DNA of 64,000 nt from Nitratireductor luteus (lineage in GTDB: Bacteria; Pseudomonadota; Alphaproteobacteria; Rhizobiales; Rhizobiaceae). Both the position numbers and the translations under genes were made by a program. The stretch's first letter is position 1; each line of letters starts with the position of its first letter. The notes beneath the pieces are model-generated. The model made no database searches, was not told where the DNA came from, and saw nothing but the letters and a program-made list of their open reading frames with translations. Of the stretch, positions 1-64,000 are shown in pieces. The stretch spans positions 62,001-126,000 of the forward strand of contig NZ_JAOANW010000012.1 in assembly GCF_026162365.1 (NCBI RefSeq), in the 5' to 3' direction.

Positions 1-38
1 TGTGACATGAATCGGGCCATAGGAGGCGCGACCACACT

Positions 39-79
39 TGGAGCACCGGCGTCAATCTGGACGCACAAAATGCGCTCCA
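39..79. repeat. Degenerate copy of a dispersed palindrome
   Basis: Outer arms TGGAGC (39-44) and GCTCCA (74-79) are complementary, as are inner arms CGTC (50-53) and GACG (60-63). The 11 bases GGACGCACAAA at 59-69 are identical to the right arm of the perfect palindrome at 10939-10976. It lies just before the first gene. The family relationship is inferred from shared sequence; this is the most decayed copy together with the one at 30720. Confidence 0.45.
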
Positions 80-104
80 TCTCCTTGCTAGCACGGACGA
101 AGCG

Positions 105-938
105 ATGACCGCCGCCAAGCCTCGCACCTACCGCACCATTTTCATCTCGGACATTCACCTAGGATCGAAGCCCGCCAAGGCCGAATTCCTTATCGACTTC
201 CTGCGTCACCACGAGGCCGAAACGATTTATCTGGTCGGCGACATTGTCGACGGCTGGCGGTTGCAACGCTCCTGGCACTGGCCGCAGGCCCATAATGACG
301 TGGTGCAGAAGCTGCTGCGCAAGGCGCGCAAGGGGACCAACATCTATTATATCGCCGGCAATCACGACGAATTCCTGCGGCCCTTTCAGGGCGTGCATTT
401 CGGCGGGATCGTCGTAGCGGACCGGGTGATCCACGAGGCCGCGGATGGAAAGCGGTTCCTGGTCATCCACGGCGATCAGTTTGATGCGGTCGTGCACAAT
501 GTCCGCTGGCTGGCCTATCTCGGCGACAAGGCGTATGACATGGCTATCCTGATCAATCGCGTGGTCGGCTTCTTCCGCCGGCTCCTGGGGCGACCTTATT
601 GGTCGTTTTCCTCCTGGGCCAAGGTCAAGGTCAAGAAGGCGGTGAAGTTCATCAGTTCCTTTCAGGACGTCCTGGCGCAGGAAGCGGTGCGGTCGAAAGT
701 CGATGGGGTCATTTGCGGTCATATTCACCACGCCACGATCGAAGAGATCGGCGGCGTGCGCTACATGAATACTGGCGACTGGGTGGAGAGTTGCACCGCG
801 CTGGTCGAGGATTTCGACGGCAATTTCGCCCTCCTGTCATGGACCAGCCACCCGGCGATGAAGACAATACCAGCACCCAGGCGCAAACGCTTGAAGCCCA
901 GCGTCGGGCAGAAACCGGCCGAGGTCGAGCCAGCTTAA
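105..938 (+). CDS. LpxH-like UDP-2,3-diacylglucosamine diphosphatase family metallophosphoesterase
   Basis: This 277-residue protein belongs to the calcineurin-like phosphoesterase family that includes LpxH, a lipid A pathway enzyme hydrolysing UDP-2,3-diacylglucosamine. All metal-binding blocks are visible: D16-x-H18, GD at 45-46, GNHD at 85-88, HGD at 122-124 and GHIH at 205-208. Alphaproteobacteria usually use the unrelated LpxI for the lipid A step, so the substrate here may differ even though the catalytic residues are intact. No membrane segment is evident; the last 30 residues are basic and proline-rich. It stands alone, convergent with the epimerase gene that follows. Confidence 0.8.
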   Translation: MTAAKPRTYRTIFISDIHLGSKPAKAEFLIDFLRHHEAETIYLVGDIVDGWRLQRSWHWPQAHNDVVQKLLRKARKGTNIYYIAGNHDEFLRPFQGVHFGGIVVADRVIHEAADGKRFLVIHGDQFDAVVHNVRWLAYLGDKAYDMAILINRVVGFFRRLLGRPYWSFSSWAKVKVKKAVKFISSFQDVLAQEAVRSKVDGVICGHIHHATIEEIGGVRYMNTGDWVESCTALVEDFDGNFALLSWTSHPAMKTIPAPRRKRLKPSVGQKPAEVEPA

Positions 939-941
939 AGC

Positions 942-1925
942 TCAGCCCCACAATTCCGGATCGGGCGGTGAGACGAGGGCGCCCAGATATTTAAGCCCGG
1001 GTATGCGGTCTTCCTTGAGGATCAGCGGCCCGTCGAGATCGACGAAGTCTGCGCCCTGCGCCAGCAGAATACTGGGCGCCATGGCCAGCGAAGTGCCGAC
1101 CATGCAGCCGACCATTACCGAGAAGCCGAGCTCGCGGGCCTTGTCGCGCAGTTCCAGCGCCGCCGTCAGCCCGCCGGTCTTGTCGAGCTTGATATTGATG
1201 GCGTCATAAAGGCCGCGCAGGGCCTCCAGATCGTCCGCGGTGTGCAGGCTTTCATCGGCGCAAATCGGTACGGCGTGTGGGATATGCCGCAATATAGCGT
1301 CCTTTCCGACGGGCAGGGGCTGCTCGACCAGGACCACCTTGAGCTGGGCGCAGGCCAGCAGGTTTTCCTGGATGTTGTCGTCGTTCCAGCCTTCATTGGC
1401 GTCTATGATGAGTTGGCTGTTTGGTGCCGCCGCCGCCACGGCCTGAATGCGGGCCGCATCTTTGGTTGAGCCGACTTTCACCTTGAGCAGCGGCCGATCG
1501 GAAAAGGCGCGCGCCTGGGCAGCCATCTCCTCGGGCTCTCCCAGGGAGATCGTGGAGGCCGTCGTCACCGGCTGGGGCGGTTGCTGGCCGACCAACTCGT
1601 GCACCGGCGTGCCGCTTCGCTTGGCTTCGAAATCCCAAAGTGCGCAATCGACGGCGTTGCGCGCAGCGCCCGCCGGCATTTTTGTAAGGAGTTCCTGCCG
1701 CGTCAGCCCCCCGGCGATGCCCGGGCGCTGGTTTTCGATGAGTTTCACGACCCCTTCCAGGGTTTCACCGTAGCGCTTGTAGGGCACGCATTCGCCGCGC
1801 CCCAAGGCCGCGCCATCGCTGATGGTACAGGTGACGACCGCAGCCTCCGTGCGGGATTCCCTGGAAATGCGGAAAACGCCGGCAATGGGAAATCGCTCGA
1901 CTTCGACGGTCAGGGAAAGCGGCAT
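942..1925 (-). CDS. Dipeptide (L-Ala-D/L-Glu) epimerase, enolase superfamily
   Basis: A 327-residue member of the mandelate racemase/muconate lactonizing group. The KVK motif (one catalytic lysine), the metal ligands in DANE, VEQP and ADES, and the second catalytic lysine in NIKLDKTGG are all present and in the right order. The family epimerises L-Ala-D-Glu from recycled murein peptides, but other dipeptides are possible. The start at 1925 is chosen because GAGAGG lies five bases upstream; a longer frame to 1976 has no better site. It is transcribed toward the LpxH-like gene, leaving three bases between the stops. Confidence 0.85.
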   Translation of the reverse strand: MPLSLTVEVERFPIAGVFRISRESRTEAAVVTCTISDGAALGRGECVPYKRYGETLEGVVKLIENQRPGIAGGLTRQELLTKMPAGAARNAVDCALWDFEAKRSGTPVHELVGQQPPQPVTTASTISLGEPEEMAAQARAFSDRPLLKVKVGSTKDAARIQAVAAAAPNSQLIIDANEGWNDDNIQENLLACAQLKVVLVEQPLPVGKDAILRHIPHAVPICADESLHTADDLEALRGLYDAINIKLDKTGGLTAALELRDKARELGFSVMVGCMVGTSLAMAPSILLAQGADFVDLDGPLILKEDRIPGLKYLGALVSPPDPELWG

Positions 1926-2019
1926 TGGTCCTCTCGGGTTCATCTGCTGTGGGCAAGCGCCTCTGTGAAGCCGCAACGGGCGAAATCGGTTCCCACGGAT
2001 TGGGTTGATGCGCTAAAGC

Positions 2020-3213
2020 ATGCTTATGGCGAGCAATGAGATGACGCAAGCGAATGACAAAGGCAAACTGGAGACGGTATCTGTCCCGGCCGTGGAAATC
2101 TCGTCTGAAGGCAGCCTGCTGGTCTGCCGGCTTGCGGGCGACTGGACCACGCGGACAGCCGGCCTTGTGGATCGGGAAATGCGGGCGCTCATGGCGCGCG
2201 ATGATTTCGAGGCGCTGGAACTTGACCTTTCCCGGACGGACCTTCTGGATACTGCGGGAGCATGGCTGATCGGCCGCCTCATTGCCGAACAGCGGCAGCG
2301 GGGAGCCTCAGTTGTGCTCAGCGGCGAAAGCAATGCCGCCAGAATACTACTCGAGGCCGTCGGGCCAATCGCCGAAGAGCCGGAAATGCCGGCCAAGCCG
2401 CCGAGAGACGGGTGGCTCGTTCGTATTCCCATGGCCGTCGGCCGCGCCATGTACGATGCGCGCGACGATGTCGTCTACGGGCTTCACATCCTGGGAGCCA
2501 CCATCAGCGGCGCCCAGATGAAACTCGGCCGCAAGCATGCCATCAATCCAGCCGCCATCATTAACCAGATCGACCGGATGGGGGTCGGGGCGGTCCCCAT
2601 CATCGTGCTGATGTCGGCCATTGTAGGCGCGATCATAGCCCAGCAGGGGGCGTTCCAGCTGCGCTATTTCGGCGCCGAGATATTCGTAGTCGACCTCGTC
2701 GGCATCCTCATCCTCCGCGAACTCGGTGTCCTGATGACCGCGATCATGATCTCCGGCCGCTCGGGAAGCGCGATTACCGCCGAGATTGGTTCCATGAAGA
2801 TGCGGGAAGAGGTCGACGCGCTTACCGTGATCGGTCTCAACCCGGTGGGTGTCCTGGTCTTTCCGCGCCTCGTCGCCCTCGTCATCGCTATTCCATGCCT
2901 CACCATCGTGGCAAATTTCGCCGCGCTGGGCGGCGCGATGGCCACGGCCTGGCTCTATTCGGGGATCCCGCCGGCCGCCTTCATAGACCGTCTGCGCGAG
3001 GCCATCGACTTGACGAGCATCTTCGCTGGCCTGATCAAGGCGCCCTTCATGGCGCTGATCATCGGCGTCATTGCTTCGGTAGAAGGCATGAAGGTCGGCG
3101 GCAGCGCCGAATCCTTGGGCAACCACGTCACGGCTTCCGTGGTGAAGGCCATCTTCGTCGTCATCGTGGTGGACGGGTTGTTCGCCATGTTCTACGCAGC
3201 GATCGATTTCTGA
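2020..3213 (+). CDS. mlaE: MlaE-family ABC transporter permease with N-terminal STAS-like domain
   Basis: Membrane permease of an Mla/Mce-type phospholipid transporter. Residues about 20-115 look like a STAS domain (LELDLSRTDLLDTAGAWLIG pattern), which takes the place of a separate MlaB protein. Residues about 150-397 form the hydrophobic MlaE permease with the conserved charged stretch around GSMKMREEVDAL. At 397 residues it matches the fused alphaproteobacterial form rather than the 260-residue enterobacterial one. It is first of four genes; its TGA overlaps the ATG of the ATPase. The start is uncertain: in-frame ATGs at 2020, 2026 and 2041 all lack a strong ribosome site. Confidence 0.92.
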   Translation: MLMASNEMTQANDKGKLETVSVPAVEISSEGSLLVCRLAGDWTTRTAGLVDREMRALMARDDFEALELDLSRTDLLDTAGAWLIGRLIAEQRQRGASVVLSGESNAARILLEAVGPIAEEPEMPAKPPRDGWLVRIPMAVGRAMYDARDDVVYGLHILGATISGAQMKLGRKHAINPAAIINQIDRMGVGAVPIIVLMSAIVGAIIAQQGAFQLRYFGAEIFVVDLVGILILRELGVLMTAIMISGRSGSAITAEIGSMKMREEVDALTVIGLNPVGVLVFPRLVALVIAIPCLTIVANFAALGGAMATAWLYSGIPPAAFIDRLREAIDLTSIFAGLIKAPFMALIIGVIASVEGMKVGGSAESLGNHVTASVVKAIFVVIVVDGLFAMFYAAIDF

Positions 3214-4019
3214 TGAGTGTATCTCTACAAGACAACGGCGCCACGCCGGCGCAGCGTGAGCGCCGCGACGTGGTGCTTTCGGCTCGCGACGTTAGCGTAA
3301 GTTTTGGCGCGACAAATGTTCTGGAGAACCTGTCGCTCGATGTCTATCGCGGTGAAATCCTGGGCTTCGTCGGCGCCTCCGGGGCAGGCAAGTCCGTGCT
3401 GCTGCGCACCATCCTGGGCCTTGTGCCAAAGGCCGGCGGTTCGATCAGCCTGTTCGACAAGGACCTGCAGCATCTGAGCGACCGCGAGCGCATGCTGATC
3501 GACATGCGGCTCGGCGTCCTGTTCCAGCACGGTGCTCTATTCTCCGCGCTGACAGTTCTGGAGAATATTCAGGTTCCCATGCGGGAATATCTCGACCTGC
3601 CGAAGCCGCTTATGAACGAGCTCGCGCTTCTCAAGGTGGAACTGGTAGGTCTGCCGCGCGAGGCGGCCTACAAGCATCCCTACGAACTGTCGGGAGGCAT
3701 GATCAAGCGCGCCGCCCTTGCCCGCGCTCTGGCACTCGATCCCGATATCGTCTTTCTTGACGAACCGACCTCCGGCCTAGATCCGATAGGCGCGGCCGAT
3801 TTCGACGAACTTGTGGCCAAGATGCGCGATACGATGGGCCTGACGGTCTATATGGTGACCCACGATCTCGACAGCCTCTTGACCGTGTGCGACCGCATTG
3901 CCGTTCTGGGCAAGAAACGTGTACTGGTGGAAGGCACTGTCGACGACATGATGCAAAGCGAGGAGCCGTGGGTGAAATCTTATTTCCGGGGCAAGCGCGC
4001 GCGGCGTATCGAGCGCTAA
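3213..4019 (+). CDS. mlaF: MlaF-family ABC transporter ATPase
   Basis: A 268-residue cytoplasmic ATPase that powers the MlaE permease. It shows the Walker A motif GASGAGKS, the ABC signature ELSGGMIKR, Walker B VFLDEP and the switch histidine in VTHDLD. The start codon overlaps the mlaE stop (TGATG), indicating translational coupling. The C-terminal basic tail (GKRARRIER) is unremarkable. A longer open frame runs upstream inside mlaE but is only overlap. Confidence 0.94.
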   Translation: MSVSLQDNGATPAQRERRDVVLSARDVSVSFGATNVLENLSLDVYRGEILGFVGASGAGKSVLLRTILGLVPKAGGSISLFDKDLQHLSDRERMLIDMRLGVLFQHGALFSALTVLENIQVPMREYLDLPKPLMNELALLKVELVGLPREAAYKHPYELSGGMIKRAALARALALDPDIVFLDEPTSGLDPIGAADFDELVAKMRDTMGLTVYMVTHDLDSLLTVCDRIAVLGKKRVLVEGTVDDMMQSEEPWVKSYFRGKRARRIER

Positions 4020-4048
4020 TGAATTGCAGTAAAGAAGATCATTAACTT

Positions 4049-5428
4049 ATGGAAACAAAAGCCAATTATGTCGTCGTAGGGATATTCACGATCCTTGCCG
4101 TTCTGGCGGCGTTCGGGTTTGTCTACTGGACCGCGGCTATCGGCGACCGTGGTGAGACCGCGGCGCTGCGTTTCCGTATTCCGGGTTCGGCATCCGGCCT
4201 TCAGCGCGGCAGCGCGGTTCTTTTCAACGGCGTGAAAGTCGGCGATGTCCGCCGCGTCTATCTCGACCTCACCAATCCGAGCGTTGCCATCGCCGATGCG
4301 GAGGTCGACCGGCTGACGCCCATCACCCGCTCGACCCAGGCCGATGTCGGGCTGGCGGGTCTAACGGGGACGGCCAATATCGAGCTGAAAGGTGGTGATC
4401 CCACTGAGCCGAACCTTCTGGAACTGGCCGAGGAGCAGAACACAGTCGCCGAGATCACGGCCAGCCCGTCGGCGGTGACGAACCTGCTGCAGACGGCTCA
4501 GAGCCTTTTGACGCGCGCCGACAGTGTTATCGGACAGTTGGAAGGCTTCGTGACGGAAGCGCGCGGACCGCTAACGGAGACAGTGCGCAACGTCGAGACA
4601 TTCTCGGCCTCGCTGTCGCGCAATGCCGAGGGTATCGACCGGTTCCTGGAGAATGTCAGCAACCTGTCCGGCACCATCGCAAAGGTTTCAGGACAGCTTG
4701 AATCGACCCTGCAGGCCACCGAGGAACTGATCGGTTCCGTCGACAGGGAACGGGTGGCCAAGATCGTCGAGAATGTCGAGACCTTCACCGGGCGGCTGGC
4801 CAATGCCAGCGACCAGCTGGAGACAATCATGGCCGACGTGGACGAAGCGGTTACTTCGATAGGCGATTTCTCCCGCAACGCGACGACCACACTCGGCAAG
4901 GTCGATGAAGTGCTCGACGGCGTGGACGCAGCAGCCGTGGCTGCCGCCGTCCAGAATTTCGAGCAGGCGAGCGCCGCCGTCAACGAGGCCTCGAAGGACA
5001 TTGCCCGCGTCAGCCAGACCGTCGGCGGGCGCACCGAGGATATCGATCAGTTCATCACCGATGCCGGCCAGCTTGCCACTCGGCTCAACCAGGCCTCCGT
5101 TCGCATCGACGGCGTTCTGGCAAAGCTCGACGGTATGCTGGGCTCGGGCGATGGCGAAGGCCAGGACCTGATTGCCGAGGCGCGCAGCACGCTCCAATCT
5201 TTCCGACAGGTGGCGGACACGCTGAACGCGCGCATGGGCACGATTACCGACGGGCTTTCCCGTTTTTCAGGCAAGGGATTGCGGGAGGTCGAGGCGCTGG
5301 TTCAGGACTCCCGACGGGCGATCAACCGTATCGAACGCGCCGTCACTGAGTTCGAACAGAACCCGCAACGCATCATTACCGGTGGGGAAGGTAGCATTCG
5401 CCGGTACGATGGTCGCCAGCGCCGTTGA
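4049..5428 (+). CDS. mlaD: MlaD/MCE-domain lipid-binding protein
   Basis: A 459-residue periplasmic protein anchored by one N-terminal membrane helix (about residues 7-28). The MCE domain follows (about 38-120, including the LQRGSAVLFNGVKVGDV stretch), then some 300 residues of mostly helical, repetitive sequence rich in E, T, A and N. This long helical tail is typical of MCE proteins that form tubes across the periplasm and is much larger than E. coli MlaD (183 residues). It carries lipid between the inner-membrane permease and the cell envelope. It sits 29 bases after mlaF and overlaps the frame of the next gene. Confidence 0.9.
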   Translation: METKANYVVVGIFTILAVLAAFGFVYWTAAIGDRGETAALRFRIPGSASGLQRGSAVLFNGVKVGDVRRVYLDLTNPSVAIADAEVDRLTPITRSTQADVGLAGLTGTANIELKGGDPTEPNLLELAEEQNTVAEITASPSAVTNLLQTAQSLLTRADSVIGQLEGFVTEARGPLTETVRNVETFSASLSRNAEGIDRFLENVSNLSGTIAKVSGQLESTLQATEELIGSVDRERVAKIVENVETFTGRLANASDQLETIMADVDEAVTSIGDFSRNATTTLGKVDEVLDGVDAAAVAAAVQNFEQASAAVNEASKDIARVSQTVGGRTEDIDQFITDAGQLATRLNQASVRIDGVLAKLDGMLGSGDGEGQDLIAEARSTLQSFRQVADTLNARMGTITDGLSRFSGKGLREVEALVQDSRRAINRIERAVTEFEQNPQRIITGGEGSIRRYDGRQRR

Positions 5429-5499
5429 CAAGGACAGGTTGGGTCAGCAAGAAGGACCTTCTACCTGCACGGGGACCGCAGATTTTCCGGGAGCATGAA

Positions 5500-6096
5500 T
5501 TGAGACGACTGCGCATCGCATGCGGGCTCGCACTCGCCGCTTCCTTGGGCGGGTGCGCGGTCATTCCCGGTTTTGGTCCGCCGCCGATCGACGCCTACGA
5601 ACTTGGTTCGCCACGCGTCGAATCCGGGCGCCGGCTAGCGCGCACCCAGATACTGGTAGCCGAACCGGGCGCGCTGAAAGTGTTCGACGGCGAGAACATC
5701 GTCGTGCGCACGCAGAATGGCGCTGTCCAGTTCTTGAGCGGCGCGCGCTGGGCTGACAACCTGCCCAAGCTCGTGCAGGCCAAGCTTTCCACAGCCTTCC
5801 AGTCGACCGACGCGCTCGGCGGCGTCGGGACACCCGGCGACGGGCTTGCCATCGACTACCAGATCATTCCCGAAATACGTGCATTCGAAATCCGGGTGGA
5901 CGGCAATCAGACGGCTTTTGTCGAGATTTATGTCCGTGTGCTGAACGACCGAACCGGTGTTGTCCGGGCATCGCACACATTCGTGGCCGGGGCGCCCGTC
6001 AGCGGGAGCGGCAACAATGCTTATTTCCGTGCGCTCGACGACGCTTTCCAGATTGCCGCCGCCGACATCGTGAGCTGGTCGCTCGACCGCTTGTAG
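5500..6096 (+). CDS. ABC-type transport auxiliary lipoprotein (LinN/PqiC-like)
   Basis: A 198-residue predicted outer-membrane lipoprotein, fourth gene of the Mla-type operon. A TTG start at 5500 is favoured: GGGAG lies six bases upstream and translation gives a near-ideal lipoprotein signal, basic RRLR, a hydrophobic core and the lipobox LGGC with the acylated cysteine at residue 19. The alternative ATG at 5425 would put 25 odd residues before the signal. The mature part matches the ABC_trans_aux type that accompanies MCE transporters, such as linKLMN of sphingomonads. It is the presumed outer-membrane partner of MlaD. Confidence 0.82.
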   Translation: MRRLRIACGLALAASLGGCAVIPGFGPPPIDAYELGSPRVESGRRLARTQILVAEPGALKVFDGENIVVRTQNGAVQFLSGARWADNLPKLVQAKLSTAFQSTDALGGVGTPGDGLAIDYQIIPEIRAFEIRVDGNQTAFVEIYVRVLNDRTGVVRASHTFVAGAPVSGSGNNAYFRALDDAFQIAAADIVSWSLDRL

Positions 6097-6138
6097 GCGG
6101 TCTGCAAATCCGGCTTCTACCTATAACCAGCCAATGAA

Positions 6139-6169
6139 AAACCCCCGGCGTTTCCACCGGGGGTTTCTT
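6139..6169. terminator. Bidirectional rho-independent terminator
   Basis: AAACCCCCGG (6139-6148) and CCGGGGGTTT (6157-6166) form a perfect ten-base stem with an eight-base loop, flanked by A-rich and T-rich ends. It lies between the convergent mla operon and glnA and can serve both. Confidence 0.88.
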
Positions 6170-6190
6170 GGTCGAGATGGGCCTTGCGGC

Positions 6191-7600
6191 TTAGACCGAG
6201 TAGTACATGTCGAACTCCACCGGATGCGGCGTCATCTCGAAACGCAGCACCTCGGCCATCTTGAGTTCGATGTAGGAATCGATCTGGTCGTCGTCGAACA
6301 CGCCGCCGGCCTTCAGGAAGCCGCGATCCTTGTCGAGGCTCATCAGTGCTTCGCGCAGGGAGCCGCAGACAGTCGGGATCTTCTTCAGCTCCTTGGCCGG
6401 CAGGTCGTAGAGATCCTTATCCATCGGCTGGCCGGGGTGAATCTTGTTCTTGATACCGTCGAGGCCGGCCATCAGCATGGCTGCGAAGGCCAGGTATGGA
6501 TTTGCCGACGGGTCGGGGAAACGGACCTCGACGCGCTTGGACTTCGGTGAGGAGCCGAAGGGAATGCGGCAGGAGGCCGAGCGGTTGCGCGCCGAATAAG
6601 CCAGCAGGACCGGTGCCTCGAAGCCCGGAACCAGGCGCTTGTAGGAGTTGGTCGACGGGTTGGTGAAGGCGTTGATCGCCTTGGCATGCTTGATGATGCC
6701 ACCGATATAATAGAGGCAGGTCTCGGAAAGGCCCGCATACTCGTTACCCGCAAAGGTCGGCTTGCCGTCTTTCCAGATCGACTGGTGCACATGCATGCCC
6801 GAGCCGTTGTCGCCATAAACGGGCTTCGGCATGAACGTGGCCGTCTTGCCATAGGCGTTGGCGACCTGGTGGACGACGTATTTGTAGACCTGCTGCATGT
6901 CGGCGGTGCGGGTCAGCGTGTCGAACTTCATTCCGAGTTCGTGCTGGGCGGCGGCCACTTCGTGGTGGTGCTTCTCCACCTTCACGCCCATCTCGCCCAT
7001 CACAGTCAGCATCTCGGAGCGCATGTCCTGGCAGGAATCGACCGGCGGAACCGGGAAGTATCCGCCCTTGATGCGCGGACGGTGGCCAAGATTGCCGGTC
7101 TCGTAGTCTGTGTCGTCGTTGGACGGCAGTTCGGTGGAATCAAGTTTGAAACCGGTGTTGTAGGGGTCGGCCTTGTACTTGACGTCGTCGAAGACGAAGA
7201 ATTCCGCCTCGGGACCGACGTAGACGGTGTCGCCGAAACCTTCCGACTTCACGTAGGCTTCCGCTTTCTTGGCGGTGCCGCGCGGGTCGCGGTTGTACGA
7301 TTCACCGGAAATGGGATCGAGAATGTCGCAGATCACCGCCATGGTGGACTGGGCGAAAAAAGGGTCCATGTGGGCCGATTCCGTGTCCGGCATCAGCACC
7401 ATGTCGGACTCGTTGATGGCCTTCCAGCCGGCAATCGATGAGCCGTCGAACATGACGCCGTCGGCGAACATGTCCTCGTCCACGGATCCCACATCCATGG
7501 TCACGTGCTGCATCTTGCCCTTGGGGTCGGTAAAGCGCAGATCGACGTACTTCACGTCGTTGTCCTTGATCTGCTTCATAAGGTCCTGTGCTGTCGTCAT
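6191..7600 (-). CDS. glnA: Glutamine synthetase type I
   Basis: A 469-residue GSI enzyme that makes glutamine from glutamate, ammonia and ATP. The length equals that of other rhizobial GlnA proteins. The N-terminal beta-grasp and the GSI catalytic stretches (for example the EAEFFVFDD region and NRSASCRIP) are intact, and the regulatory tyrosine lies in DLYDLP near the C-terminus, so control by adenylylation is expected. I start at ATG 7600 (MTTAQD), as in relatives; a TTG nine bases earlier is in frame. glnB lies 53 bases upstream on the same strand, so the two are probably co-transcribed. Confidence 0.97.
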
Positions 7601-7653
7601 TCTTTTCAAATCCCTGTCTATGACAACTCTTTAACAATCGGTTCGGTGGCCGT

Positions 7654-8070
<417 letters not shown>

Positions 8071-8298
8071 TCATGCGCTGCCGTTCCGGCATGGAGCGGG
8101 AGTGGCTTTTCGCCGGGAAGCGCGGCCCGTTGCGCACAGGATGTCGTTTCAATGAGCCGTCGTGCCCGGCTGGCATGCAATCTGCACCCTAACAACTGAT
8201 CAATTATTGTGCACTATGCAAAAAGAATAAGCAGAGGGCGAAATGCATTTGCCGCGACGGGCGGGGTCGTGGAAACTCGTTCGCAGAATGGGGATGCC

Positions 8299-9783
8299 AT
8301 GATCGAACTGCTTACGCCGCAAGAGATGAGCCGTGCCGATGCTTTGGCAATGGAAAATGGACCGGACGACGGCGGGGGCTTGATGCGCCGTGCGGGCGCC
8401 ACGGTGGTGGACGAGGTTCTCGCACGGTTCGCCGAAGCCCCCGGCTTCGACATCCTGTGCGGACCTGGCAACAACGGCGGCGACGGCTATGTCGTCGCCG
8501 ACCTCCTTGGCGAGCGGGGCCTCGACGTAGCGGTCTGGCGGTTGGCGGCGCCGCGCGCCGGATCCGACTGTGAAGCGATGGCGGCGCGGTGCCGTGCGGA
8601 AAACTCACCCCTTGAGGACTATCGGCCGGTGCCGGGCCGTATCGCCATTGATGCACTGTTCGGCGCCGGACTTTCCAAGCCGATCGAGGGAACGGCGGCC
8701 CAGGCTCTGGGCAAGCTGAGGAATGCCGGTGTGCGCGTGGTCGCCGTGGATATGCCTTCCGGCGTTTCGGGTGCCACCGGCCAGGTGCTTGGGATTGCCG
8801 CCCCTGCGGTGCTGACGGTTACATTTTTCCGGCGCAAGCCGGGCCATCTGCTTTACCCCGGCCGGGCGCTATGCGGTGAAACAGTGGTTGCCGATATCGG
8901 CATAGATGCCGGCGTACTCGACGAGATCGCGCCGCGATGCTTCGTCAACGATCCGGCGCTTTGGAGGGCGCAATGGCCTGTGATGGAGCCGGACTTGCAC
9001 AAATACCGGCGTGGACATGTCGGGGTATTCTCCGGCGGGCCGATGGCGACCGGCGCGGCGCGGCTTTCGGCGCGGGCGGCGGCGCGGATCGGGGCAGGGG
9101 CCGTCACGTTGTTGTCGCCGGGCGCAGCGCTGGCTATCAATGCCATGCACCTGACCTCGATCATGCTGCGCCGGGTTGAAGGCGAGCAGGAACTTCTTCA
9201 GTTCCACGAGGAAAGGAACCCGAAGGCTTATGTGCTGGGGCCGGGCTTCGGCGTTGGTGAGCAGACGCGCCGCTTCGCCGAGCTCGTCCTGGAAGCCCAG
9301 CAAAGTGCGGGGCTGGTGCTCGACGCCGATGCGATCACGGCCTTCGCCGGAAATCCGCAGCGGCTGGCCGACGCTGCCTCGAAAAGGCGTGGCGACCTCT
9401 TCCTGACACCCCACGTCGGCGAGTTTTCCCGCCTCTTTCCGGAACTTGGCGGGAATGACGATCTTTCCAAGCTTGACCGCGCGCGGGAGGCCGCGGCGCG
9501 GATGAACGCCGTAATCGTCTTCAAGGGTCCCGACACCGTGATCGCCGCGCCCGACGGCCGCGCAGCGATCAACGCCAACGCTGGCCCGCATCTCGCCACC
9601 GCTGGCAGCGGCGACGTTCTGGCCGGCATGATCGCCGGACTTTGCGCCCAAGGCATGTCCGGCTTCGAAGCGGCCTCGGCCGCAGTCTACCTGCACGGTG
9701 AGACTGGCAATTGCTGCGGAGCAGGCCTGATCGCCGAAGACCTGCCCGAACGCCTGCCGCAGATTCTGCGGGATAATTTCTGA
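8299..9783 (+). CDS. nnr: Bifunctional NAD(P)H-hydrate epimerase / ADP-dependent dehydratase
   Basis: A 494-residue two-domain repair enzyme for hydrated NADH and NADPH. The N-terminal YjeF-type epimerase domain (about 1-205) contains CGPGNNGGDGYV. The C-terminal ribokinase-like dehydratase domain (about 220-490) contains the nucleotide site ATAGSGDVLAGMIAG near residue 434-445. The start at 8299 is chosen because the protein begins with MIELLTPQEM, typical of the family, and GGGG lies upstream; about 30 residues of longer open frame are probably untranslated. It is divergent from glnB and ends just before the tRNA gene. Confidence 0.93.
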   Translation: MIELLTPQEMSRADALAMENGPDDGGGLMRRAGATVVDEVLARFAEAPGFDILCGPGNNGGDGYVVADLLGERGLDVAVWRLAAPRAGSDCEAMAARCRAENSPLEDYRPVPGRIAIDALFGAGLSKPIEGTAAQALGKLRNAGVRVVAVDMPSGVSGATGQVLGIAAPAVLTVTFFRRKPGHLLYPGRALCGETVVADIGIDAGVLDEIAPRCFVNDPALWRAQWPVMEPDLHKYRRGHVGVFSGGPMATGAARLSARAAARIGAGAVTLLSPGAALAINAMHLTSIMLRRVEGEQELLQFHEERNPKAYVLGPGFGVGEQTRRFAELVLEAQQSAGLVLDADAITAFAGNPQRLADAASKRRGDLFLTPHVGEFSRLFPELGGNDDLSKLDRAREAAARMNAVIVFKGPDTVIAAPDGRAAINANAGPHLATAGSGDVLAGMIAGLCAQGMSGFEAASAAVYLHGETGNCCGAGLIAEDLPERLPQILRDNF

Positions 9784-9786
9784 GAA

Positions 9787-9862
9787 TGGTGAGCGCGCAG
9801 GGGCTCGAACCCTGGACCTACTGATTAAAAGTCAGTTGCTCTACCAGCTGAGCTACGCGCTC
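9787..9862 (-). tRNA. tRNA-Lys (anticodon UUU)
   Basis: On the minus strand, a 76-base cloverleaf begins GAGCGCG and ends CGCGCTC plus discriminator A and an encoded CCA. The D arm contains TAGCTCAGCTGGTAGAGC, the anticodon stem and loop read ACTGACTTTTAATCAGT with anticodon TTT, and the T arm contains GGTTCGAGCC. It decodes AAA and AAG lysine codons. Confidence 0.98.
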
Positions 9863-9901
9863 GCACGGGCGTAGTGGCATTGCCCCGTGAAAGTGCGGCG
9901 G

Positions 9902-9930
9902 AACATAGTGAGAGGCTTTTGCGGGGTCAA
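9902..9930 (-). promoter_or_regulatory. Sigma-70-type promoter of tRNA-Lys
   Basis: On the minus strand TTGACC (9925-9930) is followed after exactly 17 bases by TATGTT (9902-9907). This closely matches the rhizobial housekeeping pattern, and transcription would start about 30 bases before the tRNA. Confidence 0.75.
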
Positions 9931-10084
9931 CCGCAAATGACGGCTTTTAGGGGAGCAATCGACGCTTTTCACTACCGGTATCCATGGGATGCACGAGCCT
10001 GCGGCGGTTTGACCACGCAATGGTTATTGGAGCGTGTAGGCCTGCGCGGTTATATGATTCTTGGGCAAGACAGACTGGAAACGA

Positions 10085-10822
10085 ATGACACTCGATATCG
10101 GATATACAAGCGCCCTGCTCGCGGGAGGATTGTCTTTCCTGTCTCCTTGCGTCCTGCCGCTGGTGCCGCCATACCTTTGCTATATGGCCGGCGTCTCGGT
10201 GGACGATTTCCGGGAGGGGGCTGCCGCGCGAAGCACCCGGTTGTCGCTGCTTGCCTCCGCGCTGGCTTTCGTGCTGGGTTTCTCGACGGTCTTTGTGGCA
10301 CTGGGCGCCGGGGCCTCGACAATTGGCGGGCTGCTACGCACCTACCAGCAGGAGCTGGCCATGATAGCCGGCGTGCTGATCATCGTCATGGGGCTCAATT
10401 TCCTTGGCATCCTACGCATCCCATTCCTGTCGCGCGAGGCGCGCCTGCACTCGGGCGGCAAGCCGGCGAGTCGGGCGGCCGCCTATCTGATGGGCTTGGC
10501 CTTCGCCTTCGGCTGGACGCCCTGCATCGGGCCGGTTCTGGGGCCGATCCTCACCCTGGCGGGCGGGCGCGAGACGGTGGGTGAGGGGGCGATGCTGCTG
10601 GGCGTCTATTCGGCCGGCCTTGGCATCCCTTTCCTGATTGCGGCGCTTTTTTCCGGTGCATTCATGACGTTCCTAAAACGGTTCCGGGTTCATCTTGGCC
10701 GTGTCGAGAAGGTCATCGGCGGGCTGCTGGTGCTGGCCGGCGTCCTGTTCCTGACGGGCGGTATGCAATCGATGGCCTATTGGATGCTGGAGACGTTTCC
10801 GGCGCTGGGACGTCTTGGCTGA
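10085..10822 (+). CDS. ccdA: Cytochrome c biogenesis protein CcdA
   Basis: A 245-residue membrane protein with about six helices that moves reducing power from cytoplasmic thioredoxin to the periplasm for haem attachment to cytochrome c. The two redox cysteines lie in the conserved LSPCVLP (near residue 20) and GWTPCIGP motifs. The start at ATG 10085 (MTLDIGYTSAL) fits the family and follows GGA by seven bases; a TTG at 10061 is in frame but less likely. A longer frame that covers much of this region in another phase is not coding. Confidence 0.92.
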   Translation: MTLDIGYTSALLAGGLSFLSPCVLPLVPPYLCYMAGVSVDDFREGAAARSTRLSLLASALAFVLGFSTVFVALGAGASTIGGLLRTYQQELAMIAGVLIIVMGLNFLGILRIPFLSREARLHSGGKPASRAAAYLMGLAFAFGWTPCIGPVLGPILTLAGGRETVGEGAMLLGVYSAGLGIPFLIAALFSGAFMTFLKRFRVHLGRVEKVIGGLLVLAGVLFLTGGMQSMAYWMLETFPALGRLG

Positions 10823-10938
10823 GCTCCTTCGAGCGGTTTGACGCGCCGACGCGGGGTGCTACAGATCGGCCACATAGCATTTTGCAGCCGGATGGAATCT
10901 CCTGACGTCCGCATAGATGCCGAGGAACAACAAATGGA

Positions 10939-10976
10939 GCGTCCTTTGTGCGTCCGAATGGACGCACAAAGGACGC
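10939..10976. repeat. Perfect 17-bp palindrome, dispersed family
   Basis: GCGTCCTTTGTGCGTCC (10939-10955), a GAAT loop, then its exact reverse complement (10960-10976). This is the best-preserved copy of a family also seen at 39-79, 30720-30752, 60880-60914 and 63776-63813. It ends 27 bases before the glmU start and has no T-run, so it is not a classical terminator. Confidence 0.9.
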
Positions 10977-11003
10977 CCTAGGGAATCGAGAACGGGCTAT
11001 CCG

Positions 11004-12374
11004 ATGAGCGACAGAAGCTGCCTTGCCGTCATTCTTGCCGCCGGCGAGGGAACGCGCATGAAGAGTGCGCTGCCCAAGGTTTTGCATGAGGTGGGGCGGC
11101 TGCCCATGATCGGCCATGTGCTTGCTGCCGCGCGCCAGGCCGGCGCCAACGGCGAGGCCGTCGTCATCGGGCACGGCGCCGATCAGGTACGGGCGGCGGT
11201 CGAACTTCCGGCTGGCGCTTCCGGCCGATCGCCGGAGGTCTTCGTGCAGACGGAGCGGCTGGGAACCGGCCACGCCACCCTGGCCGCGCGTTCAGCGATC
11301 GAGCGCGGATACGACGATGTGCTGGTCATGTTCGGCGATGCACCGCTTCTGCAGGCCGATGCACTTGGCGCGATGCGCCATGCGCTTGCCGGCGGCGCTG
11401 ATGTTGTCGTGATGGGGTTCCGCACGGAACGCCCCACGGGCTATGGGCGGCTGATCGGGCGTGGAGGCACTCTGACGGCCATTCGAGAGGAGAAGGATTG
11501 CTCTGACGAAGAGCGCCTCATCACCTTCTGCAATGGCGGCACCATGGCGATTGCTGGAAAACACGCGCTCGACCTGCTCGACCGGATCGGCAACGACAAC
11601 GCCAAGGGCGAATATTATCTGACCGACGTAGTCGCGATTGCGCATGGCCTGAGCCTGTCGGTGAAAGCCGTCGAAGTGTCGTTCGAGAATGCGCTCGGCG
11701 TCAACAACCGCGCTGAACTGGCGGAGGCTGAGGCCATCTGGCAAGAGCGCAAGCGGCGCGAATCGATGCTTTCCGGCGTCACCCTTGTCGCGCCGGAGAC
11801 CGTTTTCTTTTCCCACGATACCGAGATAGGGGCCGACACCCTGGTAGAGCCGAACGTCGTGTTCGGCCCCGGCGTGAAGATTGCGGTCGGCGCCACCATC
11901 CATGGCTTCTGTCACATTGAGGACGCGCAGATTGCCGCCGGCGCCAAAATAGGCCCCTTCGCCAGGCTGCGCGGAGGGTCGATGGTCATGGAAAAGGCCA
12001 AGGTGGGGACGTTTTGCGAGACCAAGAAGGCGCGTATCGAGCCGGGCGCCAAGGTGCCGCACCTATCCTATATCGGCGATGCAATTGTCGGCAGCGGGTC
12101 GAATATCGGCGCCGGAACGATCACCTGCAACTATGACGGCGTGAACAAGCACCTCACCGAAATCGGCGCGGGCGTTTTCATCGGCACCAATTCGTCACTG
12201 GTCGCTCCGCTCAAAGTGGGCGCAGGCGCCTATGTTGCCGCCGGCAGCGTCGTCACGGACGACGTGCCGGACGAGGCGCTGGCCTTCGGTCGGGCCCGGC
12301 AGGTCACACGCGAAGGCCGAGGCAAGCAACTGCGCGAGCGGATGGCACGGGCAAAGAACAAGGACGAGGGCTGA
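11004..12374 (+). CDS. glmU: Bifunctional GlmU: glucosamine-1-P acetyltransferase / GlcNAc-1-P uridyltransferase
   Basis: A 456-residue enzyme for the last two steps to UDP-GlcNAc, feeding peptidoglycan and lipid A. The N-terminal pyrophosphorylase domain shows [11 protein letters not shown]. The C-terminal left-handed beta-helix acetyltransferase domain starts near residue 250 and contains the conserved NYDGVNKH region. The start at 11004 ([11 protein letters not shown]) gives the usual family length; about 29 upstream in-frame residues overlap the palindromic repeat and are unlikely to be translated. The glmS gene for the preceding pathway step lies at 48.7 kb. Confidence 0.96.
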
Positions 12375-12404
12375 TCCTTCACGCGCAAAGACCGGTGCAA
12401 TAGG

Positions 12405-13238
12405 TCAACCATCTTTCTTGCGGTCGTCGGCCAGGTCGTCGAGCAGGCGGCTCATCTCGTCTTCGATCGACATCTCGCCCGGCTGCTGTGGCGGCTCCTG
12501 ACGCACCGGCCGATAATCCATTTCATCGATGGAAAGATCGATTTCCTCCAACAACGCCGTCTCGCGCTCCACCGACAAAGGGGCGTTCTGTGCCGGCACG
12601 GGCTGCGGGCGATGCTCGGGCTCTTCGCGGGCGGGCTGATGCCGTTCGGGACGGGCCTCGGGCTCCGGCTGCCACGACGCGCGGGGCGCGGGTTCTGCCT
12701 GGTGGGCGTTGTCGAGGGGCGAATCATCTGGCCGCATGTCGGCAACGGTGTCAGCGTTCGCCCGGTTGCCTGCGTGACTGGTGGCATGCCCTGCCGCTGC
12801 GGTTGTTGGCTCGGCGGCTCGCGGTTCTGCAGCTTGGGCTCGCACGGTCCCAGTTGGGCGCGCTGCAGATTGCGGGACGGGTTCCGCGGGGCGTGTCGGA
12901 CGGGCAGGGGGCTGCGCAGGTGTAGCCACCGGCCTTTGCGCCGGCCGGCCGATTGCCGGTTCGATGACGATATCCGTTGGCCCGCCGATCAGGATCAGAT
13001 GTTCCACATCGTCCCGCCTTACAAGTACCAGCCGGCGCTGACTGTCGACCGCTGTCGCATCTACGACGGCCAGGCGCGGCGCACGGGTGCGGCCGCCGGA
13101 GATGAACGTGCCGGACCTGGCTCCGCGCGAGCGCTTGACGAATGTCAGCACCACCGCCAGCAGCACAAGCGCCGCCAGGGTCCACAGCAGGGCGGAGACA
13201 TATTGCCCGCCCCCAAGGTTTGCCAGCCAATCGCTCAT
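12405..13238 (-). CDS. FliO/MopB-like membrane protein with long proline-rich tail
   Basis: A 277-residue protein. Residues about 15-36 form one membrane helix. Residues 50-95 (LAVVDATAVDSQRRLVLVRRDDVEHLILIGG) match the small FliO-like domain that helps assemble the flagellar export gate. The remaining 170 residues are low-complexity, rich in P, A, E and R, and end in an acidic segment (SIDEMDYRP, DEMSRLLDDLADD). There are no flagellar genes nearby; instead it is divergent from cckA, which may reflect shared cell-cycle control. A role outside the flagellum is equally possible. The family match is moderate because the domain is short. Confidence 0.65.
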   Translation of the reverse strand: MSDWLANLGGGQYVSALLWTLAALVLLAVVLTFVKRSRGARSGTFISGGRTRAPRLAVVDATAVDSQRRLVLVRRDDVEHLILIGGPTDIVIEPAIGRPAQRPVATPAQPPARPTRPAEPVPQSAARPTGTVRAQAAEPRAAEPTTAAAGHATSHAGNRANADTVADMRPDDSPLDNAHQAEPAPRASWQPEPEARPERHQPAREEPEHRPQPVPAQNAPLSVERETALLEEIDLSIDEMDYRPVRQEPPQQPGEMSIEDEMSRLLDDLADDRKKDG

Positions 13239-13463
13239 GACGCCGCTCCATATGCTTCTTCAGTGCCGCCAAACTATTCGCCGCCGCCGGGTGCGGCAAG
13301 CAGGCAATGCGCTCATCCCCCTGCCAGTTCCCATTGCGCCCTCCCGCCGCAGCGTCATCCGCCATGGCCAGCGGAAACCTTGCGCATAATCGCCGCCCTG
13401 ATATATGCGGTGGACCGAACCGGAGAACAGCCGCTGGCAGTCGGCGCGACAGGCAGGTAACGA

Positions 13464-16046
13464 ATGGCCAAGCAAACGGGCGGCGAGATAGATACGGCTC
13501 CCATCATAGACCAGGAGTCGCGTCCGGGCGTCATCACGCGGCTGATCATCTTCATAGTCGTTCTTACGGGATCGGCGTTCGTCTTCGCCATATTCCAGGA
13601 TCGTCTGGGCCAGAGCTTCCTCTTGGGTGTCCTTGGCATTCTGGCGATGATCGGCGTTGGGTATCTCTTCGCCAGTGCCATCGGCTTCATCCAGATCGCA
13701 CCGCGGTCCACCGGCGACGAACTCTCGAAGGCCTATGTGGATTCCATGTCCGAAGGCCTCCTCGTCACCGACGTTAAAGGCCGCATTCTCTATGCGAACC
13801 GGGCCTATGCCGAACTGACCGGAGCCACGTCGGCGGTCGATGTGAAGACTGTCGAATCTCTGCTTTCGGACAATGCCGAGGCTGCGCCCACCATCGAGCA
13901 CCTCGTGGCCGCATTGCGCGACGGGCGCCCAGCCGATGGCGAATTCCGTCTGTCGCGCCCCATTCGCGCCGGCGCGGAACCGGGCGCGCGCTGGTATCGG
14001 GTTCTGGCGAGAGTCTTCAAGGTACCGGGCCATCGCAAGCCGCTGTCGGCATGGCAACTCGTCGACATTTCCGATGAGCGCGCGGAGCAGGAGCGCTTCT
14101 TCCTCGACCTGCAGAAGGCCATCGACCACCTCGACCACGCGCCTGCCGGCTTTTTTGCGACGGATGCCGAAGGGCGCCTGACATATCTCAATGCGACGCT
14201 GGCCGAATGGCTGGGCATCGAACTCGCAAGCTTCGTCCCAGGTGGGCTCTCGCTGGCCGATATCGTGGCTGGCGACGGCATGGCGCTGATCAATGCTGTA
14301 AAGGCCGAACACGGCACTGCGCGCAATGCCGTCATTGATCTCGACCTGTCGACGGCTCAGGGGGAGGCGCTGCCGGTGCGCTTCATGCACCGCGTAACCG
14401 CCAGCAGGGACGGAGCGGCGGGGCCCACCCGCACGATCGTCCTCAACCGCACTTTGGGCGAAGACGCTTCAGCCGATCTCAGGGCCTCAGAGGTCCGCTT
14501 CACGCGGTTCTTCAACTCGACGCCGATGGCCATTGCCAGCGTTGATGCCGAAGGCCGCATCCTGCGCACCAACGCGCCTTTCCTCTCGCTGTTCTCGACC
14601 GCTGTCGACCGCGACGCGCTCGACCGCCGCATCCGGCTGGACACGGTCATCCACCAGCGCGACCGCGAATTCTTTGCGATCGCTCTGGAAAAGGCCAAGC
14701 AGCGGCAGGCCGACATCTCGCCGATAGACACCGTGCTGCCCGACAATGAAGAGCGGCACATGCGATTCTACGTCAACGCCGTCGCCGACCAGGCGGGCGG
14801 CGAAGGCGCGGAGGAGGCGGCCATCGTCTATGCGGTCGAGACGACCGAGCAGAAGGCACTGGAAGCGCAGATGGCGCAGAGCCAGAAGATGCAGGCGGTG
14901 GGTCAGCTCGCCGGCGGCATCGCCCATGATTTCAACAATGTCCTGACCGCCATCATCATGGCGTCGGACCTCCTGTTGACCAATCATCGTCCGTCGGATC
15001 CCTCCTTTCCCGACATCATGAATATAAAGCAGAACGCAAACCGGGCGGCTTCGCTGGTGCGGCAGCTGCTGGCTTTCTCAAGGAGGCAGACGCTCCGGCC
15101 GGAGGTGCTCAACCTGATCGACGTGCTGGCGGATTTGCGCATGCTGCTGTCGCGTCTGGTCGGCAACGACATCAAGCTGTCGGTCGAGCATGGCCGCGAT
15201 CTTTGGCCGGTCAAAGCCGATATCGGGCAGTTCGAGCAGGTGATTGTCAATCTGGCCGTCAATGCCCGCGACGCAATGCCCGAAGGCGGCAAGCTGACCG
15301 TGCGCACGCGCAACATCCAGACTGATGAGTGCGCCTCCTTCGGCTATCGCGAACTGGCCGCGGCCGACTACGTCGCGATCGAGGTTTCGGACACCGGTAC
15401 GGGCATCGCGCCCGAGGTGCTCAAGAAGATTTTCGAGCCCTTCTTCACCACCAAGGAAGTGGGCAAGGGCACGGGTCTCGGCCTTTCCATGGTCTATGGC
15501 ATCGTCAAGCAGACCGGCGGCTTCATCTATTGCGATTCGCAGGAGGGCGAGGGGACAACGTTCCGCATCTTCCTGCCGCGCCACATCCCTGCCGCAAAAG
15601 AGATCGAGGCGTCTGCCGAGGCGGCAACCAGCGCTGCGGCCAAGCAGAAGGAAAAGCACCGCGACCTTTCCGGTACGGCACGCGTTCTGCTGGTCGAAGA
15701 CGAGGATGCGGTGCGTATGGGCAGCGTGCGCGCGCTCGCCTCGCGCGGTTATGAGGTGCACGAGGCGAGTTCGGGCACCGAGGCGATGGAGATCTTCGAA
15801 AAGCTTGAAGGGAAGGTGGACATCGTCGTCTCCGACGTTGTCATGCCGGAAATGGATGGTCCAACCCTGCTGGGCGAACTGCGCAAGGTGCAGCCCGACA
15901 TAAAATTCATCTTCGTCTCAGGCTACGCCGAGGATGCCTTCGCCAAGAATCTGCCCTCGGACGCGCAATTCGGCTTCCTACCAAAGCCATTTTCACTCAA
16001 GCAGCTGGCGACCGTGGTTAAAGAGATGCTTGAATCGGACGGCTGA
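13464..16046 (+). CDS. cckA: Cell-cycle hybrid histidine kinase/phosphatase CckA
   Basis: An 860-residue membrane kinase that through ChpT phosphorylates CtrA and CpdR to control the alphaproteobacterial cell cycle. Two membrane helices (about residues 23-43 and 48-68) are followed by PAS-type sensor segments up to about residue 460. The HisKA domain has His488 in GGIAHDFNN, the ATPase domain has DTGTGIAPE and [13 protein letters not shown], and the C-terminal receiver has phospho-acceptor Asp791 in [10 protein letters not shown]. Domain order and length match rhizobial CckA. It appears monocistronic, with AGG upstream of the ATG. Confidence 0.95.
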
Positions 16047-16053
16047 TACTCGA

Positions 16054-16079
16054 TCCGAAAACTGGGATCGATTTTCGGA
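16054..16079. repeat. Hairpin resembling a common rhizobial intergenic repeat
   Basis: TCCGAAAA (16054-16061) and TTTTCGGA (16072-16079) form a perfect eight-base stem eight bases after the cckA stop. The pattern resembles a widespread rhizobial intergenic motif of the GATCCGAAAACCGG type (from memory, not searched). It could end cckA transcription weakly. Confidence 0.45.
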
Positions 16080-16212
16080 AGAACCGCCTCTTGCCACTCC
16101 GTCTTTTTCCGCTTGCGTGCAGGGCGGAAATCGCTTTGATTGACCCATCATTCGGTTCTTCGACAATGCCAGATCAGCGCCGATATCGCGTTCGATCAGG
16201 TGGAGATGCATT

Positions 16213-16845
16213 ATGCCGGGGTTGGAATACTTGCTGCCGTTTGTGCTGGCCGCCCTGCTCCTTTCTATTACGCCGGGGCCGGGGTTGCTTTATATCGCCG
16301 CTCAATCGGTAGGACGCGGCCAGAAAGCCGGCTGGTTTTCAGCCATTGGAACGCACTTCGCCAGCTATGTTCATATTGTCGCCGCAGCGTTCGGGCTGAG
16401 CTTGTTCCTGGTAGCGGTACCCGCCGCCTATCTTGCTTTGAAAATCGTTGGTGCAACGTATCTTTTTTGGCTTGGCATCAAGTTTCTGATGACCGAGGAA
16501 CAGGACACGGGGCAAAACCTGAAGTCGCAACCACACTCGCATATCCGCGCTCTCAAGGAGAGCTTGATCGTTGAACTGACCAACCCCAAGTCCGCCGTGT
16601 TCTTCATTGCTTTTCTGCCACAGTTTTCGGATCAGAATGCGCCCTACCCAATTTGGCTGCAGATTATCCTCCTGGGCGTTATTGCGAATATAATTTTTAC
16701 CCTCGCGGAAATCTCGTGTGTGATCTTCGCCGATAAAGTCTCATCTTTTCTGAAGAAATCGCGATATGTCGGTCGTTGGATAAGACGAGTTGCTGGATCG
16801 GTTCTGATAGCGCTGGGCGCAAATCTGCTTCTCTCGGAACGCTGA
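16213..16845 (+). CDS. LysE-family amino-acid exporter (RhtB type)
   Basis: A 210-residue membrane protein with about six helices. The N-terminal signature PGPGLLYIAAQS and the mid-protein NPKSAVFFIAFLPQF are diagnostic of the LysE/RhtB family of amino-acid or homoserine-lactone exporters; substrate cannot be read from sequence. Its base composition is visibly poorer in G+C than its neighbours (for example ATTGCGAATATAATTTTTAC), and the frame downstream of pncB is cut exactly at its 3' end. Both suggest horizontal acquisition. The start follows GGTGGAG by a normal distance. Confidence 0.85.
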   Translation: MPGLEYLLPFVLAALLLSITPGPGLLYIAAQSVGRGQKAGWFSAIGTHFASYVHIVAAAFGLSLFLVAVPAAYLALKIVGATYLFWLGIKFLMTEEQDTGQNLKSQPHSHIRALKESLIVELTNPKSAVFFIAFLPQFSDQNAPYPIWLQIILLGVIANIIFTLAEISCVIFADKVSSFLKKSRYVGRWIRRVAGSVLIALGANLLLSER

Positions 16846-16990
16846 ACCAGGCCCGAAAGACAAAAGGTTCGCCGACGGGCAGTACTTCACCGATGTGGCG
16901 AACGGCGCTTTCGTCCAATAAGGCGACCGCTGCCCGACTTTCGGAAAGCACGATGCCCAAAATGAGCGTACCGTGCGCCGGAACGGCCAC
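16846..16990 (-). pseudogene. Possible truncated frame downstream of pncB
   Basis: Five bases after the pncB stop a GTG preceded by AGGGG opens a frame of about 48 sensible residues (VAVPAHGTLILGIVL through ALLDESAVRHIGEVLPVG). It then runs antisense into the end of the lysE-type gene, where it no longer looks coding (nominal stop at 16697). The simplest reading is a small gene co-transcribed with pncB whose 3' part was lost when the exporter region arrived. I do not recognise the protein. Confidence 0.3.
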
Positions 16991-16995
16991 AGCCC

Positions 16996-18300
16996 CTAAA
17001 CGTTCACCTTCTGGCGAACCCTGTTGGCGCTGCCGAACACCCGCAGATAGCGTTCGATCTCCTTCGGGTCTCCCGTCGCCTTTTCGGGATTGTCCGAAAG
17101 CTTGACCGCGGGTCGCCCATTGGCCTCACTCACCTTGCAGACGACCGAGATTGCCTTGAGACTGCCGATCTCGTCGGGTGCGCAATCCTCGAAATCATTC
17201 GTTAAATTGGTGCCCCAACCGAAGGCCATGCGCACGCGCCCTTCGAAGTGGCGATAGGTCTTCTCGATAGTGTCGACCTCGAGCCCGTCGGAGAAGATCA
17301 GGAGCTTATCCCGCGGGTCCTTGCCGTGCTCCTGCCACCAGGAGATGATCCTCTCTCCGCCTTCGATGGGGGGTGCGCTGTCAGGGCGGAAACCGGTCCA
17401 GTCGGCGATCCAGCCCGGCGCCGAGCGCAGGAAGGATTCGGTTCCGAAAGAATCGGGCAGGACGATCAGCAGATTCCCGCCATAATAGCTCTGCCAGTCC
17501 TGCAGCACATCGTGGGGCGCGGCCTTGAGCTCTTCGTCGCTTTCCGCAAGGGCGGCGAGGACCATCGGCAGTTCGTGGGCATTGGTGCCCAGCGCTTCCA
17601 GGTCGGTATCCATGGCCATCAGCACGTTGGAGGTGCCCGTGAAGGATTCTCCGATGCCCTCTTTCAACGCCTCCACACACCAGCGCTGCCAGAGGAAGGA
17701 ATGGCGGCGCCGCGTGCCGAAATCCGATATACGGATGTCCGGCACTTTCCTCAGCCGCTCGACCTTCGACCACACCTTGGCCTTGGCGCGGGCGTACAGC
17801 ACGTCGAGTTCGAACGGCCCGAGGCTGCGCATGGCAGCACGCGAGCGCAATTCGTTGATGATGGCCAGCGCAGGGATTTCCCACATGGTGGTTTCCATCC
17901 AACGGCCATGGAATTCCAACTCATACTGCCCGTTTTTGCGGCGCAAGTCGTATTCAGGCAGGTGGAAATCGGCCAGCCATGCCAGGAATTCAGGCTGGAA
18001 TATCTGCTTTCGGCCGTAAAATGTATTGCCGGCCAGCCAGATCATTTCTTTTTTGCTGAAGCGGATCTGGCGTGCGTGGTCGAGTTGTTCGCGCAGTTCC
18101 TGCTCATCGATCTCCTCGGCGAGCAGTACCTTCTTGTTGCGGTTGATGAGCGAGAAGGTCGCGTCCACATGCGGGTAAAGCCCCCAGATCATCTGCAGCA
18201 TCAGGAGCTTGTAGAAATCCGTGTCGAGCAGGCTGCGACAGATTGGATCAAGCTTCCAGGTGTGATTGTAGACCCGGCGTGCGATGTCGGTCTTTGCCAT
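16996..18300 (-). CDS. pncB: Nicotinate phosphoribosyltransferase
   Basis: A 434-residue enzyme that joins nicotinate to PRPP, using ATP, in the Preiss-Handler NAD salvage route. The N-terminal [13 protein letters not shown] and the GTSNVLMAM and FSDGLEVD phosphate-binding stretches are characteristic, and the length is typical. The start at 18300 ([12 protein letters not shown]) is chosen over an upstream in-frame codon at 18399 because it fits rhizobial homologues. It is divergent from the small secreted-protein gene. Confidence 0.95.
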
Positions 18301-18453
18301 GAGTTCGTGCCGTCCTGCGCTTTGTCGGCAGACGCGCTCCTGTCGGACGATGCGCCGCCATCCACCCAATCGAGGCCAAACGACACTGGCAACAGGCAAA
18401 TGTCAATGATCGCCAGCGGTTGGCAAATGGTCGTCGGGCGCTACCTAGGGGTA

Positions 18454-18469
18454 TTAAGGATTTGTTAAC
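18454..18469. promoter_or_regulatory. CtrA-type binding box
   Basis: TTAAGGATTTGTTAAC has the TTAA-N7-TTAA architecture of a full CtrA site. It lies 51 bases before the start of the gene at 18520, in the region divergent from pncB. It was recognised by pattern only. Confidence 0.5.
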
Positions 18470-18519
18470 TTTATCGGGTTGATGATGTCGGGTTGGGAGG
18501 ACAACCTCGAGGCTGGGCC

Positions 18520-18861
18520 ATGAACGCCTTTCGCTCTTACATCCTTCCGGGATCAACTTCAGCGGTGTTTGTCGCCGCGATTTTGCCTGCAGTGCTTACG
18601 GCTGATGTGCAGGCCCATGAGGCAACTTCGGGCTGGGCATATCCTTATGCCTGCTGCTCGAACAGGGATTGCCGGGAAATACCGCAATCGGCGGTTCTGG
18701 AGCGGCCGGAGGGCTATGTACTCAAGACCACGGGCGAGGTGGTTGCATATTCCGACCGGCGCGTGCGCCAGTCGCCTGACGGCGTTTTCCATCTGTGCAC
18801 GGTCGCCGGAATGGAAACGTCGAGAACCATCTGCCTGTTCGTGCCGCCGCGCCTTTTCTAA
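18520..18861 (+). CDS. Small secreted cysteine-containing protein of unknown function
   Basis: A 113-residue protein. Residues 1-32 form a Sec signal ending near VQAHEA. The mature part starts with a cysteine cluster (ACCSNRDC) and has two later cysteines (HLCTV, TICLF), suggesting a disulphide-bonded periplasmic fold. Similar short proteins occur in Rhizobiales, but I know no function. The ATG at 18520 is preferred over an upstream one at 18493 because it begins the signal peptide. A CtrA-like box upstream suggests cell-cycle control. Confidence 0.7.
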   Translation: MNAFRSYILPGSTSAVFVAAILPAVLTADVQAHEATSGWAYPYACCSNRDCREIPQSAVLERPEGYVLKTTGEVVAYSDRRVRQSPDGVFHLCTVAGMETSRTICLFVPPRLF

Positions 18862-18902
18862 GCGCAGTGTGCCTGGAATGCTGAAGGTGCGGCCAAGCGC
18901 CG

Positions 18903-20432
18903 TCACAAGGGGATATTGTCGTGCTTTTTCCAGGGGTTGGATAGGTCCTTGTTACGCAGCATGCGCAGCGCGCGCGCGACGCGGCGGCGTGTCGAATGTG
19001 GCATGATGACCTCGTCCACATAGCCTCGCTCGGCCGCGACGAAGGGCGATAGGAACCGGTCTTCATACATCTTCGTATGAGCCGCGATCTTTTCGGGATC
19101 GTCGATGTCCTTGCGGAAAATGATTTCCACGGCGCCCTTGGCGCCCATCACGGCGATCTGGGCGGTCGGCCAGGCGTAGTTGATGTCGCCCCGCAGGTGC
19201 TTTGACGCCATCACGTCATAGGCGCCGCCGAACGCTTTGCGGGTGATGATCGTTATCTTCGGCACTGTTGCCTCGGCATAGGCGAAGAGAAGCTTCGCGC
19301 CGTGCTTGATCAGACCTCCATACTCCTGTGCCGTGCCCGGCAGGAAGCCCGGAACGTCGACGAATGTGACGACGGGTATCGAGAAGCAGTCGCAAAATCG
19401 CACGAAGCGGGCCGCTTTCCGGGAAGCGTCCGAATCCAGAACGCCGGCCAGCACCATGGGCTGATTGGCGACGATACCGACCGTCCGCCCCTCGACGCGG
19501 CCGAAGCCGGTGACGATGTTGCGGGCAAAGGCTTCCTGGATCTCGAAAAAGTCGCGCTCATCGACCGTCTTCAGGATCAGCCCCTTGATGTCGTACGGCT
19601 TGTTAGCGTTGGCCGGTATCAGGCGGTCGAGCGCGGGATCGTCCTGGGGCTCGCCGTGGAAATCAATCTCCGGCAGTTCCGACGTGTTGGACGAGGGAAG
19701 GAAGTCGATGAGCCGGCGCATCTGCAGAAGCGCCTCGATGTCGTTGTCATAGGCGCTGTCGGCAATGGAGGATTTGACGGTGTGAACCGATGCGCCGCCG
19801 AGCTGTTCGGCGGTGACAGTCTCGTTCGTCACCGTCTTGACCACGTCTGGACCAGTCACGAACATGTAGGATGTGTCGCGAACCATAAAAATAAAGTCGG
19901 TCATCGCCGGCGAATAGACGTCACCGCCCGCGCATGGGCCCATAATCACCGAGATCTGCGGAATGACGCCCGAGGCCAGCACGTTGCGCTGGAAGATTTC
20001 GGCATAGCCGCCAAGCGCTGCGACACCTTCCTGAATACGCGCGCCGCCGGCGTCGTAGAAGCCGATGATCGGGGCGCGGTTCTTCAGCGCCATCTCCTGG
20101 ACCTTCATCACCTTTTCGGCATGGGCCTCCGACAGGGAGCCGCCGAACACGGTGAAGTCCTTGGCGAATACGAAGACGGTGCGGCCGTTGACGGTACCCC
20201 AGCCGGTGACGACGCCGTCGCCGTAGATTTTGGTGTCGTCCATGCCAAAATCGATGGACCGGTGTTCGACGAACATGTCGAACTCCTCGAAGGAGCCTTC
20301 ATCGAGGAAGACCTCGATCCGCTCGCGTGCCGTCAGCTTTCCCTTAGCGTGCTGGTGGTCGATCCTCTTTCGGCCGCCGCCGGCGCGCGCCGCTTCCCGG
20401 CGGCGCTCCAGTTCCTTCAGGACTTCTTTCAT
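18903..20432 (-). CDS. pccB: Acyl-CoA (propionyl-CoA) carboxylase beta subunit
   Basis: A 509-residue biotin-dependent carboxyltransferase. The oxyanion-hole glycines in [10 protein letters not shown] and in the later [10 protein letters not shown] stretch, with the conserved [13 protein letters not shown] segment, identify the PccB type rather than the AccD type. It would make (S)-methylmalonyl-CoA from propionyl-CoA together with a biotinylated alpha subunit, which is not in this window. Family length is matched and the C-terminus ([11 protein letters not shown]) is typical. It is probably read alone. Confidence 0.94.
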
Positions 20433-20545
20433 GTTCCTCCCCAGGGATTAAGGTAGTAGCGCAGCAAGGGAATAGGCCAGTGAGGTGGTAAAAGCCAGTT
20501 GCACGGCGGTGCCAAGCCGGCACCATTTCTCACCGCCCTGCTGCC

Positions 20546-20986
20546 CTACCACACGCCGGTGTTTTCCATCGACGCCCACGGTTCCGTTTTCGGTTTCGGC
20601 TCGCCGCGCTGGAGGAGCTCGATGGAGATACCGTCCGGCGAGCGAACGAAAGCCATGTGGCCGTCCCGGGGCGGGCGGTTGATGGTCACGCCGCCGTCCA
20701 TCAGGCGTTGGCAGGTCGCGTAAATGTCGTCCACCTCATAGGCGAGATGGCCGAAATTGCGTCCGCCCTGATATTCTTCCGGGTCCCAATTGTAGGTCAG
20801 TTCCACAAGCGGAGCGCGGGTGGCCTCTGCTGCCTTTTCGTCCTCTGGCGCGGCGAGGAAGATCAGCGTGAACCTTCCCTTTTCATTCTCGATGCGCCGC
20901 TTTTCCACCAGGCCGAGCTTGTTGCAGTAGAAATCCAGTGAATCGTCGACGTCTTTGACGCGCACCATCGTGTGCAGATAACGCAT
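20546..20986 (-). CDS. gloA: Lactoylglutathione lyase (glyoxalase I)
   Basis: A 146-residue metalloenzyme that isomerises the methylglyoxal-glutathione hemithioacetal to S-lactoylglutathione. The metal ligands of the betaalphabeta fold can be placed at His in MRYLHTM, Glu in LVELTYNW, His in GHLAYEVDD and Glu in GISIELLQ. The ATG at 20986 follows AGGAAG by a good spacing; 23 upstream in-frame residues are probably not translated. The C-terminal extension after RGEPKPK is short and harmless. Confidence 0.94.
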   Translation of the reverse strand: MRYLHTMVRVKDVDDSLDFYCNKLGLVEKRRIENEKGRFTLIFLAAPEDEKAAEATRAPLVELTYNWDPEEYQGGRNFGHLAYEVDDIYATCQRLMDGGVTINRPPRDGHMAFVRSPDGISIELLQRGEPKPKTEPWASMENTGVW

Positions 20987-21135
20987 GATCGTCTTCCTGT
21001 TTCTTCGTGGGCTCGCGCGAACATAAAGCCGGTATCCGCTTCGCGCCAATGGCAAATCGTGACTTTGGGATAAACCAGCCTTTATGCGCGGCGCCGGAAG
21101 TATTTCCGTGCGCTGTTGAAAATGCCCGCGAAGGT

Positions 21136-21166
21136 CTTGCTAAGCCACAAGAAAGCAATGCTATCC
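21136..21166 (+). promoter_or_regulatory. Candidate promoter of the cold-shock gene
   Basis: TTGCTA (21137-21142) and CTATCC (21161-21166), separated by 18 bases, resemble the rhizobial CTTGAC-CTATAT pattern. It lies about 45 bases before the start codon. Confidence 0.3.
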
Positions 21167-21211
21167 TGCCACTATAGAATCAGTCCAACGGGCTTGAGGG
21201 AAGGCAATCGT

Positions 21212-21808
21212 ATGGAGGACAACTCCTCAACGACACGAGGGCTTGCAGGAAGCGAAAAGGCCCGGGGGGCGGGCAACGACAATGAAACGCCGGAAGTGAC
21301 GGAAATCTCCGGCTCGATCAAATGGTTCGACGTAGCCAAGGGATTCGGCTTCGTCTTGCCCGACAGCCCCGGCGCCGGCGATGTGCTCCTGCATGTTTCC
21401 TGTCTCAGGCGGGACGGCTTCCAGACTGCCTTGTCGGGCGCGCGGGTGGTATGTCTTGCCCGCCAGGGCGAAAAAGGGCTGCAGGCGTTCAAGGTCGTCT
21501 CGATGGACACCTCCACGGCCGTACATCCGGCCGAAGACCAGAGCCAGCGTACCCACGTCGCCGTGACGCCGGAAAGCGGCCTCGAAAGGGCGCTGGTCAA
21601 ATGGTTCAACCGGACCAAGGGTTTCGGCTTTCTCACACGGGGTGAGGGCACGGAGGACATCTTCGTCCATATGGAGACGTTGAGGAGGTTCGGCGTGACG
21701 GAGCTTCGTCCCGGCCAAGTGGTGCTGGTGCGTTTCGGGCGAGGCGAAAAAGGCCTTATGGCGGCCGAAATTCACCCGGATATGGGGACACCGCCCGTCT
21801 CGCATTGA
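21212..21808 (+). CDS. Tandem cold-shock-domain protein
   Basis: A 198-residue nucleic-acid-binding protein with two CspA-type domains, residues about 34-100 and 127-192. Each has the RNP1-like motif (KGFGFV, KGFGFL) and the RNP2-like region (VLLHVS, DIFVHM). Two-domain versions are usual in alphaproteobacteria and act as RNA chaperones in stationary phase or stress. The ATG at 21212 follows GGGAAGG. The 30-residue N-terminus is disordered and polar. The DUF192 gene follows 60 bases later, as in many rhizobia. Confidence 0.92.
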   Translation: MEDNSSTTRGLAGSEKARGAGNDNETPEVTEISGSIKWFDVAKGFGFVLPDSPGAGDVLLHVSCLRRDGFQTALSGARVVCLARQGEKGLQAFKVVSMDTSTAVHPAEDQSQRTHVAVTPESGLERALVKWFNRTKGFGFLTRGEGTEDIFVHMETLRRFGVTELRPGQVVLVRFGRGEKGLMAAEIHPDMGTPPVSH

Positions 21809-21868
21809 TGCATCGCCGTCGAGGCGTTCGCGGCATTCGTCATCGTCGACCATCAGGGCACAGATCCC

Positions 21869-22339
21869 ATGCGCATTCCCGCCGCCTTCATCCTGTTTCT
21901 GTTTCTCGTCCTGCCGGTTCTCGGCGCCGAGCCGATGTTGCTGGCCCCGTCGAGCGATCCCCTGAGAATAGAGACGGACGGAGGCGAGGTTCTGTTCGAC
22001 ATCGAAGTGGCCGACGATGCGGACGAGCGCGCGCGGGGCCTCATGTTCCGGGAAGAGATGGAGGACGATCGCGGCATGCTTTTCGTCTTCGACGGCAGCC
22101 AGCGGCGTGGCTTCTGGATGCAGAACACGCCGATGCCGCTCGACCTGCTCTTTGTCGGCGAGGATGGCCGGATCAGAGCCATAGAGCAGGGCGTGCCGTT
22201 CTCGATCGCCAATATAGCGCCGCCGGTGCGCGCCCAGTTTGTGCTTGAACTGAAGGCGGGAACCGCGCAAAAAGCGGGCATCAAGATCGGCGACCGCCTG
22301 TATCATCCCCTCGTGGACGCGGTTGCCGGCGGCAAGTGA
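21869..22339 (+). CDS. DUF192 secreted protein
   Basis: A 156-residue protein with a Sec signal (residues 1-19, cleavage near VLGAEP) and a DUF192 domain. The hallmark features are RARGLMFRE, MLFVFD, FWMQNTPMPLDLLFV and the C-terminal AGIKIGDRL. The family is periplasmic and its biochemical role is not established. The gene ends in a GTGA overlap with the following hydrolase, so the two are translationally coupled. Confidence 0.9.
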   Translation: MRIPAAFILFLFLVLPVLGAEPMLLAPSSDPLRIETDGGEVLFDIEVADDADERARGLMFREEMEDDRGMLFVFDGSQRRGFWMQNTPMPLDLLFVGEDGRIRAIEQGVPFSIANIAPPVRAQFVLELKAGTAQKAGIKIGDRLYHPLVDAVAGGK

Positions 22340-23106
22340 GCGGCGGGTGCATGTGGTTTTTCAACCCTGACGGGTTCGAACTGGCCTTTATCGACGAGGG
22401 GGAGGGCGATCCCATTCTTCTCATCCATGGTTTCGCATCGACGCATTTCGTCAACTGGGTCTCTCCAGGCTGGGTGAAGACGCTGCGCGATGCCGGCTAC
22501 CGCGTCGTCGCGCTCGACAATCGCGGCCATGGCCGTTCGACGAAATCCCACGAGCCCGCCGACTATGTGCCGGCAAAGATGGCGTCGGATGCAGCCGCCT
22601 TGCTCGATCATCTGGAAATCGGCCGCGCGCATGTCATGGGCTATTCCATGGGCGCGCGCATCGCGGCCTTCCTGGCACGCGCGAAACCGGAACGCGTCGG
22701 CGGTCTGGTCTTCGGCGGGCTAGGGGCAGGCATGGTCGAAGGCGTGGGCGCCTGGGATGCGATTGCGGACGCGCTTTTGGCCGAAGATCCTGCGGCGATC
22801 GAGGGCGAGCGCCCCCGCATGTTCCGCGCTTTCGCGGATCAGACCAAGAGCGACCGCAAGGCACTGGCGGCATGCATCTCGACCTCGCGCGAGCTTTTGA
22901 GCCCGACGCAGATCGCGGAGATCGACCGGCCGGTGCTGGTGGCGGTCGGGACGGCGGACGACATTGCCGGCGATCCGGAGGTGCTGGCGGACATGCTGCC
23001 GCGCGGAGAGGCTTTTGCCATTTCAGGCCGCGATCATATGCTATCCGTCGGAGACCGGCGCTTCAAGGAACGAGTGCTGGCCTTCCTGCAGGAGAACCCG
23101 TTGTGA
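22336..23106 (+). CDS. Alpha/beta hydrolase 1
   Basis: A hydrolase of 256 residues from the GTG at 22336, which overlaps the DUF192 stop, or 251 from the ATG at 22351, which has GGCGGG upstream. The nucleophile serine lies in GYSMGAR, the oxyanion region in LIHGF, and a late His-containing segment SGRDHML completes the triad. LDNRGHGRS is typical of the BioH/haloperoxidase-like group. The substrate is not predictable. Its stop overlaps the start of a second hydrolase. Confidence 0.85.
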   Translation: MSGGCMWFFNPDGFELAFIDEGEGDPILLIHGFASTHFVNWVSPGWVKTLRDAGYRVVALDNRGHGRSTKSHEPADYVPAKMASDAAALLDHLEIGRAHVMGYSMGARIAAFLARAKPERVGGLVFGGLGAGMVEGVGAWDAIADALLAEDPAAIEGERPRMFRAFADQTKSDRKALAACISTSRELLSPTQIAEIDRPVLVAVGTADDIAGDPEVLADMLPRGEAFAISGRDHMLSVGDRRFKERVLAFLQENPL

Positions 23107-23972
23107 CCGGGCCGCAGACCTTTGCCCTTGAAGGTGCCGAAGGCAATCGCCTCGAGGCTACCCTTTGGGACGGTCGTGGCCATCCGGTCATCTTTCTCCA
23201 CGGCGGCGGCCAGACACGCCGTGCCTGGGACGCCACGGCCAGGCGGGTGGCCGAGCACGGCATGCGGGCGATCGCGGTGGATCAGCGCGGGCACGGCGAG
23301 AGCGCGTGGGTGAAGAGCGGCAACTACACCTTCGCTCATTTCGCCGAAGACATGGCCGCCATCGCGCGGCAGGTGCACGAGAGATTTCAGGCGCGCCCCT
23401 CAGCGGTCGGCGCATCGCTTGGCGGGCTTGCTTCGCTCGCTGCCCAGACGCGGGATCCCGGTCTTCTGGAATCGCTCGTGCTTGTCGACATCACGCCGCG
23501 CATGGATCCGGAAGGCGTTGCCCGCATCCAGGGATTCATGGGTGCGCGCATGGAAGAGGGATTCGCAACGCTGGAGGAAGCCGCCGAGGCCATCGCCGGC
23601 TATCTTCCACACCGGCGAAAGCCGCGTTCTCTGGACGGGCTGCGCAAGAACCTGCGGCTCGGAGGCGATGGACGCTACCGCTGGCACTGGGATCCGGCCT
23701 TCATCAAGGGGCCGCGCAACGTCAACGAGGGCGCGGATGCGCTGATGCGCGACCTGATCGACGCGCTGCCGGACCTGCGCCTTCCCGTGCTTCTGGTGCG
23801 CGGCGTCCAATCCGAACTCGTCCATGAGGACTATGCCCGCGAGTTCGTCGAGCGGACGCCGTCGGCCAGCTATGTGGACGTCCGCGGGGCAGGGCACATG
23901 GTGGCCGGAGACCGGAACGACGTTTTTTCCCGCGCTGTGTTGGATTTCCTGACCGATCGGGAGGCGGCCTGA
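23103..23972 (+). CDS. Alpha/beta hydrolase 2
   Basis: A 289-residue hydrolase starting at a GTG that overlaps the previous stop (GTGA). The nucleophile is in GASLGGL, the oxyanion motif is LHGGGQTRRAW, and the catalytic histidine lies in GAGHMVAG. DQRGHGES matches the same broad family as its neighbour, so the pair may descend from an old tandem duplication, although identity is low. A longer open frame reaching into the upstream gene is overlap. Function unknown, probably an esterase or epoxide-hydrolase-type enzyme. Confidence 0.86.
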   Translation: MTGPQTFALEGAEGNRLEATLWDGRGHPVIFLHGGGQTRRAWDATARRVAEHGMRAIAVDQRGHGESAWVKSGNYTFAHFAEDMAAIARQVHERFQARPSAVGASLGGLASLAAQTRDPGLLESLVLVDITPRMDPEGVARIQGFMGARMEEGFATLEEAAEAIAGYLPHRRKPRSLDGLRKNLRLGGDGRYRWHWDPAFIKGPRNVNEGADALMRDLIDALPDLRLPVLLVRGVQSELVHEDYAREFVERTPSASYVDVRGAGHMVAGDRNDVFSRAVLDFLTDREAA

Positions 23973-24041
23973 TCTTTCCGTCGTCTTGAACAGAGGGCGG
24001 ACGGCATTTCGCGCATGGATCAAATCCGTTTGAAGATTGTT

Positions 24042-24054
24042 CAGCAAATTGCTG
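24042..24054. promoter_or_regulatory. Short perfect palindrome before cysE
   Basis: CAGCAA-A-TTGCTG is a perfect 13-base inverted repeat 67 bases upstream of the cysE start in a locally AT-rich stretch. It could be an operator; no regulator is implied by the sequence. Confidence 0.25.
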
Positions 24055-24120
24055 TTCATTCTTTCCGCGTAGTCGCGTATTCTTGAAAATGCCGAAAGCG
24101 TACGGATCCAGGAGAACATC

Positions 24121-24939
24121 ATGCCGGCCAGACATGCAACGAGCAGGAGCGCACCGCAGCCGGTGGATCCGATCTGGTCCGAGGTTCGGCGCGAAGCCAA
24201 GGAAGCCGTCACCAGCGACCCGCTGCTTGGCGCGTTCCTGTACTCGTCTATCCTCAATCACGGAACACTGGAGGACGCCGTCATCCACCGGGTTTCCGAG
24301 CGGCTTGACCATCCTGATATCGGTGCCGAGCTGATACGCCAAACCTTCGAGACGATGTGGGGCGAGGAGCCGGACTGGAGCACCAGTGTTCGGGTGGACA
24401 TCCAGGCCTATTTCGACCGCGACCCGGCCTGCGATCGCTATCTGATGCCGATCCTCTATTTCAAGGGGTTTCACGCCATCCAGACGCATCGTCTGGCCCA
24501 TTGGCTCTGGAAGCGGGACCGCAAGGATTTCGCGCTTTACCTGCAAAGCCGTTCGTCGGCCGTTTTCCAGACGGATATCAACCCGGCCGCGCGTATGGGC
24601 AAGGGTATCTTCATCGATCATGCGACCGGTCTTGTGGTTGGGCAGACCGCGGTAGTCGAAGACAATGTGTCGATGCTGCACGGCGTCACGCTCGGCGGCA
24701 CCGGCAAGGAGACGGGCGACCGGCATCCCAAGATACGCCACGGTGTGCTGATCGGCGCCGGGGCCAAGATTCTCGGCAACATAGAGGTCGGCCACTGCAC
24801 CAAGGTGGCCGCCGGGTCGGTGCTCCTGACCTCCGTGCCGCCCAACAAGACGGTGGCCGGCGTTCCCGCCCGCATCGTCGGGGAGGCGGGATGCTCGGAG
24901 CCGTCGCGGGCCATGGACCAACTGCTCCAGGGGGAATAG
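24121..24939 (+). CDS. cysE: Serine O-acetyltransferase
   Basis: A 272-residue enzyme that makes O-acetylserine, the first committed step of cysteine synthesis. The N-terminal helical domain (residues 1-150) is followed by a left-handed beta-helix with hexapeptide repeats; the catalytic histidines fall in IDHATG and LHGVTLGGTGK. The length equals other rhizobial CysE proteins. The ATG follows AGGAG by six bases. The C-terminal tail that normally binds CysK ends here in LLQGE, without the usual terminal isoleucine, so complex formation is not assured. Confidence 0.95.
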   Translation: MPARHATSRSAPQPVDPIWSEVRREAKEAVTSDPLLGAFLYSSILNHGTLEDAVIHRVSERLDHPDIGAELIRQTFETMWGEEPDWSTSVRVDIQAYFDRDPACDRYLMPILYFKGFHAIQTHRLAHWLWKRDRKDFALYLQSRSSAVFQTDINPAARMGKGIFIDHATGLVVGQTAVVEDNVSMLHGVTLGGTGKETGDRHPKIRHGVLIGAGAKILGNIEVGHCTKVAAGSVLLTSVPPNKTVAGVPARIVGEAGCSEPSRAMDQLLQGE

Positions 24940-25064
24940 GTCGGCTTCGCGGCCTGCGCCAATGGAGGCATCCAGGCTGCTAGAGGGTTTACAGGTGCGC
25001 CATGGCCGTGCCAGAAGCGCATCTCACGGCCTTGCCGAAACGGAACAGCCCCCGGAGAAGTTTG

Positions 25065-25274
25065 TTGAAGCCCGAAGAGATCAGAAAGCTCGACGCCTAT
25101 TTCAAGCGCACGTTCAACAACCCGTCGCTGATGGTGAAGGCGCGCCCGCGCAAGGACGATTCGTGCGAGCTTTATCTGGGCGACGAGTTCCTCGGAATCA
25201 TCTTCAAGGATGAAGAGGAAGGCGAGCTTTCCTACAATTTCTCGATGGCAATTCTCGATATCGACCTAGAGTAG
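25065..25274 (+). CDS. DUF3126 family small protein
   Basis: A 69-residue cytoplasmic protein. The TTG at 25065 is preferred because GGAGAAG ends four bases upstream and the product starts LKPEEIRKLDAYFKRTF, which is how family members begin after their initiator. An ATG at 25002 would add 21 atypical residues. The conserved segment LGDEFLGIIFKDEEEGELSYNF and the terminal AILDIDL are present. The family is nearly confined to alphaproteobacteria and has no known role. Confidence 0.85.
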   Translation: MKPEEIRKLDAYFKRTFNNPSLMVKARPRKDDSCELYLGDEFLGIIFKDEEEGELSYNFSMAILDIDLE

Positions 25275-25281
25275 ATTTCGT

Positions 25282-26058
25282 CTATCCGTCGGTCCGCAGG
25301 AGCGTGCGCGCTTTGCGGATGATAGCCGGGTCCAGGGTGCGCCATTCGGGCAGAAGTTCCAGCGGAAATCTGTAGGTGAGCGACAGGTCATCGCCTATGT
25401 GAACGTCGCGCTCGCAGGCCGCAAGCGACTGGCGGGCCATCTCGCCTTCCAGGCACCGGGTGACGAACGGGCCCGTACCTTGCCCATAGCCGACCGCCAA
25501 TTGTTCGTTCACATAGCCTGACTTTTCCGAAAAGCGGTAGAGCAGAAGACCCGCCGGCCCGTCGGCCGCCTCGCGTTCGATCACGTGGCTGTAGATTGGC
25601 TCCAGCCTGGCGCTCATGTCGCGGGAAAGAACCTTCGGCTCGAAGGACAGGAACAGGATCCTTTTCGCTCCGCCCGCATGGTTGAAATCGTCGCGCGCCT
25701 CTCGCGAATAGCCTTCCAGTTCCGGCCAACGAAGATAAAGATCAAGCCGCTGCTGGATGCCGTCGCGCCTTGCTTGGCCGAAGCGGATCAGATTCTCCGG
25801 AACCCGCAGGACATCGTTGCCGATGACGATCTCGCGCTCGATCGTCGAATCGGTATGGCCGCCGGCCGAGATCATCCCGCCAAACCAGATGGCTGCAAGC
25901 TTGATGCAAAGCGCCACAAACGCCAACGCGGCAAAGCCGTAGAAGGCGCGTCCCAGAAGCGGAATACGCCGCGCACCTGTCTCGACATTGCCTTCCGATA
26001 TGGCGACGGTGTTCAATAGTGCCTCCCGCTTGCCCGACCCCGCTTGCAGCATGGCCAT
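25282..26058 (-). CDS. Single-pass membrane protein, conserved in Rhizobiales, unknown function
   Basis: A 258-residue protein with one membrane helix (about residues 36-60, AFYGFAALAFVALCIKLAAI) and a 195-residue extracytoplasmic part containing RILFLSFEPKVLSRDM and a late pair of cysteines (TRCLEGE, AACERD). Nothing in it matches a catalytic motif that I know. It ends seven bases after the DUF3126 stop on the other strand and is divergent from the gamma carbonic anhydrase gene, sharing a very short upstream region with it. Confidence 0.7.
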   Translation of the reverse strand: MAMLQAGSGKREALLNTVAISEGNVETGARRIPLLGRAFYGFAALAFVALCIKLAAIWFGGMISAGGHTDSTIEREIVIGNDVLRVPENLIRFGQARRDGIQQRLDLYLRWPELEGYSREARDDFNHAGGAKRILFLSFEPKVLSRDMSARLEPIYSHVIEREAADGPAGLLLYRFSEKSGYVNEQLAVGYGQGTGPFVTRCLEGEMARQSLAACERDVHIGDDLSLTYRFPLELLPEWRTLDPAIIRKARTLLRTDG

Positions 26059-26136
26059 TTATGGTAAATGGCAGGTAAAGGACCGGTCGGTGCGAGACAC
26101 TGCCGACACGGGCGCTTCAACGCATGGGAGACATCG

Positions 26137-26658
26137 ATGCCGATCTATCAGCTTGACGACAGAAGCCCGGACCTGCCCGACACGGCGTGGGTGGCTCCTG
26201 ATGCCACAGTGATCGGCGATGTGAGGATTGGGCGGCATGTCGGCATATGGTTCGGCAGCGTGCTGCGCGGCGACAACGAGCCCATCATCATCGGCGCTGG
26301 AACCAATGTGCAGGAGCATACGGTGATGCACACCGACATGGGCTTTCCACTGACCATCGGCGAGGGCTGCACCATCGGGCACCGCGCCATGCTGCACGGC
26401 TGCATCCTGGGCGACAATGTGCTGATCGGCATGGGGGCGATCGTGCTCAACGGCGCGCGCATCGCCTCCAATTGCCTGGTGGGAGCCGGCGCGCTGGTGA
26501 CGGAAGGCAAGAGCTTTCCCGAGCGATCCCTTATCGTTGGCTCTCCCGCAAAGGCGGTTCGCGAACTGGACGATGCGGCGATTGAGGCGCTCCGGGGATC
26601 GGCCTTGCACTATATCGAAAACGCCAGACGTTTCCGGGTCGGGTTGCGGCAGCTCTAA
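26137..26658 (+). CDS. Gamma-class carbonic anhydrase-like protein
   Basis: A 173-residue left-handed beta-helix protein. Metal-binding histidines are placed at EHTVMH and IGHRAMLHG, and the conserved acid-base region RGDNEPI and the terminal GSPAK are visible. Such YrdA/PaaY-like proteins are trimeric; some are active carbonic anhydrases and others are not. The ATG at 26137 follows GGGAG by seven bases; 23 in-frame residues before it are rejected. A strong hairpin follows the gene. Confidence 0.9.
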   Translation: MPIYQLDDRSPDLPDTAWVAPDATVIGDVRIGRHVGIWFGSVLRGDNEPIIIGAGTNVQEHTVMHTDMGFPLTIGEGCTIGHRAMLHGCILGDNVLIGMGAIVLNGARIASNCLVGAGALVTEGKSFPERSLIVGSPAKAVRELDDAAIEALRGSALHYIENARRFRVGLRQL

Positions 26659-26676
26659 TGCAGTGCATTGAAGGGT

Positions 26677-26705
26677 GGAGCCGGCCCGGGGACAGGGCCG
26701 GCTCC
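26677..26705. terminator. Strong GC-rich hairpin between convergent genes
   Basis: GGAGCCGGCCC (26677-26687) and GGGCCGGCTCC (26695-26705) form a perfect eleven-base stem with a seven-base loop. It lies between the convergent carbonic anhydrase and transglutaminase-like genes. No T-run follows on either strand, so termination efficiency is uncertain. Confidence 0.6.
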
Positions 26706-26760
26706 GTAACCCGGTCGTTGGGGACGGGGAGGTGGGGACTCGACCGGGTATTCGAAATCC

Positions 26761-27372
26761 TCAGCGGTTGGACGAGACCGCACCCACGGCAACCGAACGG
26801 CCATCGTTGACGGACACCCACTTGCCCGAATTGCTGGCCGACTGGCGCTTCAGGAACTCATATTGCGTTTGCGACCAGGCAAGGACGCGGGGCTCGATAT
26901 TGTCGAGGACATAATCGCCCATGCTGGTGTTGATCGTCAGAACCGCATGGCCGTCGCCATTGGGCTGGCGCACGACGGTGATGAGCAGGTTGCCCGCTGG
27001 CACACCAGCCTCCCTCAGAAGCCGGCGCTTTTCGAGAACATAGTCCTCGCAATCGCCGAAGGCGTCCGGATAGGACCAGAATTCCTCGACGCCCCACAGC
27101 TCCATGTCGGTGCGCGGGATCACCGTCAGGTTAACCCTGTTGTTGATGTCGATGATCTGATCCCACAGATCCCGCGTCAGTTCGACCGGCGCGGTGCGTT
27201 GCGTCACTTGGCGGCACTCGTCCGGGCTCCTCGCGCAGAGTTCGTAGTGGCCCACCGGCTGACTGGTGACGCTGCCCGTCGTCATGAAATCCGAGGCGGC
27301 CTCCGAAGCCCCCATCAGGCCGAGTATCATGGCCGCGGCCGCCAAAAGCGGAAGCTGTTTCCTGAAAAGCAT
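26761..27372 (-). CDS. Bacterial transglutaminase-like cysteine peptidase (BTLCP)
   Basis: A 203-residue secreted protein, with signal peptide residues 1-26 ending ASEAAS. The catalytic triad of the BTLCP family is intact: Cys in GDCEDYVLEK, His in GDGHAVLTI and Asp in YVLDNIEPRV. In other bacteria the related LapG cleaves an adhesin in response to c-di-GMP, but no LapD or adhesin gene is nearby, so the substrate is unknown. The ATG at 27372 follows GGGGAGA; an upstream in-frame start at 27405 lacks support. An AT-rich promoter-like region lies just upstream. Confidence 0.87.
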   Translation of the reverse strand: MLFRKQLPLLAAAAMILGLMGASEAASDFMTTGSVTSQPVGHYELCARSPDECRQVTQRTAPVELTRDLWDQIIDINNRVNLTVIPRTDMELWGVEEFWSYPDAFGDCEDYVLEKRRLLREAGVPAGNLLITVVRQPNGDGHAVLTINTSMGDYVLDNIEPRVLAWSQTQYEFLKRQSASNSGKWVSVNDGRSVAVGAVSSNR

Positions 27373-27594
27373 TTTGTGTCTCCCCGTTTGAGGAGACAAT
27401 GCCACGGCCCGATTTATTCAGCGCAAAAACACGCAGTAAAACTAAGTACAAGTTTTTGGAAAACAAGTATAAAATCGTCTCTATCGGCTAAGCCATTTGG
27501 TAACCATGCAGGCAATTCCAGCTCGGGACTACGGCGATCCGGAGCGGCGAAAACTACCTTGCGACCCACCTGCTCATGGAACTCCTTCGATGTC

Positions 27595-28101
27595 TTAGAG
27601 GCGCGTTTCCGTCGTGAAGCGGGCGACCTTCTCCTCGCCGCACAGTACGAGACATGAAAATGCATAATGCGAAAGCCCTTTGGAGGCGGAAGTGCAGGTG
27701 GCCCGGAAGAGGAGCGGGGAGGCTGCCGAGACCAGCTTGTTTGAAGCGATACTGGCTGAGATGATCGTGTATTCGGCCTCGTTGCCGGCAAAGTGATGCA
27801 GAAGCCGCTCCATCACGCGCACGGCGTTGTAGCCTATGATCGCTACCGGCCATGATGGGTATTCCGGGAAATGTCCGGCGCAACATTCCGGGCGCAGAGT
27901 GCCGCGCACGGTCAGCGTCCGATCATTCGGCTCATCGAAAGCCAGCGGGAGCAAGCTGGCATAGGGGTGACCCCACGTGCTCGTCCGTCTCCAGTCGATG
28001 AGTGTGGAATAGCCGCTCGAAGACAGCTTGCGACAAGGCCAGATAGCGAACCCGCAGATGGACGAAAGGGCATCGTCGGACAGTACCGCCTGTGCCAGCA
28101 A
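27595..28101 (-). CDS. Orphan hotdog-fold-like reading frame, possibly 5'-truncated
   Basis: A frame of 168 residues from a TTG at 28101. The segment GHFPEYPSWPVAIIGYNAVRVMERLL resembles the active-site helix region of FabZ/hotdog acyl-thioester proteins, but the usual PGV motif is replaced by PSWPV, so activity is doubtful. In-frame, protein-like sequence continues upstream (LADTASARAAAEALEHDRRG) to a stop near 28163 without any ATG. Either the gene uses TTG or its 5' end has been lost. Local G+C is lower than in neighbours. No product name can be assigned. Confidence 0.4.
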   Translation of the reverse strand: MLAQAVLSDDALSSICGFAIWPCRKLSSSGYSTLIDWRRTSTWGHPYASLLPLAFDEPNDRTLTVRGTLRPECCAGHFPEYPSWPVAIIGYNAVRVMERLLHHFAGNEAEYTIISASIASNKLVSAASPLLFRATCTSASKGLSHYAFSCLVLCGEEKVARFTTETRL

Positions 28102-28224
28102 ACCACGCCGGTCGTGTTCGAGCGCCTCCGCTGCGGCCCGGGCGGATGCCGTATCTGCGAGCGCATCAAATCAGCCCGTGACGCAGTCTACAGGCGGCAT
28201 GTGTCGCGGCTGTGAAAGGCGTTT

Positions 28225-28839
28225 CTACCCGGAGAACTCGACGTCGAGGGTAGTCTGTTCCTGAACCACGGCGAATTCGATTGCCACGCCGTCGTCGAAA
28301 TGACGCACGATCTGCCCGCGTATGGTACCGAGAAAGGCCTGCGTGCCGATGGCTGGCTTGTACTCCATCTCGACGGCCGCGCCCGACTGCGAGAGGTCGA
28401 CAATGCGGCAGGGGTGGTCCTGACCGTCCGCCAGGCGGATATGGGTGAGCGGATTGCGTGGCGTTATGCGCTCGTGGCGCCGGTCTTCGGGCAGGTCCAG
28501 CTCATGCCGGTTGGCGAGCCATGTCAGCTGCGCCGCTAGCTTGTCGCGTTTGCGCTCGGAGGCGACGATCGTCATGGCGAATCCATCGTCCAGCCTACGC
28601 GTGATGATGCCTTCGATGCGGCCGATATGATCGAGATAGGCGATGACACGCTCGCCCGGACGACCGGCCATCTCGGCTTGCAGAGCGACGTTGCCTGGCG
28701 ACATGTCGACCACCCGGCAGGAATATTCAGAGCGATCCTGAAGCATGTAGCGGCCGAAGATCGAGATTGCGACACGCTGGAACCCGCGCCGCTCCGAATG
28801 CGCTGGCGTGGATTTCGCTGCGGTTGTTGCAAATGCCAT
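28225..28839 (-). CDS. Double PilZ-domain protein
   Basis: A 204-residue cytoplasmic protein with two PilZ-type domains. The first has RRGFQR and DMSPGN, the second RRHERI and DLSQSGAAVEME. These correspond to the RxxxR and D/NxSxxG c-di-GMP motifs; the second copy is the better match. It is likely a c-di-GMP effector for motility or surface polysaccharide. ATG 28839 is preferred over GTG 28848 because AAGGTGG lies just upstream. The PAS-domain gene on the same strand lies about 110 bases upstream. Confidence 0.8.
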   Translation of the reverse strand: MAFATTAAKSTPAHSERRGFQRVAISIFGRYMLQDRSEYSCRVVDMSPGNVALQAEMAGRPGERVIAYLDHIGRIEGIITRRLDDGFAMTIVASERKRDKLAAQLTWLANRHELDLPEDRRHERITPRNPLTHIRLADGQDHPCRIVDLSQSGAAVEMEYKPAIGTQAFLGTIRGQIVRHFDDGVAIEFAVVQEQTTLDVEFSG

Positions 28840-28951
28840 CTGGACCACCTTCGCGGCGCGGCATCGAAACTAGGTGTGCCGGCATATTAGTCGCAAATGT
28901 ATCGCTTAATCGTTAACAACGGGTAATTCGCGATGCGTGCGATGCCTCATT

Positions 28952-29623
28952 CTAGCTCTTGCCGCCCTTGAAGACGACGAGATGGCGAATACGTCGGCCC
29001 GTGCCGGCGCCCGGCCCGCTGTCGAGCGACTTGTCGTCTGGCGACAGGGATGGCGAGGGGATTGCGGGGCGATTACCGAGAAGGAGCGGCTCCCGGTCGG
29101 GATCGATCAGACGGAAAGATTCGAGCCTGGACTCCACGATAGGATCGGCGCCCAGCCAGAAGGGCTTTTCGCAGGGGCTGATCGCGCCCAGCGCCCTCGG
29201 GCTTTCACTTCCGCCTTCCAGCGGCAGGATGATCATCTCAAGCTCCAGCGTGCGCTGATTGTGGCTTGTGCCGTGGAACGAGACGACGACCACCGACGCA
29301 TCGTCGAAGACATTGCGGGACAGCCTGCTAATGAGGCCGTGGTCCCACTCGCTCCACAGCGATGTGAAGGAATGGCCCTTGAGTTCCTTGCCGTGCATGG
29401 CGCAGAGCCGCGTGCCCGCCAGTCGGAATATCGGTTCTCCGCGCGCATCGCGTTCGAGAATGAAGGTGTCGGCTAGTCGAGACTTGATGTCTGCCGGCTC
29501 GATCTCAGTGCGCTGAGGAGCGGGGCGGCGTCCGCGAAGCCTGTTCCAATATTGGAACAGCTCTAAGGTTCCGTCCTGTTTCATGCCGTCCAGTCCCATC
29601 CTGAAGTAACGTTTCTGTCCCAT
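28952..29623 (-). CDS. PAS-domain (PAS_5 type) protein
   Basis: A 223-residue protein matching the rhizobial family in which a small PAS-like module (LFQYWNRLRGRRPAP, then IFRLAGTRLCAMHGKELKGHSF) spans about residues 20-170. A polar tail ends in HLVVFKGGKS. There is no output domain, so it probably acts through a partner; its PilZ neighbour is a candidate. In-frame ATGs at 29623, 29599 and 29584 leave the start open. Confidence 0.72.
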   Translation of the reverse strand: MGQKRYFRMGLDGMKQDGTLELFQYWNRLRGRRPAPQRTEIEPADIKSRLADTFILERDARGEPIFRLAGTRLCAMHGKELKGHSFTSLWSEWDHGLISRLSRNVFDDASVVVVSFHGTSHNQRTLELEMIILPLEGGSESPRALGAISPCEKPFWLGADPIVESRLESFRLIDPDREPLLLGNRPAIPSPSLSPDDKSLDSGPGAGTGRRIRHLVVFKGGKS

Positions 29624-29732
29624 GAACGGACAGAAGCAGCGCTTCGCCCGTCTTCATGCAGGATGATGCAGGTGCCATGCCAGCCCCCGCGGAACTTGTG
29701 CACGGGAAGGGTTTGTTAAGGTTAAGAAAGGG

Positions 29733-29878
29733 TTGACGTTGAAGCCTTGGCGAAGGAGTGGCACAAAGCGCCTCACAAACACGAGCGAAACGCCGAAATC
29801 TCCAGCAAAGAACTGAGGGGCGGCAGGGGGGCTCGACCGGGAAGCCGCTCAGGGGACAAACTGGGCGGCTTCTTTTTT
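29733..29878 (+). ncRNA. Candidate small RNA or leader with intrinsic terminator
   Basis: This 310-base gap between the PAS gene and rhomboid holds no convincing reading frame but ends in a textbook terminator (29841-29878). A TTGACG hexamer at 29733 could be a -35 element, but no good -10 is seen 17 bases on. If transcribed, the RNA would be about 110-140 bases with several G-rich segments (GAGGGGCGGCAGGGGGG). It may equally be the leader of the rhomboid gene. No known RNA family was recognised. Confidence 0.35.
29841..29878 (+). terminator. Rho-independent terminator
   Basis: GAAGCCGC (29841-29848) pairs with GCGGCTTC (29865-29872), followed by six T residues. It points in the plus direction although the gene upstream is on the minus strand, so it must end an otherwise unannotated transcript. 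Confidence 0.85.
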
Positions 29879-29933
29879 ACCTGGTTGTCTGTTACGCGCC
29901 TGCAGGAGAAATCATGCAGGATATGCGCGATCG

Positions 29934-30677
29934 ATGACCGACCAGATGGGAAAAGAGCATGATGAGGGCGGCCGCGAGCCCCCGCGTGGCCGTGAGCCGA
30001 TATTCAACCTGCCGCCGGTCGTGGTCGCCTTTATTGGCATATGCGTCGCCGTTCATCTTGTGAGGCTGTATGTCGCCGGCCCGGCTTTCGAGCAGTTCGT
30101 GCTCCTCAACTTCGCCTTCATTCCGCTGCGATATACGGGTGGCTTTGCGATAGATCTTCCGTGGCTGACAAGCCCGTTGACCTACGCGTTCCTGCACGGC
30201 GGGTGGGCGCACCTGACGGTCAATATGATCTGGCTTGCGGCATTCGGCTCGCCGCTTGCGAACCGAATTGGCACACGCCGCTTCATTCTGTTCTGGATTG
30301 CAACAGTTCTCGCCGCTGTCGGTCTTCATTTCGTCCTTCATCCTTATGACGCAGTGCCGCTCGTCGGCGCCTCAGGCGCCATTTCCGGCATGATGGGGGC
30401 GGCGGCGCGCTTTGCCTTTCGCATCGACCGGCGGGCGGGTAAGGCGGGCTTCGCCGGTCCTGTTCTTCCCCTGAACGCGGTACTGCGCTCGCGCACGGCA
30501 ATGACGTTCCTGGCCGTGTGGATGGTGGTCAATCTCGTGGTAGGGCTTGGTATGGGCGCAGGGCCGGGAGCGCCGCCGATTGCCTGGGAGGCGCATATTG
30601 GCGGCTTTCTCGTCGGCTTCTTCTTCGTTAAAGCCTTCATGCCGGCCGAGAAAAATCTGGCGTCGCAGGACCACTGA
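29934..30677 (+). CDS. Rhomboid family intramembrane serine protease
   Basis: A 247-residue membrane protein with about six helices. The catalytic dyad is visible: Ser in GASGAISGMMG and His in WEAHIGGFLVG. The structural HGGWAHLTVNM motif in the second helix is also present. Rhomboids cleave membrane proteins within the bilayer; the substrate is not known. The hydrophilic N-terminal 28 residues (acidic, then RGRE) are cytoplasmic. It is expressed from the region carrying the terminator-like hairpin. Confidence 0.92.
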   Translation: MTDQMGKEHDEGGREPPRGREPIFNLPPVVVAFIGICVAVHLVRLYVAGPAFEQFVLLNFAFIPLRYTGGFAIDLPWLTSPLTYAFLHGGWAHLTVNMIWLAAFGSPLANRIGTRRFILFWIATVLAAVGLHFVLHPYDAVPLVGASGAISGMMGAAARFAFRIDRRAGKAGFAGPVLPLNAVLRSRTAMTFLAVWMVVNLVVGLGMGAGPGAPPIAWEAHIGGFLVGFFFVKAFMPAEKNLASQDH

Positions 30678-30719
30678 TCCGGCCTTGCAAACTGCGGCAG
30701 CCCGTCGCAACATCGCGCC

Positions 30720-30752
30720 TAGAGCGCCGCCGGACGTACAAGGGACGCTCTA
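30720..30752. repeat. Degenerate copy of the dispersed palindrome
   Basis: TAGAGCG (30720-30726) and CGCTCTA (30746-30752) are complementary. Between them GGACGTACAAGGGACGC differs from the right arm at 10960-10976 at two positions. It follows the rhomboid gene and is next to a second inverted repeat at 30782. Confidence 0.55.
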
Positions 30753-30781
30753 CTTCTTGTTTTTCCGCATTTATGCGGACG

Positions 30782-30799
30782 TCAGGTGATTCCACCTGA
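30782..30799. repeat. Second inverted repeat, part of the same mosaic
   Basis: TCAGGTG (30782-30788), loop ATTC, CACCTGA (30793-30799): perfect seven-base arms. It is 60 bases before the CBS gene and may be a regulatory operator or a second module of a rhizobial mosaic repeat. Confidence 0.5.
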
Positions 30800-30859
30800 T
30801 TGCAAAATACTACTGGGCCGGATGAGTATGCCGGCTGTCAATGCGATGAGGAGATCGCC

Positions 30860-31291
30860 ATGACCGTGAAAGCCATTTTGGACAAAAAGGGGCGCGATGT
30901 CGTCACTATTGCGGCGAGCAAGACCTTGGCCGAAGCGGCCGCATTGCTGGCAGAGCAAGGTATCGGTGCTGTTGTGGTGCTCAGCGGCGACGACCGTATC
31001 GGCGGCATTCTTTCGGAGCGCGACATCGTGCGCGTGGTCGGAAAGGAGGGCGCCAAGGCGCTCGCCAAACAGGTCTCGTCCGTCATGACAGCACGCGTGA
31101 AGGTTTGCCACGAGGAGAACACGGTCAACGATGTCATGCAGGTCATGACCGAGGGCCGCTTTCGCCACCTTCCCGTGGAGAAGAACGGACGCCTCGACGG
31201 CATTATCTCCATTGGCGATGTGGTGAAACGGCGCATCGAGGAAGTGGAACGCGAGGCGGAGGATATTCGCAGCTACATTTCAACCGCCTGA
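30860..31291 (+). CDS. Tandem CBS-domain protein
   Basis: A 143-residue protein made only of a CBS pair (residues about 8-60 and 75-130), with GGILSERDIVR and DGIISIGDVVKRRI. Such stand-alone CBS modules bind adenine nucleotides and act as energy sensors or tune thioredoxin. The ATG at 30860 follows AGGAG by seven bases; upstream in-frame codons are within the repeat region. The downstream region is the degraded YjhX gene. Confidence 0.92.
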   Translation: MTVKAILDKKGRDVVTIAASKTLAEAAALLAEQGIGAVVVLSGDDRIGGILSERDIVRVVGKEGAKALAKQVSSVMTARVKVCHEENTVNDVMQVMTEGRFRHLPVEKNGRLDGIISIGDVVKRRIEEVEREAEDIRSYISTA

Positions 31292-31326
31292 AGGGAGAGG
31301 TCGAAACCTTCCGCAGGAACTCCGCA

Positions 31327-31583
31327 TCACCTGTTGTCGAGTTGAGCGCGCACCAGCTCCAATTCTCGCCGTGTGATGCGATAGGGGCCGCCACTGCGCG
31401 GTGAAACGACTCTCTTGCGTTTCAGTTTCCTGAACAATCTGAGATCGAGACCGGGAAAGCCCCAGCCTTCCCTCGTGATGCAGCGAAGCTGCTCAAGTTC
31501 ACCATTATCGTCCTTTTCAACAGCAATGTGCCCGCCCTGGCGAGGATGTGACGAACGCGCTGTTCAGCACCCGATATGTCCAT
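31327..31583 (-). pseudogene. YjhX-family (UPF0386) protein, broken by a one-base frameshift
   Basis: From ATG 31583 the product reads MDISGAEQRVRHILARAG, then the frame shifts near 31531-31537 (in a GGGCGGGC run on the minus strand), and the rest reads HIAVEKDDNG, CITREGWGF, RKLKRKR, PYRITRREL and ends VRAQLDNR. The total of 257 bases is one short of the 85 codons plus stop of E. coli YjhX, whose ending is the same VRAQLDNR. YjhX is described as the toxin of a chromosomal toxin-antitoxin pair; no antitoxin is recognised here. Either a real inactivating deletion or a sequencing error. Confidence 0.75.
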
Positions 31584-31852
31584 TGTCGTACCTGGAAACC
31601 TGCGGCGAATGCGATTAGCCAATGAGAAACGCCGCACCGCCTTGGGCAGCGCGGATGCTCTGTTTTCATGCCCTGGCCCGAGTTGGGTTCAGGACGTTTC
31701 AGCAGGTCTCCAGGTAGCTGGATATAGAGGCTCCCTTGGTGGGAAGGTCCATTACAATAAGGCAGGCGAGGAATAAGGGCCGTTTTGCTTGCCTCGCAGG
31801 GCTGATTGGTCTAGCGAGTTCCCAGTTTTATCCGAAATCGACTGAGCACCTC
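31584..31852. other. Intergenic stretch without recognised feature
   Basis: This 269-base region between the broken YjhX gene and gatB has no reading frame that I can support, no strong hairpin and no tRNA-like fold. It presumably contains the gatB promoter. Confidence 0.5.
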
Positions 31853-33355
31853 ATGACCATTATCGACACGCGTTTGCCCGATCCAAAACGGCTGATTTCC
31901 GGCGCGACCGGCGAATGGGAAGTGATCGTCGGCATGGAAATCCACGCGCAGATCTCCTCGCACGCCAAGCTTTTTTCGGGCGCTTCGACTGCGTTCGGCG
32001 CCGAGCCGAACTCCAATGTCTCGCTGGTGGATGCCGCCATGCCCGGCATGTTACCGGTGATCAATGAGGAATGCGTCAGGCAGGCGATCCGCACCGGTCT
32101 CGGCCTCAAGGCCCAGATAAACCACCGCTCCATTTTCGACCGCAAGAACTACTTCTATCCCGACTTGCCGCAGGGCTACCAGATTTCGCAGTACAAGCAG
32201 CCGATCGTTGGCGAGGGGGTCGTCATCGTCTCGGTCGGCCCGGCTAAGGACGGCAGTTTCGAGGAGATCGAGGTCGGTATTGAACGACTGCACTTGGAAC
32301 AGGACGCGGGCAAATCGATGCACGACCAGCATCCGACCATGTCCTATGTCGACCTCAACCGCTCAGGCGTCGCGCTGATGGAGATCGTGTCCAAGCCCGA
32401 TATCCGTTCCTCCGACGAGGCCAAGGCGTTTCTCACGAAGCTGCGCACGATCCTTCGCTATCTCGGCACATGCGACGGCAATATGGACGAAGGCTCCATG
32501 CGCGCCGACGTGAATGTTTCCGTGCGCCGGCCAGGTGCACCTTTCGGCACGCGCTGCGAGATCAAGAACGTCAACTCGATCCGCTTCGTTGGCCAGTCCA
32601 TCGAATCGGAAGCGCGCCGCCAGATCGCGATCCTGGAGGATGGCGGCACCATCGACCAGGAGACGCGGCTGTTCGACCCTGCCAAGGGCGAGACGCGCTC
32701 GATGCGCTCCAAGGAGGAAGCGCATGACTATCGCTACTTCCCCGATCCCGACCTGGTGCCACTCGAATTCGACCAGGCCTATGTCGATGCGCTGGCGCAG
32801 CACCTGCCGGAGTTGCCCGACGAAAAGAAGGCGCGCTTCATGGAGAAGCTCGGCCTTTCTGAATATGACGCCTCCGTGCTGGTCTCGGAAAAGGCTGTCG
32901 CCGACTATTTCGAGAAGGTGGCGGAAGGCCGCGATGGCAAGGCTGCCGCAAACTGGGTTATCAATGATCTTCTGGGCGCCCTGAACAAGGCTGGCAAAGA
33001 CATTGAAAATACGCCTGTTTCACCGGATCAGCTTGGCGCGATAATCGATCTGATCAAGGACGGCACCATTTCGGGGAAGATTGCCAAGGACCTGTTCGAG
33101 ATCGTCTTCAGCGAAGGAGGTAATCCAGGTGTTCTGGTCGAGGAACGCGGGATGAAGCAGGTAACGGACGCCGGCGCCATAGAGAAGGCGGTGGACGACG
33201 TCATTGCCGCCAATCCCGACAAGGTCGAGCAGGTCAAGGCAAAGCCGACGCTTGCGGGCTGGTTCGTCGGCCAGGTTATGAAGGCGACGGGCGGCAAGGC
33301 CAACCCGCAGGCGGTCAACGTGCTCGTGAAGGAAAAGCTAGGGATTGATGGCTGA
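31853..33355 (+). CDS. gatB: Asp-tRNA(Asn)/Glu-tRNA(Gln) amidotransferase subunit B
   Basis: A 500-residue subunit of the GatCAB complex that converts Glu-tRNA(Gln) to Gln-tRNA(Gln). The cradle domain contains [21 protein letters not shown] and [17 protein letters not shown]; the C-terminal helical and YqeY-like domain runs from about residue 300 to the end ([11 protein letters not shown]). The ATG at 31853 gives the standard length; the 39 in-frame residues before it are unsupported. The stop overlaps the start of a GNAT gene. gatA and gatC are not in this window. Confidence 0.96.
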
Positions 33356-33857
33356 GGCTGGCTTACCGGTTTTCATCCGAACGGCGGCGCACGGCGATAT
33401 CGACAGCCTGCGCGAACTGCTTTCGCAGACCTGGCACGACACCTATGACGGCATCTATGGCCACGACCGCGTGCGCGACATCGTCGCGCGCTGGCAATCA
33501 CGGGAGACGGTGGTTGCGCGAATCGACCAGACGGATGGCGAATTCCTGGTCGCCGACGACGGCCAGCGGCTGGTCGGGATGGCCTTCGCAAGCGCCCGGG
33601 ATCAGGGGAATGTCATGATGTTGCATCAGCTTTACGTGCGTCCCGGCGAACAGGGGCGCGGAATAGGCGGTATGCTACTAGACGAAATCATCGAGAGCTT
33701 TCCGCAGGCGCGCAAGGTGCGGCTGGAAGTGGAGGAGACGAATGTGCAGGCCATCCGCTTCTACGTTTCACGCGGCTTCGGACAGGTGGGCCGCACCGGC
33801 GATTGCGGTGGACAGGGCGACCATTTGCCGGCGCTCATTCTCGAGCGTGCAGTGTAA
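33348..33857 (+). CDS. GNAT-family N-acetyltransferase
   Basis: A 169-residue acetyltransferase. The acetyl-CoA-binding motif A is [20 protein letters not shown], and motif B lies around [13 protein letters not shown]. It resembles PhnO/RimI-like GNATs; acceptor unknown. The start codon lies inside the 3' end of gatB (overlap of eight bases), so translation is coupled. It is the last gene before the NDUFA12 gene, separated by about 130 bases. Confidence 0.88.
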
Positions 33858-33988
33858 CCCCCGGTCCACCGATCAATGGCCATGGAGGGCCTTGCCTTCG
33901 CCGGCCATGGACGCCATAAGGCACATGGCGGCTTTATACCCGCAGGCAGGCCCAAGTGCCGCCAACGACCCAGAGGCTTGAGGAAGCG

Positions 33989-34381
33989 ATGAAGAATTTC
34001 CTGCTTCAGTTTTTCACCTGGTGGAATGGCCAGACGCTTGGCACGCGCTTCCATACGTGGCGCAAGGGCGAGCGCGTCGGTGAAGACGAGTTTGGTAACA
34101 TCTATTATCAGGGCGGAACCGATTCGGAAGGCCGCACACGGCGCTGGGTGATCTATAACGGTCTTGCGGAGGCCTCGATGGTGCCGCCGGGCTGGCACGG
34201 CTGGCTGCATCAAAAGGTCGATGTCGCGCCGGTTGACGAGAACTATAAGGCACGCGAGTGGCAGAAGCCGCACTTGCCCAATCTGACGGGAACGCCGATC
34301 GCCTATCGCCCCGACGGCTCGATCCTTTCCAAGGAAGACAGGCCGCGCGTTACCGGCGACTACGACGCCTGGACACCATGA
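33989..34381 (+). CDS. NADH:ubiquinone oxidoreductase 17.2-kDa subunit (NDUFA12 type)
   Basis: A 130-residue accessory subunit of respiratory complex I, found in alphaproteobacteria and mitochondria. The conserved EDEFGNIYYQGG, RRWVIYNG and VPPGWHGWLH motifs are present. It lies far from the nuo cluster, next to DUF2155, as in other rhizobia. The ATG at 33989 follows GAGG by six bases and starts the characteristic MKNFLLQFFTWWNGQT. Confidence 0.93.
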   Translation: MKNFLLQFFTWWNGQTLGTRFHTWRKGERVGEDEFGNIYYQGGTDSEGRTRRWVIYNGLAEASMVPPGWHGWLHQKVDVAPVDENYKAREWQKPHLPNLTGTPIAYRPDGSILSKEDRPRVTGDYDAWTP

Positions 34382-34499
34382 CCTGAAACCGCGGGTGAGG
34401 GGAATTCCTGCCATATTTGTGCATTAGCACATGGCGGATCGGCGATGGGGCGGTGCACCTCAACGCTTGGTATGGACAGAACGGAATCGATATCGCGTG

Positions 34500-34910
34500 G
34501 TGACCGTGCCTACAGGAAAATTCATTTTGGTGGCTGCTATCGGCCTGTTGGCGGCGGTGCCAGCGGTGGCGGAAGAGCGCATCGCCAATCCCGTCGCGGA
34601 GTTCGCCGGGATCGATAAGATTACTGGCCGGATCATCACCTTCGACGTCTATCTCGACGAGACCGTGCAGTTCGGTGCGTTGCAGGTCACGCCGCGGGTT
34701 TGCTACAGTTCGCCGGAAGGTGCCGAACCCAAGACGGATGCGTTCGTGGAGGTGGACGAGATCACCCTCGACCGCAAGATCAGGCGCATCTTTACAGGCT
34801 GGATGTTTGCCGAAAGCCCCGGTCTCAATGCGGTGGAACATGCCGTTTACGACGTCTGGCTGAAAACCTGCAAGAAGACGTCCGATGTCCCGCCACCGCA
34901 AGAATCCTGA
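34500..34910 (+). CDS. DUF2155 secreted protein
   Basis: A periplasmic protein of about 136 residues. A signal peptide (VPTGKFILVAAIGLLAAVPAVA) is followed by the nearly invariant DUF2155 core: FAGIDKITGRIITFDVYLDE, FGALQVTPRVCY, RRIFTGWMFA and YDVWLKTC. GTG codons at 34497, 34500 and 34506 are all possible starts; 34500 is arbitrary among them. The protein is confined to alphaproteobacteria and has no known activity. It converges on aat. Confidence 0.88.
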   Translation: MTVPTGKFILVAAIGLLAAVPAVAEERIANPVAEFAGIDKITGRIITFDVYLDETVQFGALQVTPRVCYSSPEGAEPKTDAFVEVDEITLDRKIRRIFTGWMFAESPGLNAVEHAVYDVWLKTCKKTSDVPPPQES

Positions 34911-34940
34911 CTCACCGCTGCCAATCGACCCCGGCTTTCC

Positions 34941-35558
34941 TCAATCGTTGAACTTGGCGGAATCGCCCAGAGCTTGTGCCAGCAGCGTTTCGTAGCGCCG
35001 CCGTGGAACGTCGACGGCGCCGAAGCGCTTGAGATGCGGGGTGGTGAACTGTGTGTCGAGCAGCACGAACGATCGTGCTTTCAGCCGTTCTACAAGATGT
35101 ACCAGGCACACCTTGGATGCGTTGGGCTCCCGTGAGAACATGCTTTCGCCGAAGAAGGCGCGGCCGAGGGTGACGCCGTATAGCCCGCCGACAAGCTTTT
35201 CGTCCCGCCATGCCTCGACCGTGTGGCAGTGACCGGCCTCGAACAGGGCGGAATAGGCTTCGCGGATGGGGCGGTTGATCCAGGTATCCTGGCGGTCGGG
35301 ACCCGGTTCGGCACAGGCATCGATGACGGCATCGAAATCAAAATCGTAGCGAATATCGAAAGGGGCTGAGCGTATCAGTTTCCTTAGGCTGCGCGGCACA
35401 TGGAAACGGTCGAGCGGCATGACTCCCCGGACTTCCGGACGCACCCAGAAGACTTCCGGATCATCGGCATGTTCGGCCATCGGGAAAACGCCGGTCGCGT
35501 ATGCCCGCAGCAGCAGGTCCGGCGGAATCCGGTAGCCAGGAGCAAAGGGGCGGGTCAT
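34941..35558 (-). CDS. aat: Leucyl/phenylalanyl-tRNA-protein transferase
   Basis: A 205-residue transferase that adds leucine or phenylalanine to N-terminal Arg or Lys of proteins, marking them for ClpS-ClpAP. The N-terminal [23 protein letters not shown] and the catalytic region [21 protein letters not shown] followed by FFGESMFS are diagnostic. It lies 15 bases after accC in the direction of transcription, so it is part of the accB-accC-aat operon. Confidence 0.95.
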
Positions 35559-35573
35559 CGCCCCGGTCTCCCC

Positions 35574-36917
35574 TCAGGCGGACTTCGCCAGATAGTTCTC
35601 CAGCCAGTGAATGTCATAGTCGCCGTTCGCCACATCGACGTTGCCGACAAGATCCCGAAAGAGCGGCAAGGTGGAATTGATGCCATCGACCACGAATTCG
35701 TCAAGAGCCCTGCGCAGCCGCATCATGCATTCAACGCGATTCCGCCCATGCACGATCAGCTTGCCGATCAGGCTGTCATAATAGGGGGGGATGCGGTAGC
35801 CGGAATAGACGCCCGAATCGACGCGGACGCCGAGACCTCCCGGCGTATGGAAATGGGTGATCGTGCCGGGCGAGGGCACGAAGGTGCGCGGATCTTCCGC
35901 GTTGATGCGGCACTCGATGGCGTGGCCGTGGAAACGCACCTCTTCCTGCGTGACCGACAGGCCGCCACCGGAGGCCACACGTATCTGCTCATGCACGAGG
36001 TCGATGCCGGTGATGGCCTCGGTCACGGGGTGCTCCACCTGCAGGCGGGTGTTCATCTCGATGAAATAGAACTCGCCGTTCTCGTAGAGAAACTCGATCG
36101 TGCCGGCACCGGAATAGCCGAGATCCGCCATGGCCTTCGACACAGTCTCGCCGATCCTCGTGCGCTGCTCGACATTGAGGGCGGGCGAATTGGCCTCTTC
36201 CCACACTTTCTGGTGCCGGCGTTGCAGGGAGCAGTCGCGCTCGCCCAGATGAATGGCCTTGCCCATGCCGTCGCCCATGACCTGGACTTCGATGTGGCGC
36301 GGCTTTTCAAGGTATTTCTCGATATAGACGGCGTCGTCGCCAAAGGCCGAACCGGCCTCGTTCCGCGCTGTCGAGAGCGCCTCGGAAAGATCGTCCTCGG
36401 TGCGCGCGACCTTCATGCCGCGTCCTCCGCCGCCGGCTGAGGCCTTCACCAGCACCGGATAGCCGATGTCGGCGGCGATGCGCTTGGCCTCGCGGTCGTC
36501 GGTAACGGCGCCTTCCGAACCCGGCACGACCGGGATGCCGAGCTTCTTGACGGTGCGCTTGGCTTCGATCTTGTCGCCCATCACGCGGATGTGGTCGGCG
36601 GTGGGCCCGATGAAGGTGAGGTTGTGGGCGGCTAGGATTTCCGCGAACTTGGCGTTCTCCGAAAGGAAGCCGTAGCCGGGATGAACCGCGTCGGCGCCGG
36701 TGATCTCGCAGGCCGCCAGAATCTGGTGGATGTTGAGATAGCTGTCGCGGGATGCGGGGGGGCCGATGCAAACGCTCTCGTCCGCCAGCCGCACATGCAT
36801 CGCGTCCGCGTCGGCGGTGGAATGCACCGCCACGGTCTGGATGCCGAGTTCCTTGGCCGCGCGCAGCACCCTGAGGGCGATTTCGCCGCGATTGGCAATG
36901 AGGATTTTCTGAAACAT
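35574..36917 (-). CDS. accC: Biotin carboxylase subunit of acetyl-CoA carboxylase
   Basis: A 447-residue ATP-grasp enzyme that carboxylates biotin on Acc[21 protein letters not shown] begins the biotin-carboxylase N domain, the glycine-rich loop is [13 protein letters not shown], and active-site elements [10 protein letters not shown] and the ECRINAEDP stretch are intact. The ATG at 36917 is the family start; an in-frame extension to 36965 overlaps accB and is not used. accB lies 19 bases upstream. Confidence 0.97.
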
Positions 36918-36936
36918 GGCGCCGGGCTGCTCCGCT

Positions 36937-37401
36937 CTATTCGATGACGACGAGCGGTTCGCCATATTCCACCGGCTGCGCGTCCTCGAATAGGATCGCG
37001 GTTACCGTGCCGGAACGGGGCGAGGGGATTTGGTTCATCGTTTTCATTGCCTCGATGATGAGCAATGTCTGCCCTTCCTTGACCGCCTGGCCGATTTCGA
37101 TGAAGGGGGCCGCGCCAGGTGTGGACGAACGGTAGGCGGTGCCGACCATGGGCGAGGGTACCGCGTTCTTGCTGTCGGCGGCGGCCGGTTCTTTTTCCGT
37201 CGGGGCGCTCGTAACGGCGGCCTGGGCAGGGGCCGGAGCGGCAGCCGGTGCAGCGGGAAGTGATGCCTGGACCGAGGGAGACTGTCTTGATACGCGAATG
37301 CGCATATCGCCGTCCTCGACCTCGATCTCCGTCAGCCGGGTTTCGTCGAGGATGCCTGCAAGGTCACGGATCAATTGCTGGTCTACACCGGTCTTTTTCA
37401 T
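36937..37401 (-). CDS. accB: Biotin carboxyl carrier protein
   Basis: A 154-residue carrier for acetyl-CoA carboxylase. An N-terminal domain (residues 1-50) and an alanine-proline linker (about 52-80) precede the biotinyl domain, in which the biotinylated lysine lies in EAMKTMN. The ATG at 37401 (MKKTGVDQQ) is chosen over an upstream one at 37464. In many Rhizobiales aroQ lies directly upstream, but here only a 257-base gap separates it from the DsbA-like gene. Confidence 0.96.
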
Positions 37402-37658
37402 TTCACGATCTCTTTCGTCATACCTGGCGATGCTCTTTGGCCTGACCTGTTGCGGAAAATGCACTTGCGCATCAACAATCCTGCCGCGCGCATATCACGC
37501 AATGCGGGGCGAAAGCCACATTGGAAATGACTATGACGTCGTCCATTGCCCTCAAGTTCCCCGCCAGCGGCAGCTCTGCCGCCGGTTCTCTATAAATGGC
37601 TTAGTGACTGCCGGAAAGAGCGCAAGGAACTTCTCTTCCTGTCCACAGGCCGCGCCTT

Positions 37659-38396
37659 CTATTGGGTCGCTGTCTTGATCTTTTCGCTCAGCGTGTCCTT
37701 GCCTAACGCGCCGAACACGAGCTCCTTGCCGACGACATAGGACGGCGTTCCGGTGATCTGCAGCTTGTTCGCCAGTTCGTAGGTTTCATTGATCGCCGCG
37801 ACGATCGCATCGTCCCTCATCGCCTCGCGCAGCGCGGTTTCATCGGCGCCGAGGCCGAGGGCGACCTGAATGGCGCTGTCCTCATCGGCACGTCCGGTGC
37901 CGCCCAGAAGCTGGGTGTGAAACTCTGCGTATTTCTCCGGCATCAGTTTCCGGAACGCCATGGAAACGACATGCGCCTTCTGGGAATCAGGGCCGAGGAT
38001 CGGAAATTCCTTCATAACGAAGCGCAGGTTCGGGTTCTCCTCGATAAGGGCTTCCATGTCCGACAAGGCGCGTTTGCAATAGCCGCAATTGTAGTCGAAA
38101 AACTCGACCACGGTCACGTCGCCGTCGGGGTTGCCGACAATGCCGTCATAGGCGCTGTTGAACAACGTCTGCGACGACTGGGCGATGATCTGTTCCTGGG
38201 CGATACGCTGTTCCTGTTTTTGCCTGTCTTCCAGGATCGTCTGCATCTCGATCAGTATTTCGGGGTTGTCGAGAAGATATTCGCGCACGATCTGCCCAAC
38301 GTCATCACGGGTAACGGCGTTGTCCGCGCTGAACGCCTGCGCCGCAGAAAGGGCCAGGAGCGAAGATGCACCGGCGGCAATAAGCAATTTTCTCAT
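37659..38396 (-). CDS. DsbA-family periplasmic thiol-disulphide protein
   Basis: A 245-residue protein with a signal peptide (about residues 1-23) and a thioredoxin fold. The active site is CGYC in FFDYNCGYCKRAL, and the cis-proline loop is TGTPSYVVG. It belongs to the Com1/ScsC-like DsbA group. Between signal and fold are about 65 helical residues that may cause oligomerisation. The start at ATG 38396 has GGAA seven bases upstream; upstream ATGs are in frame. It is the usual neighbour of the acc operon in rhizobia. Confidence 0.9.
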   Translation of the reverse strand: MRKLLIAAGASSLLALSAAQAFSADNAVTRDDVGQIVREYLLDNPEILIEMQTILEDRQKQEQRIAQEQIIAQSSQTLFNSAYDGIVGNPDGDVTVVEFFDYNCGYCKRALSDMEALIEENPNLRFVMKEFPILGPDSQKAHVVSMAFRKLMPEKYAEFHTQLLGGTGRADEDSAIQVALGLGADETALREAMRDDAIVAAINETYELANKLQITGTPSYVVGKELVFGALGKDTLSEKIKTATQ

Positions 38397-38469
38397 GATC
38401 GTTTCCATTTCATTGTAATTCGTTGAACGCAATTCTTTGTGTGGCAAGCTCGGCAAAGGTTCACAGTGC

Positions 38470-39822
38470 TCACCCCTTACCCGGCGGCCGGTAATCGATG
38501 ATATCCTGGGCGCGAAGCCACTCGGGTGAGCCCTTCTTCATCTTCATCTGGGCCCGGGCGGCGAATATTTTCGCGTCGCGGTACTGGCCGGAATGGAAGT
38601 GCCCCTCCGCGGTCGCCAGTTCCGCTGCGCCTATGTCGCCGAGCTGCCCATAGGCTTGCGCCAGGAAGCGATAGCCATTGGCATACTCAGGCTCGCGCGT
38701 AAGGCCGGCCTTGAGTTCGGACGCGGCCTTCCTCATGAGATCCGGCGCGCCGGTCGCAAGCAATGCCTGGCCATAGCCGACCTGGAGAAGGCCCGACGAA
38801 CCGGGTGCAAGGCTTATGGCCTTCGCATAGGCATTGGCGGCTTCGGCCGGATTGTTGGTTTTCACCAGGATTTCGGCGCGTAGCTCGTGGAAAAAGGGGT
38901 TGCGCGGCTGAACGGCGATGAGCCGGTCGACGCGCGCCAGCGCATCGCGCGGATTGCCATAGAGATAGGCGGTGATGGCGTCGGCATAGGCGCGGGGAAG
39001 GCTGCTGGGATCGCGGAAAAGGCGGGCGGCTGCATTGCGGCCGGCGGTATAGGCGGCGATCTTCGCCCGCATTAAATCGTGACGCAATTGCAGCGCTGGC
39101 GGATCCTTCCTGTCGGCGAAGCGGCTTGCCTCGACCAGCGACTGCAGATTGGAGATACGTTCGCGCGGCACCGGATGGCTGAGCTGGTAGGGGTCGACGT
39201 TGACACCGGCCAGAACCATGTCCCGCGACATGCGCTCAAAGGTTTTCAGCATGCCGCGCGGCGACTGGCCGGTCCGTTCCAGATACTCGATCGCCGAACG
39301 GTCGGCGGTCGCTTCTTCCGTGCGCTGATAGCCAAGCACGCTGCGCCGGGCCGCCTCGGAGCCGCCGGCTGCAATGCCGACGCCGGCTCCAGCAAGCCCG
39401 CCCGCATCGGACGCCGCGCCGGCTACGCCCGCGCCGATGCCGGCGAGAAGCGCGACCACGGCCATGGTCTTGGCGCGCGCCAATTGCTGGCGCAGCCGCT
39501 CCTGGTGGCCGCCGGCGATATGTCCTGCCTCATGCGCGATCACGCCAATGATTTCATTCGGCGTTTCCGACAGAAGCAGCGCGCCCGCATGAATGAAGAT
39601 GCGGCGGCCGGCGACGAAGGCGTTGAAATTGGGATCGTTGACGAGAATGATCTCGATACCCGAGCGGCTGAGGCCCGCCGCCTTGAGGATTGGCTGCGCA
39701 TATTCCTGGACAAGCGCTTCGATCTCCGCATCGCGGACGATGGGCACGTTTTGCTGGGCGTATGCCGCAGGCATGGCGGTCAACGCGTGGATGAATGCAA
39801 GCAGGAAGGCCAGAATGCGCAT
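38470..39822 (-). CDS. M48 family metalloprotease with TPR-like domain (BepA-like)
   Basis: A 450-residue secreted protein: signal peptide to about residue 22, peptidase domain with zinc motif HEAGH in IAHEAGHIAGGHQ and third ligand in RTEEATADRSA, then helical TPR-like repeats from about 250 (AAQ, AEAANAYAKAISLAPGS, AELATAEGH). This arrangement matches BepA/YfgC, which checks outer-membrane protein assembly. A segment at 120-160, rich in G and A, may be a membrane-facing loop. A strong palindrome lies 50 bases upstream of its start. Confidence 0.9.
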   Translation of the reverse strand: MRILAFLLAFIHALTAMPAAYAQQNVPIVRDAEIEALVQEYAQPILKAAGLSRSGIEIILVNDPNFNAFVAGRRIFIHAGALLLSETPNEIIGVIAHEAGHIAGGHQERLRQQLARAKTMAVVALLAGIGAGVAGAASDAGGLAGAGVGIAAGGSEAARRSVLGYQRTEEATADRSAIEYLERTGQSPRGMLKTFERMSRDMVLAGVNVDPYQLSHPVPRERISNLQSLVEASRFADRKDPPALQLRHDLMRAKIAAYTAGRNAAARLFRDPSSLPRAYADAITAYLYGNPRDALARVDRLIAVQPRNPFFHELRAEILVKTNNPAEAANAYAKAISLAPGSSGLLQVGYGQALLATGAPDLMRKAASELKAGLTREPEYANGYRFLAQAYGQLGDIGAAELATAEGHFHSGQYRDAKIFAARAQMKMKKGSPEWLRAQDIIDYRPPGKG

Positions 39823-39871
39823 CGGTTGACGTAGCTATCCTTGTTTCGGATGGTGGTAGGGTCGCTTCGTG

Positions 39872-39905
39872 GCGAGGAAAAGGCACCTTGCCGCCTTTTC
39901 CTCGC
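39872..39905. repeat. Perfect 13-bp palindrome upstream of the M48 gene
   Basis: GCGAGGAAAAGGC (39872-39884), loop of eight, GCCTTTTCCTCGC (39893-39905). It is 50 bases upstream of the M48 start and 43 bases beyond the rne terminator. It has no T-run beyond the stem. It is unrelated to the GCGTCC palindrome family. An operator or a mRNA 5' hairpin is possible. Confidence 0.6.
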
Positions 39906-39947
39906 GAAATGCGAGCAAATCGTCGAGGGCGGTCGTCACCACCATAG

Positions 39948-39980
39948 CAAAACAAAACAGCCGGGGCATCAACCCCGGCT
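39948..39980 (-). terminator. rne transcription terminator
   Basis: On the minus strand AGCCGGGG, loop TTGATG, CCCCGGCT is followed by GTTTTGTTTTG. The perfect eight-base stem and T-rich tail lie 28 bases after the rne stop. Confidence 0.85.
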
Positions 39981-40008
39981 GCCGTATTCATCGACGCCGC
40001 AACGCCTT

Positions 40009-42663
40009 TCAGAAGAAGCTCTTGCGTTGCCACCAACCGGATTTGCGCGGCGCTTTCTCTTCCGGCTCGCCGGTAGAGGAAAGAACCGGCTCCATTTTCT
40101 GGTTCTCCTTTTTTGCCGCATTTTCAGCGGCTGCGACTTTGCGCCGGGGCGCAGTACGCTTCTTTTTTTCCGCTGGAGCAGGTTCGGCGTCGCCGCTTTC
40201 GGCTTCGGTGGGTTTTGCCTCGGGAGTTGCTTCCGCCGGTGCGGCCTTGGCGCGGGAGGTCCGCTTCCTTGGCTTCCTTACCGGCTTTTCAGGGGCCTCG
40301 GCGGGCTTGTCTTCGACCCTCAGCTCATCGTCGGCGAGGGCCGTTGCAGCCTCCGCCGGTTCGGCGGCGGCATGTTCGATGGCCGGAGCTTCCTCGCTGC
40401 TTGCCGGCGGCGATGCACCTTCCTCGACGGGCTCAGCAACGACGTCGCCGGAGGGGCGTGCCTCCGCTGAAACGGTCTCCTGCTCGGCCTGTTCGTCGCG
40501 GCGGTTTCTCCGACCGCCGCGCTTGCCCCGGTGGCGCTTCTTGCGCTCGCTGCCCGCGCCATCTTCATCCGCCGGCTCGTCCGTCGAGGCGGCTTCGCGC
40601 TGCTGTTCTTCGTCGCCGTCTTCCTGGGACTGTCGGTCCGCGCCACTGCCGTCGGCAGCTGCGCCTTCCTGGTTGTTGCGGTCGCGGCCGCCGCGACGCC
40701 GGCGCTTGCGCCGACGCTTGCGGCCCTGTCCCTGGCCGTCCTCGCCGGCACTCTCTTGGCTGTCCTGACCGTTTGCGACGGCTTCTTCCTCGACTGGTTC
40801 AGGCTCGTCCTCGACTTCCGGCTCGAGCATTTCCGGCCCGATGGCAGGAATCTCGATGGTGACATCCCGGGTGGAGGGCGGCCCCTTGACGATCGCATAG
40901 TGCTGACCGCCCAGTTCGTCGTCTGTCTCCACAGTGATCGTCACGCCGAAACGGTTCTCCAGATCGACGAGATTGGCGCGCTTGTGATTAAGCAGGTAGA
41001 GCGCGGTCGAGGAAGGCGTGCGCACTCGGATATCGTTGCGGGCATCCTTGAGAAGATATTCCTCGATGGAACGAACGACGAGCAGTGCGACCGAGGATTC
41101 GGAGCGCACATGGCCGGTGCCGCCGCAATGGGGGCAGGGCTGCATCGTGCTTTCCAGCACGCTGGCGCGGATGCGCTGGCGCGACATTTCCAGAAGACCG
41201 AAATGGGAGATGCGACCCACTTGAATGCGTGCACGATCGTTCTTCAGGCAATCCTTGAGGCGCTTTTCGACTGAACGGTTGTTCCGGTTCTCCTCCATAT
41301 CGATGAAGTCGATGACGATCAGCCCGGCAAGATCGCGCAGCCGCAACTGCCGCGCCACTTCCTCAGCCGCCTCCAGATTGGTCTGGAGAGCCGTATCCTC
41401 GATGGAGTGTTCCTTGGTGGAACGGCCTGAGTTGACGTCGATGGCGACGAGCGCTTCCGTCTGGTTGATGATGATGTAGCCGCCGGACTTCAGCGTCACC
41501 TGCGGCTGCAACATCTTGTCGAGCTGGCCCTCGATCCCGTTGCGGGCGAAAATCGGCACACTGTCGCGATAGGGCTGGACCGCCTTGGCATGGCTCGGCA
41601 TGAGCATACGCATGAAATCCTTGGCTTCGCGATAGCCCTCGTCGCCCGCCACCAGGATTTCATCGATATCCTTGTTGTAGAGATCACGCACGGACCGCTT
41701 GATGAGGCTGCCTTCCTCGTAGACGAGGGCGGGAGCCGTCGATTCCAAGGTCAGGCTGCGAACCCGTTCCCACATGCGCATGAGATATTCATAGTCGCGC
41801 TTCACCTCGGCCTTGGTGCGGTTCGCGCCGGCAGTGCGAAGGATCACGCCCATGCCGTCCGGCACGGAAAGGTCCTTCACCACGTCCTTGAGGCGCTTGC
41901 GGTCCTGCAGGCTGGTGATCTTGCGCGATATGCCGCCGCCGCGCGCCGTGTTCGGCATCAGGACTGAATAACGTCCGGCAAGCGACAGATAAGTCGTCAG
42001 CGCTGCACCCTTGTTGCCGCGCTCTTCCTTGACAACCTGGACCAGAAGAATCTGACGGCGCTTGATGACTTCCTGGATCTTGTAGTTGCGGCGGCTCGAA
42101 CGCCGGCGGTTCTGCGCTTCGTCGAGCGCGTCTTCCGCGCCCACCGTGTCTACTTCGTCCTCGCCATTATTGTCAGAGCCGCTGTTGCCCGAAGCGTCAA
42201 CGTCTTCGGCAACCACGTCGGCGTGGGCTTCAAGCGCCTGGGCGCCGTCCGCCGATCCCTCGGCGGCTGCTTCGGTCTGGGCCTTCTTGTCGCTCCGGCT
42301 TGCACGGCGGCGCTTCTTGCCGCGCCCTGAACTCTGGGTTTCCTTTTCGTCGGCTTCATCGTCTGCTGCCTTCGCTTCTTCGGCCTCGGCCTTCAGAAGC
42401 GCCTGACGGTCGGCGACGGGGATCTGGTAGTAGTCGGGGTGGATTTCACTGAAGGCGAGAAAGCCGTGGCGATTGCCGCCATACTCTACGAAAGCCGCTT
42501 GAAGTGAGGGTTCGACGCGGGTGACGCGCGCCAGATAGATGTTTCCCCGTAGCTGTTTCTTATCCTGTGATTCGAAATCGAATTCTTCGATACGGCTACC
42601 GCGAACGACAACGACGCGTGTTTCCTCCGGATGGGAGGCGTCGATCAGCATTTTGTTGGGCAT
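40009..42663 (-). CDS. rne: Ribonuclease E
   Basis: An 884-residue endoribonuclease that starts RNA decay and matures rRNA. The S1 domain begins at about residue 35 and is interrupted by a basic and acidic insertion (about 95-200, with GRGKKRRRASR and repeated E/D), a usual alphaproteobacterial feature. The catalytic core has VAIDVNSG and VIDFIDMEE, and the zinc link is CPHCGGTGH. The C-terminal third is low-complexity, rich in R, E and P, and ends KSGWWQRKSFF. ATG 42663 follows GGGGAGA; upstream in-frame residues are unsupported. Confidence 0.96.
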   Translation of the reverse strand: MPNKMLIDASHPEETRVVVVRGSRIEEFDFESQDKKQLRGNIYLARVTRVEPSLQAAFVEYGGNRHGFLAFSEIHPDYYQIPVADRQALLKAEAEEAKAADDEADEKETQSSGRGKKRRRASRSDKKAQTEAAAEGSADGAQALEAHADVVAEDVDASGNSGSDNNGEDEVDTVGAEDALDEAQNRRRSSRRNYKIQEVIKRRQILLVQVVKEERGNKGAALTTYLSLAGRYSVLMPNTARGGGISRKITSLQDRKRLKDVVKDLSVPDGMGVILRTAGANRTKAEVKRDYEYLMRMWERVRSLTLESTAPALVYEEGSLIKRSVRDLYNKDIDEILVAGDEGYREAKDFMRMLMPSHAKAVQPYRDSVPIFARNGIEGQLDKMLQPQVTLKSGGYIIINQTEALVAIDVNSGRSTKEHSIEDTALQTNLEAAEEVARQLRLRDLAGLIVIDFIDMEENRNNRSVEKRLKDCLKNDRARIQVGRISHFGLLEMSRQRIRASVLESTMQPCPHCGGTGHVRSESSVALLVVRSIEEYLLKDARNDIRVRTPSSTALYLLNHKRANLVDLENRFGVTITVETDDELGGQHYAIVKGPPSTRDVTIEIPAIGPEMLEPEVEDEPEPVEEEAVANGQDSQESAGEDGQGQGRKRRRKRRRRGGRDRNNQEGAAADGSGADRQSQEDGDEEQQREAASTDEPADEDGAGSERKKRHRGKRGGRRNRRDEQAEQETVSAEARPSGDVVAEPVEEGASPPASSEEAPAIEHAAAEPAEAATALADDELRVEDKPAEAPEKPVRKPRKRTSRAKAAPAEATPEAKPTEAESGDAEPAPAEKKKRTAPRRKVAAAENAAKKENQKMEPVLSSTGEPEEKAPRKSGWWQRKSFF

Positions 42664-43270
42664 AAAGATGTGTCTCCCCGGCAGGTCCCGGGGGGTGGGC
42701 AAGCGCATTTTCGCGCCCCGCCGTCCGTATTGGGACTCTCGTGCCGGATAATCTGAGTTCTGCCGGCAAGGGTGTCGGCGCAACAGGATGCCCCACGGCC
42801 GCATTGTCACTGCGGCAGATCGGGGGCATTTTCCTGACTGCGCTCAAATCCATCGCACCGCCTGGCATTACCGTTTCAACCTGGGTCCGGCCAACCGGAC
42901 CCGCTATTTTGCTCACTATTGAGCCGGCGCAGGATGTATCCCGGCCGTTTTCCTCACGCTAAGGGTCCCGGCGTCGCCGTAAACACCTTGAAGAAATCTC
43001 TCTGGACCACCGGTTTCGCCCGCCTCGCGTCGGCTTTGTCTGTCCGCCCTTGCGCCCGCATTTCGACCGCACGGATGGAATACCGGCAGCGGGCATTGCG
43101 ATGGTCCAATGCCGCTTTTATGATTTGCCAATCCTCATGGCAACCCTGATTTGCGCGGAAGCGGGGCGCGCCGGATCGCTTGCTTTGCACTTGTTATTTG
43201 TCTACCCGCCCAAATATTGGCAAAAGCTGCGGCATAAATGTCGCCTCGGGGACTAAGGCAGTCGACGCGC
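42664..43270. other. 607-base region between divergent rne and amiC
   Basis: No supported reading frame. It holds a perfect hairpin at 42883-42902 (GGGTCCGG, loop CCAA, CCGGACCC) some 220 bases before rne, which suits a long structured rne 5' leader. Promoters for both genes must lie here, but I cannot place them with confidence. Confidence 0.5.
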
Positions 43271-44533
43271 ATGCGATTTTTCAATCCGAGACTCTTTAAC
43301 GAAAACAATGCCGACGAGCCGCTTTTGCGCATGCTTGGCTTGTTCTTCGCCATTGCGTTGTCATCTGTCGGGAACGAATCAGCCTTGGCGCAAGAGCCTG
43401 GCGAGCCCCTCCGGATCTCGGAATTCAGAATGGCCGGGGATGAGACGCGCACCCGCATCGTGTTCGACATGGACCGCAAGGTCGAGCCGAAATGGTTCCT
43501 GCTGCGGTCTCCGCACCGCATCGTGATCGATCTCCCACGATCTGATTTCGCAATCGGAACGGAGGCGGTCGAGGCGCGGGGGCTGATCGGCAAGGTTCGC
43601 TACGGCGACATGGACGATGACCACTCGCGGATGATTCTGACGACGGACGGGCCAATTATGGTGGAGGATCTTTCCGTCCTCGAAAACGAAAATTCACCCG
43701 GCTACCGGCTGATCGTCGACATCGTCGCCGGCTCGGAAGAGACGTTCGAGGCGGCCATGAAAGCGCGTATCGGTGAAGCGCCCGATGAGAAACGTCCGGA
43801 CACGCCCCCCGTGCGACCGCACGAGGGGAGCAATGAAGGCAATAAGTTTACGCTAGTGATCGATCCCGGGCATGGCGGCATCGACGGCGGTACGAGGGGC
43901 GTCAACGGGACTTCGGAAAAGCAGATAACGCTCGCTTTCGCGCTGGAATTGAAGAACAAACTGGATGAAACGGGCGCATATCACGTCGTTTTGACGCGAA
44001 ACCGGGATGTTTTCCTCCGATTGGACGAGCGCGTGCGCATCGCGCGGCAGAATGATGCCGATCTCCTCATATCCATTCACGCCGACGCGATCAGTGTGCG
44101 CAACTTCCGGGGCGCCACGATCTACACGCTGTCGGAGCGTGCTTCCGACGCGGAAGCCGCGGCCACGGCGGCGCGTGAGAACCTGTCGGATCAACTGGCT
44201 GGGATGACGGTGGAGGCGGAGAGCGACGAGGTGGCGGATATCCTCGTCGACCTGATTCGCCGCGAGACCCATGCATTCTCGATACGCTTCGCGCGCACAT
44301 TGCTGGGCGAGCTGACAAATGCGGTGGATGTCGTAAATAACCCTTTACGTTCAGCCGGATTCAAGGTCTTGAGGGCGCCGGACGTCCCGTCGATCCTGTT
44401 GGAGCTGGGCTATCTTTCCAACCCTAAGGACGAAGCGCTGATGCGGGATGCCGAATGGCGCGGGCGGGCGGCGGAAAATATCGTCCGCGCGATAGAGGCG
44501 TTTGTAGCGGCGAAGACGGGGGCGGGCGGCTAA
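43271..44533 (+). CDS. amiC: N-acetylmuramoyl-L-alanine amidase (AmiC type)
   Basis: A 420-residue periplasmic zinc amidase that splits septal peptidoglycan. After a signal (residues about 20-41, ending ALAQEP) come an AMIN domain (about 45-145), a linker, and an Amidase_3 domain with zinc ligands in IDPGHGG and ISIHADA, and a Glu in LLELGYLSN. The domain order matches E. coli AmiC. The ATG at 43271 is chosen over an upstream frame. It precedes mrcA, as usual in Rhizobiales. Confidence 0.94.
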   Translation: MRFFNPRLFNENNADEPLLRMLGLFFAIALSSVGNESALAQEPGEPLRISEFRMAGDETRTRIVFDMDRKVEPKWFLLRSPHRIVIDLPRSDFAIGTEAVEARGLIGKVRYGDMDDDHSRMILTTDGPIMVEDLSVLENENSPGYRLIVDIVAGSEETFEAAMKARIGEAPDEKRPDTPPVRPHEGSNEGNKFTLVIDPGHGGIDGGTRGVNGTSEKQITLAFALELKNKLDETGAYHVVLTRNRDVFLRLDERVRIARQNDADLLISIHADAISVRNFRGATIYTLSERASDAEAAATAARENLSDQLAGMTVEAESDEVADILVDLIRRETHAFSIRFARTLLGELTNAVDVVNNPLRSAGFKVLRAPDVPSILLELGYLSNPKDEALMRDAEWRGRAAENIVRAIEAFVAAKTGAGG

Positions 44534-44815
44534 AGCATCTTGCAGTTGGTGAAATCACGTTGCATCGACATAAAAGCGGAAAAACAACCGGATAGGCACT
44601 CGACTGCCAGATGCAAGCGTTGCATTGCGGCAACGGTGGGGATCGTAGTTTCAGCCCTGTCCACTTTCTGATTTGGTTGCCCCATTTTGCGCACAAGGCG
44701 GCGGCAGAAGTGTAGACGAGCTTGAAGCTCGGCAATGTTTTTCCTTGCGGCGATGATGGTGCTATCTTCGCAAGGATTGTTATTCGGACCGACGGCGGCG
44801 GTTTTTGGAGCGGGT
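44534..44815. other. 282-base gap between amiC and mrcA
   Basis: No supported gene. The first 45 bases (AGCATCTTGCAGTTGG and GTGAAATCAC region) resemble, from memory, intergenic sequence found repeatedly in rhizobial genomes; not verified. Confidence 0.3.
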
Positions 44816-47272
44816 ATGGTAAGGCTAATCGGATATTTCTTCGGAATCGGCATCGTTCTCGCGCTTATCGCAGCTGCGGGCGTTGCGATCTATATCAGCG
44901 ACCTCACGAAGGACCTGCCCGACTATGAGGTGCTGGCGCGGTATGAGCCGCCGGTAACGACGAGGGTTCATTCGTCGGACGGCGCGCTGATGTCCGAGTT
45001 CGCGCGGGAGCGCCGGCTGTTCCTGCCCATCCAGGCCGTGCCGGACCGCGTCAAGGCGGCCTTCCTGTCTGCCGAGGACAAGAATTTCTACAACCACCCC
45101 GGCATAGACGTGACCGGACTTGCCCGCGCGGTCATCACCAATATCCAGAACCTTGGCAGCGGGCGGCGTCCCGTGGGCGCCTCCACGATCACCCAGCAGG
45201 TGGCGAAGAACTTCCTCCTGTCGTCCGACCAGACCGTGCAGCGCAAGATTCGCGAGATGATCCTCGCCTTCAGGATCGAGCAGGCCTATTCGAAGGACCG
45301 TATCCTGGAACTCTACCTGAACGAGATTTTCTTCGGCCTTGGATCCTACGGCATAGCAGGCGCGGCGCTGACCTATTTCGACAAGTCGGTCAACGAACTC
45401 ACGGTGGCCGAAGCGGCTTATCTGGCGGCCTTGCCCAAAGGTCCATCTAACTATCATCCGTTCCGCAACACGGAGCGGGCAATCGAGCGCCGCAACTGGG
45501 TGATCGACCAGATGGCGGCCAATGGTTATGTATCGGCGGAAGAGGCGGCAAAGGCCAAGGCGACCGATCTCGGCGTGAACCCGCGTCAGCGCGGTAGCTA
45601 TCTGTTCGCCGCCGAGTATTTCACCGAGGAAGTGCGCCGTGAAATCATATCCCGCTATGGTGAGGACGCCCTTTACGAGGGCGGGCTTTCGGTGCGCACG
45701 ACCCTCGATCCGGAACTCCAGCTCCATGCGCGCAAGGCGCTGCAAAACGGCCTCATGCGCTACGATACGCTGCGTGGCTTCCGCGGTCCGGTGACCCATG
45801 TCGATGTCGATGGGGATTGGGGCCCGCCCCTGGGCGAGGTGCAGGGTCTGAGCGATGTACCGGAATGGAAGCTGGCGATCGTTCTGGAGACCTCGGAAGA
45901 CGAGGTGAAGATCGGCCTCAAGCCTGACAACGAAGTTTCCGGCAAGCTTTCCGACGAACGTAAGACGGGCACGATCGCAAGGAAAGACATGGAATGGGCG
46001 CTGCGCCATGTGGTCGACGGCAAGCTGCTCAAGGCTTCGTCCCTGGCGGATGTTCTGAAGGTCGGGGATGTCGTCTATGTCGAGCGGCTCGAGGAAGGCG
46101 CCTCATCCTGGAAGCTGCGCCAGGTGCCTGAAATCGAGGGTGGGATGGTGGCCATGGACCCGCATACGGGCCGCGTGCTCGCCATGGTGGGCGGATTCTC
46201 CTATGCCGATTCGGAGTTCAACCGGGCTACGCAGGCCTACCGCCAGCCGGGCTCCTCGTTCAAGCCGATCGTCTACGCGGCTGCGCTCGACAATGGCTAT
46301 ACGCCGGCCTCCGTCGTGCTCGACGCTCCCTTCAGCAAACAGGTGGGCAACACGGTTTGGGAGCCCAAGAACTATGGCGGAGGCTTTGCCGGCCCATCCA
46401 CGTTGCGCGAAGGCATCGAACGCTCGCGCAACCTGATGACAGTTCGCCTGGCCGACGATATGGGCATGAACCTGGTTGCCGAATATGCCGAGCGCTTCGG
46501 CATCTACGACAAGATGCTTCCGGTGCTGGCCATGGCGCTCGGATCGGGGGATACGACGGTGATGCGTATGGTCTCGGCCTATGCCGTGATGGCCAATGGC
46601 GGTAAGCAGATCAAGCCGTCGCTCATCGACCGCATCCAGGACCGCTACGGCAAGACGGTCTATAAGCACGAAGAGCGGGAGTGCCGGAACTGCAATGCGG
46701 AAGAGTGGAATGGTCAGGCCGAGCCCGAACTGATCGACCAGCGCGAACAGGTTCTTGACCCGATGACAGCCTACCAGATCACATCCATGATGGAGGGCGT
46801 GGTCACGCGCGGGACGGCAGTGACCGTATCCGAGCTTGGCAGGCCTATCGCAGGCAAGACCGGCACCACCAATGACGAAAAGGATGCGTGGTTCATAGGC
46901 TACACACCCGACCTCGTGGTCGGCGTCTTCATGGGCTATGACCAGCCGCGCCCGATGGGCCGGGGCTCCACCGGCGGCGGGCTTGCAGCGCCAATCTTCA
47001 AAGAGTTCATGGCCGCGGCCCTCAAGGATACGCCACCTTCCGACTTCCGCGTGCCCGAAGGCATGAAGCTGATACCGATCGATCGCAAGTCGGGCATGCG
47101 CGCAGAGGCGGGCGAGCCAGGCGTGATCATGGAAGCGTTCAAGCCTGGGACGGGGCCTGCCGATACCTATTGGGTCATCGGCTCGGACTCCTTCCAGACG
47201 AGCGAGCGCAGCAAGGCGATATCCCCGAGCGCGGACCGCGCCATCAGCACCGGGGCCGGCGGCCTGTTCTGA
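44816..47272 (+). CDS. mrcA: Penicillin-binding protein 1A
   Basis: An 818-residue bifunctional murein synthase. One N-terminal membrane helix (about 5-30) precedes the glycosyltransferase domain with EDKNFYNHPG and GASTITQQVAKN, then an OB-like domain, and a transpeptidase domain with SxxK in GSSFKPI and KTG in AGKTGTTND. The start at 44816 has GGAG five bases upstream. It follows amiC and precedes prfB, a common rhizobial order. Confidence 0.95.
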   Translation: MVRLIGYFFGIGIVLALIAAAGVAIYISDLTKDLPDYEVLARYEPPVTTRVHSSDGALMSEFARERRLFLPIQAVPDRVKAAFLSAEDKNFYNHPGIDVTGLARAVITNIQNLGSGRRPVGASTITQQVAKNFLLSSDQTVQRKIREMILAFRIEQAYSKDRILELYLNEIFFGLGSYGIAGAALTYFDKSVNELTVAEAAYLAALPKGPSNYHPFRNTERAIERRNWVIDQMAANGYVSAEEAAKAKATDLGVNPRQRGSYLFAAEYFTEEVRREIISRYGEDALYEGGLSVRTTLDPELQLHARKALQNGLMRYDTLRGFRGPVTHVDVDGDWGPPLGEVQGLSDVPEWKLAIVLETSEDEVKIGLKPDNEVSGKLSDERKTGTIARKDMEWALRHVVDGKLLKASSLADVLKVGDVVYVERLEEGASSWKLRQVPEIEGGMVAMDPHTGRVLAMVGGFSYADSEFNRATQAYRQPGSSFKPIVYAAALDNGYTPASVVLDAPFSKQVGNTVWEPKNYGGGFAGPSTLREGIERSRNLMTVRLADDMGMNLVAEYAERFGIYDKMLPVLAMALGSGDTTVMRMVSAYAVMANGGKQIKPSLIDRIQDRYGKTVYKHEERECRNCNAEEWNGQAEPELIDQREQVLDPMTAYQITSMMEGVVTRGTAVTVSELGRPIAGKTGTTNDEKDAWFIGYTPDLVVGVFMGYDQPRPMGRGSTGGGLAAPIFKEFMAAALKDTPPSDFRVPEGMKLIPIDRKSGMRAEAGEPGVIMEAFKPGTGPADTYWVIGSDSFQTSERSKAISPSADRAISTGAGGLF

Positions 47273-47290
47273 CCTCGTGAAGCAATGGCA

Positions 47291-47320
47291 GGGCCGGTGG
47301 CGGGCATGTTCCGCCGGTCC
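47291..47320 (+). terminator. Possible hairpin after mrcA
   Basis: GGGCCGGTGG (47291-47300) and CCGCCGGTCC (47311-47320) pair with eight Watson-Crick and two G-U pairs around a ten-base loop. There is no T-run, so its role in ending mrcA transcription is uncertain. Confidence 0.3.
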
Positions 47321-47412
47321 GTATTGTCCGCGGCTTTACAGGCGGGGCGGCCGGCCATAAGTTCCGCGCCGACTCGTGCAAGATCATCACTCCAGAACAC
47401 AAGGCAATCCAC

Positions 47413-48544
47413 ATGCGCGCCGAAACGGCAAACCTCGTTGACGAAATCAAGCAGGCGATCGACCTGCTGAGGAGGTATCTTTGACTGGGACGAGGCCATA
47501 AAGCGACTGGAATATCTGAACATGCGCGCCGAGGACGGCGCGTTGTGGGACGATCCCCAGGAAGCGCAGAAGCTGATGCGCGAGCGGCAGACGCTAGAAG
47601 ACAATATCAATGCGATTAATGGCCTTTCGCAGGCCCTTGAAGATAATGTCGAACTGATCGCCATGGGCGAGGACGAGGGAGATAACGCCGTCGTCGAGGA
47701 AGCCGAGGCTGCCATCCGCTCGCTGAAAGGCGAGATTGCGGCCCGGCAGATCGACACGCTTCTGTCCGGCGAGGCCGACGCCAACGATACTTATCTCGAG
47801 GTACACGCGGGAGCGGGCGGCACCGAAAGCCAGGACTGGGCCTCCATGCTCCTGCGCATGTATATCCGATGGGGCGAACGGCGCGGCATGAAGGTCGAGG
47901 TGCTGGAAGTGCACGACGGCGAGGAAGCCGGCATCAAGTCCGCCACGATCCAGATCAAGGGACACAACGCCTATGGCTGGCTGAAGACCGAATCGGGCGT
48001 CCACCGGCTGGTCCGCATCTCGCCCTTCGACAGCAATGCCCGGCGTCATACTTCCTTCGCCAGCGTCTGGGTCTATCCTGTCATCGATGAGACCATCGAA
48101 ATAGACATTCCCGAATCCGAAGTCCGTATCGACACCTACCGTGCATCCGGTGCCGGCGGCCAGCACATCAACACGACCGATTCAGCCGTGCGCATCACGC
48201 ATATGCCGAGCGGCATCGTCGTGCAGTGCCAGAAGGAGCGCTCGCAGCACAAGAATCGGGCGACCGCATGGGACATGCTTCGCGCCCGCCTCTACGAGGA
48301 AGAGCTCAAGAAGCGCGAGGAAGCGGCCAGCGCCACCGAAGCCTCGAAGACGGAGATCGGCTGGGGTCACCAGATCCGCTCCTATGTGCTGCAGCCTTAT
48401 CAGTTGGTGAAGGACTTGCGCACCGGGACGGAGAGCACCAACCCGCAGGATGTGCTCGACGGCAATCTGGATGCCTTCATGCAGGCTTCCCTGTCGCAAC
48501 GCGTCAGCGGGGGCGCCGGCGAGGCCGTTGCCGATATAGATTGA
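47413..48544 (+). CDS. prfB: Peptide chain release factor 2 with programmed +1 frameshift
   Basis: The gene starts at ATG 47413 and reads 23 codons to a TGA at 47482, preceded by AGGAGG, TAT and CTT. Ribosomes slip +1 on CTT-T and continue GAC TGG GAC to the stop at 48544, giving 376 residues. The SD-like AGGAGG three bases before the slippery codon and the CTTTGAC core are the classical RF2 autoregulation signal. The GGQ motif ([10 protein letters not shown]) and the SPF anticodon-recognition tripeptide ([11 protein letters not shown]) are intact. Confidence 0.96.
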
Positions 48545-48701
48545 TGCAGCATCGGCGCGGGCTGTGTCAGGGCTGAAACCATATTTGTATTTGGTTCGTG
48601 CGCGGTCCGTTCTAGAGCGGTATAGGCAAATCTGGGGATGTACCCGGACGCTCGATACGCGAACGTAGCGTCGGCAATGCTCCAAAGGGGGATCTTGGTC
48701 C

Positions 48702-50525
48702 ATGTGTGGAATCGTCGGCATCGTAGGACATTCGCCGGTCGCGCCGCTTATCGTGGATGCGCTGAAACGGCTGGAATACCGCGGCTACGATTCGGCCGGC
48801 GTGGCGACGATCGCCGGCGGTGTGCTGGGCCGCAGGCGCGCCGAGGGCAAGCTCGTCAATCTTGAAAGGCGTCTCCAGCGCGAGCCGCTCGACGGGCTGA
48901 TTGGTATCGGTCATACGCGATGGGCGACCCATGGCGTTCCCAACGAGACCAACGCCCATCCGCATTTTTCCGACAATGTCGCCATCGTTCACAACGGGAT
49001 TATCGAGAACTTCTCCGAGCTTCGCGACGAGTTGAGGGCCGACGGTTACGAATTCGCCTCGCAGACCGACACCGAGGTGGTAGCCCATCTGATTTCGCGC
49101 GAACTGAAGCGGGGCGCGAGACCGGAGGAGGCCGCCTTCGCAGCGCTGAGGCGCCTTCAGGGCGCGTTTGCGCTGGCGATCATGTTTTCCGGCGATGAGG
49201 ACTTGATTATCGGGGCACGCAGCGGACCGCCGCTCGCGGTCGGCCATGGCGAGGGGGAAATGTTCCTTGGCTCCGACGCCATCGCGCTCGCGCCCTTTAC
49301 CGATGCCATCACCTATCTCGAGGATGGCGATTGGGTAGTGGTGCGGCGCTCCGGCGTCGAGATCTTTGATATGACGGGCGCCCGTGTCGAACGCAAGCGC
49401 CAGCAGAGCATCGGCACGAGCCTGCTCGTCGACAAGGGTAACCACCGCCATTTCATGGAAAAGGAAATCCATGAGCAGCCGGAGGTGATCTCCCATACGC
49501 TGGCCCATTATCTCGACTTCGCCCAAGGCGGCTTCCGGGAACTCGAGGTGCCGTTCGATTTTGCAGCGATCGACCGCTTGTCCATTTCGGCCTGCGGCAC
49601 TGCTTATCTGGCGGGCCTGATCGGTAAATACTGGTTCGAGCGCTATGCCCGCTTGCCGGTGGACATCGATATTGCATCGGAATTCCGCTACCGCGAGATG
49701 CCGCTGTCGCCAATGAGCGCTGCGCTTTTCGTTTCGCAATCCGGCGAGACGGCCGATACGCTCGCATCGCTCCGCTATTGCAAGAGCGCCGGCGTGCCGA
49801 TCGGCTCCATCGTCAATGTGCGCGATTCGACCATTGCGCGGGAAAGCGACGGCATTTTCCCGACGCTGGCAGGCCCGGAGATCGGCGTGGCGTCGACCAA
49901 GGCCTTCACATGCCAACTCTCCATCTTCGCCGCGCTTGCCGTACGCGCCGCGGTAGAGCGCAAGGCGATTTCAACCGAAGAAGCCGCGCGGCTGGTGCGC
50001 GCCCTTTCGGAAGCGCCGCGTTTCGCCTCGCTCGCGCTCAAGACAGAAGAACGCATCGAGAAGATCGCGCGCGAACTCGCCCAGGTGCACCACGTGCTCT
50101 ATCTCGGCCGCGACACGAACTATCCGCTGGCGATGGAAGGCGCGCTCAAGCTCAAGGAGATTTCCTACATCCATGCAGAGGGCTATGCGGCAGGCGAATT
50201 GAAGCACGGGCCCATCGCGCTCATCGACAAGCACATGCCGGTCATCGTGATCGCGCCCTACGACCGCATCTTCGACAAAACCGTGTCCAATATGCAGGAA
50301 GTCGCCGCGCGCGGCGGGCGGATTATCCTTATCACGGACGAGGAAGGGGCTGCGCGCGCGTCGCTCGATGGGATCGAAACGATCATCATGCCCGCCGTTC
50401 CCGAGATCATCGCACCGATCATCTATGCCATTCCCGTGCAGATGCTGGCCTACCACACGGCCGTTGTGATGGGGACGGATGTCGACCAGCCGCGCAACCT
50501 GGCCAAGTCGGTAACGGTGGAATAA
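48702..50525 (+). CDS. glmS: Glutamine-fructose-6-phosphate aminotransferase (isomerizing)
   Basis: A 607-residue enzyme making glucosamine-6-phosphate, the entry to UDP-GlcNAc. The glutaminase domain starts with catalytic Cys2 (MCGIVG) and contains HTRWATHG and FSDNVAIVHNGIIEN. The isomerase part has two SIS domains with VSQSGETADT and HGPIALID, ending LAKSVTVE, as in the family. There is no recognisable glmS ribozyme upstream, as expected outside Firmicutes. It is downstream of prfB with a 157-base gap. Confidence 0.97.
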   Translation: MCGIVGIVGHSPVAPLIVDALKRLEYRGYDSAGVATIAGGVLGRRRAEGKLVNLERRLQREPLDGLIGIGHTRWATHGVPNETNAHPHFSDNVAIVHNGIIENFSELRDELRADGYEFASQTDTEVVAHLISRELKRGARPEEAAFAALRRLQGAFALAIMFSGDEDLIIGARSGPPLAVGHGEGEMFLGSDAIALAPFTDAITYLEDGDWVVVRRSGVEIFDMTGARVERKRQQSIGTSLLVDKGNHRHFMEKEIHEQPEVISHTLAHYLDFAQGGFRELEVPFDFAAIDRLSISACGTAYLAGLIGKYWFERYARLPVDIDIASEFRYREMPLSPMSAALFVSQSGETADTLASLRYCKSAGVPIGSIVNVRDSTIARESDGIFPTLAGPEIGVASTKAFTCQLSIFAALAVRAAVERKAISTEEAARLVRALSEAPRFASLALKTEERIEKIARELAQVHHVLYLGRDTNYPLAMEGALKLKEISYIHAEGYAAGELKHGPIALIDKHMPVIVIAPYDRIFDKTVSNMQEVAARGGRIILITDEEGAARASLDGIETIIMPAVPEIIAPIIYAIPVQMLAYHTAVVMGTDVDQPRNLAKSVTVE

Positions 50526-50676
50526 GTCGTCGATGCGGTTTCACGGGGGGCATCGGGTTCGCCCGATTGCCCGGCACCGTTTCATGGAAGCACTGGACGC
50601 CGGGCGGGCGGGCGGATAGTCTTGCCTCGGTAGCTTATGTGCCCTCCCATGAAAACACTTGAGGCCGTGCCCGGTG

Positions 50677-51336
50677 ATGACCCGCCTGCGCAATTATTTT
50701 CTGACGGGATTCGTCGTCACGGCGCCGCTCGCCATTACAGCCTATCTGGCGTGGTCCTTCGTCGGCTGGGTGGATTCGTGGGTCAAGCCGCTCATTCCGA
50801 TGCGCTACAACCCGGACACCTATCTGCCGTTCGCGGTGCCGGGCTTCGGCCTGATCGTGGCCCTGATCCTGATTACGCTGATCGGCTTCCTGACCGCCAA
50901 CATCATCGGTCGAACCATCGTTTCCTATGGCGAGTATTTCCTGGGGCGGATGCCGCTGGTGCGCAGCGTCTATCGTGGGGTGAAGCAGATATTGGAGACC
51001 GTACTTTCAGAGCGTACGGACACCTTCAAGAAGGTTGCGCTGATCCAGTATCCGCGCAAGGGATTGTGGGCGCTCGTTTTCGTTGCCACCGACGCGCGTG
51101 GAGAGGTGCAGGCGAGCCTCGGCACAGATACCGGCCAGACCGTGGCGGTGTTTTTGCCGACAACGCCCAACCCAACCTCCGGCTACCTCCTCTATTTGCC
51201 GAAAAGCGAGATCATCGAACTCGATATGAGCGTGGAGGATGGCGCCAAGCTGGTCATTTCGGCCGGCCTCGTCAGCCCTGACTATCATGAAAAGACCAAG
51301 GTGCTCGCGGAACAGGCCCTGCGCAAGAAGGCGTAA
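50677..51336 (+). CDS. DUF502 membrane protein
   Basis: A 219-residue protein with two membrane helices (about residues 10-32 and 55-80) and a conserved C-terminal part: GRTIVSYGEYFLGRMPLVRSVYRGVKQ, FVATDARGEV and FLPTTPNPTSGY. The DUF502 family is widespread and uncharacterised. The start is at ATG 50677 or the GTG three bases before it. It converges on recG with seven bases between stops. Confidence 0.86.
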   Translation: MTRLRNYFLTGFVVTAPLAITAYLAWSFVGWVDSWVKPLIPMRYNPDTYLPFAVPGFGLIVALILITLIGFLTANIIGRTIVSYGEYFLGRMPLVRSVYRGVKQILETVLSERTDTFKKVALIQYPRKGLWALVFVATDARGEVQASLGTDTGQTVAVFLPTTPNPTSGYLLYLPKSEIIELDMSVEDGAKLVISAGLVSPDYHEKTKVLAEQALRKKA

Positions 51337-51343
51337 CGCCTTC

Positions 51344-53452
51344 TCAACCGGCCCGCAGCAGCCGGATCGCCTCGTCCTTGCCGAACAGATAGAGCAGCAT
51401 CCGCAGCGCTTTCCCCCGGTCGGACAGGAGCTCAGGGTCGCGGGAAAGTGTCAGCCTTGCATCGTCCCGGGCTGTAGGCAAAAGGTCCGCGTGAAACTCG
51501 ATCCTTGCGACCTGAAAGCCGGGCGAACCCGATTGGCGCGTGCCGAGAAGGTCTCCTTCGCCGCGCAGGCGCAAATCCTCCTCGGCGATGAGAAAGCCAT
51601 CTTCCGTGTCACGCAGGATCTGCAGCCGTCGCTTGGCCGTTTCTCCGATGGGGCCCTTGTAGAGCAGCACGCAGGACGAGGGGAGATCGCTGCGCCCGAC
51701 GCGCCCGCGCAATTGATGAAGCTGGGCCAGGCCGAAGCGTTCGGCGTGTTCGATGACGATGATGGTGGCATCGGGCACGTCGACGCCGACCTCGACGACG
51801 GTCGTGCCGACGAGGATGCGGGCTTGGCCTGTCTTGAACGCCAGCATCGCCGCGTCCTTGTCGCGGCTCGCCATGCGGCCGTGAACGAGGCCCACCTTTT
51901 CCCCGAAGACCCGCTTCAGAGAAGCCGCCCGATCCTCGGCCGACATGAGTTCCACGGCCTCCGATTCCTCCACCAGCGGACAGATCCAGTAGACCTTCTG
52001 CCCGCCTTCGATCGCATCCTGCAGGCGCGCGACCAGCTCGGCGGCGCGCTCGACCGGCATCGTCACCGTCTTGATGGGGCGACGGCCGGCCGGCTTCTCG
52101 GTCAGGCGCGATACGTCCATGTCGCCGAAGGCCGTCAGCACCAGCGTGCGGGGGATCGGCGTTGCCGTCATGACCAGCATGTCCGGCGCGTCGCCCTTGG
52201 CCGTCATGGCAAGGCGCTGATGGACGCCGAAGCGGTGCTGCTCGTCGATGACGGCGAGCACCAGATTGTGGAACGCCACGCTCTCCTGGAAAAGGGCGTG
52301 CGTGCCGACGACGATGTCGGCCTCACCGCGCCCAATCAGGTCGAGCGCCGCCTGCCGCTCCCGGCCTTTCTCCCGCCCTGTCAGAAGCACCGTCCGCATC
52401 CCCACCTTTTCGGCCAGGCTGCTTATGGTGGCGTGATGCTGGCGAGCCAGGATCTCCGTCGGCGCCATCAGGGCCGACTGGCCGCCGGCCTCCGTCGCAT
52501 TGGCCATGGCCAAAAGGGCCACCACGGTCTTGCCCGCGCCGACATCGCCCTGCAGCAGGCGCAGCAGGCGCTCCGGCCTGGCCAGATCGAGCTGGATCTC
52601 GGCGACCGCCGCCTCCTGCGAGGAGGTGAGGGAATAGGGTAGGGCCTTAAGAAGGGCGGCAACCAGGCGGCCGTCGCCGGCAAGCGGCCGTCCGGCCAGG
52701 CGCTTGGTACGCAGGCGCACCAGGGCCAGCGAAAGCTGTCCGGCCAGGAGTTCGTCATAGGCCAGACGACGCCACGGCGCGTTCTCCGGCGAGATGTCGT
52801 CGATGGAAGCGGGCGCGTGGAGCGTCCTCAGCGCATCGCCGAAGCTGGGGAGCGAAAGCCTTGACTGAACGCTCGCATCGAGCCATTCCGGCAGCTCCGG
52901 CAGGCGCTCCAGCGCCTGACTGATGGACCGGCGCAAGATCTTGGCGGAGAGTCCCGCCGTCAGCGGATAGACCGGCTCCACCAGCGGCAGGTTGTCGGCC
53001 TCGTCGGCGGGCACGATGTGGTCCGGGTGGACCATGGAGGGACGTCCGTTGAACCACTCCATACGGCCAGAAACCAGTATCCGCGCACCAACGGGCATCT
53101 GCCGCTCCAGCCACGGTCCCTTGGCGTGGAAGAATGTCAGCGCGATCTCGCCGGTATCGTCGAAGGCGAACACGCGGTAAGGCACATTGGGCTTGCCGCG
53201 CGGCGGCGGCTGGTGGCGGTCTACAGTCAGCGACAGTGTGACGATAGCACCTTCCGGCGCAAGGGCGATGCCCGGTCGATTGGTCCTGTCGATCAGGCTG
53301 TGGGGCAGGATGAACAGGAGATCGCCGACCCGCAGGGGCCGCGACGTCGTGTCCGCCGGGGCAACATTGCCGATCAACGCCGCAACCTTCTCGCCGATGC
53401 CGTCGAGCGTGGTCGCCGGTGCAAACAGGGGATCAAGCAGGGAAGGGCGCAT
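51344..53452 (-). CDS. recG: ATP-dependent DNA helicase RecG
   Basis: A 702-residue replication-fork-reversal helicase. The N-terminal wedge (OB-fold) domain spans about 60-170. Walker A is GDVGAGKT and motif II is the atypical DEQH (VIDEQHRFGV), typical of RecG. The C-terminal TRG region (LRGEGDLLGTRQSG) is present. The start at 53452 gives the usual length; the GTG at 53482 is in frame but not better supported. It is divergent from sdhE-mfd. Confidence 0.95.
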   Translation of the reverse strand: MRPSLLDPLFAPATTLDGIGEKVAALIGNVAPADTTSRPLRVGDLLFILPHSLIDRTNRPGIALAPEGAIVTLSLTVDRHQPPPRGKPNVPYRVFAFDDTGEIALTFFHAKGPWLERQMPVGARILVSGRMEWFNGRPSMVHPDHIVPADEADNLPLVEPVYPLTAGLSAKILRRSISQALERLPELPEWLDASVQSRLSLPSFGDALRTLHAPASIDDISPENAPWRRLAYDELLAGQLSLALVRLRTKRLAGRPLAGDGRLVAALLKALPYSLTSSQEAAVAEIQLDLARPERLLRLLQGDVGAGKTVVALLAMANATEAGGQSALMAPTEILARQHHATISSLAEKVGMRTVLLTGREKGRERQAALDLIGRGEADIVVGTHALFQESVAFHNLVLAVIDEQHRFGVHQRLAMTAKGDAPDMLVMTATPIPRTLVLTAFGDMDVSRLTEKPAGRRPIKTVTMPVERAAELVARLQDAIEGGQKVYWICPLVEESEAVELMSAEDRAASLKRVFGEKVGLVHGRMASRDKDAAMLAFKTGQARILVGTTVVEVGVDVPDATIIVIEHAERFGLAQLHQLRGRVGRSDLPSSCVLLYKGPIGETAKRRLQILRDTEDGFLIAEEDLRLRGEGDLLGTRQSGSPGFQVARIEFHADLLPTARDDARLTLSRDPELLSDRGKALRMLLYLFGKDEAIRLLRAG

Positions 53453-53567
53453 CGCTGAGGCCTTTAACCGGAAGTCGGCCACAGCTTATGTACCAGAAAT
53501 CGCAGCGCAAGGCTGACATCCTCCTTGTCACACGCTATATGCGCTTCGCACCGCGAAAGGCCCTGAC

Positions 53568-53864
53568 ATGACCGGAACCACGCGCACGAGCGCCGATCTC
53601 GATCCCCGCCGCCGTCGCGCCCTCGTACGGGCGTGGCGCAGAGGCACGCGCGAGATGGACCTGGTGCTGGGCGGCTTCGCCGACCTCAATATCGGCACGA
53701 TGGACGATGCCGACTTCGAAGCGTTCGAAGCCCTTCTCGGCGTTTCCGATACCGAGCTGATGCCGTGGGTCACAGGCGAGAGGCCGCTGCCTGCCGAACA
53801 TGATACGGACATCTTCCGCAAGGTGGTTGCCATGGCACGTGACGGGAAGCTCGTCCGGGGATGA
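53568..53864 (+). CDS. sdhE: FAD assembly factor SdhE
   Basis: A 98-residue protein that helps attach FAD to succinate dehydrogenase. The defining RGTREMDLVLGGFAD motif (RGxxE) is intact. Length agrees with the family. Its last bases overlap the start of mfd (ATGA), and the sdhE-mfd pairing opposite recG is conserved in rhizobia. Confidence 0.92.
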   Translation: MTGTTRTSADLDPRRRRALVRAWRRGTREMDLVLGGFADLNIGTMDDADFEAFEALLGVSDTELMPWVTGERPLPAEHDTDIFRKVVAMARDGKLVRG

Positions 53865-56800
53865 CAAAGCTTATCGATACGATAGGCCTGAAGGCCACCA
53901 CCGCCGGCCTCACGGTTCTTGACGGCGTGGCGGACGGCTACGAGCCGTTTGCGCTCGCGCAGATTTCGAAGGAAATCGCCGCCGACAGGCCGCTCGTCTT
54001 CGTGGTCCGCGACGGGCAACGCCTGCCGTTGATTGCCGAGGCGCTGCGGTTCGTCGCGCCTGGTATCCCCGTTCTCGAACTGCCCGCCTGGGATTGCCTT
54101 CCCTATGACCGGGTTTCGCCGGGTGCCGATGCCGCCGCGAGGCGGCTGGCCGCGCTGTCGGCCATGGTGGCGCTAAAGGACAAGCCGCACCGCGCCATAA
54201 TCCTGTTGAGCGCCAACGCGCTTCTGCAGCGCATGCCGCCGGCCGAACAGATCAGGACGCAAGGGCTCAAGGCAAGGCCCGGCAACCAGGTCGACATGGA
54301 GCAACTGGTAGCGACGCTGGAGCGGGCGGGCTTCGAGCGCGTGCCTACGGTGCGCGATGTCGGACAGTATGCGGTGCGCGGCGGCATTCTGGATCTGCAT
54401 GCGCCGGGTTCGGAAGAAGCGCTGCGCCTCGATTTCTTCGGCGACACGCTCGAATCCATTCGTGCCTTCGATGTCGCCAGCCAGCGCACCATCGGCCAGC
54501 GCACGGAATTCTCGCTGCAGGCGATGAGTGAGGTAATGCTGACGCCGGAGGCGATCAGCCGGTTCCGCCGCAACTACATCGAGACATTCGGTGCGCCTTC
54601 GCCCAGCGACGCGCTCTATTCCGCCATTAGCGAAGGACGTCGGTTTGCCGGCATGGAACACTGGCTGCCGCTGTTCTTCGAGCGGCTGGAAACGGTTTTC
54701 GACTATCTGCCCGACGCGCCTTTCGTCTTCGATCATTTGGCCGAAGAAGCGGTCGGGGAGCGCCATGCGCTGATCGTCGACCATTACGAGGCCCGCAGGC
54801 GGCAGATGGCCGGCGACGGCGTGCAGAACGCCGTTCCCTACAAGCCGGTGCCGCCCGAAACGCTCTATCTCGACAGAGAGGAAGTGGACGCAGCCGAACG
54901 CCACAAGACCGTCATCCGCATGACGCCGTTCGCCGCGCCCGACGGCAGCGGTGCCGCCGTGCGCCATGCCGGAGTCGAGGCCGGACGCAGCTTTGCCGGC
55001 GAGCGCGCGGACCCGAACGCCAATGTGTTCGACCATGTGGTGCGGCATATCGGTGCGCTGAGGGCCGCGGGCAAGAAGGTGCTCATCGCCGGCTGGAGCG
55101 AAGGTTCAGCCGACCGGCTGGGCCAGATCCTCGCCGAACATCAGCTTGACAATGTCGAACAGGTTGCATCACTCGACGATCTGGCGCGCCTCGACCTAGG
55201 CAAGGCAGGGCTCGGAATCCTGCCGCTGGAAACGGGTTTCGAGACCGCGCAACTTGCCGTCATCGGCGAGCAGGACATGTTGGGCGACCGCCTCGTCCGG
55301 CGCTCCAGGAAACGCAAGAAAGCCTCTGATTTCATTGCTGAAGTCAACGCGCTGTCGGCCGGTGACATCGTCGTTCACTCCGACCACGGCATTGGCCGTT
55401 TCATCGGGCTGAAGACGATCGAGGCTGCGGGGGCGCCTCATGAGTGCCTAGAGTTGCGCTATGCGGGCGACGACCGGCTGTTCCTGCCGGTCGAGAATAT
55501 AGAACTCCTGTCGCGCTATGGGTCGGATTCGGCCGAGGCGGTTCTCGACAAGCTGGGCGGCGTTGCCTGGCAATCGCGCAAGGCGAAGCTCAAGAAGCGT
55601 CTGCTAGAGATGGCCGGGCAGCTTATCCATCTCGCCGCCGAGCGCGCCATGCGGCCGGGCGCCAAGCTGTCGCCGCCGGACGGCCTCTACGGCGAGTTCG
55701 CGGCGCGCTTTCCCTATGACGAGACGGACGACCAGCAGAACGCCATCGACTCGGTGCTGGACGATCTTTCGTCGGGCCGACCGATGGACCGCCTGATATG
55801 CGGCGATGTCGGCTTCGGCAAGACAGAGGTTGCGCTACGCGCAGCCTTCATCGCGGCCATGGAGGGCCTGCAGGTGGCCGTCGTGGTGCCGACAACATTG
55901 CTGGCGCGCCAGCATTTCAAGACCTTCCGCGAGCGTTTTGCGGGCTTGCCGCTGAAGGTGCGCCAGGCATCGCGGCTCGTAGGCGCGAAGGAACTCGTTG
56001 AGACGAAGAAGGGCATTGCCGACGGCACGGTGGACATCGTGATCGGCACCCATGCGCTTCTGGGGAGCTCGGTCAGCTTCAAGAATCTCGGTCTTCTCGT
56101 CATCGATGAGGAGCAGCATTTCGGCGTCAAGCACAAGGAACGGCTGAAGGAGCTGAAATCGGACGTGCATGTGCTCACGTTGTCGGCCACGCCCATCCCC
56201 CGCACGCTGCAGCTGGCGCTGACCGGCGTGCGCGAATTGTCGCTGATCGCCACGCCGCCGGTGGATCGGATGGCGGTGCGTACCTTCATCTCGCCCTTCG
56301 ACCCGCTCGTCATTCGCGAGACGCTTCTGCGCGAGCGCTACCGCGGCGGCCAGAGCTTCTACGTCGTTCCGCGTATCTCGGACCTTGGCGAAGTAAAAGA
56401 CTTCCTGGCCGAGCAGGTGCCGGAGCTGAAGGTGGCCACGGCGCATGGGCAGTTGCCACCGGGCGAGCTCGACGACATCATGAACGCATTCTATGACGGA
56501 CAGTACGACGTGCTTTTGTCGACGACGATCGTGGAATCGGGCCTCGATATTCCCACCGCCAACACGCTGATCGTGCACCGGGCCGACATGTTCGGCCTGG
56601 CCCAGCTTTACCAGATACGCGGACGGGTGGGGCGGTCGAAGGTGCGCGCCTATGCGCTCTTCACCCTGCCGGCCAACCGCACGTTGACGGCAACGGCGGA
56701 GCGGCGGCTGAAAGTGCTGCAATCCCTCGACACGCTAGGCGCCGGCTTCCAGCTCGCCAGCCACGATCTCGACATTCGCGGCGCGGGAAACCTGCTCGGC

Positions 56801-57367
56801 GACGCCCAGTCGGGCCACATCAAGGAAGTCGGCTACGAACTGTATCAGCAGATGCTGGAAGAGGCGGTGGCCGAGCTCAGGGGATCGGGCGAGGTGGTGG
56901 ATACGGGCTGGTCGCCCCAGATCACTGTCGGCACGGCGGTCATGATCCCCGAGCACTATGTGCCCGACCTGCAATTGCGGCTGGGGCTTTACCGCCGGCT
57001 TGGTGACCTGGAAACACCTGGCGAGATCGATGCTTTCGGAGCCGAACTCATCGACCGTTTCGGGCCGCTGCCCGATGAGGTGCAGCACCTGCTCAAGATC
57101 GTCTACATCAAGGCGCTGTGCCGGCGCGCCAATGTGGAGAAGCTCGACGCGGGGCCGAAGGGCGTCGTCCTGCATTTTCGCGAGAAGCAGTTTCCCGATC
57201 CGGCAGGCCTGGTCGGCTACATTGCCGCACAGGGTCCGGCAGCCAGGATACGGCCCGACCACAGCGTCGTCTTCATCCGCGACCTGCCGACCTCGGAAAA
57301 GCGCCTGGCCGGCGCAGCCGTCATCATGACCCAACTTGCCAAGCTTGCCGAAAAGGAAGCGGCGTAG
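53861..57367 (+). CDS. mfd: Transcription-repair coupling factor
   Basis: A 1168-residue translocase that removes stalled RNA polymerase and recruits UvrA. The UvrB-homology region is N-terminal, the RNA-polymerase-interaction domain contains GDIVVHSDHGIGRFIGLKTIEA (about residue 500), and the helicase motifs GDVGFGKTEVALRA, DEEQHFGV and LSATPIPRTL follow. The C-terminal TRG and D7 regions (SHDLDIRGAGNLLG, then RFGPLPDEVQHLL) are complete. It starts four bases before the end of sdhE. Confidence 0.97.
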   Translation: MTKLIDTIGLKATTAGLTVLDGVADGYEPFALAQISKEIAADRPLVFVVRDGQRLPLIAEALRFVAPGIPVLELPAWDCLPYDRVSPGADAAARRLAALSAMVALKDKPHRAIILLSANALLQRMPPAEQIRTQGLKARPGNQVDMEQLVATLERAGFERVPTVRDVGQYAVRGGILDLHAPGSEEALRLDFFGDTLESIRAFDVASQRTIGQRTEFSLQAMSEVMLTPEAISRFRRNYIETFGAPSPSDALYSAISEGRRFAGMEHWLPLFFERLETVFDYLPDAPFVFDHLAEEAVGERHALIVDHYEARRRQMAGDGVQNAVPYKPVPPETLYLDREEVDAAERHKTVIRMTPFAAPDGSGAAVRHAGVEAGRSFAGERADPNANVFDHVVRHIGALRAAGKKVLIAGWSEGSADRLGQILAEHQLDNVEQVASLDDLARLDLGKAGLGILPLETGFETAQLAVIGEQDMLGDRLVRRSRKRKKASDFIAEVNALSAGDIVVHSDHGIGRFIGLKTIEAAGAPHECLELRYAGDDRLFLPVENIELLSRYGSDSAEAVLDKLGGVAWQSRKAKLKKRLLEMAGQLIHLAAERAMRPGAKLSPPDGLYGEFAARFPYDETDDQQNAIDSVLDDLSSGRPMDRLICGDVGFGKTEVALRAAFIAAMEGLQVAVVVPTTLLARQHFKTFRERFAGLPLKVRQASRLVGAKELVETKKGIADGTVDIVIGTHALLGSSVSFKNLGLLVIDEEQHFGVKHKERLKELKSDVHVLTLSATPIPRTLQLALTGVRELSLIATPPVDRMAVRTFISPFDPLVIRETLLRERYRGGQSFYVVPRISDLGEVKDFLAEQVPELKVATAHGQLPPGELDDIMNAFYDGQYDVLLSTTIVESGLDIPTANTLIVHRADMFGLAQLYQIRGRVGRSKVRAYALFTLPANRTLTATAERRLKVLQSLDTLGAGFQLASHDLDIRGAGNLLGDAQSGHIKEVGYELYQQMLEEAVAELRGSGEVVDTGWSPQITVGTAVMIPEHYVPDLQLRLGLYRRLGDLETPGEIDAFGAELIDRFGPLPDEVQHLLKIVYIKALCRRANVEKLDAGPKGVVLHFREKQFPDPAGLVGYIAAQGPAARIRPDHSVVFIRDLPTSEKRLAGAAVIMTQLAKLAEKEAA

Positions 57368-57380
57368 AAGGCTTCTGGAA

Positions 57381-58070
57381 TTATTGGGAAGGTGTTTCGT
57401 CCAGCGCGCCCTGAGCCTTGGCCTGGGAGACCTTGACGATGGCGTCGGCCAGCGCGTCCGGCGGCTGGGCGCCCATGAGCGCGTAACGGCCTTCCAGCAG
57501 GAAGCAGGGAACGCCGGTGACGCCCATCTGCTGGGCAGTGGCGATCTCTTCTTCGACTTCCGGCCGATCGGCCGGCGTGGCCAGCAGCGTTTCGACGAGT
57601 CTCGGATCCATGCCGGCGGCGCCCGCCGCCTCAATCAGCACCTGGTGATCGCCTATGTTCCGGCCTTCCTCGAAGTAGAGCCGAAACAGCCGGTCGACCA
57701 AGGCGCCCTGCGTGGCGGCTCCCGCATCGGCAGCGGCCCAGCGGATCACGCGGTGCGCATCAAGTGTGTTGGGCGAGACCTTAATGGCGGCGAAGTCGAA
57801 CGGGATACCTGCTTCCTGGCCCATTTCCCGCAACCGTTCGTGAAGAGCGTCGGAGCGCTCCATGCTGCCGAATTTCTCGACCAGGTAGTCGTGCCTGGGC
57901 TTGCCTTCCGGCGGGATGGTGGGGTCGAGCTGGAAAGGCCGCCAGCGTACCGTCACATCCGCGCCGTCGATGCTGATCAGCGCCCGCTCCAGATTGCGTT
58001 TCCCGACATAGCACCAGGGACAAACGACATCCGAGACGACATCGATACTGATCGGGGCTTCCTGTTTCAT
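57381..58070 (-). CDS. FrnE-like DsbA-family oxidoreductase
   Basis: A 229-residue cytoplasmic thioredoxin-fold protein with active site CPWC in SDVVCPWCYVGKRNLERA and cis-proline region GVTGVPCFLLEGRYALMGAQ. These correspond to the FrnE/2-hydroxychromene-2-carboxylate isomerase-like group; the exact reaction is unknown. The ATG at 58070 follows AGGCGGA. It lies eight bases downstream of the YejA-like gene, so the two are in one transcript. A longer in-frame extension lies within that gene. Confidence 0.86.
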   Translation of the reverse strand: MKQEAPISIDVVSDVVCPWCYVGKRNLERALISIDGADVTVRWRPFQLDPTIPPEGKPRHDYLVEKFGSMERSDALHERLREMGQEAGIPFDFAAIKVSPNTLDAHRVIRWAAADAGAATQGALVDRLFRLYFEEGRNIGDHQVLIEAAGAAGMDPRLVETLLATPADRPEVEEEIATAQQMGVTGVPCFLLEGRYALMGAQPPDALADAIVKVSQAKAQGALDETPSQ

Positions 58071-58078
58071 CGTTCCGC

Positions 58079-59917
58079 CTATTCCGGTTTTCGCCACCAG
58101 GCGTCGAGCTCGTAGCCGTTCAGCGAGGGCTGTTCGGGGTGCTCCAGATAATTCCAGTAGGCGATCCACCTTTTCGTGTTGTGCTGCATGGGCACCATGT
58201 AGGCACCGGAGATGAGCAGCCGGTCGAGCGCGCGCACGGCGGCGACATAGGTCTCCTTGTCGCGGGCGTTGAGCATGGCGTCGATCATGGCGTCCACGGC
58301 CGGATCGGCGACGCCGGCGAGGTTGAAGGAGCCTTCGGCCTTGGCGGCCTCGGAGCCCCACCGGCCGAGTTGCTCGATGCCGGGGGAGAGCGAGCCGGAA
58401 AAGCCGACTGGAGCGATAATCATATCGAACTCAAAGGCCTGTTTGCGTTGTTGCATTTGCGCATCGTCCAAACTGCGCAAAGTCACGTCGACGCCGATCC
58501 TTGAAAGGGTCCGTTGAAAGGCAGTTGCAAACCGTTCCTGCTCACCCGGCACGAAAAGAACTTCGAAGGAAAGACTGTTTCCCTGTTCGTCCTCGAGCAC
58601 ACCGTTCTTGATATTGTAGCCAGCCTCGCTCAACAGGCCGACTGCCTCCCGTAGCCGGTCGCGGTCGATCTCGCCCCCCTCAAGGAGCTTCTTGCCGTAT
58701 GTGCCATCCATGACGTCGGCTGCAACCTTGTCGGCATAGGGCGCGAGCAGTTTTCTTTCGATTTCATTGGCCGGTGTACCAAGCGCGGATAGTTCTGAAC
58801 CTTGCCAATAGCTGAGTGTGCGCCGATATTCGCCGTCGAACATATTCGCATTGATCCAGCCGAAATCGTAGAGCATTGAGAGAGCGCGGCGCACTCGCGG
58901 GTCTGCAAACTTTTCGCGGCGCGTATTGAAGACAAAACCGAGAACCACGGGTGGAATCCCCAACTCGATGGACTCAACGACGACATCGCCTTTGGCTGCA
59001 GCGGGAAAGTCGAAGTCGCGTTTGATCTTGTTGGGTTCAATACCGGTATATACCGGTCCTCCATAGACCGAGCAGATGCCCTTCTTGAATGCCTCGAACT
59101 GGGCGTTGGAGTTGAGGAAATATTCTATCGTGATGCGGTCGTAATTGTGGAAGCCGCGCATGGAGGGCACGTCGGCGCCCCAGTAGTCGGGATTGCGTTT
59201 GAAGACGATCCGCTGTCCGGGCTCGACCTTCTCGATCGTATAGGCGCCGCTGCCCGTCACCGGATTTAGGGTCGAACGGTCGAAGGTTTCGCGGTCGAAA
59301 GCGTGGGCGGGAATAACGGGGGTCAGGGCGACGATCAGCGGGAATTCCCGGTCGGCGTTTTCGTTGAAGGTGAATTTTACCTTGCGGTCGCCGGTCTTCT
59401 CGATGCTCCCGATCTTGGCCATGCGGCTGGAATAGGGCGGACGACCCTTCTCCTCGAAGGTCTCGTAGGTGAAGATGACGTCTTCCGGCGTGACCGGTTG
59501 CCCGTCGGACCATCTCGCATCCGCCGCGAGGGTGAACTCGGCATAGGTCCGGTCCTCATCCATCTCCACCTTCTCGGCCAGCAGGCCATACAGCGAGAAG
59601 GGCTCGGATGCGTTGCGCCGCATCAACGGCTCGAACACGAGATTGCCGAAGATCGTGTCGATCACGCCGCGCGCCGTCGTGCGCATGCTCTTCAGGATGA
59701 AGGGGTTGAGATTGTCGAAGGTCCCGACCACGCAATAGGTGATCTCGCTGCCCTTCGGCGCATCAGGATTGGCATAAGGAAAGGTCTGGAAATCGGCGGG
59801 GAGCGCCGGTTCGCCGTTCATCGCAACGCCATGGGCCGGCGTCTGGGCCACGGTTGGCGACGCCGCCAACATGGGAAATGCGAACAACACGGCCGACAAT
59901 AGTAACGGACGAAGCAT
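58079..59917 (-). CDS. Extracellular peptide-binding protein (YejA-like, SBP family 5)
   Basis: A 612-residue periplasmic binding protein. The signal peptide is residues 1-24 (LAASPTVAQ), then the SBP_bac_5 fold with DNLNPFILKS, ARWSDGQPVTPEDVIFTYE and NPDYWGADVPSMRGFHNYDRITIEYF. The long length and these motifs match YejA-type oligopeptide binders rather than OppA. The permease and ATPase genes are not adjacent in the downstream direction within this window. The ATG at 59917 has GGGA six bases upstream. Confidence 0.9.
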   Translation of the reverse strand: MLRPLLLSAVLFAFPMLAASPTVAQTPAHGVAMNGEPALPADFQTFPYANPDAPKGSEITYCVVGTFDNLNPFILKSMRTTARGVIDTIFGNLVFEPLMRRNASEPFSLYGLLAEKVEMDEDRTYAEFTLAADARWSDGQPVTPEDVIFTYETFEEKGRPPYSSRMAKIGSIEKTGDRKVKFTFNENADREFPLIVALTPVIPAHAFDRETFDRSTLNPVTGSGAYTIEKVEPGQRIVFKRNPDYWGADVPSMRGFHNYDRITIEYFLNSNAQFEAFKKGICSVYGGPVYTGIEPNKIKRDFDFPAAAKGDVVVESIELGIPPVVLGFVFNTRREKFADPRVRRALSMLYDFGWINANMFDGEYRRTLSYWQGSELSALGTPANEIERKLLAPYADKVAADVMDGTYGKKLLEGGEIDRDRLREAVGLLSEAGYNIKNGVLEDEQGNSLSFEVLFVPGEQERFATAFQRTLSRIGVDVTLRSLDDAQMQQRKQAFEFDMIIAPVGFSGSLSPGIEQLGRWGSEAAKAEGSFNLAGVADPAVDAMIDAMLNARDKETYVAAVRALDRLLISGAYMVPMQHNTKRWIAYWNYLEHPEQPSLNGYELDAWWRKPE

Positions 59918-60192
59918 GGTGATCCCTTCACTCTCCAGGCGAATCGCTCTCAGGCTGGCGCCGATGGTCCGCAGGATCAAGGCTCCATTATGGTTTCATA
60001 TGGCAGGCAGGCGGACAAGCCTTGCCGAGATCCTCGCTGGGACTGGCAACATATTTGCCGATTTGGGCACTGGATTCCGGCGGACAGGCGTTGTAACACG
60101 CGCTCAAGCCTTGCTGTCGCCGCATTCCGCCAACAGGAAGCGGGTGGAAAGAGGCAGCCTGCTGCCAAGAGTTTCAAGAGGAACGGGAAATA

Positions 60193-60819
60193 ATGATGAG
60201 CCTCAAAGCGAAAGCGTTCCGCACGGCAACCCTTTTCTGCGGCGCGCTGGGCGTGGCCATGATCGGCTATGCCGGTGCGGCAAATGCGCAGGAAAACGCG
60301 CCGGACGGCTGGTTCAAAGCCTGCACCAAGCAGGAAGATGTCGACGTCTGCAACGTTCAATACCTGTTGCGGGCGGATAACGGCCAAATGCTGACGGCAG
60401 TGAACCTGATCGAGGTCAAGGGCAAGGTCAATCGCCGGGTGCTGCAGATCGCTGTTCCAAGCGCGCGCCTGATCCCCCCCGGCGTGGGCTTCCAGATAGA
60501 CAGCGGCAACACACAGAAGATCGACTATGCGATCTGCATTCCCGATCGCTGCGTGGCCGAGGCACAGTTGACCGACGAGATCGTAAGTTCGCTCAAGCGC
60601 GGATCCGAACTGACACTGACATCCGTCAACTTCCAGAACCAGCCCAACCCGATCAAGGTTACGCTACAGGGCTTCACGCAGGCCTATGATGGCGAGCCGC
60701 TCCAGCCGACAGCGCTGGACGATCGGCAGAAGAAGCTTGAGGAATTCGTCTCGAAGAACAACGAGGAGTTCACCGAGAAGCTCAAGCAGGCTCAGGAAAA
60801 AGCCAAGCAGGCGGAGTAA
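60193..60819 (+). CDS. Invasion-associated locus B (IalB)-family protein
   Basis: A 208-residue periplasmic protein: signal about residues 1-32 (AGAANAQEN), IalB domain about 38-165 with GWFKACTKQ, LQIAVPSARLIPPGVGFQID and CIPDRCVAEAQL, and a highly charged, probably coiled-coil C-terminus (QKKLEEFVSKNNEEFTEKLKQAQEKAKQ). IalB of Bartonella promotes red-cell invasion, but free-living rhizobia have many relatives with unknown roles. Two adjacent ATGs (60193, 60196) may start it. A strong terminator follows. Confidence 0.87.
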   Translation: MMSLKAKAFRTATLFCGALGVAMIGYAGAANAQENAPDGWFKACTKQEDVDVCNVQYLLRADNGQMLTAVNLIEVKGKVNRRVLQIAVPSARLIPPGVGFQIDSGNTQKIDYAICIPDRCVAEAQLTDEIVSSLKRGSELTLTSVNFQNQPNPIKVTLQGFTQAYDGEPLQPTALDDRQKKLEEFVSKNNEEFTEKLKQAQEKAKQAE

Positions 60820-60841
60820 TATCCGCGCGTAGGTATCAAAG

Positions 60842-60871
60842 CAGGGCCCCAAGCGGGCCCTGTTTCATTTT
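60842..60871 (+). terminator. Rho-independent terminator after the IalB-like gene
   Basis: CAGGGCCC (60842-60849) and GGGCCCTG (60855-60862), with a five-base loop, are followed by TTTCATTTT. Confidence 0.8.
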
Positions 60872-60879
60872 CGGTACCC

Positions 60880-60914
60880 TGTGCGTCCGAATGGATGCAC
60901 AAGGAGGTGCTCTA
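60880..60914. repeat. Dispersed palindrome copy overlapping the hspQ stop
   Basis: TGTGCGTCC (60880-60888), loop GAAT, GGATGCACA (60893-60901), with one G-T mismatch. The right flank GGTGCTCTA continues the family pattern and contains the hspQ stop codon at 60912-60914. The core TGTGCGTCCGAATGGA is shared with 10939-10976. Confidence 0.75.
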
Positions 60915-61244
60915 ATGATTGTGGCGGATGCGCGGCTGGTAGCGTCCGTCGGAGGTCTCGACGAACAGCTCGAACAGTTGAGGATGGCGAACCGGCACGC
61001 CGGAATCGTCCTCCAGCAGATTTTGCTCGGAAACGTAGGCGACGTACTCCGTCTCCTCGTTTTCGGCGAGCAGATGATAGAAGGGCTGGTCCTTGCGTGG
61101 CCGCACTTCGGCGGGAATGGCTTCGTACCATTCCTCGGTGTTGTCGAATTCCGGGTCGACATCGAAAATAACGCCACGGAAGGGAAACATCCGGTGGCGA
61201 ACCACTTGGCCTATCGAGAATTTTGCGGTCTTTATGTTCTGCAT
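60912..61244 (-). CDS. hspQ: Heat shock protein HspQ (hemimethylated-DNA-binding YccV family)
   Basis: A 110-residue protein of the YccV-like family. The core features are KFSIGQVVRHRMFPFRGVIFDVDPEF, WYEAIPAEVRPRKDQPFYHLL and YVSEQNLLED. In enterobacteria HspQ is a Lon-protease specificity modulator; the family was first described as binding hemimethylated DNA. The start at 61244 (MQNIKTAKF) has GAGG eight bases upstream; 60 upstream in-frame residues are not supported. The stop is inside a palindromic repeat. Confidence 0.9.
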   Translation of the reverse strand: MQNIKTAKFSIGQVVRHRMFPFRGVIFDVDPEFDNTEEWYEAIPAEVRPRKDQPFYHLLAENEETEYVAYVSEQNLLEDDSGVPVRHPQLFELFVETSDGRYQPRIRHNH

Positions 61245-61393
61245 GTTTGAAACCTCATTGCCTATGTGGCGCAGCTTCACCGCCAATTCAATCCCAAAAG
61301 CCGGCTCCGGACCCGCATCCAAAGGCGATATGTCCCACGCAGGGCCGTTCCGTAGCACGGCGCGATAACACCAGCAGAAGGGGCGAAACAGAA

Positions 61394-62356
61394 TTGGGCG
61401 ATGTCGTCGGCCTGGTGCTGCCATTCTTCGGACTGATCTTTATCGGGTTCGTAGCAGCCAGAATTACATGGCAGCCAGCCGAAGCGCTGGGCTGGATGAA
61501 TACGTTCGTCATCTATGTGGCGTTGCCGGCGCTGTTTTTCCAGCTCGTTGCCAGAACCCCGGTGGAGCGGTTGACGGAGTGGCGGTATGTCGCCGGTGTC
61601 GTCTTTTCCACATACCTCGTGTTCTGCCTCATGTTTGCCGTTTCGATGGCGATGTCGCGCGGCAAGGTCGCCGAGAGCACGATCAGGAGCCTGGCCGCCT
61701 CCTACGGAAATATTGGCTATATGGGGCCGGGCCTGGTGCTGCTGGCGTTCGGCCCCGAGGCAGCGGTGCCGGTCGCGCTGATATTCTCGTTCGAGAACGT
61801 CGCTCATTTCGCGGTCGCACCGATGATGATGGCGATCGCCGAAGGCCGCAGGGGCGAGGCTGGCCGTCTCATCTTCGAGGTCGTGCGGAAGATCGTCCTT
61901 CATCCCTTCATCCTGGCGACGGCGGCGGGCGTGCTGGCTGCCTTCCTGCAGTTCGAGCCGCCGGAGGCGGTAAGCAAGCTGCTGGAGTATCTGTCGGGGG
62001 CGGCCGCGCCGTGCGCGCTGTTTGCCATGGGCGTGACGCTGGCACTGCGGCCCATGCGGCGAATGCCGAGCGAACTCGGGCTGATCGCCATACTGAAGCT
62101 ATGTTTTCACCCGGCGCTCTGCTTCGTGGTGCTGAGCCTCGTCGGCAATTTTCCGGATGTATGGGTCTATACGGCCGTGCTCATGGCCGCCTTGCCGACG
62201 GCCACCAATGTCTTCGTGATCGCCCAGCAATACGATGTGTGGGTGCAGCGTGCATCGGCCAGCGTGCTCGTGACCACGGCGCTGTCGGTCGTCACGGTCA
62301 CCGCGCTGCTCTATGCAATCGTCAACGACTATGTGCCGCCGGATCTATTCCCATGA
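61394..62356 (+). CDS. AEC-family transporter (auxin efflux carrier type)
   Basis: A 320-residue membrane protein with about ten helices in two inverted halves. GLVLPFFGLIFIGFVAARI and the NIGYMGPGLVLLAFGPEA region are typical of the family; substrates in bacteria are often malate or other acids. No ATG precedes the first helix in frame, so I place the start at TTG 61394, which follows AAGGGG. Upstream in-frame sequence overlaps hspQ antisense and is unlikely to be translated. Confidence 0.82.
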   Translation: MGDVVGLVLPFFGLIFIGFVAARITWQPAEALGWMNTFVIYVALPALFFQLVARTPVERLTEWRYVAGVVFSTYLVFCLMFAVSMAMSRGKVAESTIRSLAASYGNIGYMGPGLVLLAFGPEAAVPVALIFSFENVAHFAVAPMMMAIAEGRRGEAGRLIFEVVRKIVLHPFILATAAGVLAAFLQFEPPEAVSKLLEYLSGAAAPCALFAMGVTLALRPMRRMPSELGLIAILKLCFHPALCFVVLSLVGNFPDVWVYTAVLMAALPTATNVFVIAQQYDVWVQRASASVLVTTALSVVTVTALLYAIVNDYVPPDLFP

Positions 62357-62397
62357 TCGAGGGGCACCGTTTCGCCGCCGGATGAGCGGCCATCGTT

Positions 62398-63618
62398 TCA
62401 CGGCCGGCGAAGCGCCCCGGGCAGAAGGGCGCGGAAGCCGCTGCCGGGGCTCATGCCCTCGCGCATGAAGAAGCCGCGCAGGGGTGCGAAGCTGCGTAGC
62501 GCGCCGAGCGTGCCGCTGCGGGCAAGCTGCGCCGGCAGGAGCGAAGACAGAAGCGAAGCATTGAGCATGTTGACCGCTGCGCTGCGCGCCACGGTATCCG
62601 GCCTGCGGCGCGCATCATATTGCACGAGCGCCATTGTGGAACCGGGGTCGGATCCGTGTTCGCCCACCACGGCCACCAGATCGACGATGTCCCGCATGCC
62701 GAGATTCAGCCCCTGTGCAGTGATAGGCGGAAAGACATGCGCTGCTTCGCCCACGAGCATCACGCGGCGCGCGGCAAACCGCGCCGGTGTCAGGGCGGCC
62801 AAAGGATATATCTGATGACCGGGCTCGACGGTGACCTTCCCCAGCATCGATTGGAGGCGCTCTTCCAACTTCACCGACAGGGATGCGTCGTCGAGTGCCG
62901 CCAGTGTCTCCGCCTGTGCGGGGCTTGTCACCCATACCAGGCTCGAACGAAGCCCCCCTGGCAGCGGCACCTGCGTGCATGGGCCGTTCTCCGTGTGAAA
63001 TTCGGTCGATGTATCCGCGTGACGGCGCGAATGCCCGAAATTGAGCACTAGGGCCGACTGAGGCAGTTTTTTTGTCCGGGCGGCTATGCCGGCGGCTTGT
63101 CGTGCCAGCGAATTGCGGCCATCGGCGGCGACAGCCAGAGGCCCGGAAAACTTGCTTCGATCGGCCAGTTCGGCGGTGATGCCGTCAGCGTGTGTTTGCC
63201 AGCGTTCGACCGTGGTTTCACGCCATTCCACCAGGGAATGGCCCCATACTCGGTCCGCCAGCGCCTCATTCAGGTGAGAATTGGGTATGTTCAGCCCGAA
63301 ATAGGGAGCGTCGATCTCGACTGCGCGAAACGTTACGGTGCCGCTGCGCACCAGACGCTTCGTGCCATCGACGACGCGCATGACCGCCAAGGGGGCCGAA
63401 AACGCTTCCAGCGCCTCCAACACGCCAAGGCTTTCCAGATATTGCAGGGCTGGACGCATGAGAGCGGTCGTGCGGCGGTCATCCGTGCGGGGGGAGGGGC
63501 CGACCAGCACCACGCGGCGTCCGATCTCCGCCAGGGCGAGGGCTGCGGTGAGGCCGACAGGCCCCGTGCCGGCCACGATTATGGATTTGTCTTGCCCGCA
63601 CCGCATCGTCTCGCACAT
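62398..63618 (-). CDS. UbiH/UbiF-family FAD-dependent hydroxylase
   Basis: A 406-residue flavoprotein monooxygenase of the group that hydroxylates the ubiquinone ring. The dinucleotide fold is IIVAGTGPVGLTAALALAE (about residues 13-31) and the second FAD motif is RVMLVGEAAHVFPPITAQGLNLGMRD. Overall layout matches UbiH/COQ6, and annotation as a UbiH-family monooxygenase is safe while ring position is not. ATGs at 63618 and 63606 are both possible starts. It is divergent from pcs. Confidence 0.86.
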   Translation of the reverse strand: MCETMRCGQDKSIIVAGTGPVGLTAALALAEIGRRVVLVGPSPRTDDRRTTALMRPALQYLESLGVLEALEAFSAPLAVMRVVDGTKRLVRSGTVTFRAVEIDAPYFGLNIPNSHLNEALADRVWGHSLVEWRETTVERWQTHADGITAELADRSKFSGPLAVAADGRNSLARQAAGIAARTKKLPQSALVLNFGHSRRHADTSTEFHTENGPCTQVPLPGGLRSSLVWVTSPAQAETLAALDDASLSVKLEERLQSMLGKVTVEPGHQIYPLAALTPARFAARRVMLVGEAAHVFPPITAQGLNLGMRDIVDLVAVVGEHGSDPGSTMALVQYDARRRPDTVARSAAVNMLNASLLSSLLPAQLARSGTLGALRSFAPLRGFFMREGMSPGSGFRALLPGALRRP

Positions 63619-63775
63619 CCCTGATTGAAGTCTTCGGTTGGTATAGCATCGTCAGGACGGCGGACAATCGGACAGCTTGTCCCGCCAAGCCAGAAACGAT
63701 GACGACGGCTGTCGATTTTCCACATGCTTTAAAGAAAAGGATGCTGCGCCATCGCATTAGCGCATGCTAACTACT

Positions 63776-63813
63776 GCGTCCCTTATGTGTCCTTTCCGAT
63801 GCATAAAGGACGC
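63776..63813. repeat. Dispersed palindrome copy before pcs
   Basis: GCGTCCCTTATGTGTCC (63776-63792), loop TTTC, CGATGCATAAAGGACGC (63797-63813). The arms pair with a few mismatches, and the outer GCGTCC and GGACGC match the 10939 copy. It lies 107 bases upstream of pcs in a 302-base gap with no other feature. Confidence 0.75.
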
Positions 63814-63920
63814 TGTAAGTTATTGAACCTGCGCATCGTGGAGCAGCCGCAGGGAGTGTGGAAGGGTGGAAACTTGGCGGCGGCCTGTTTTTCCCGAACC
63901 GGAACGGGCGGATTTCTCAC

Positions 63921-64000
63921 ATGAAGGCAAAGAAGGTCACAGCGCCGCAGGCCAAGGCATTCTCGGTTCATCTGCTGACCGCGTCCGGCTCGTTTCTGGC
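63921..64000 (+). CDS. pcs: Phosphatidylcholine synthase, N-terminal part (cut by window end)
   Basis: Only 26 codons are visible (MKAKKVTAPQAKAFSVHLLT, then ASGSFLA). The segment FSVHLLTASGSFLA is the typical start of rhizobial and Brucella Pcs, which condenses choline with CDP-diacylglycerol in the inner membrane. The catalytic CDP-alcohol motif would lie beyond the window, so this is a partial call. Confidence 0.75.
   Translation, partial: MKAKKVTAPQAKAFSVHLLTASGSFL

What the first reader, a model, noticed from the sequence alone, without database searches (positions are those of the whole stretch)
31327..31583. YjhX-family gene inactivated by one base
The two reading-frame pieces together match the full 85-residue YjhX pattern, including MDISGAEQRV at the start and VRAQLDNR at the end, with exactly one base missing in a GGGCGGGC run. 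Loss of a toxin gene without its antitoxin is a plausible decay route, but homopolymer sequencing error is also possible.
Basis: partly seen in the sequence, partly recalled or inferred. Interest (0 to 1): 0.5.

Follow-up and report, generated by a model that had tools for sequence, protein, structure and literature searches.

The report
Broken yjhX gene, broken leader switch
A small gene related to a known bacterial growth-arresting protein looks genuinely dead here, and so does the tiny upstream reading frame that probably switched it on; relatives show that this eight-codon leader exists well beyond E. coli.

Summary
A YjhX (TopAI, PF09857) gene lies at 31583..31327 (-), 257 nt, and changes frame around codons 15-17, one base short of relatives. 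Sequencing error is unlikely to be the whole story, because the lineage shows a second lesion: relatives carry an 8-codon upstream ORF with a Shine-Dalgarno about 140 nt before yjhX, and here its start codon reads ATA (31725-31723). The copy also changed residues constant in 63 intact proteins (L11, S62). Ten of 15 other same-genus genomes have an intact yjhX beside a CBS-domain gene (nine of them between it and gatB); five have none. "Toxin lost without its antitoxin" is not supported: 1 of 74 yjhX loci has a YjhQ-like neighbour, and the GNAT gene behind gatB occurs independently of yjhX. The broader result: mostly solitary alphaproteobacterial yjhX genes carry a toiL-like uORF (exactly 8 codons in 53 of 62 loci, E. 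coli among them; shuffles 0.19) complementary to the yjhX ribosome-binding region. This resembles the published E. coli toiL-topAI switch, with a different peptide. In the window the hairpin remains but the leader start is gone, so the gene was probably silenced and then decayed. Function is inferred, not tested.

The parts
31327..31583 (-). yjhX (topAI, PF09857) pseudogene, 257 nt, frame broken around codons 15-17
   Evidence: intact 85-codon copy in sister genome G004 (L009)
31699..31725 (-). decayed toiL-like uORF: ATA where relatives have ATG, then SSYLETC and stop; starts 142 nt upstream of the yjhX ATG
   Evidence: ATG in all 10 intact same-genus copies
31731..31735 (-). retained Shine-Dalgarno (GGGAG) of the uORF
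31702..31716 (-). distal arm of the leader inverted repeat, inside the uORF
   Evidence: 15 nt, 93% complementary; consensus helix
31589..31603 (-). proximal arm of the inverted repeat, just upstream of the yjhX start codon
   Evidence: (duplex -29.3 kcal/mol in the window)
31632..31654 (-). terminator-like hairpin in the leader, between uORF and yjhX
   Evidence: 10 pairs, 8 G-C, T-rich tail; two such sites found in the region, shuffles mean 0.7; a hairpin at this place is in the consensus
30860..31291 (+). CBS-domain protein gene, convergent neighbour
   Evidence: 16 of 16 same-genus genomes
31853..33355 (+). gatB, divergent neighbour
33345..33857 (+). GNAT acetyltransferase gene behind gatB; not YjhQ-like and not linked to yjhX

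Best explanation
A recently dead yjhX/topAI pseudogene in an alphaproteobacterium near Chelativorans (genus inferred from a shared contig length). The ancestral unit was solitary: an 8-codon leader ORF whose own sequence pairs with the yjhX ribosome-binding region. By analogy with E. coli toiL, ribosomes stalling in the leader would open the hairpin and let YjhX, a topoisomerase I inhibitor in E. coli, be made. In this genome the leader start codon is lost while the hairpin is kept, so yjhX would stay largely untranslated; the open frame is also broken and conserved residues have drifted. Shown from sequence: the frame break, the start-codon loss, conservation of the uORF and of its complementarity, the solitary context, intact copies in sisters. 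Inferred: stalling-dependent induction, TopA inhibition in this clade, and the order 'switch lost, then gene decayed'.
For: Frame break. Intact single-frame copies in 10 of 15 other same-genus genomes, none in 5; nine of the ten lie between CBS and gatB, the tenth (G007) beside CBS with gatB on another contig. Second lesion: uORF start ATA in the window, ATG in all 10 intact same-genus copies. The uORF is real: 53 of 62 intact loci have an ATG ORF of exactly 8 codons with an SD 120-175 nt upstream, 3 more have nine codons and 1 has ten; dinucleotide shuffles mean 0.19, max 2 of 62 in 100 rounds. The 62 include E. coli K-12, where the scan returns an 8-codon ORF at 139 nt, as published for toiL (PMC12121999 section 7). 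Complementarity: MFE folds pair the uORF with the yjhX start region (5 or more pairs) in 53 of 58 leaders, window included, no shuffle control; own-partner duplexes average -17.7 kcal/mol over 57 loci against -13.4 when swapped between peptide classes, 0 of 5000 permutations as low; consensus fold of 11 leaders (10 same-genus plus L026) has an 11-pair uORF:RBS helix. Drift: 7 of 52 genus-invariant residues changed, against 0-3 of 45-48 in the ten others; L11 and S62 constant in 63 of 63 intact proteins; branch dN 0.056-0.073 against 0.006-0.022 for the sister.
Against: No reads were available, so neither lesion is verified at read level. G74E, one of the changed residues, also occurs in E. coli TopAI, and 4 or 5 of 63 intact proteins (by threshold) deviate at as many conserved sites as the window, so residue drift alone is moderate. 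Parsimony counts are small, 9 against 4. Pairwise dN/dS with the sister (0.078/0.569) is like that of intact pairs, so decay is recent. RNAalifold on 46 leaders found no consensus pairs; in a set of 16 it found only a partial helix. The uORF:RBS helix hardly varies and shows no both-sided changes. A terminator-like hairpin in the leader leaves transcription attenuation open. In E. coli, start-codon mutation of toiL left some induction, so 'locked off' may be incomplete. The 62 loci are not phylogenetically independent. No promoter-like site was found in 31250-31900. Nothing here tests toxicity or induction.
Confidence: 0.75

Rival explanations
1. Sequencing or assembly error: the gene is intact in the living strain.
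For: One single-base difference in a short G/C-rich stretch; no reads available.
Against: A second lesion in the leader; changes at residues constant in 63 of 63 intact proteins. Of window genes with codon-periodic divergence, 50 of 54 are open across their centre in the sister, and 50 of 54 the other way, the exceptions looking short or 5'-extended (the test ignores the first quarter of a gene, where the yjhX break lies).
Confidence: 0.1
2. Classic toxin-antitoxin decay: the toxin died with or after loss of a YjhQ antitoxin, possibly the GNAT behind gatB.
For: E. coli topAI-yjhQ is a toxin-antitoxin pair (PMC4666372, passages); a GNAT gene lies nearby.
Against: YjhQ-like neighbour in 1 of 74 yjhX loci. 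The GNAT aligns with YjhQ over 37 residues only, was not found behind gatB in 4 of the 10 intact same-genus genomes and is in pieces in the sister, and was found in 11 of 19 genomes lacking yjhX.
Confidence: 0.07
3. The leader acts by transcription attenuation (a terminator between uORF and yjhX) in place of, or together with, masking of the ribosome-binding site.
For: Terminator-like hairpin at 31654..31632 (-) with a T-rich tail; a hairpin in this place is part of the consensus of 11 leaders.
Against: Two terminator-like sites against a shuffle mean of 0.7 is weak; the uORF pairs with the RBS region itself.
Confidence: 0.2
4. Programmed frameshifting makes YjhX from the two frames.
For: Both pieces still resemble the family.
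Against: All 19 other YjhX-positive genomes among 60 relatives match all 85 positions in one frame without a stop; conserved residues drifted; the uORF start is lost too.
Confidence: 0.02
5. The conserved upstream block is a gatB promoter or operator and not a yjhX leader ORF.
For: In this genus it lies between divergent yjhX and gatB.
Against: It stays with yjhX where no gatB was found in the held flanks of up to 5 kb (e.g. L017, L019, L022, L030, L034, L040, L059, L069); its length is exactly 8 codons in 53 of 62 loci; it pairs with the yjhX RBS region.
Confidence: 0.08

Closest known systems
E. coli topAI (YjhX)-YjhQ toxin-antitoxin system (PMC4666372)
   Same: Same protein family (PF09857) and length (85 residues) as intact relatives; E. 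coli YjhX inhibits topoisomerase I.
   Different: YjhQ-like neighbour in only 1 of 74 loci examined; the window copy is broken.
E. coli toiL uORF controlling topAI (PMC12121999)
   Same: 8 codons, SD, start about 140 nt upstream, uORF sequence complementary to the topAI/yjhX ribosome-binding region.
   Different: Different peptide (mostly M-F/S-x-x-x-E-S/T-R/C against MLENVIIR); found with solitary yjhX in Alphaproteobacteria; antibiotic response not tested.
ermB/ermC leader-peptide control (named in PMC12121999)
   Same: Short leader ORF proposed to free a masked ribosome-binding site.
   Different: The downstream gene is not a resistance gene; no stalling shown here.

Membership tests
YjhX/TopAI protein family (PF09857) | match over the Pfam cut-off | tested here: met
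   82.3 bits against 27 for the downstream piece; 86.1 bits in the genome search
YjhX/TopAI protein family (PF09857) | one open frame of about 85 codons | tested here: not met
   two frames, 257 nt: a pseudogene of the family
TopAI-YjhQ toxin-antitoxin system | yjhQ directly downstream | tested here: not met
   the same search does find the pair in G047; E. coli arrangement seen
TopAI-YjhQ toxin-antitoxin system | toxicity through topoisomerase I, neutralised by YjhQ | not testable with these tools
   needs expression experiments
toiL-type regulatory uORF | 8-codon ORF with SD about 140 nt upstream of topAI/yjhX | tested here: met
   relatives: 53 of 62 exactly 8 codons. Window: length and SD kept, start codon lost, so the window's own copy no longer meets it
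toiL-type regulatory uORF | uORF pairs with the downstream ribosome-binding region | tested here: met
   negative, partial
toiL-type regulatory uORF | conserved ToiL peptide (first seven residues) | tested here: not met
   different peptide class; MLE/MSE types seen in L107, L108, L112 and, without a recognised SD, L110
toiL-type regulatory uORF | induction by ribosome-targeting antibiotics | not testable with these tools
   needs reporters

The most novel reading that the evidence does not exclude
Alphaproteobacterial YjhX is not an orphaned toxin. It is a stand-alone brake on topoisomerase I, made only when ribosomes stall, governed by an old 8-codon sensor ORF that keeps its length and its pairing with the yjhX ribosome-binding region while its peptide differs from ToiL. 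Loss of the sensor start silences the brake and is followed by loss of the gene, as in this genome.
Probability: 0.5. Interest if true: 0.7.

Novelty: new variant of a known kind. Interest (0 to 1): 0.5.

Why it matters
If right, translation-stress control of a topoisomerase I inhibitor is older and wider than the E. coli topAI-yjhQ pair. It would also mean that many genes now annotated 'YjhX family toxin' are solitary, leader-controlled genes and not toxin-antitoxin modules. The window supplies a natural loss case in which switch and gene failed in the same lineage. The uORF:RBS pairs across many species make the stalling model directly testable with simple reporters.

Tried and rejected
GNAT behind gatB as a hidden antitoxin: rejected, no association with yjhX. 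YjhQ elsewhere: one search found only partial GNAT matches in the 16 same-genus genomes, up to 40% identity over 111-130 residues in some relatives and 29-33% in the window's own genome; none of those places lies at the yjhX locus. Rfam: no match at E up to 1 in window 30500-32500 or in six relatives' loci. PDB by sequence: no relative (one chance hit, E 0.79). Fold: AlphaFold2 of L016 (25-row alignment, pLDDT 91.5) looks winged-helix-like to me by its element order, but Foldseek gave no PDB match at E 0.001 or better (719 at E up to 10, led by eukaryotic ribosomal proteins). Consensus structure over 46 leaders: none. The gatB tree of 23 genomes does not settle how often yjhX was lost: 7 changes of presence on that tree, 6-7 across bootstrap trees, only 2 forced by starred branches, shuffled labels similar; I claim only patchy presence. 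A first ungapped count of conserved-site changes was misaligned for two rows (L035, L059) and was replaced by a MAFFT alignment. My first whole-window frameshift screen was swamped by spurious antisense ORFs and was replaced. A second YjhQ-like hit (L063) is an artefact: the query ORF from G047 had been extended over its own yjhX, and the hit lies on L063's yjhX.

Papers: PMC4666372 (passages), PMC12121999 (outline, section 7 and passages) and PMC10117765 (passages; YjhX not mentioned in its main text) were seen; others only as search listings. Searches: YjhX/TopAI, 186 papers, 25 listed; UPF0386/YjhX, 28 papers, 25 listed; toiL/topAI/uORF, 6 papers, of which only PMC12121999 holds both toiL and topAI; six leader peptide sequences, 0 papers; leader peptides and Ribo-seq in Sinorhizobium, 16 papers, 10 listed; upstream ORFs in Alphaproteobacteria with stalling and toxin-antitoxin, 1 unrelated paper. 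In these I saw no report of an alphaproteobacterial toiL-like uORF; supplements and subscription papers were not covered.

Full report
What is there. On the minus strand, 31583..31327 carries a YjhX gene (PF09857) in two frames. The downstream piece scores 82.3 bits against a cut-off of 27; the upstream piece matches positions 1-25 weakly, 18.3 bits. From ATG to the family-like stop it is 257 nt, one short of the sister's 258, and the alignment shows one 1-nt gap whose exact place is alignment-dependent. The only ORF of 20 aa or more ending at this stop has 36 residues.

Context. The window lies in G000, 4.9 Mb in 45 contigs. One search examined 16 same-genus genomes including this one: 10 of the 15 others have a full-length single-frame match and 5 have none. 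One carrier (G009) shares a contig length of 127,495 with a Chelativorans intermedius record, so the genus is probably Chelativorans; that is inference. In nine of the ten carriers the order is rhomboid-like, CBS, yjhX (convergent to CBS), gatB (divergent); in G007 CBS is beside yjhX and gatB is on another contig. In three genomes without yjhX (G005, G010, G013) CBS and gatB are 121-171 bp apart; in the other two (G014, G015) they are on different contigs. Among 60 relatives other than G000, 19 carry yjhX, all in one open frame.

Real decay or error. Three lines favour decay. First, the leader lesion described below. Second, residue drift: the window changed 7 of 52 residues invariant in the rest of the genus; the ten others changed 0-3 of 45-48. 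Against 63 distinct intact proteins, L11R and S62P are unique and glycine at position 5 is not seen (57 R, 3 K, 3 S), but G74E occurs in E. coli TopAI, and 5 of 63 (at 90% conservation) or 4 of 63 (at 95%) intact proteins deviate at as many conserved sites. So this line is moderate. Third, branch dN is 0.056-0.073 for the window against 0.006-0.022 for its sister over nine outgroups, with 9 against 4 polarised residue changes; dS to several outgroups is saturated. Pairwise dN/dS with the sister (0.078/0.569) is like that of intact pairs, so the decay is recent. As a control on assembly quality, 50 of 54 window genes with codon-periodic divergence are open across their centre in G004, and 50 of 54 the other way; by my reading the exceptions are short or 5'-extended ORFs. 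That test skips the first quarter of each gene.

The leader. Aligning the window and five relatives showed a conserved block that is a small ORF: SD, ATG, seven more codons, stop. Of 62 intact yjhX loci, 53 have an ATG ORF of exactly eight codons with an SD 120-175 nt upstream; three have nine codons (L022, L040, L069) and one ten (L037). Dinucleotide shuffles gave a mean of 0.19 and a maximum of 2 of 62 in 100 rounds. Of the remaining five, L015 has an 8-codon ORF at 207 nt, L053 is two bases shorter in its uORF than its close relative L052, L110 has an 8-codon ORF without a recognised SD, and L013 and L066 show none. Set aside before the count: the window and L027, truncated upstream; identical proteins had been collapsed. 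Most peptides end in E-S/T-R/C (ESR 31, ETC 10, ETR 5, QSR 4 of 57). The 62 include E. coli K-12, where the scan returns MLENVIIR at 139 nt, matching the eight-codon toiL that starts 139 nt upstream of topAI (PMC12121999, section 7).

Pairing. [quoted passage not shown] Here MFE folds pair the uORF with the yjhX start region (at least five pairs) in 53 of 58 leaders, window included; this count has no shuffle control. Own-partner duplexes average -17.7 kcal/mol over 57 loci, against -13.4 for partners swapped between peptide classes, -17.2 within classes and -12.1 for shuffled RBS segments; none of 5000 permutations reached the observed mean, and 55 of 57 loci beat their own shuffles. The consensus fold of 11 leaders (10 same-genus plus L026) contains an 11-pair uORF:RBS helix. 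Against this, the 46-leader alignment gave no consensus pairs, a 16-leader set only a partial helix, and the helix varies too little to show both-sided changes. A terminator-like hairpin lies between uORF and yjhX in the window (31654..31632) and a hairpin there is in the consensus, so transcription attenuation is an open alternative. The block is not simply a gatB promoter: it accompanies yjhX at loci with no gatB in the held flanks.

The window's leader. The uORF sits at 31725..31699, 142 nt before the yjhX ATG, with its SD (31735-31731) and hairpin kept (duplex -29.3 kcal/mol), but the start codon reads ATA; the ten intact same-genus copies have ATG. In E. coli, mutating the toiL start cut antibiotic induction 12- to 110-fold, though some remained (PMC12121999). 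By analogy this genome's yjhX would be mostly silent, after which a frame break costs little. The order is inferred.

Toxin-antitoxin reading. Of 74 yjhX loci searched at E 1e-5, one (G047, same family) has a real YjhQ-like neighbour; a second hit, L063, is an artefact. The 74 include the window's own locus and at least one duplicate record. The GNAT behind gatB is not a YjhQ: with the window's GNAT as query it was not found in 4 of 10 intact same-genus genomes (G001, G002, G003, G008; in three of these only about 100 bp separate gatB from the next gene) and is in pieces in G004, while it was found in 11 of 19 genomes lacking yjhX, 2 of the 5 same-genus ones among them.

Other losses. Two more of the 54 loci look broken: L038 (Ponticaulis koreensis) has an in-frame stop and L018 (Mesorhizobium silamurunense) a displaced N-terminus; both keep an ATG uORF. 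The 54 were found with patterns from the downstream piece, so this is not a rate.

Verdict. As a pseudogene the given finding is real but ordinary. What lifts it is the uORF: a toiL-like, length-conserved leader ORF on mostly solitary yjhX genes across Alphaproteobacteria, which I did not find reported in the searches listed under Tried and rejected. I file it as a new variant of a known kind. Function is inferred throughout.

Noticed in passing
L070:4347-6175 (G004, behind gatB): The GNAT gene behind gatB matches only in pieces spread over about 1.8 kb in the sister genome, as if interrupted by an insertion.
   Followed up: no
L038, just upstream of 5001: Ponticaulis koreensis yjhX has an in-frame stop at about residue 31 while its uORF (MSFSVETR) is intact.
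   Followed up: partly
L018, about 4850-5001: Mesorhizobium silamurunense yjhX: MDISRSA followed by a stop lies 99 nt upstream of the expected start, so the N-terminus is displaced; uORF MSTYAQSR intact.
   Followed up: partly
L053, uORF starting about 146 nt upstream of yjhX: In Sinorhizobium meliloti 4H41 the uORF is two bases shorter near its end than in L052 and loses the usual stop.
   Followed up: no
L134:7894-8654 (G047): A yjhX gene with a YjhQ-like GNAT directly behind it and an E. coli-type leader (MLEIVGSL), separate from the gatB locus.
   Followed up: partly
A5 columns 45-72, 90-114 and 126-144 (leader); window 31654-31632 (-): Further conserved hairpins lie between uORF and yjhX; one looks like a terminator in the window and could be part of an alternative structure or an attenuator.
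   Followed up: no
L142 (CP090106.1, S. meliloti Ak57): A record labelled pSymB, 3.7 Mb long, carries gatB, gatC, ruvX and yjhX; the replicon label may be wrong.
   Followed up: no
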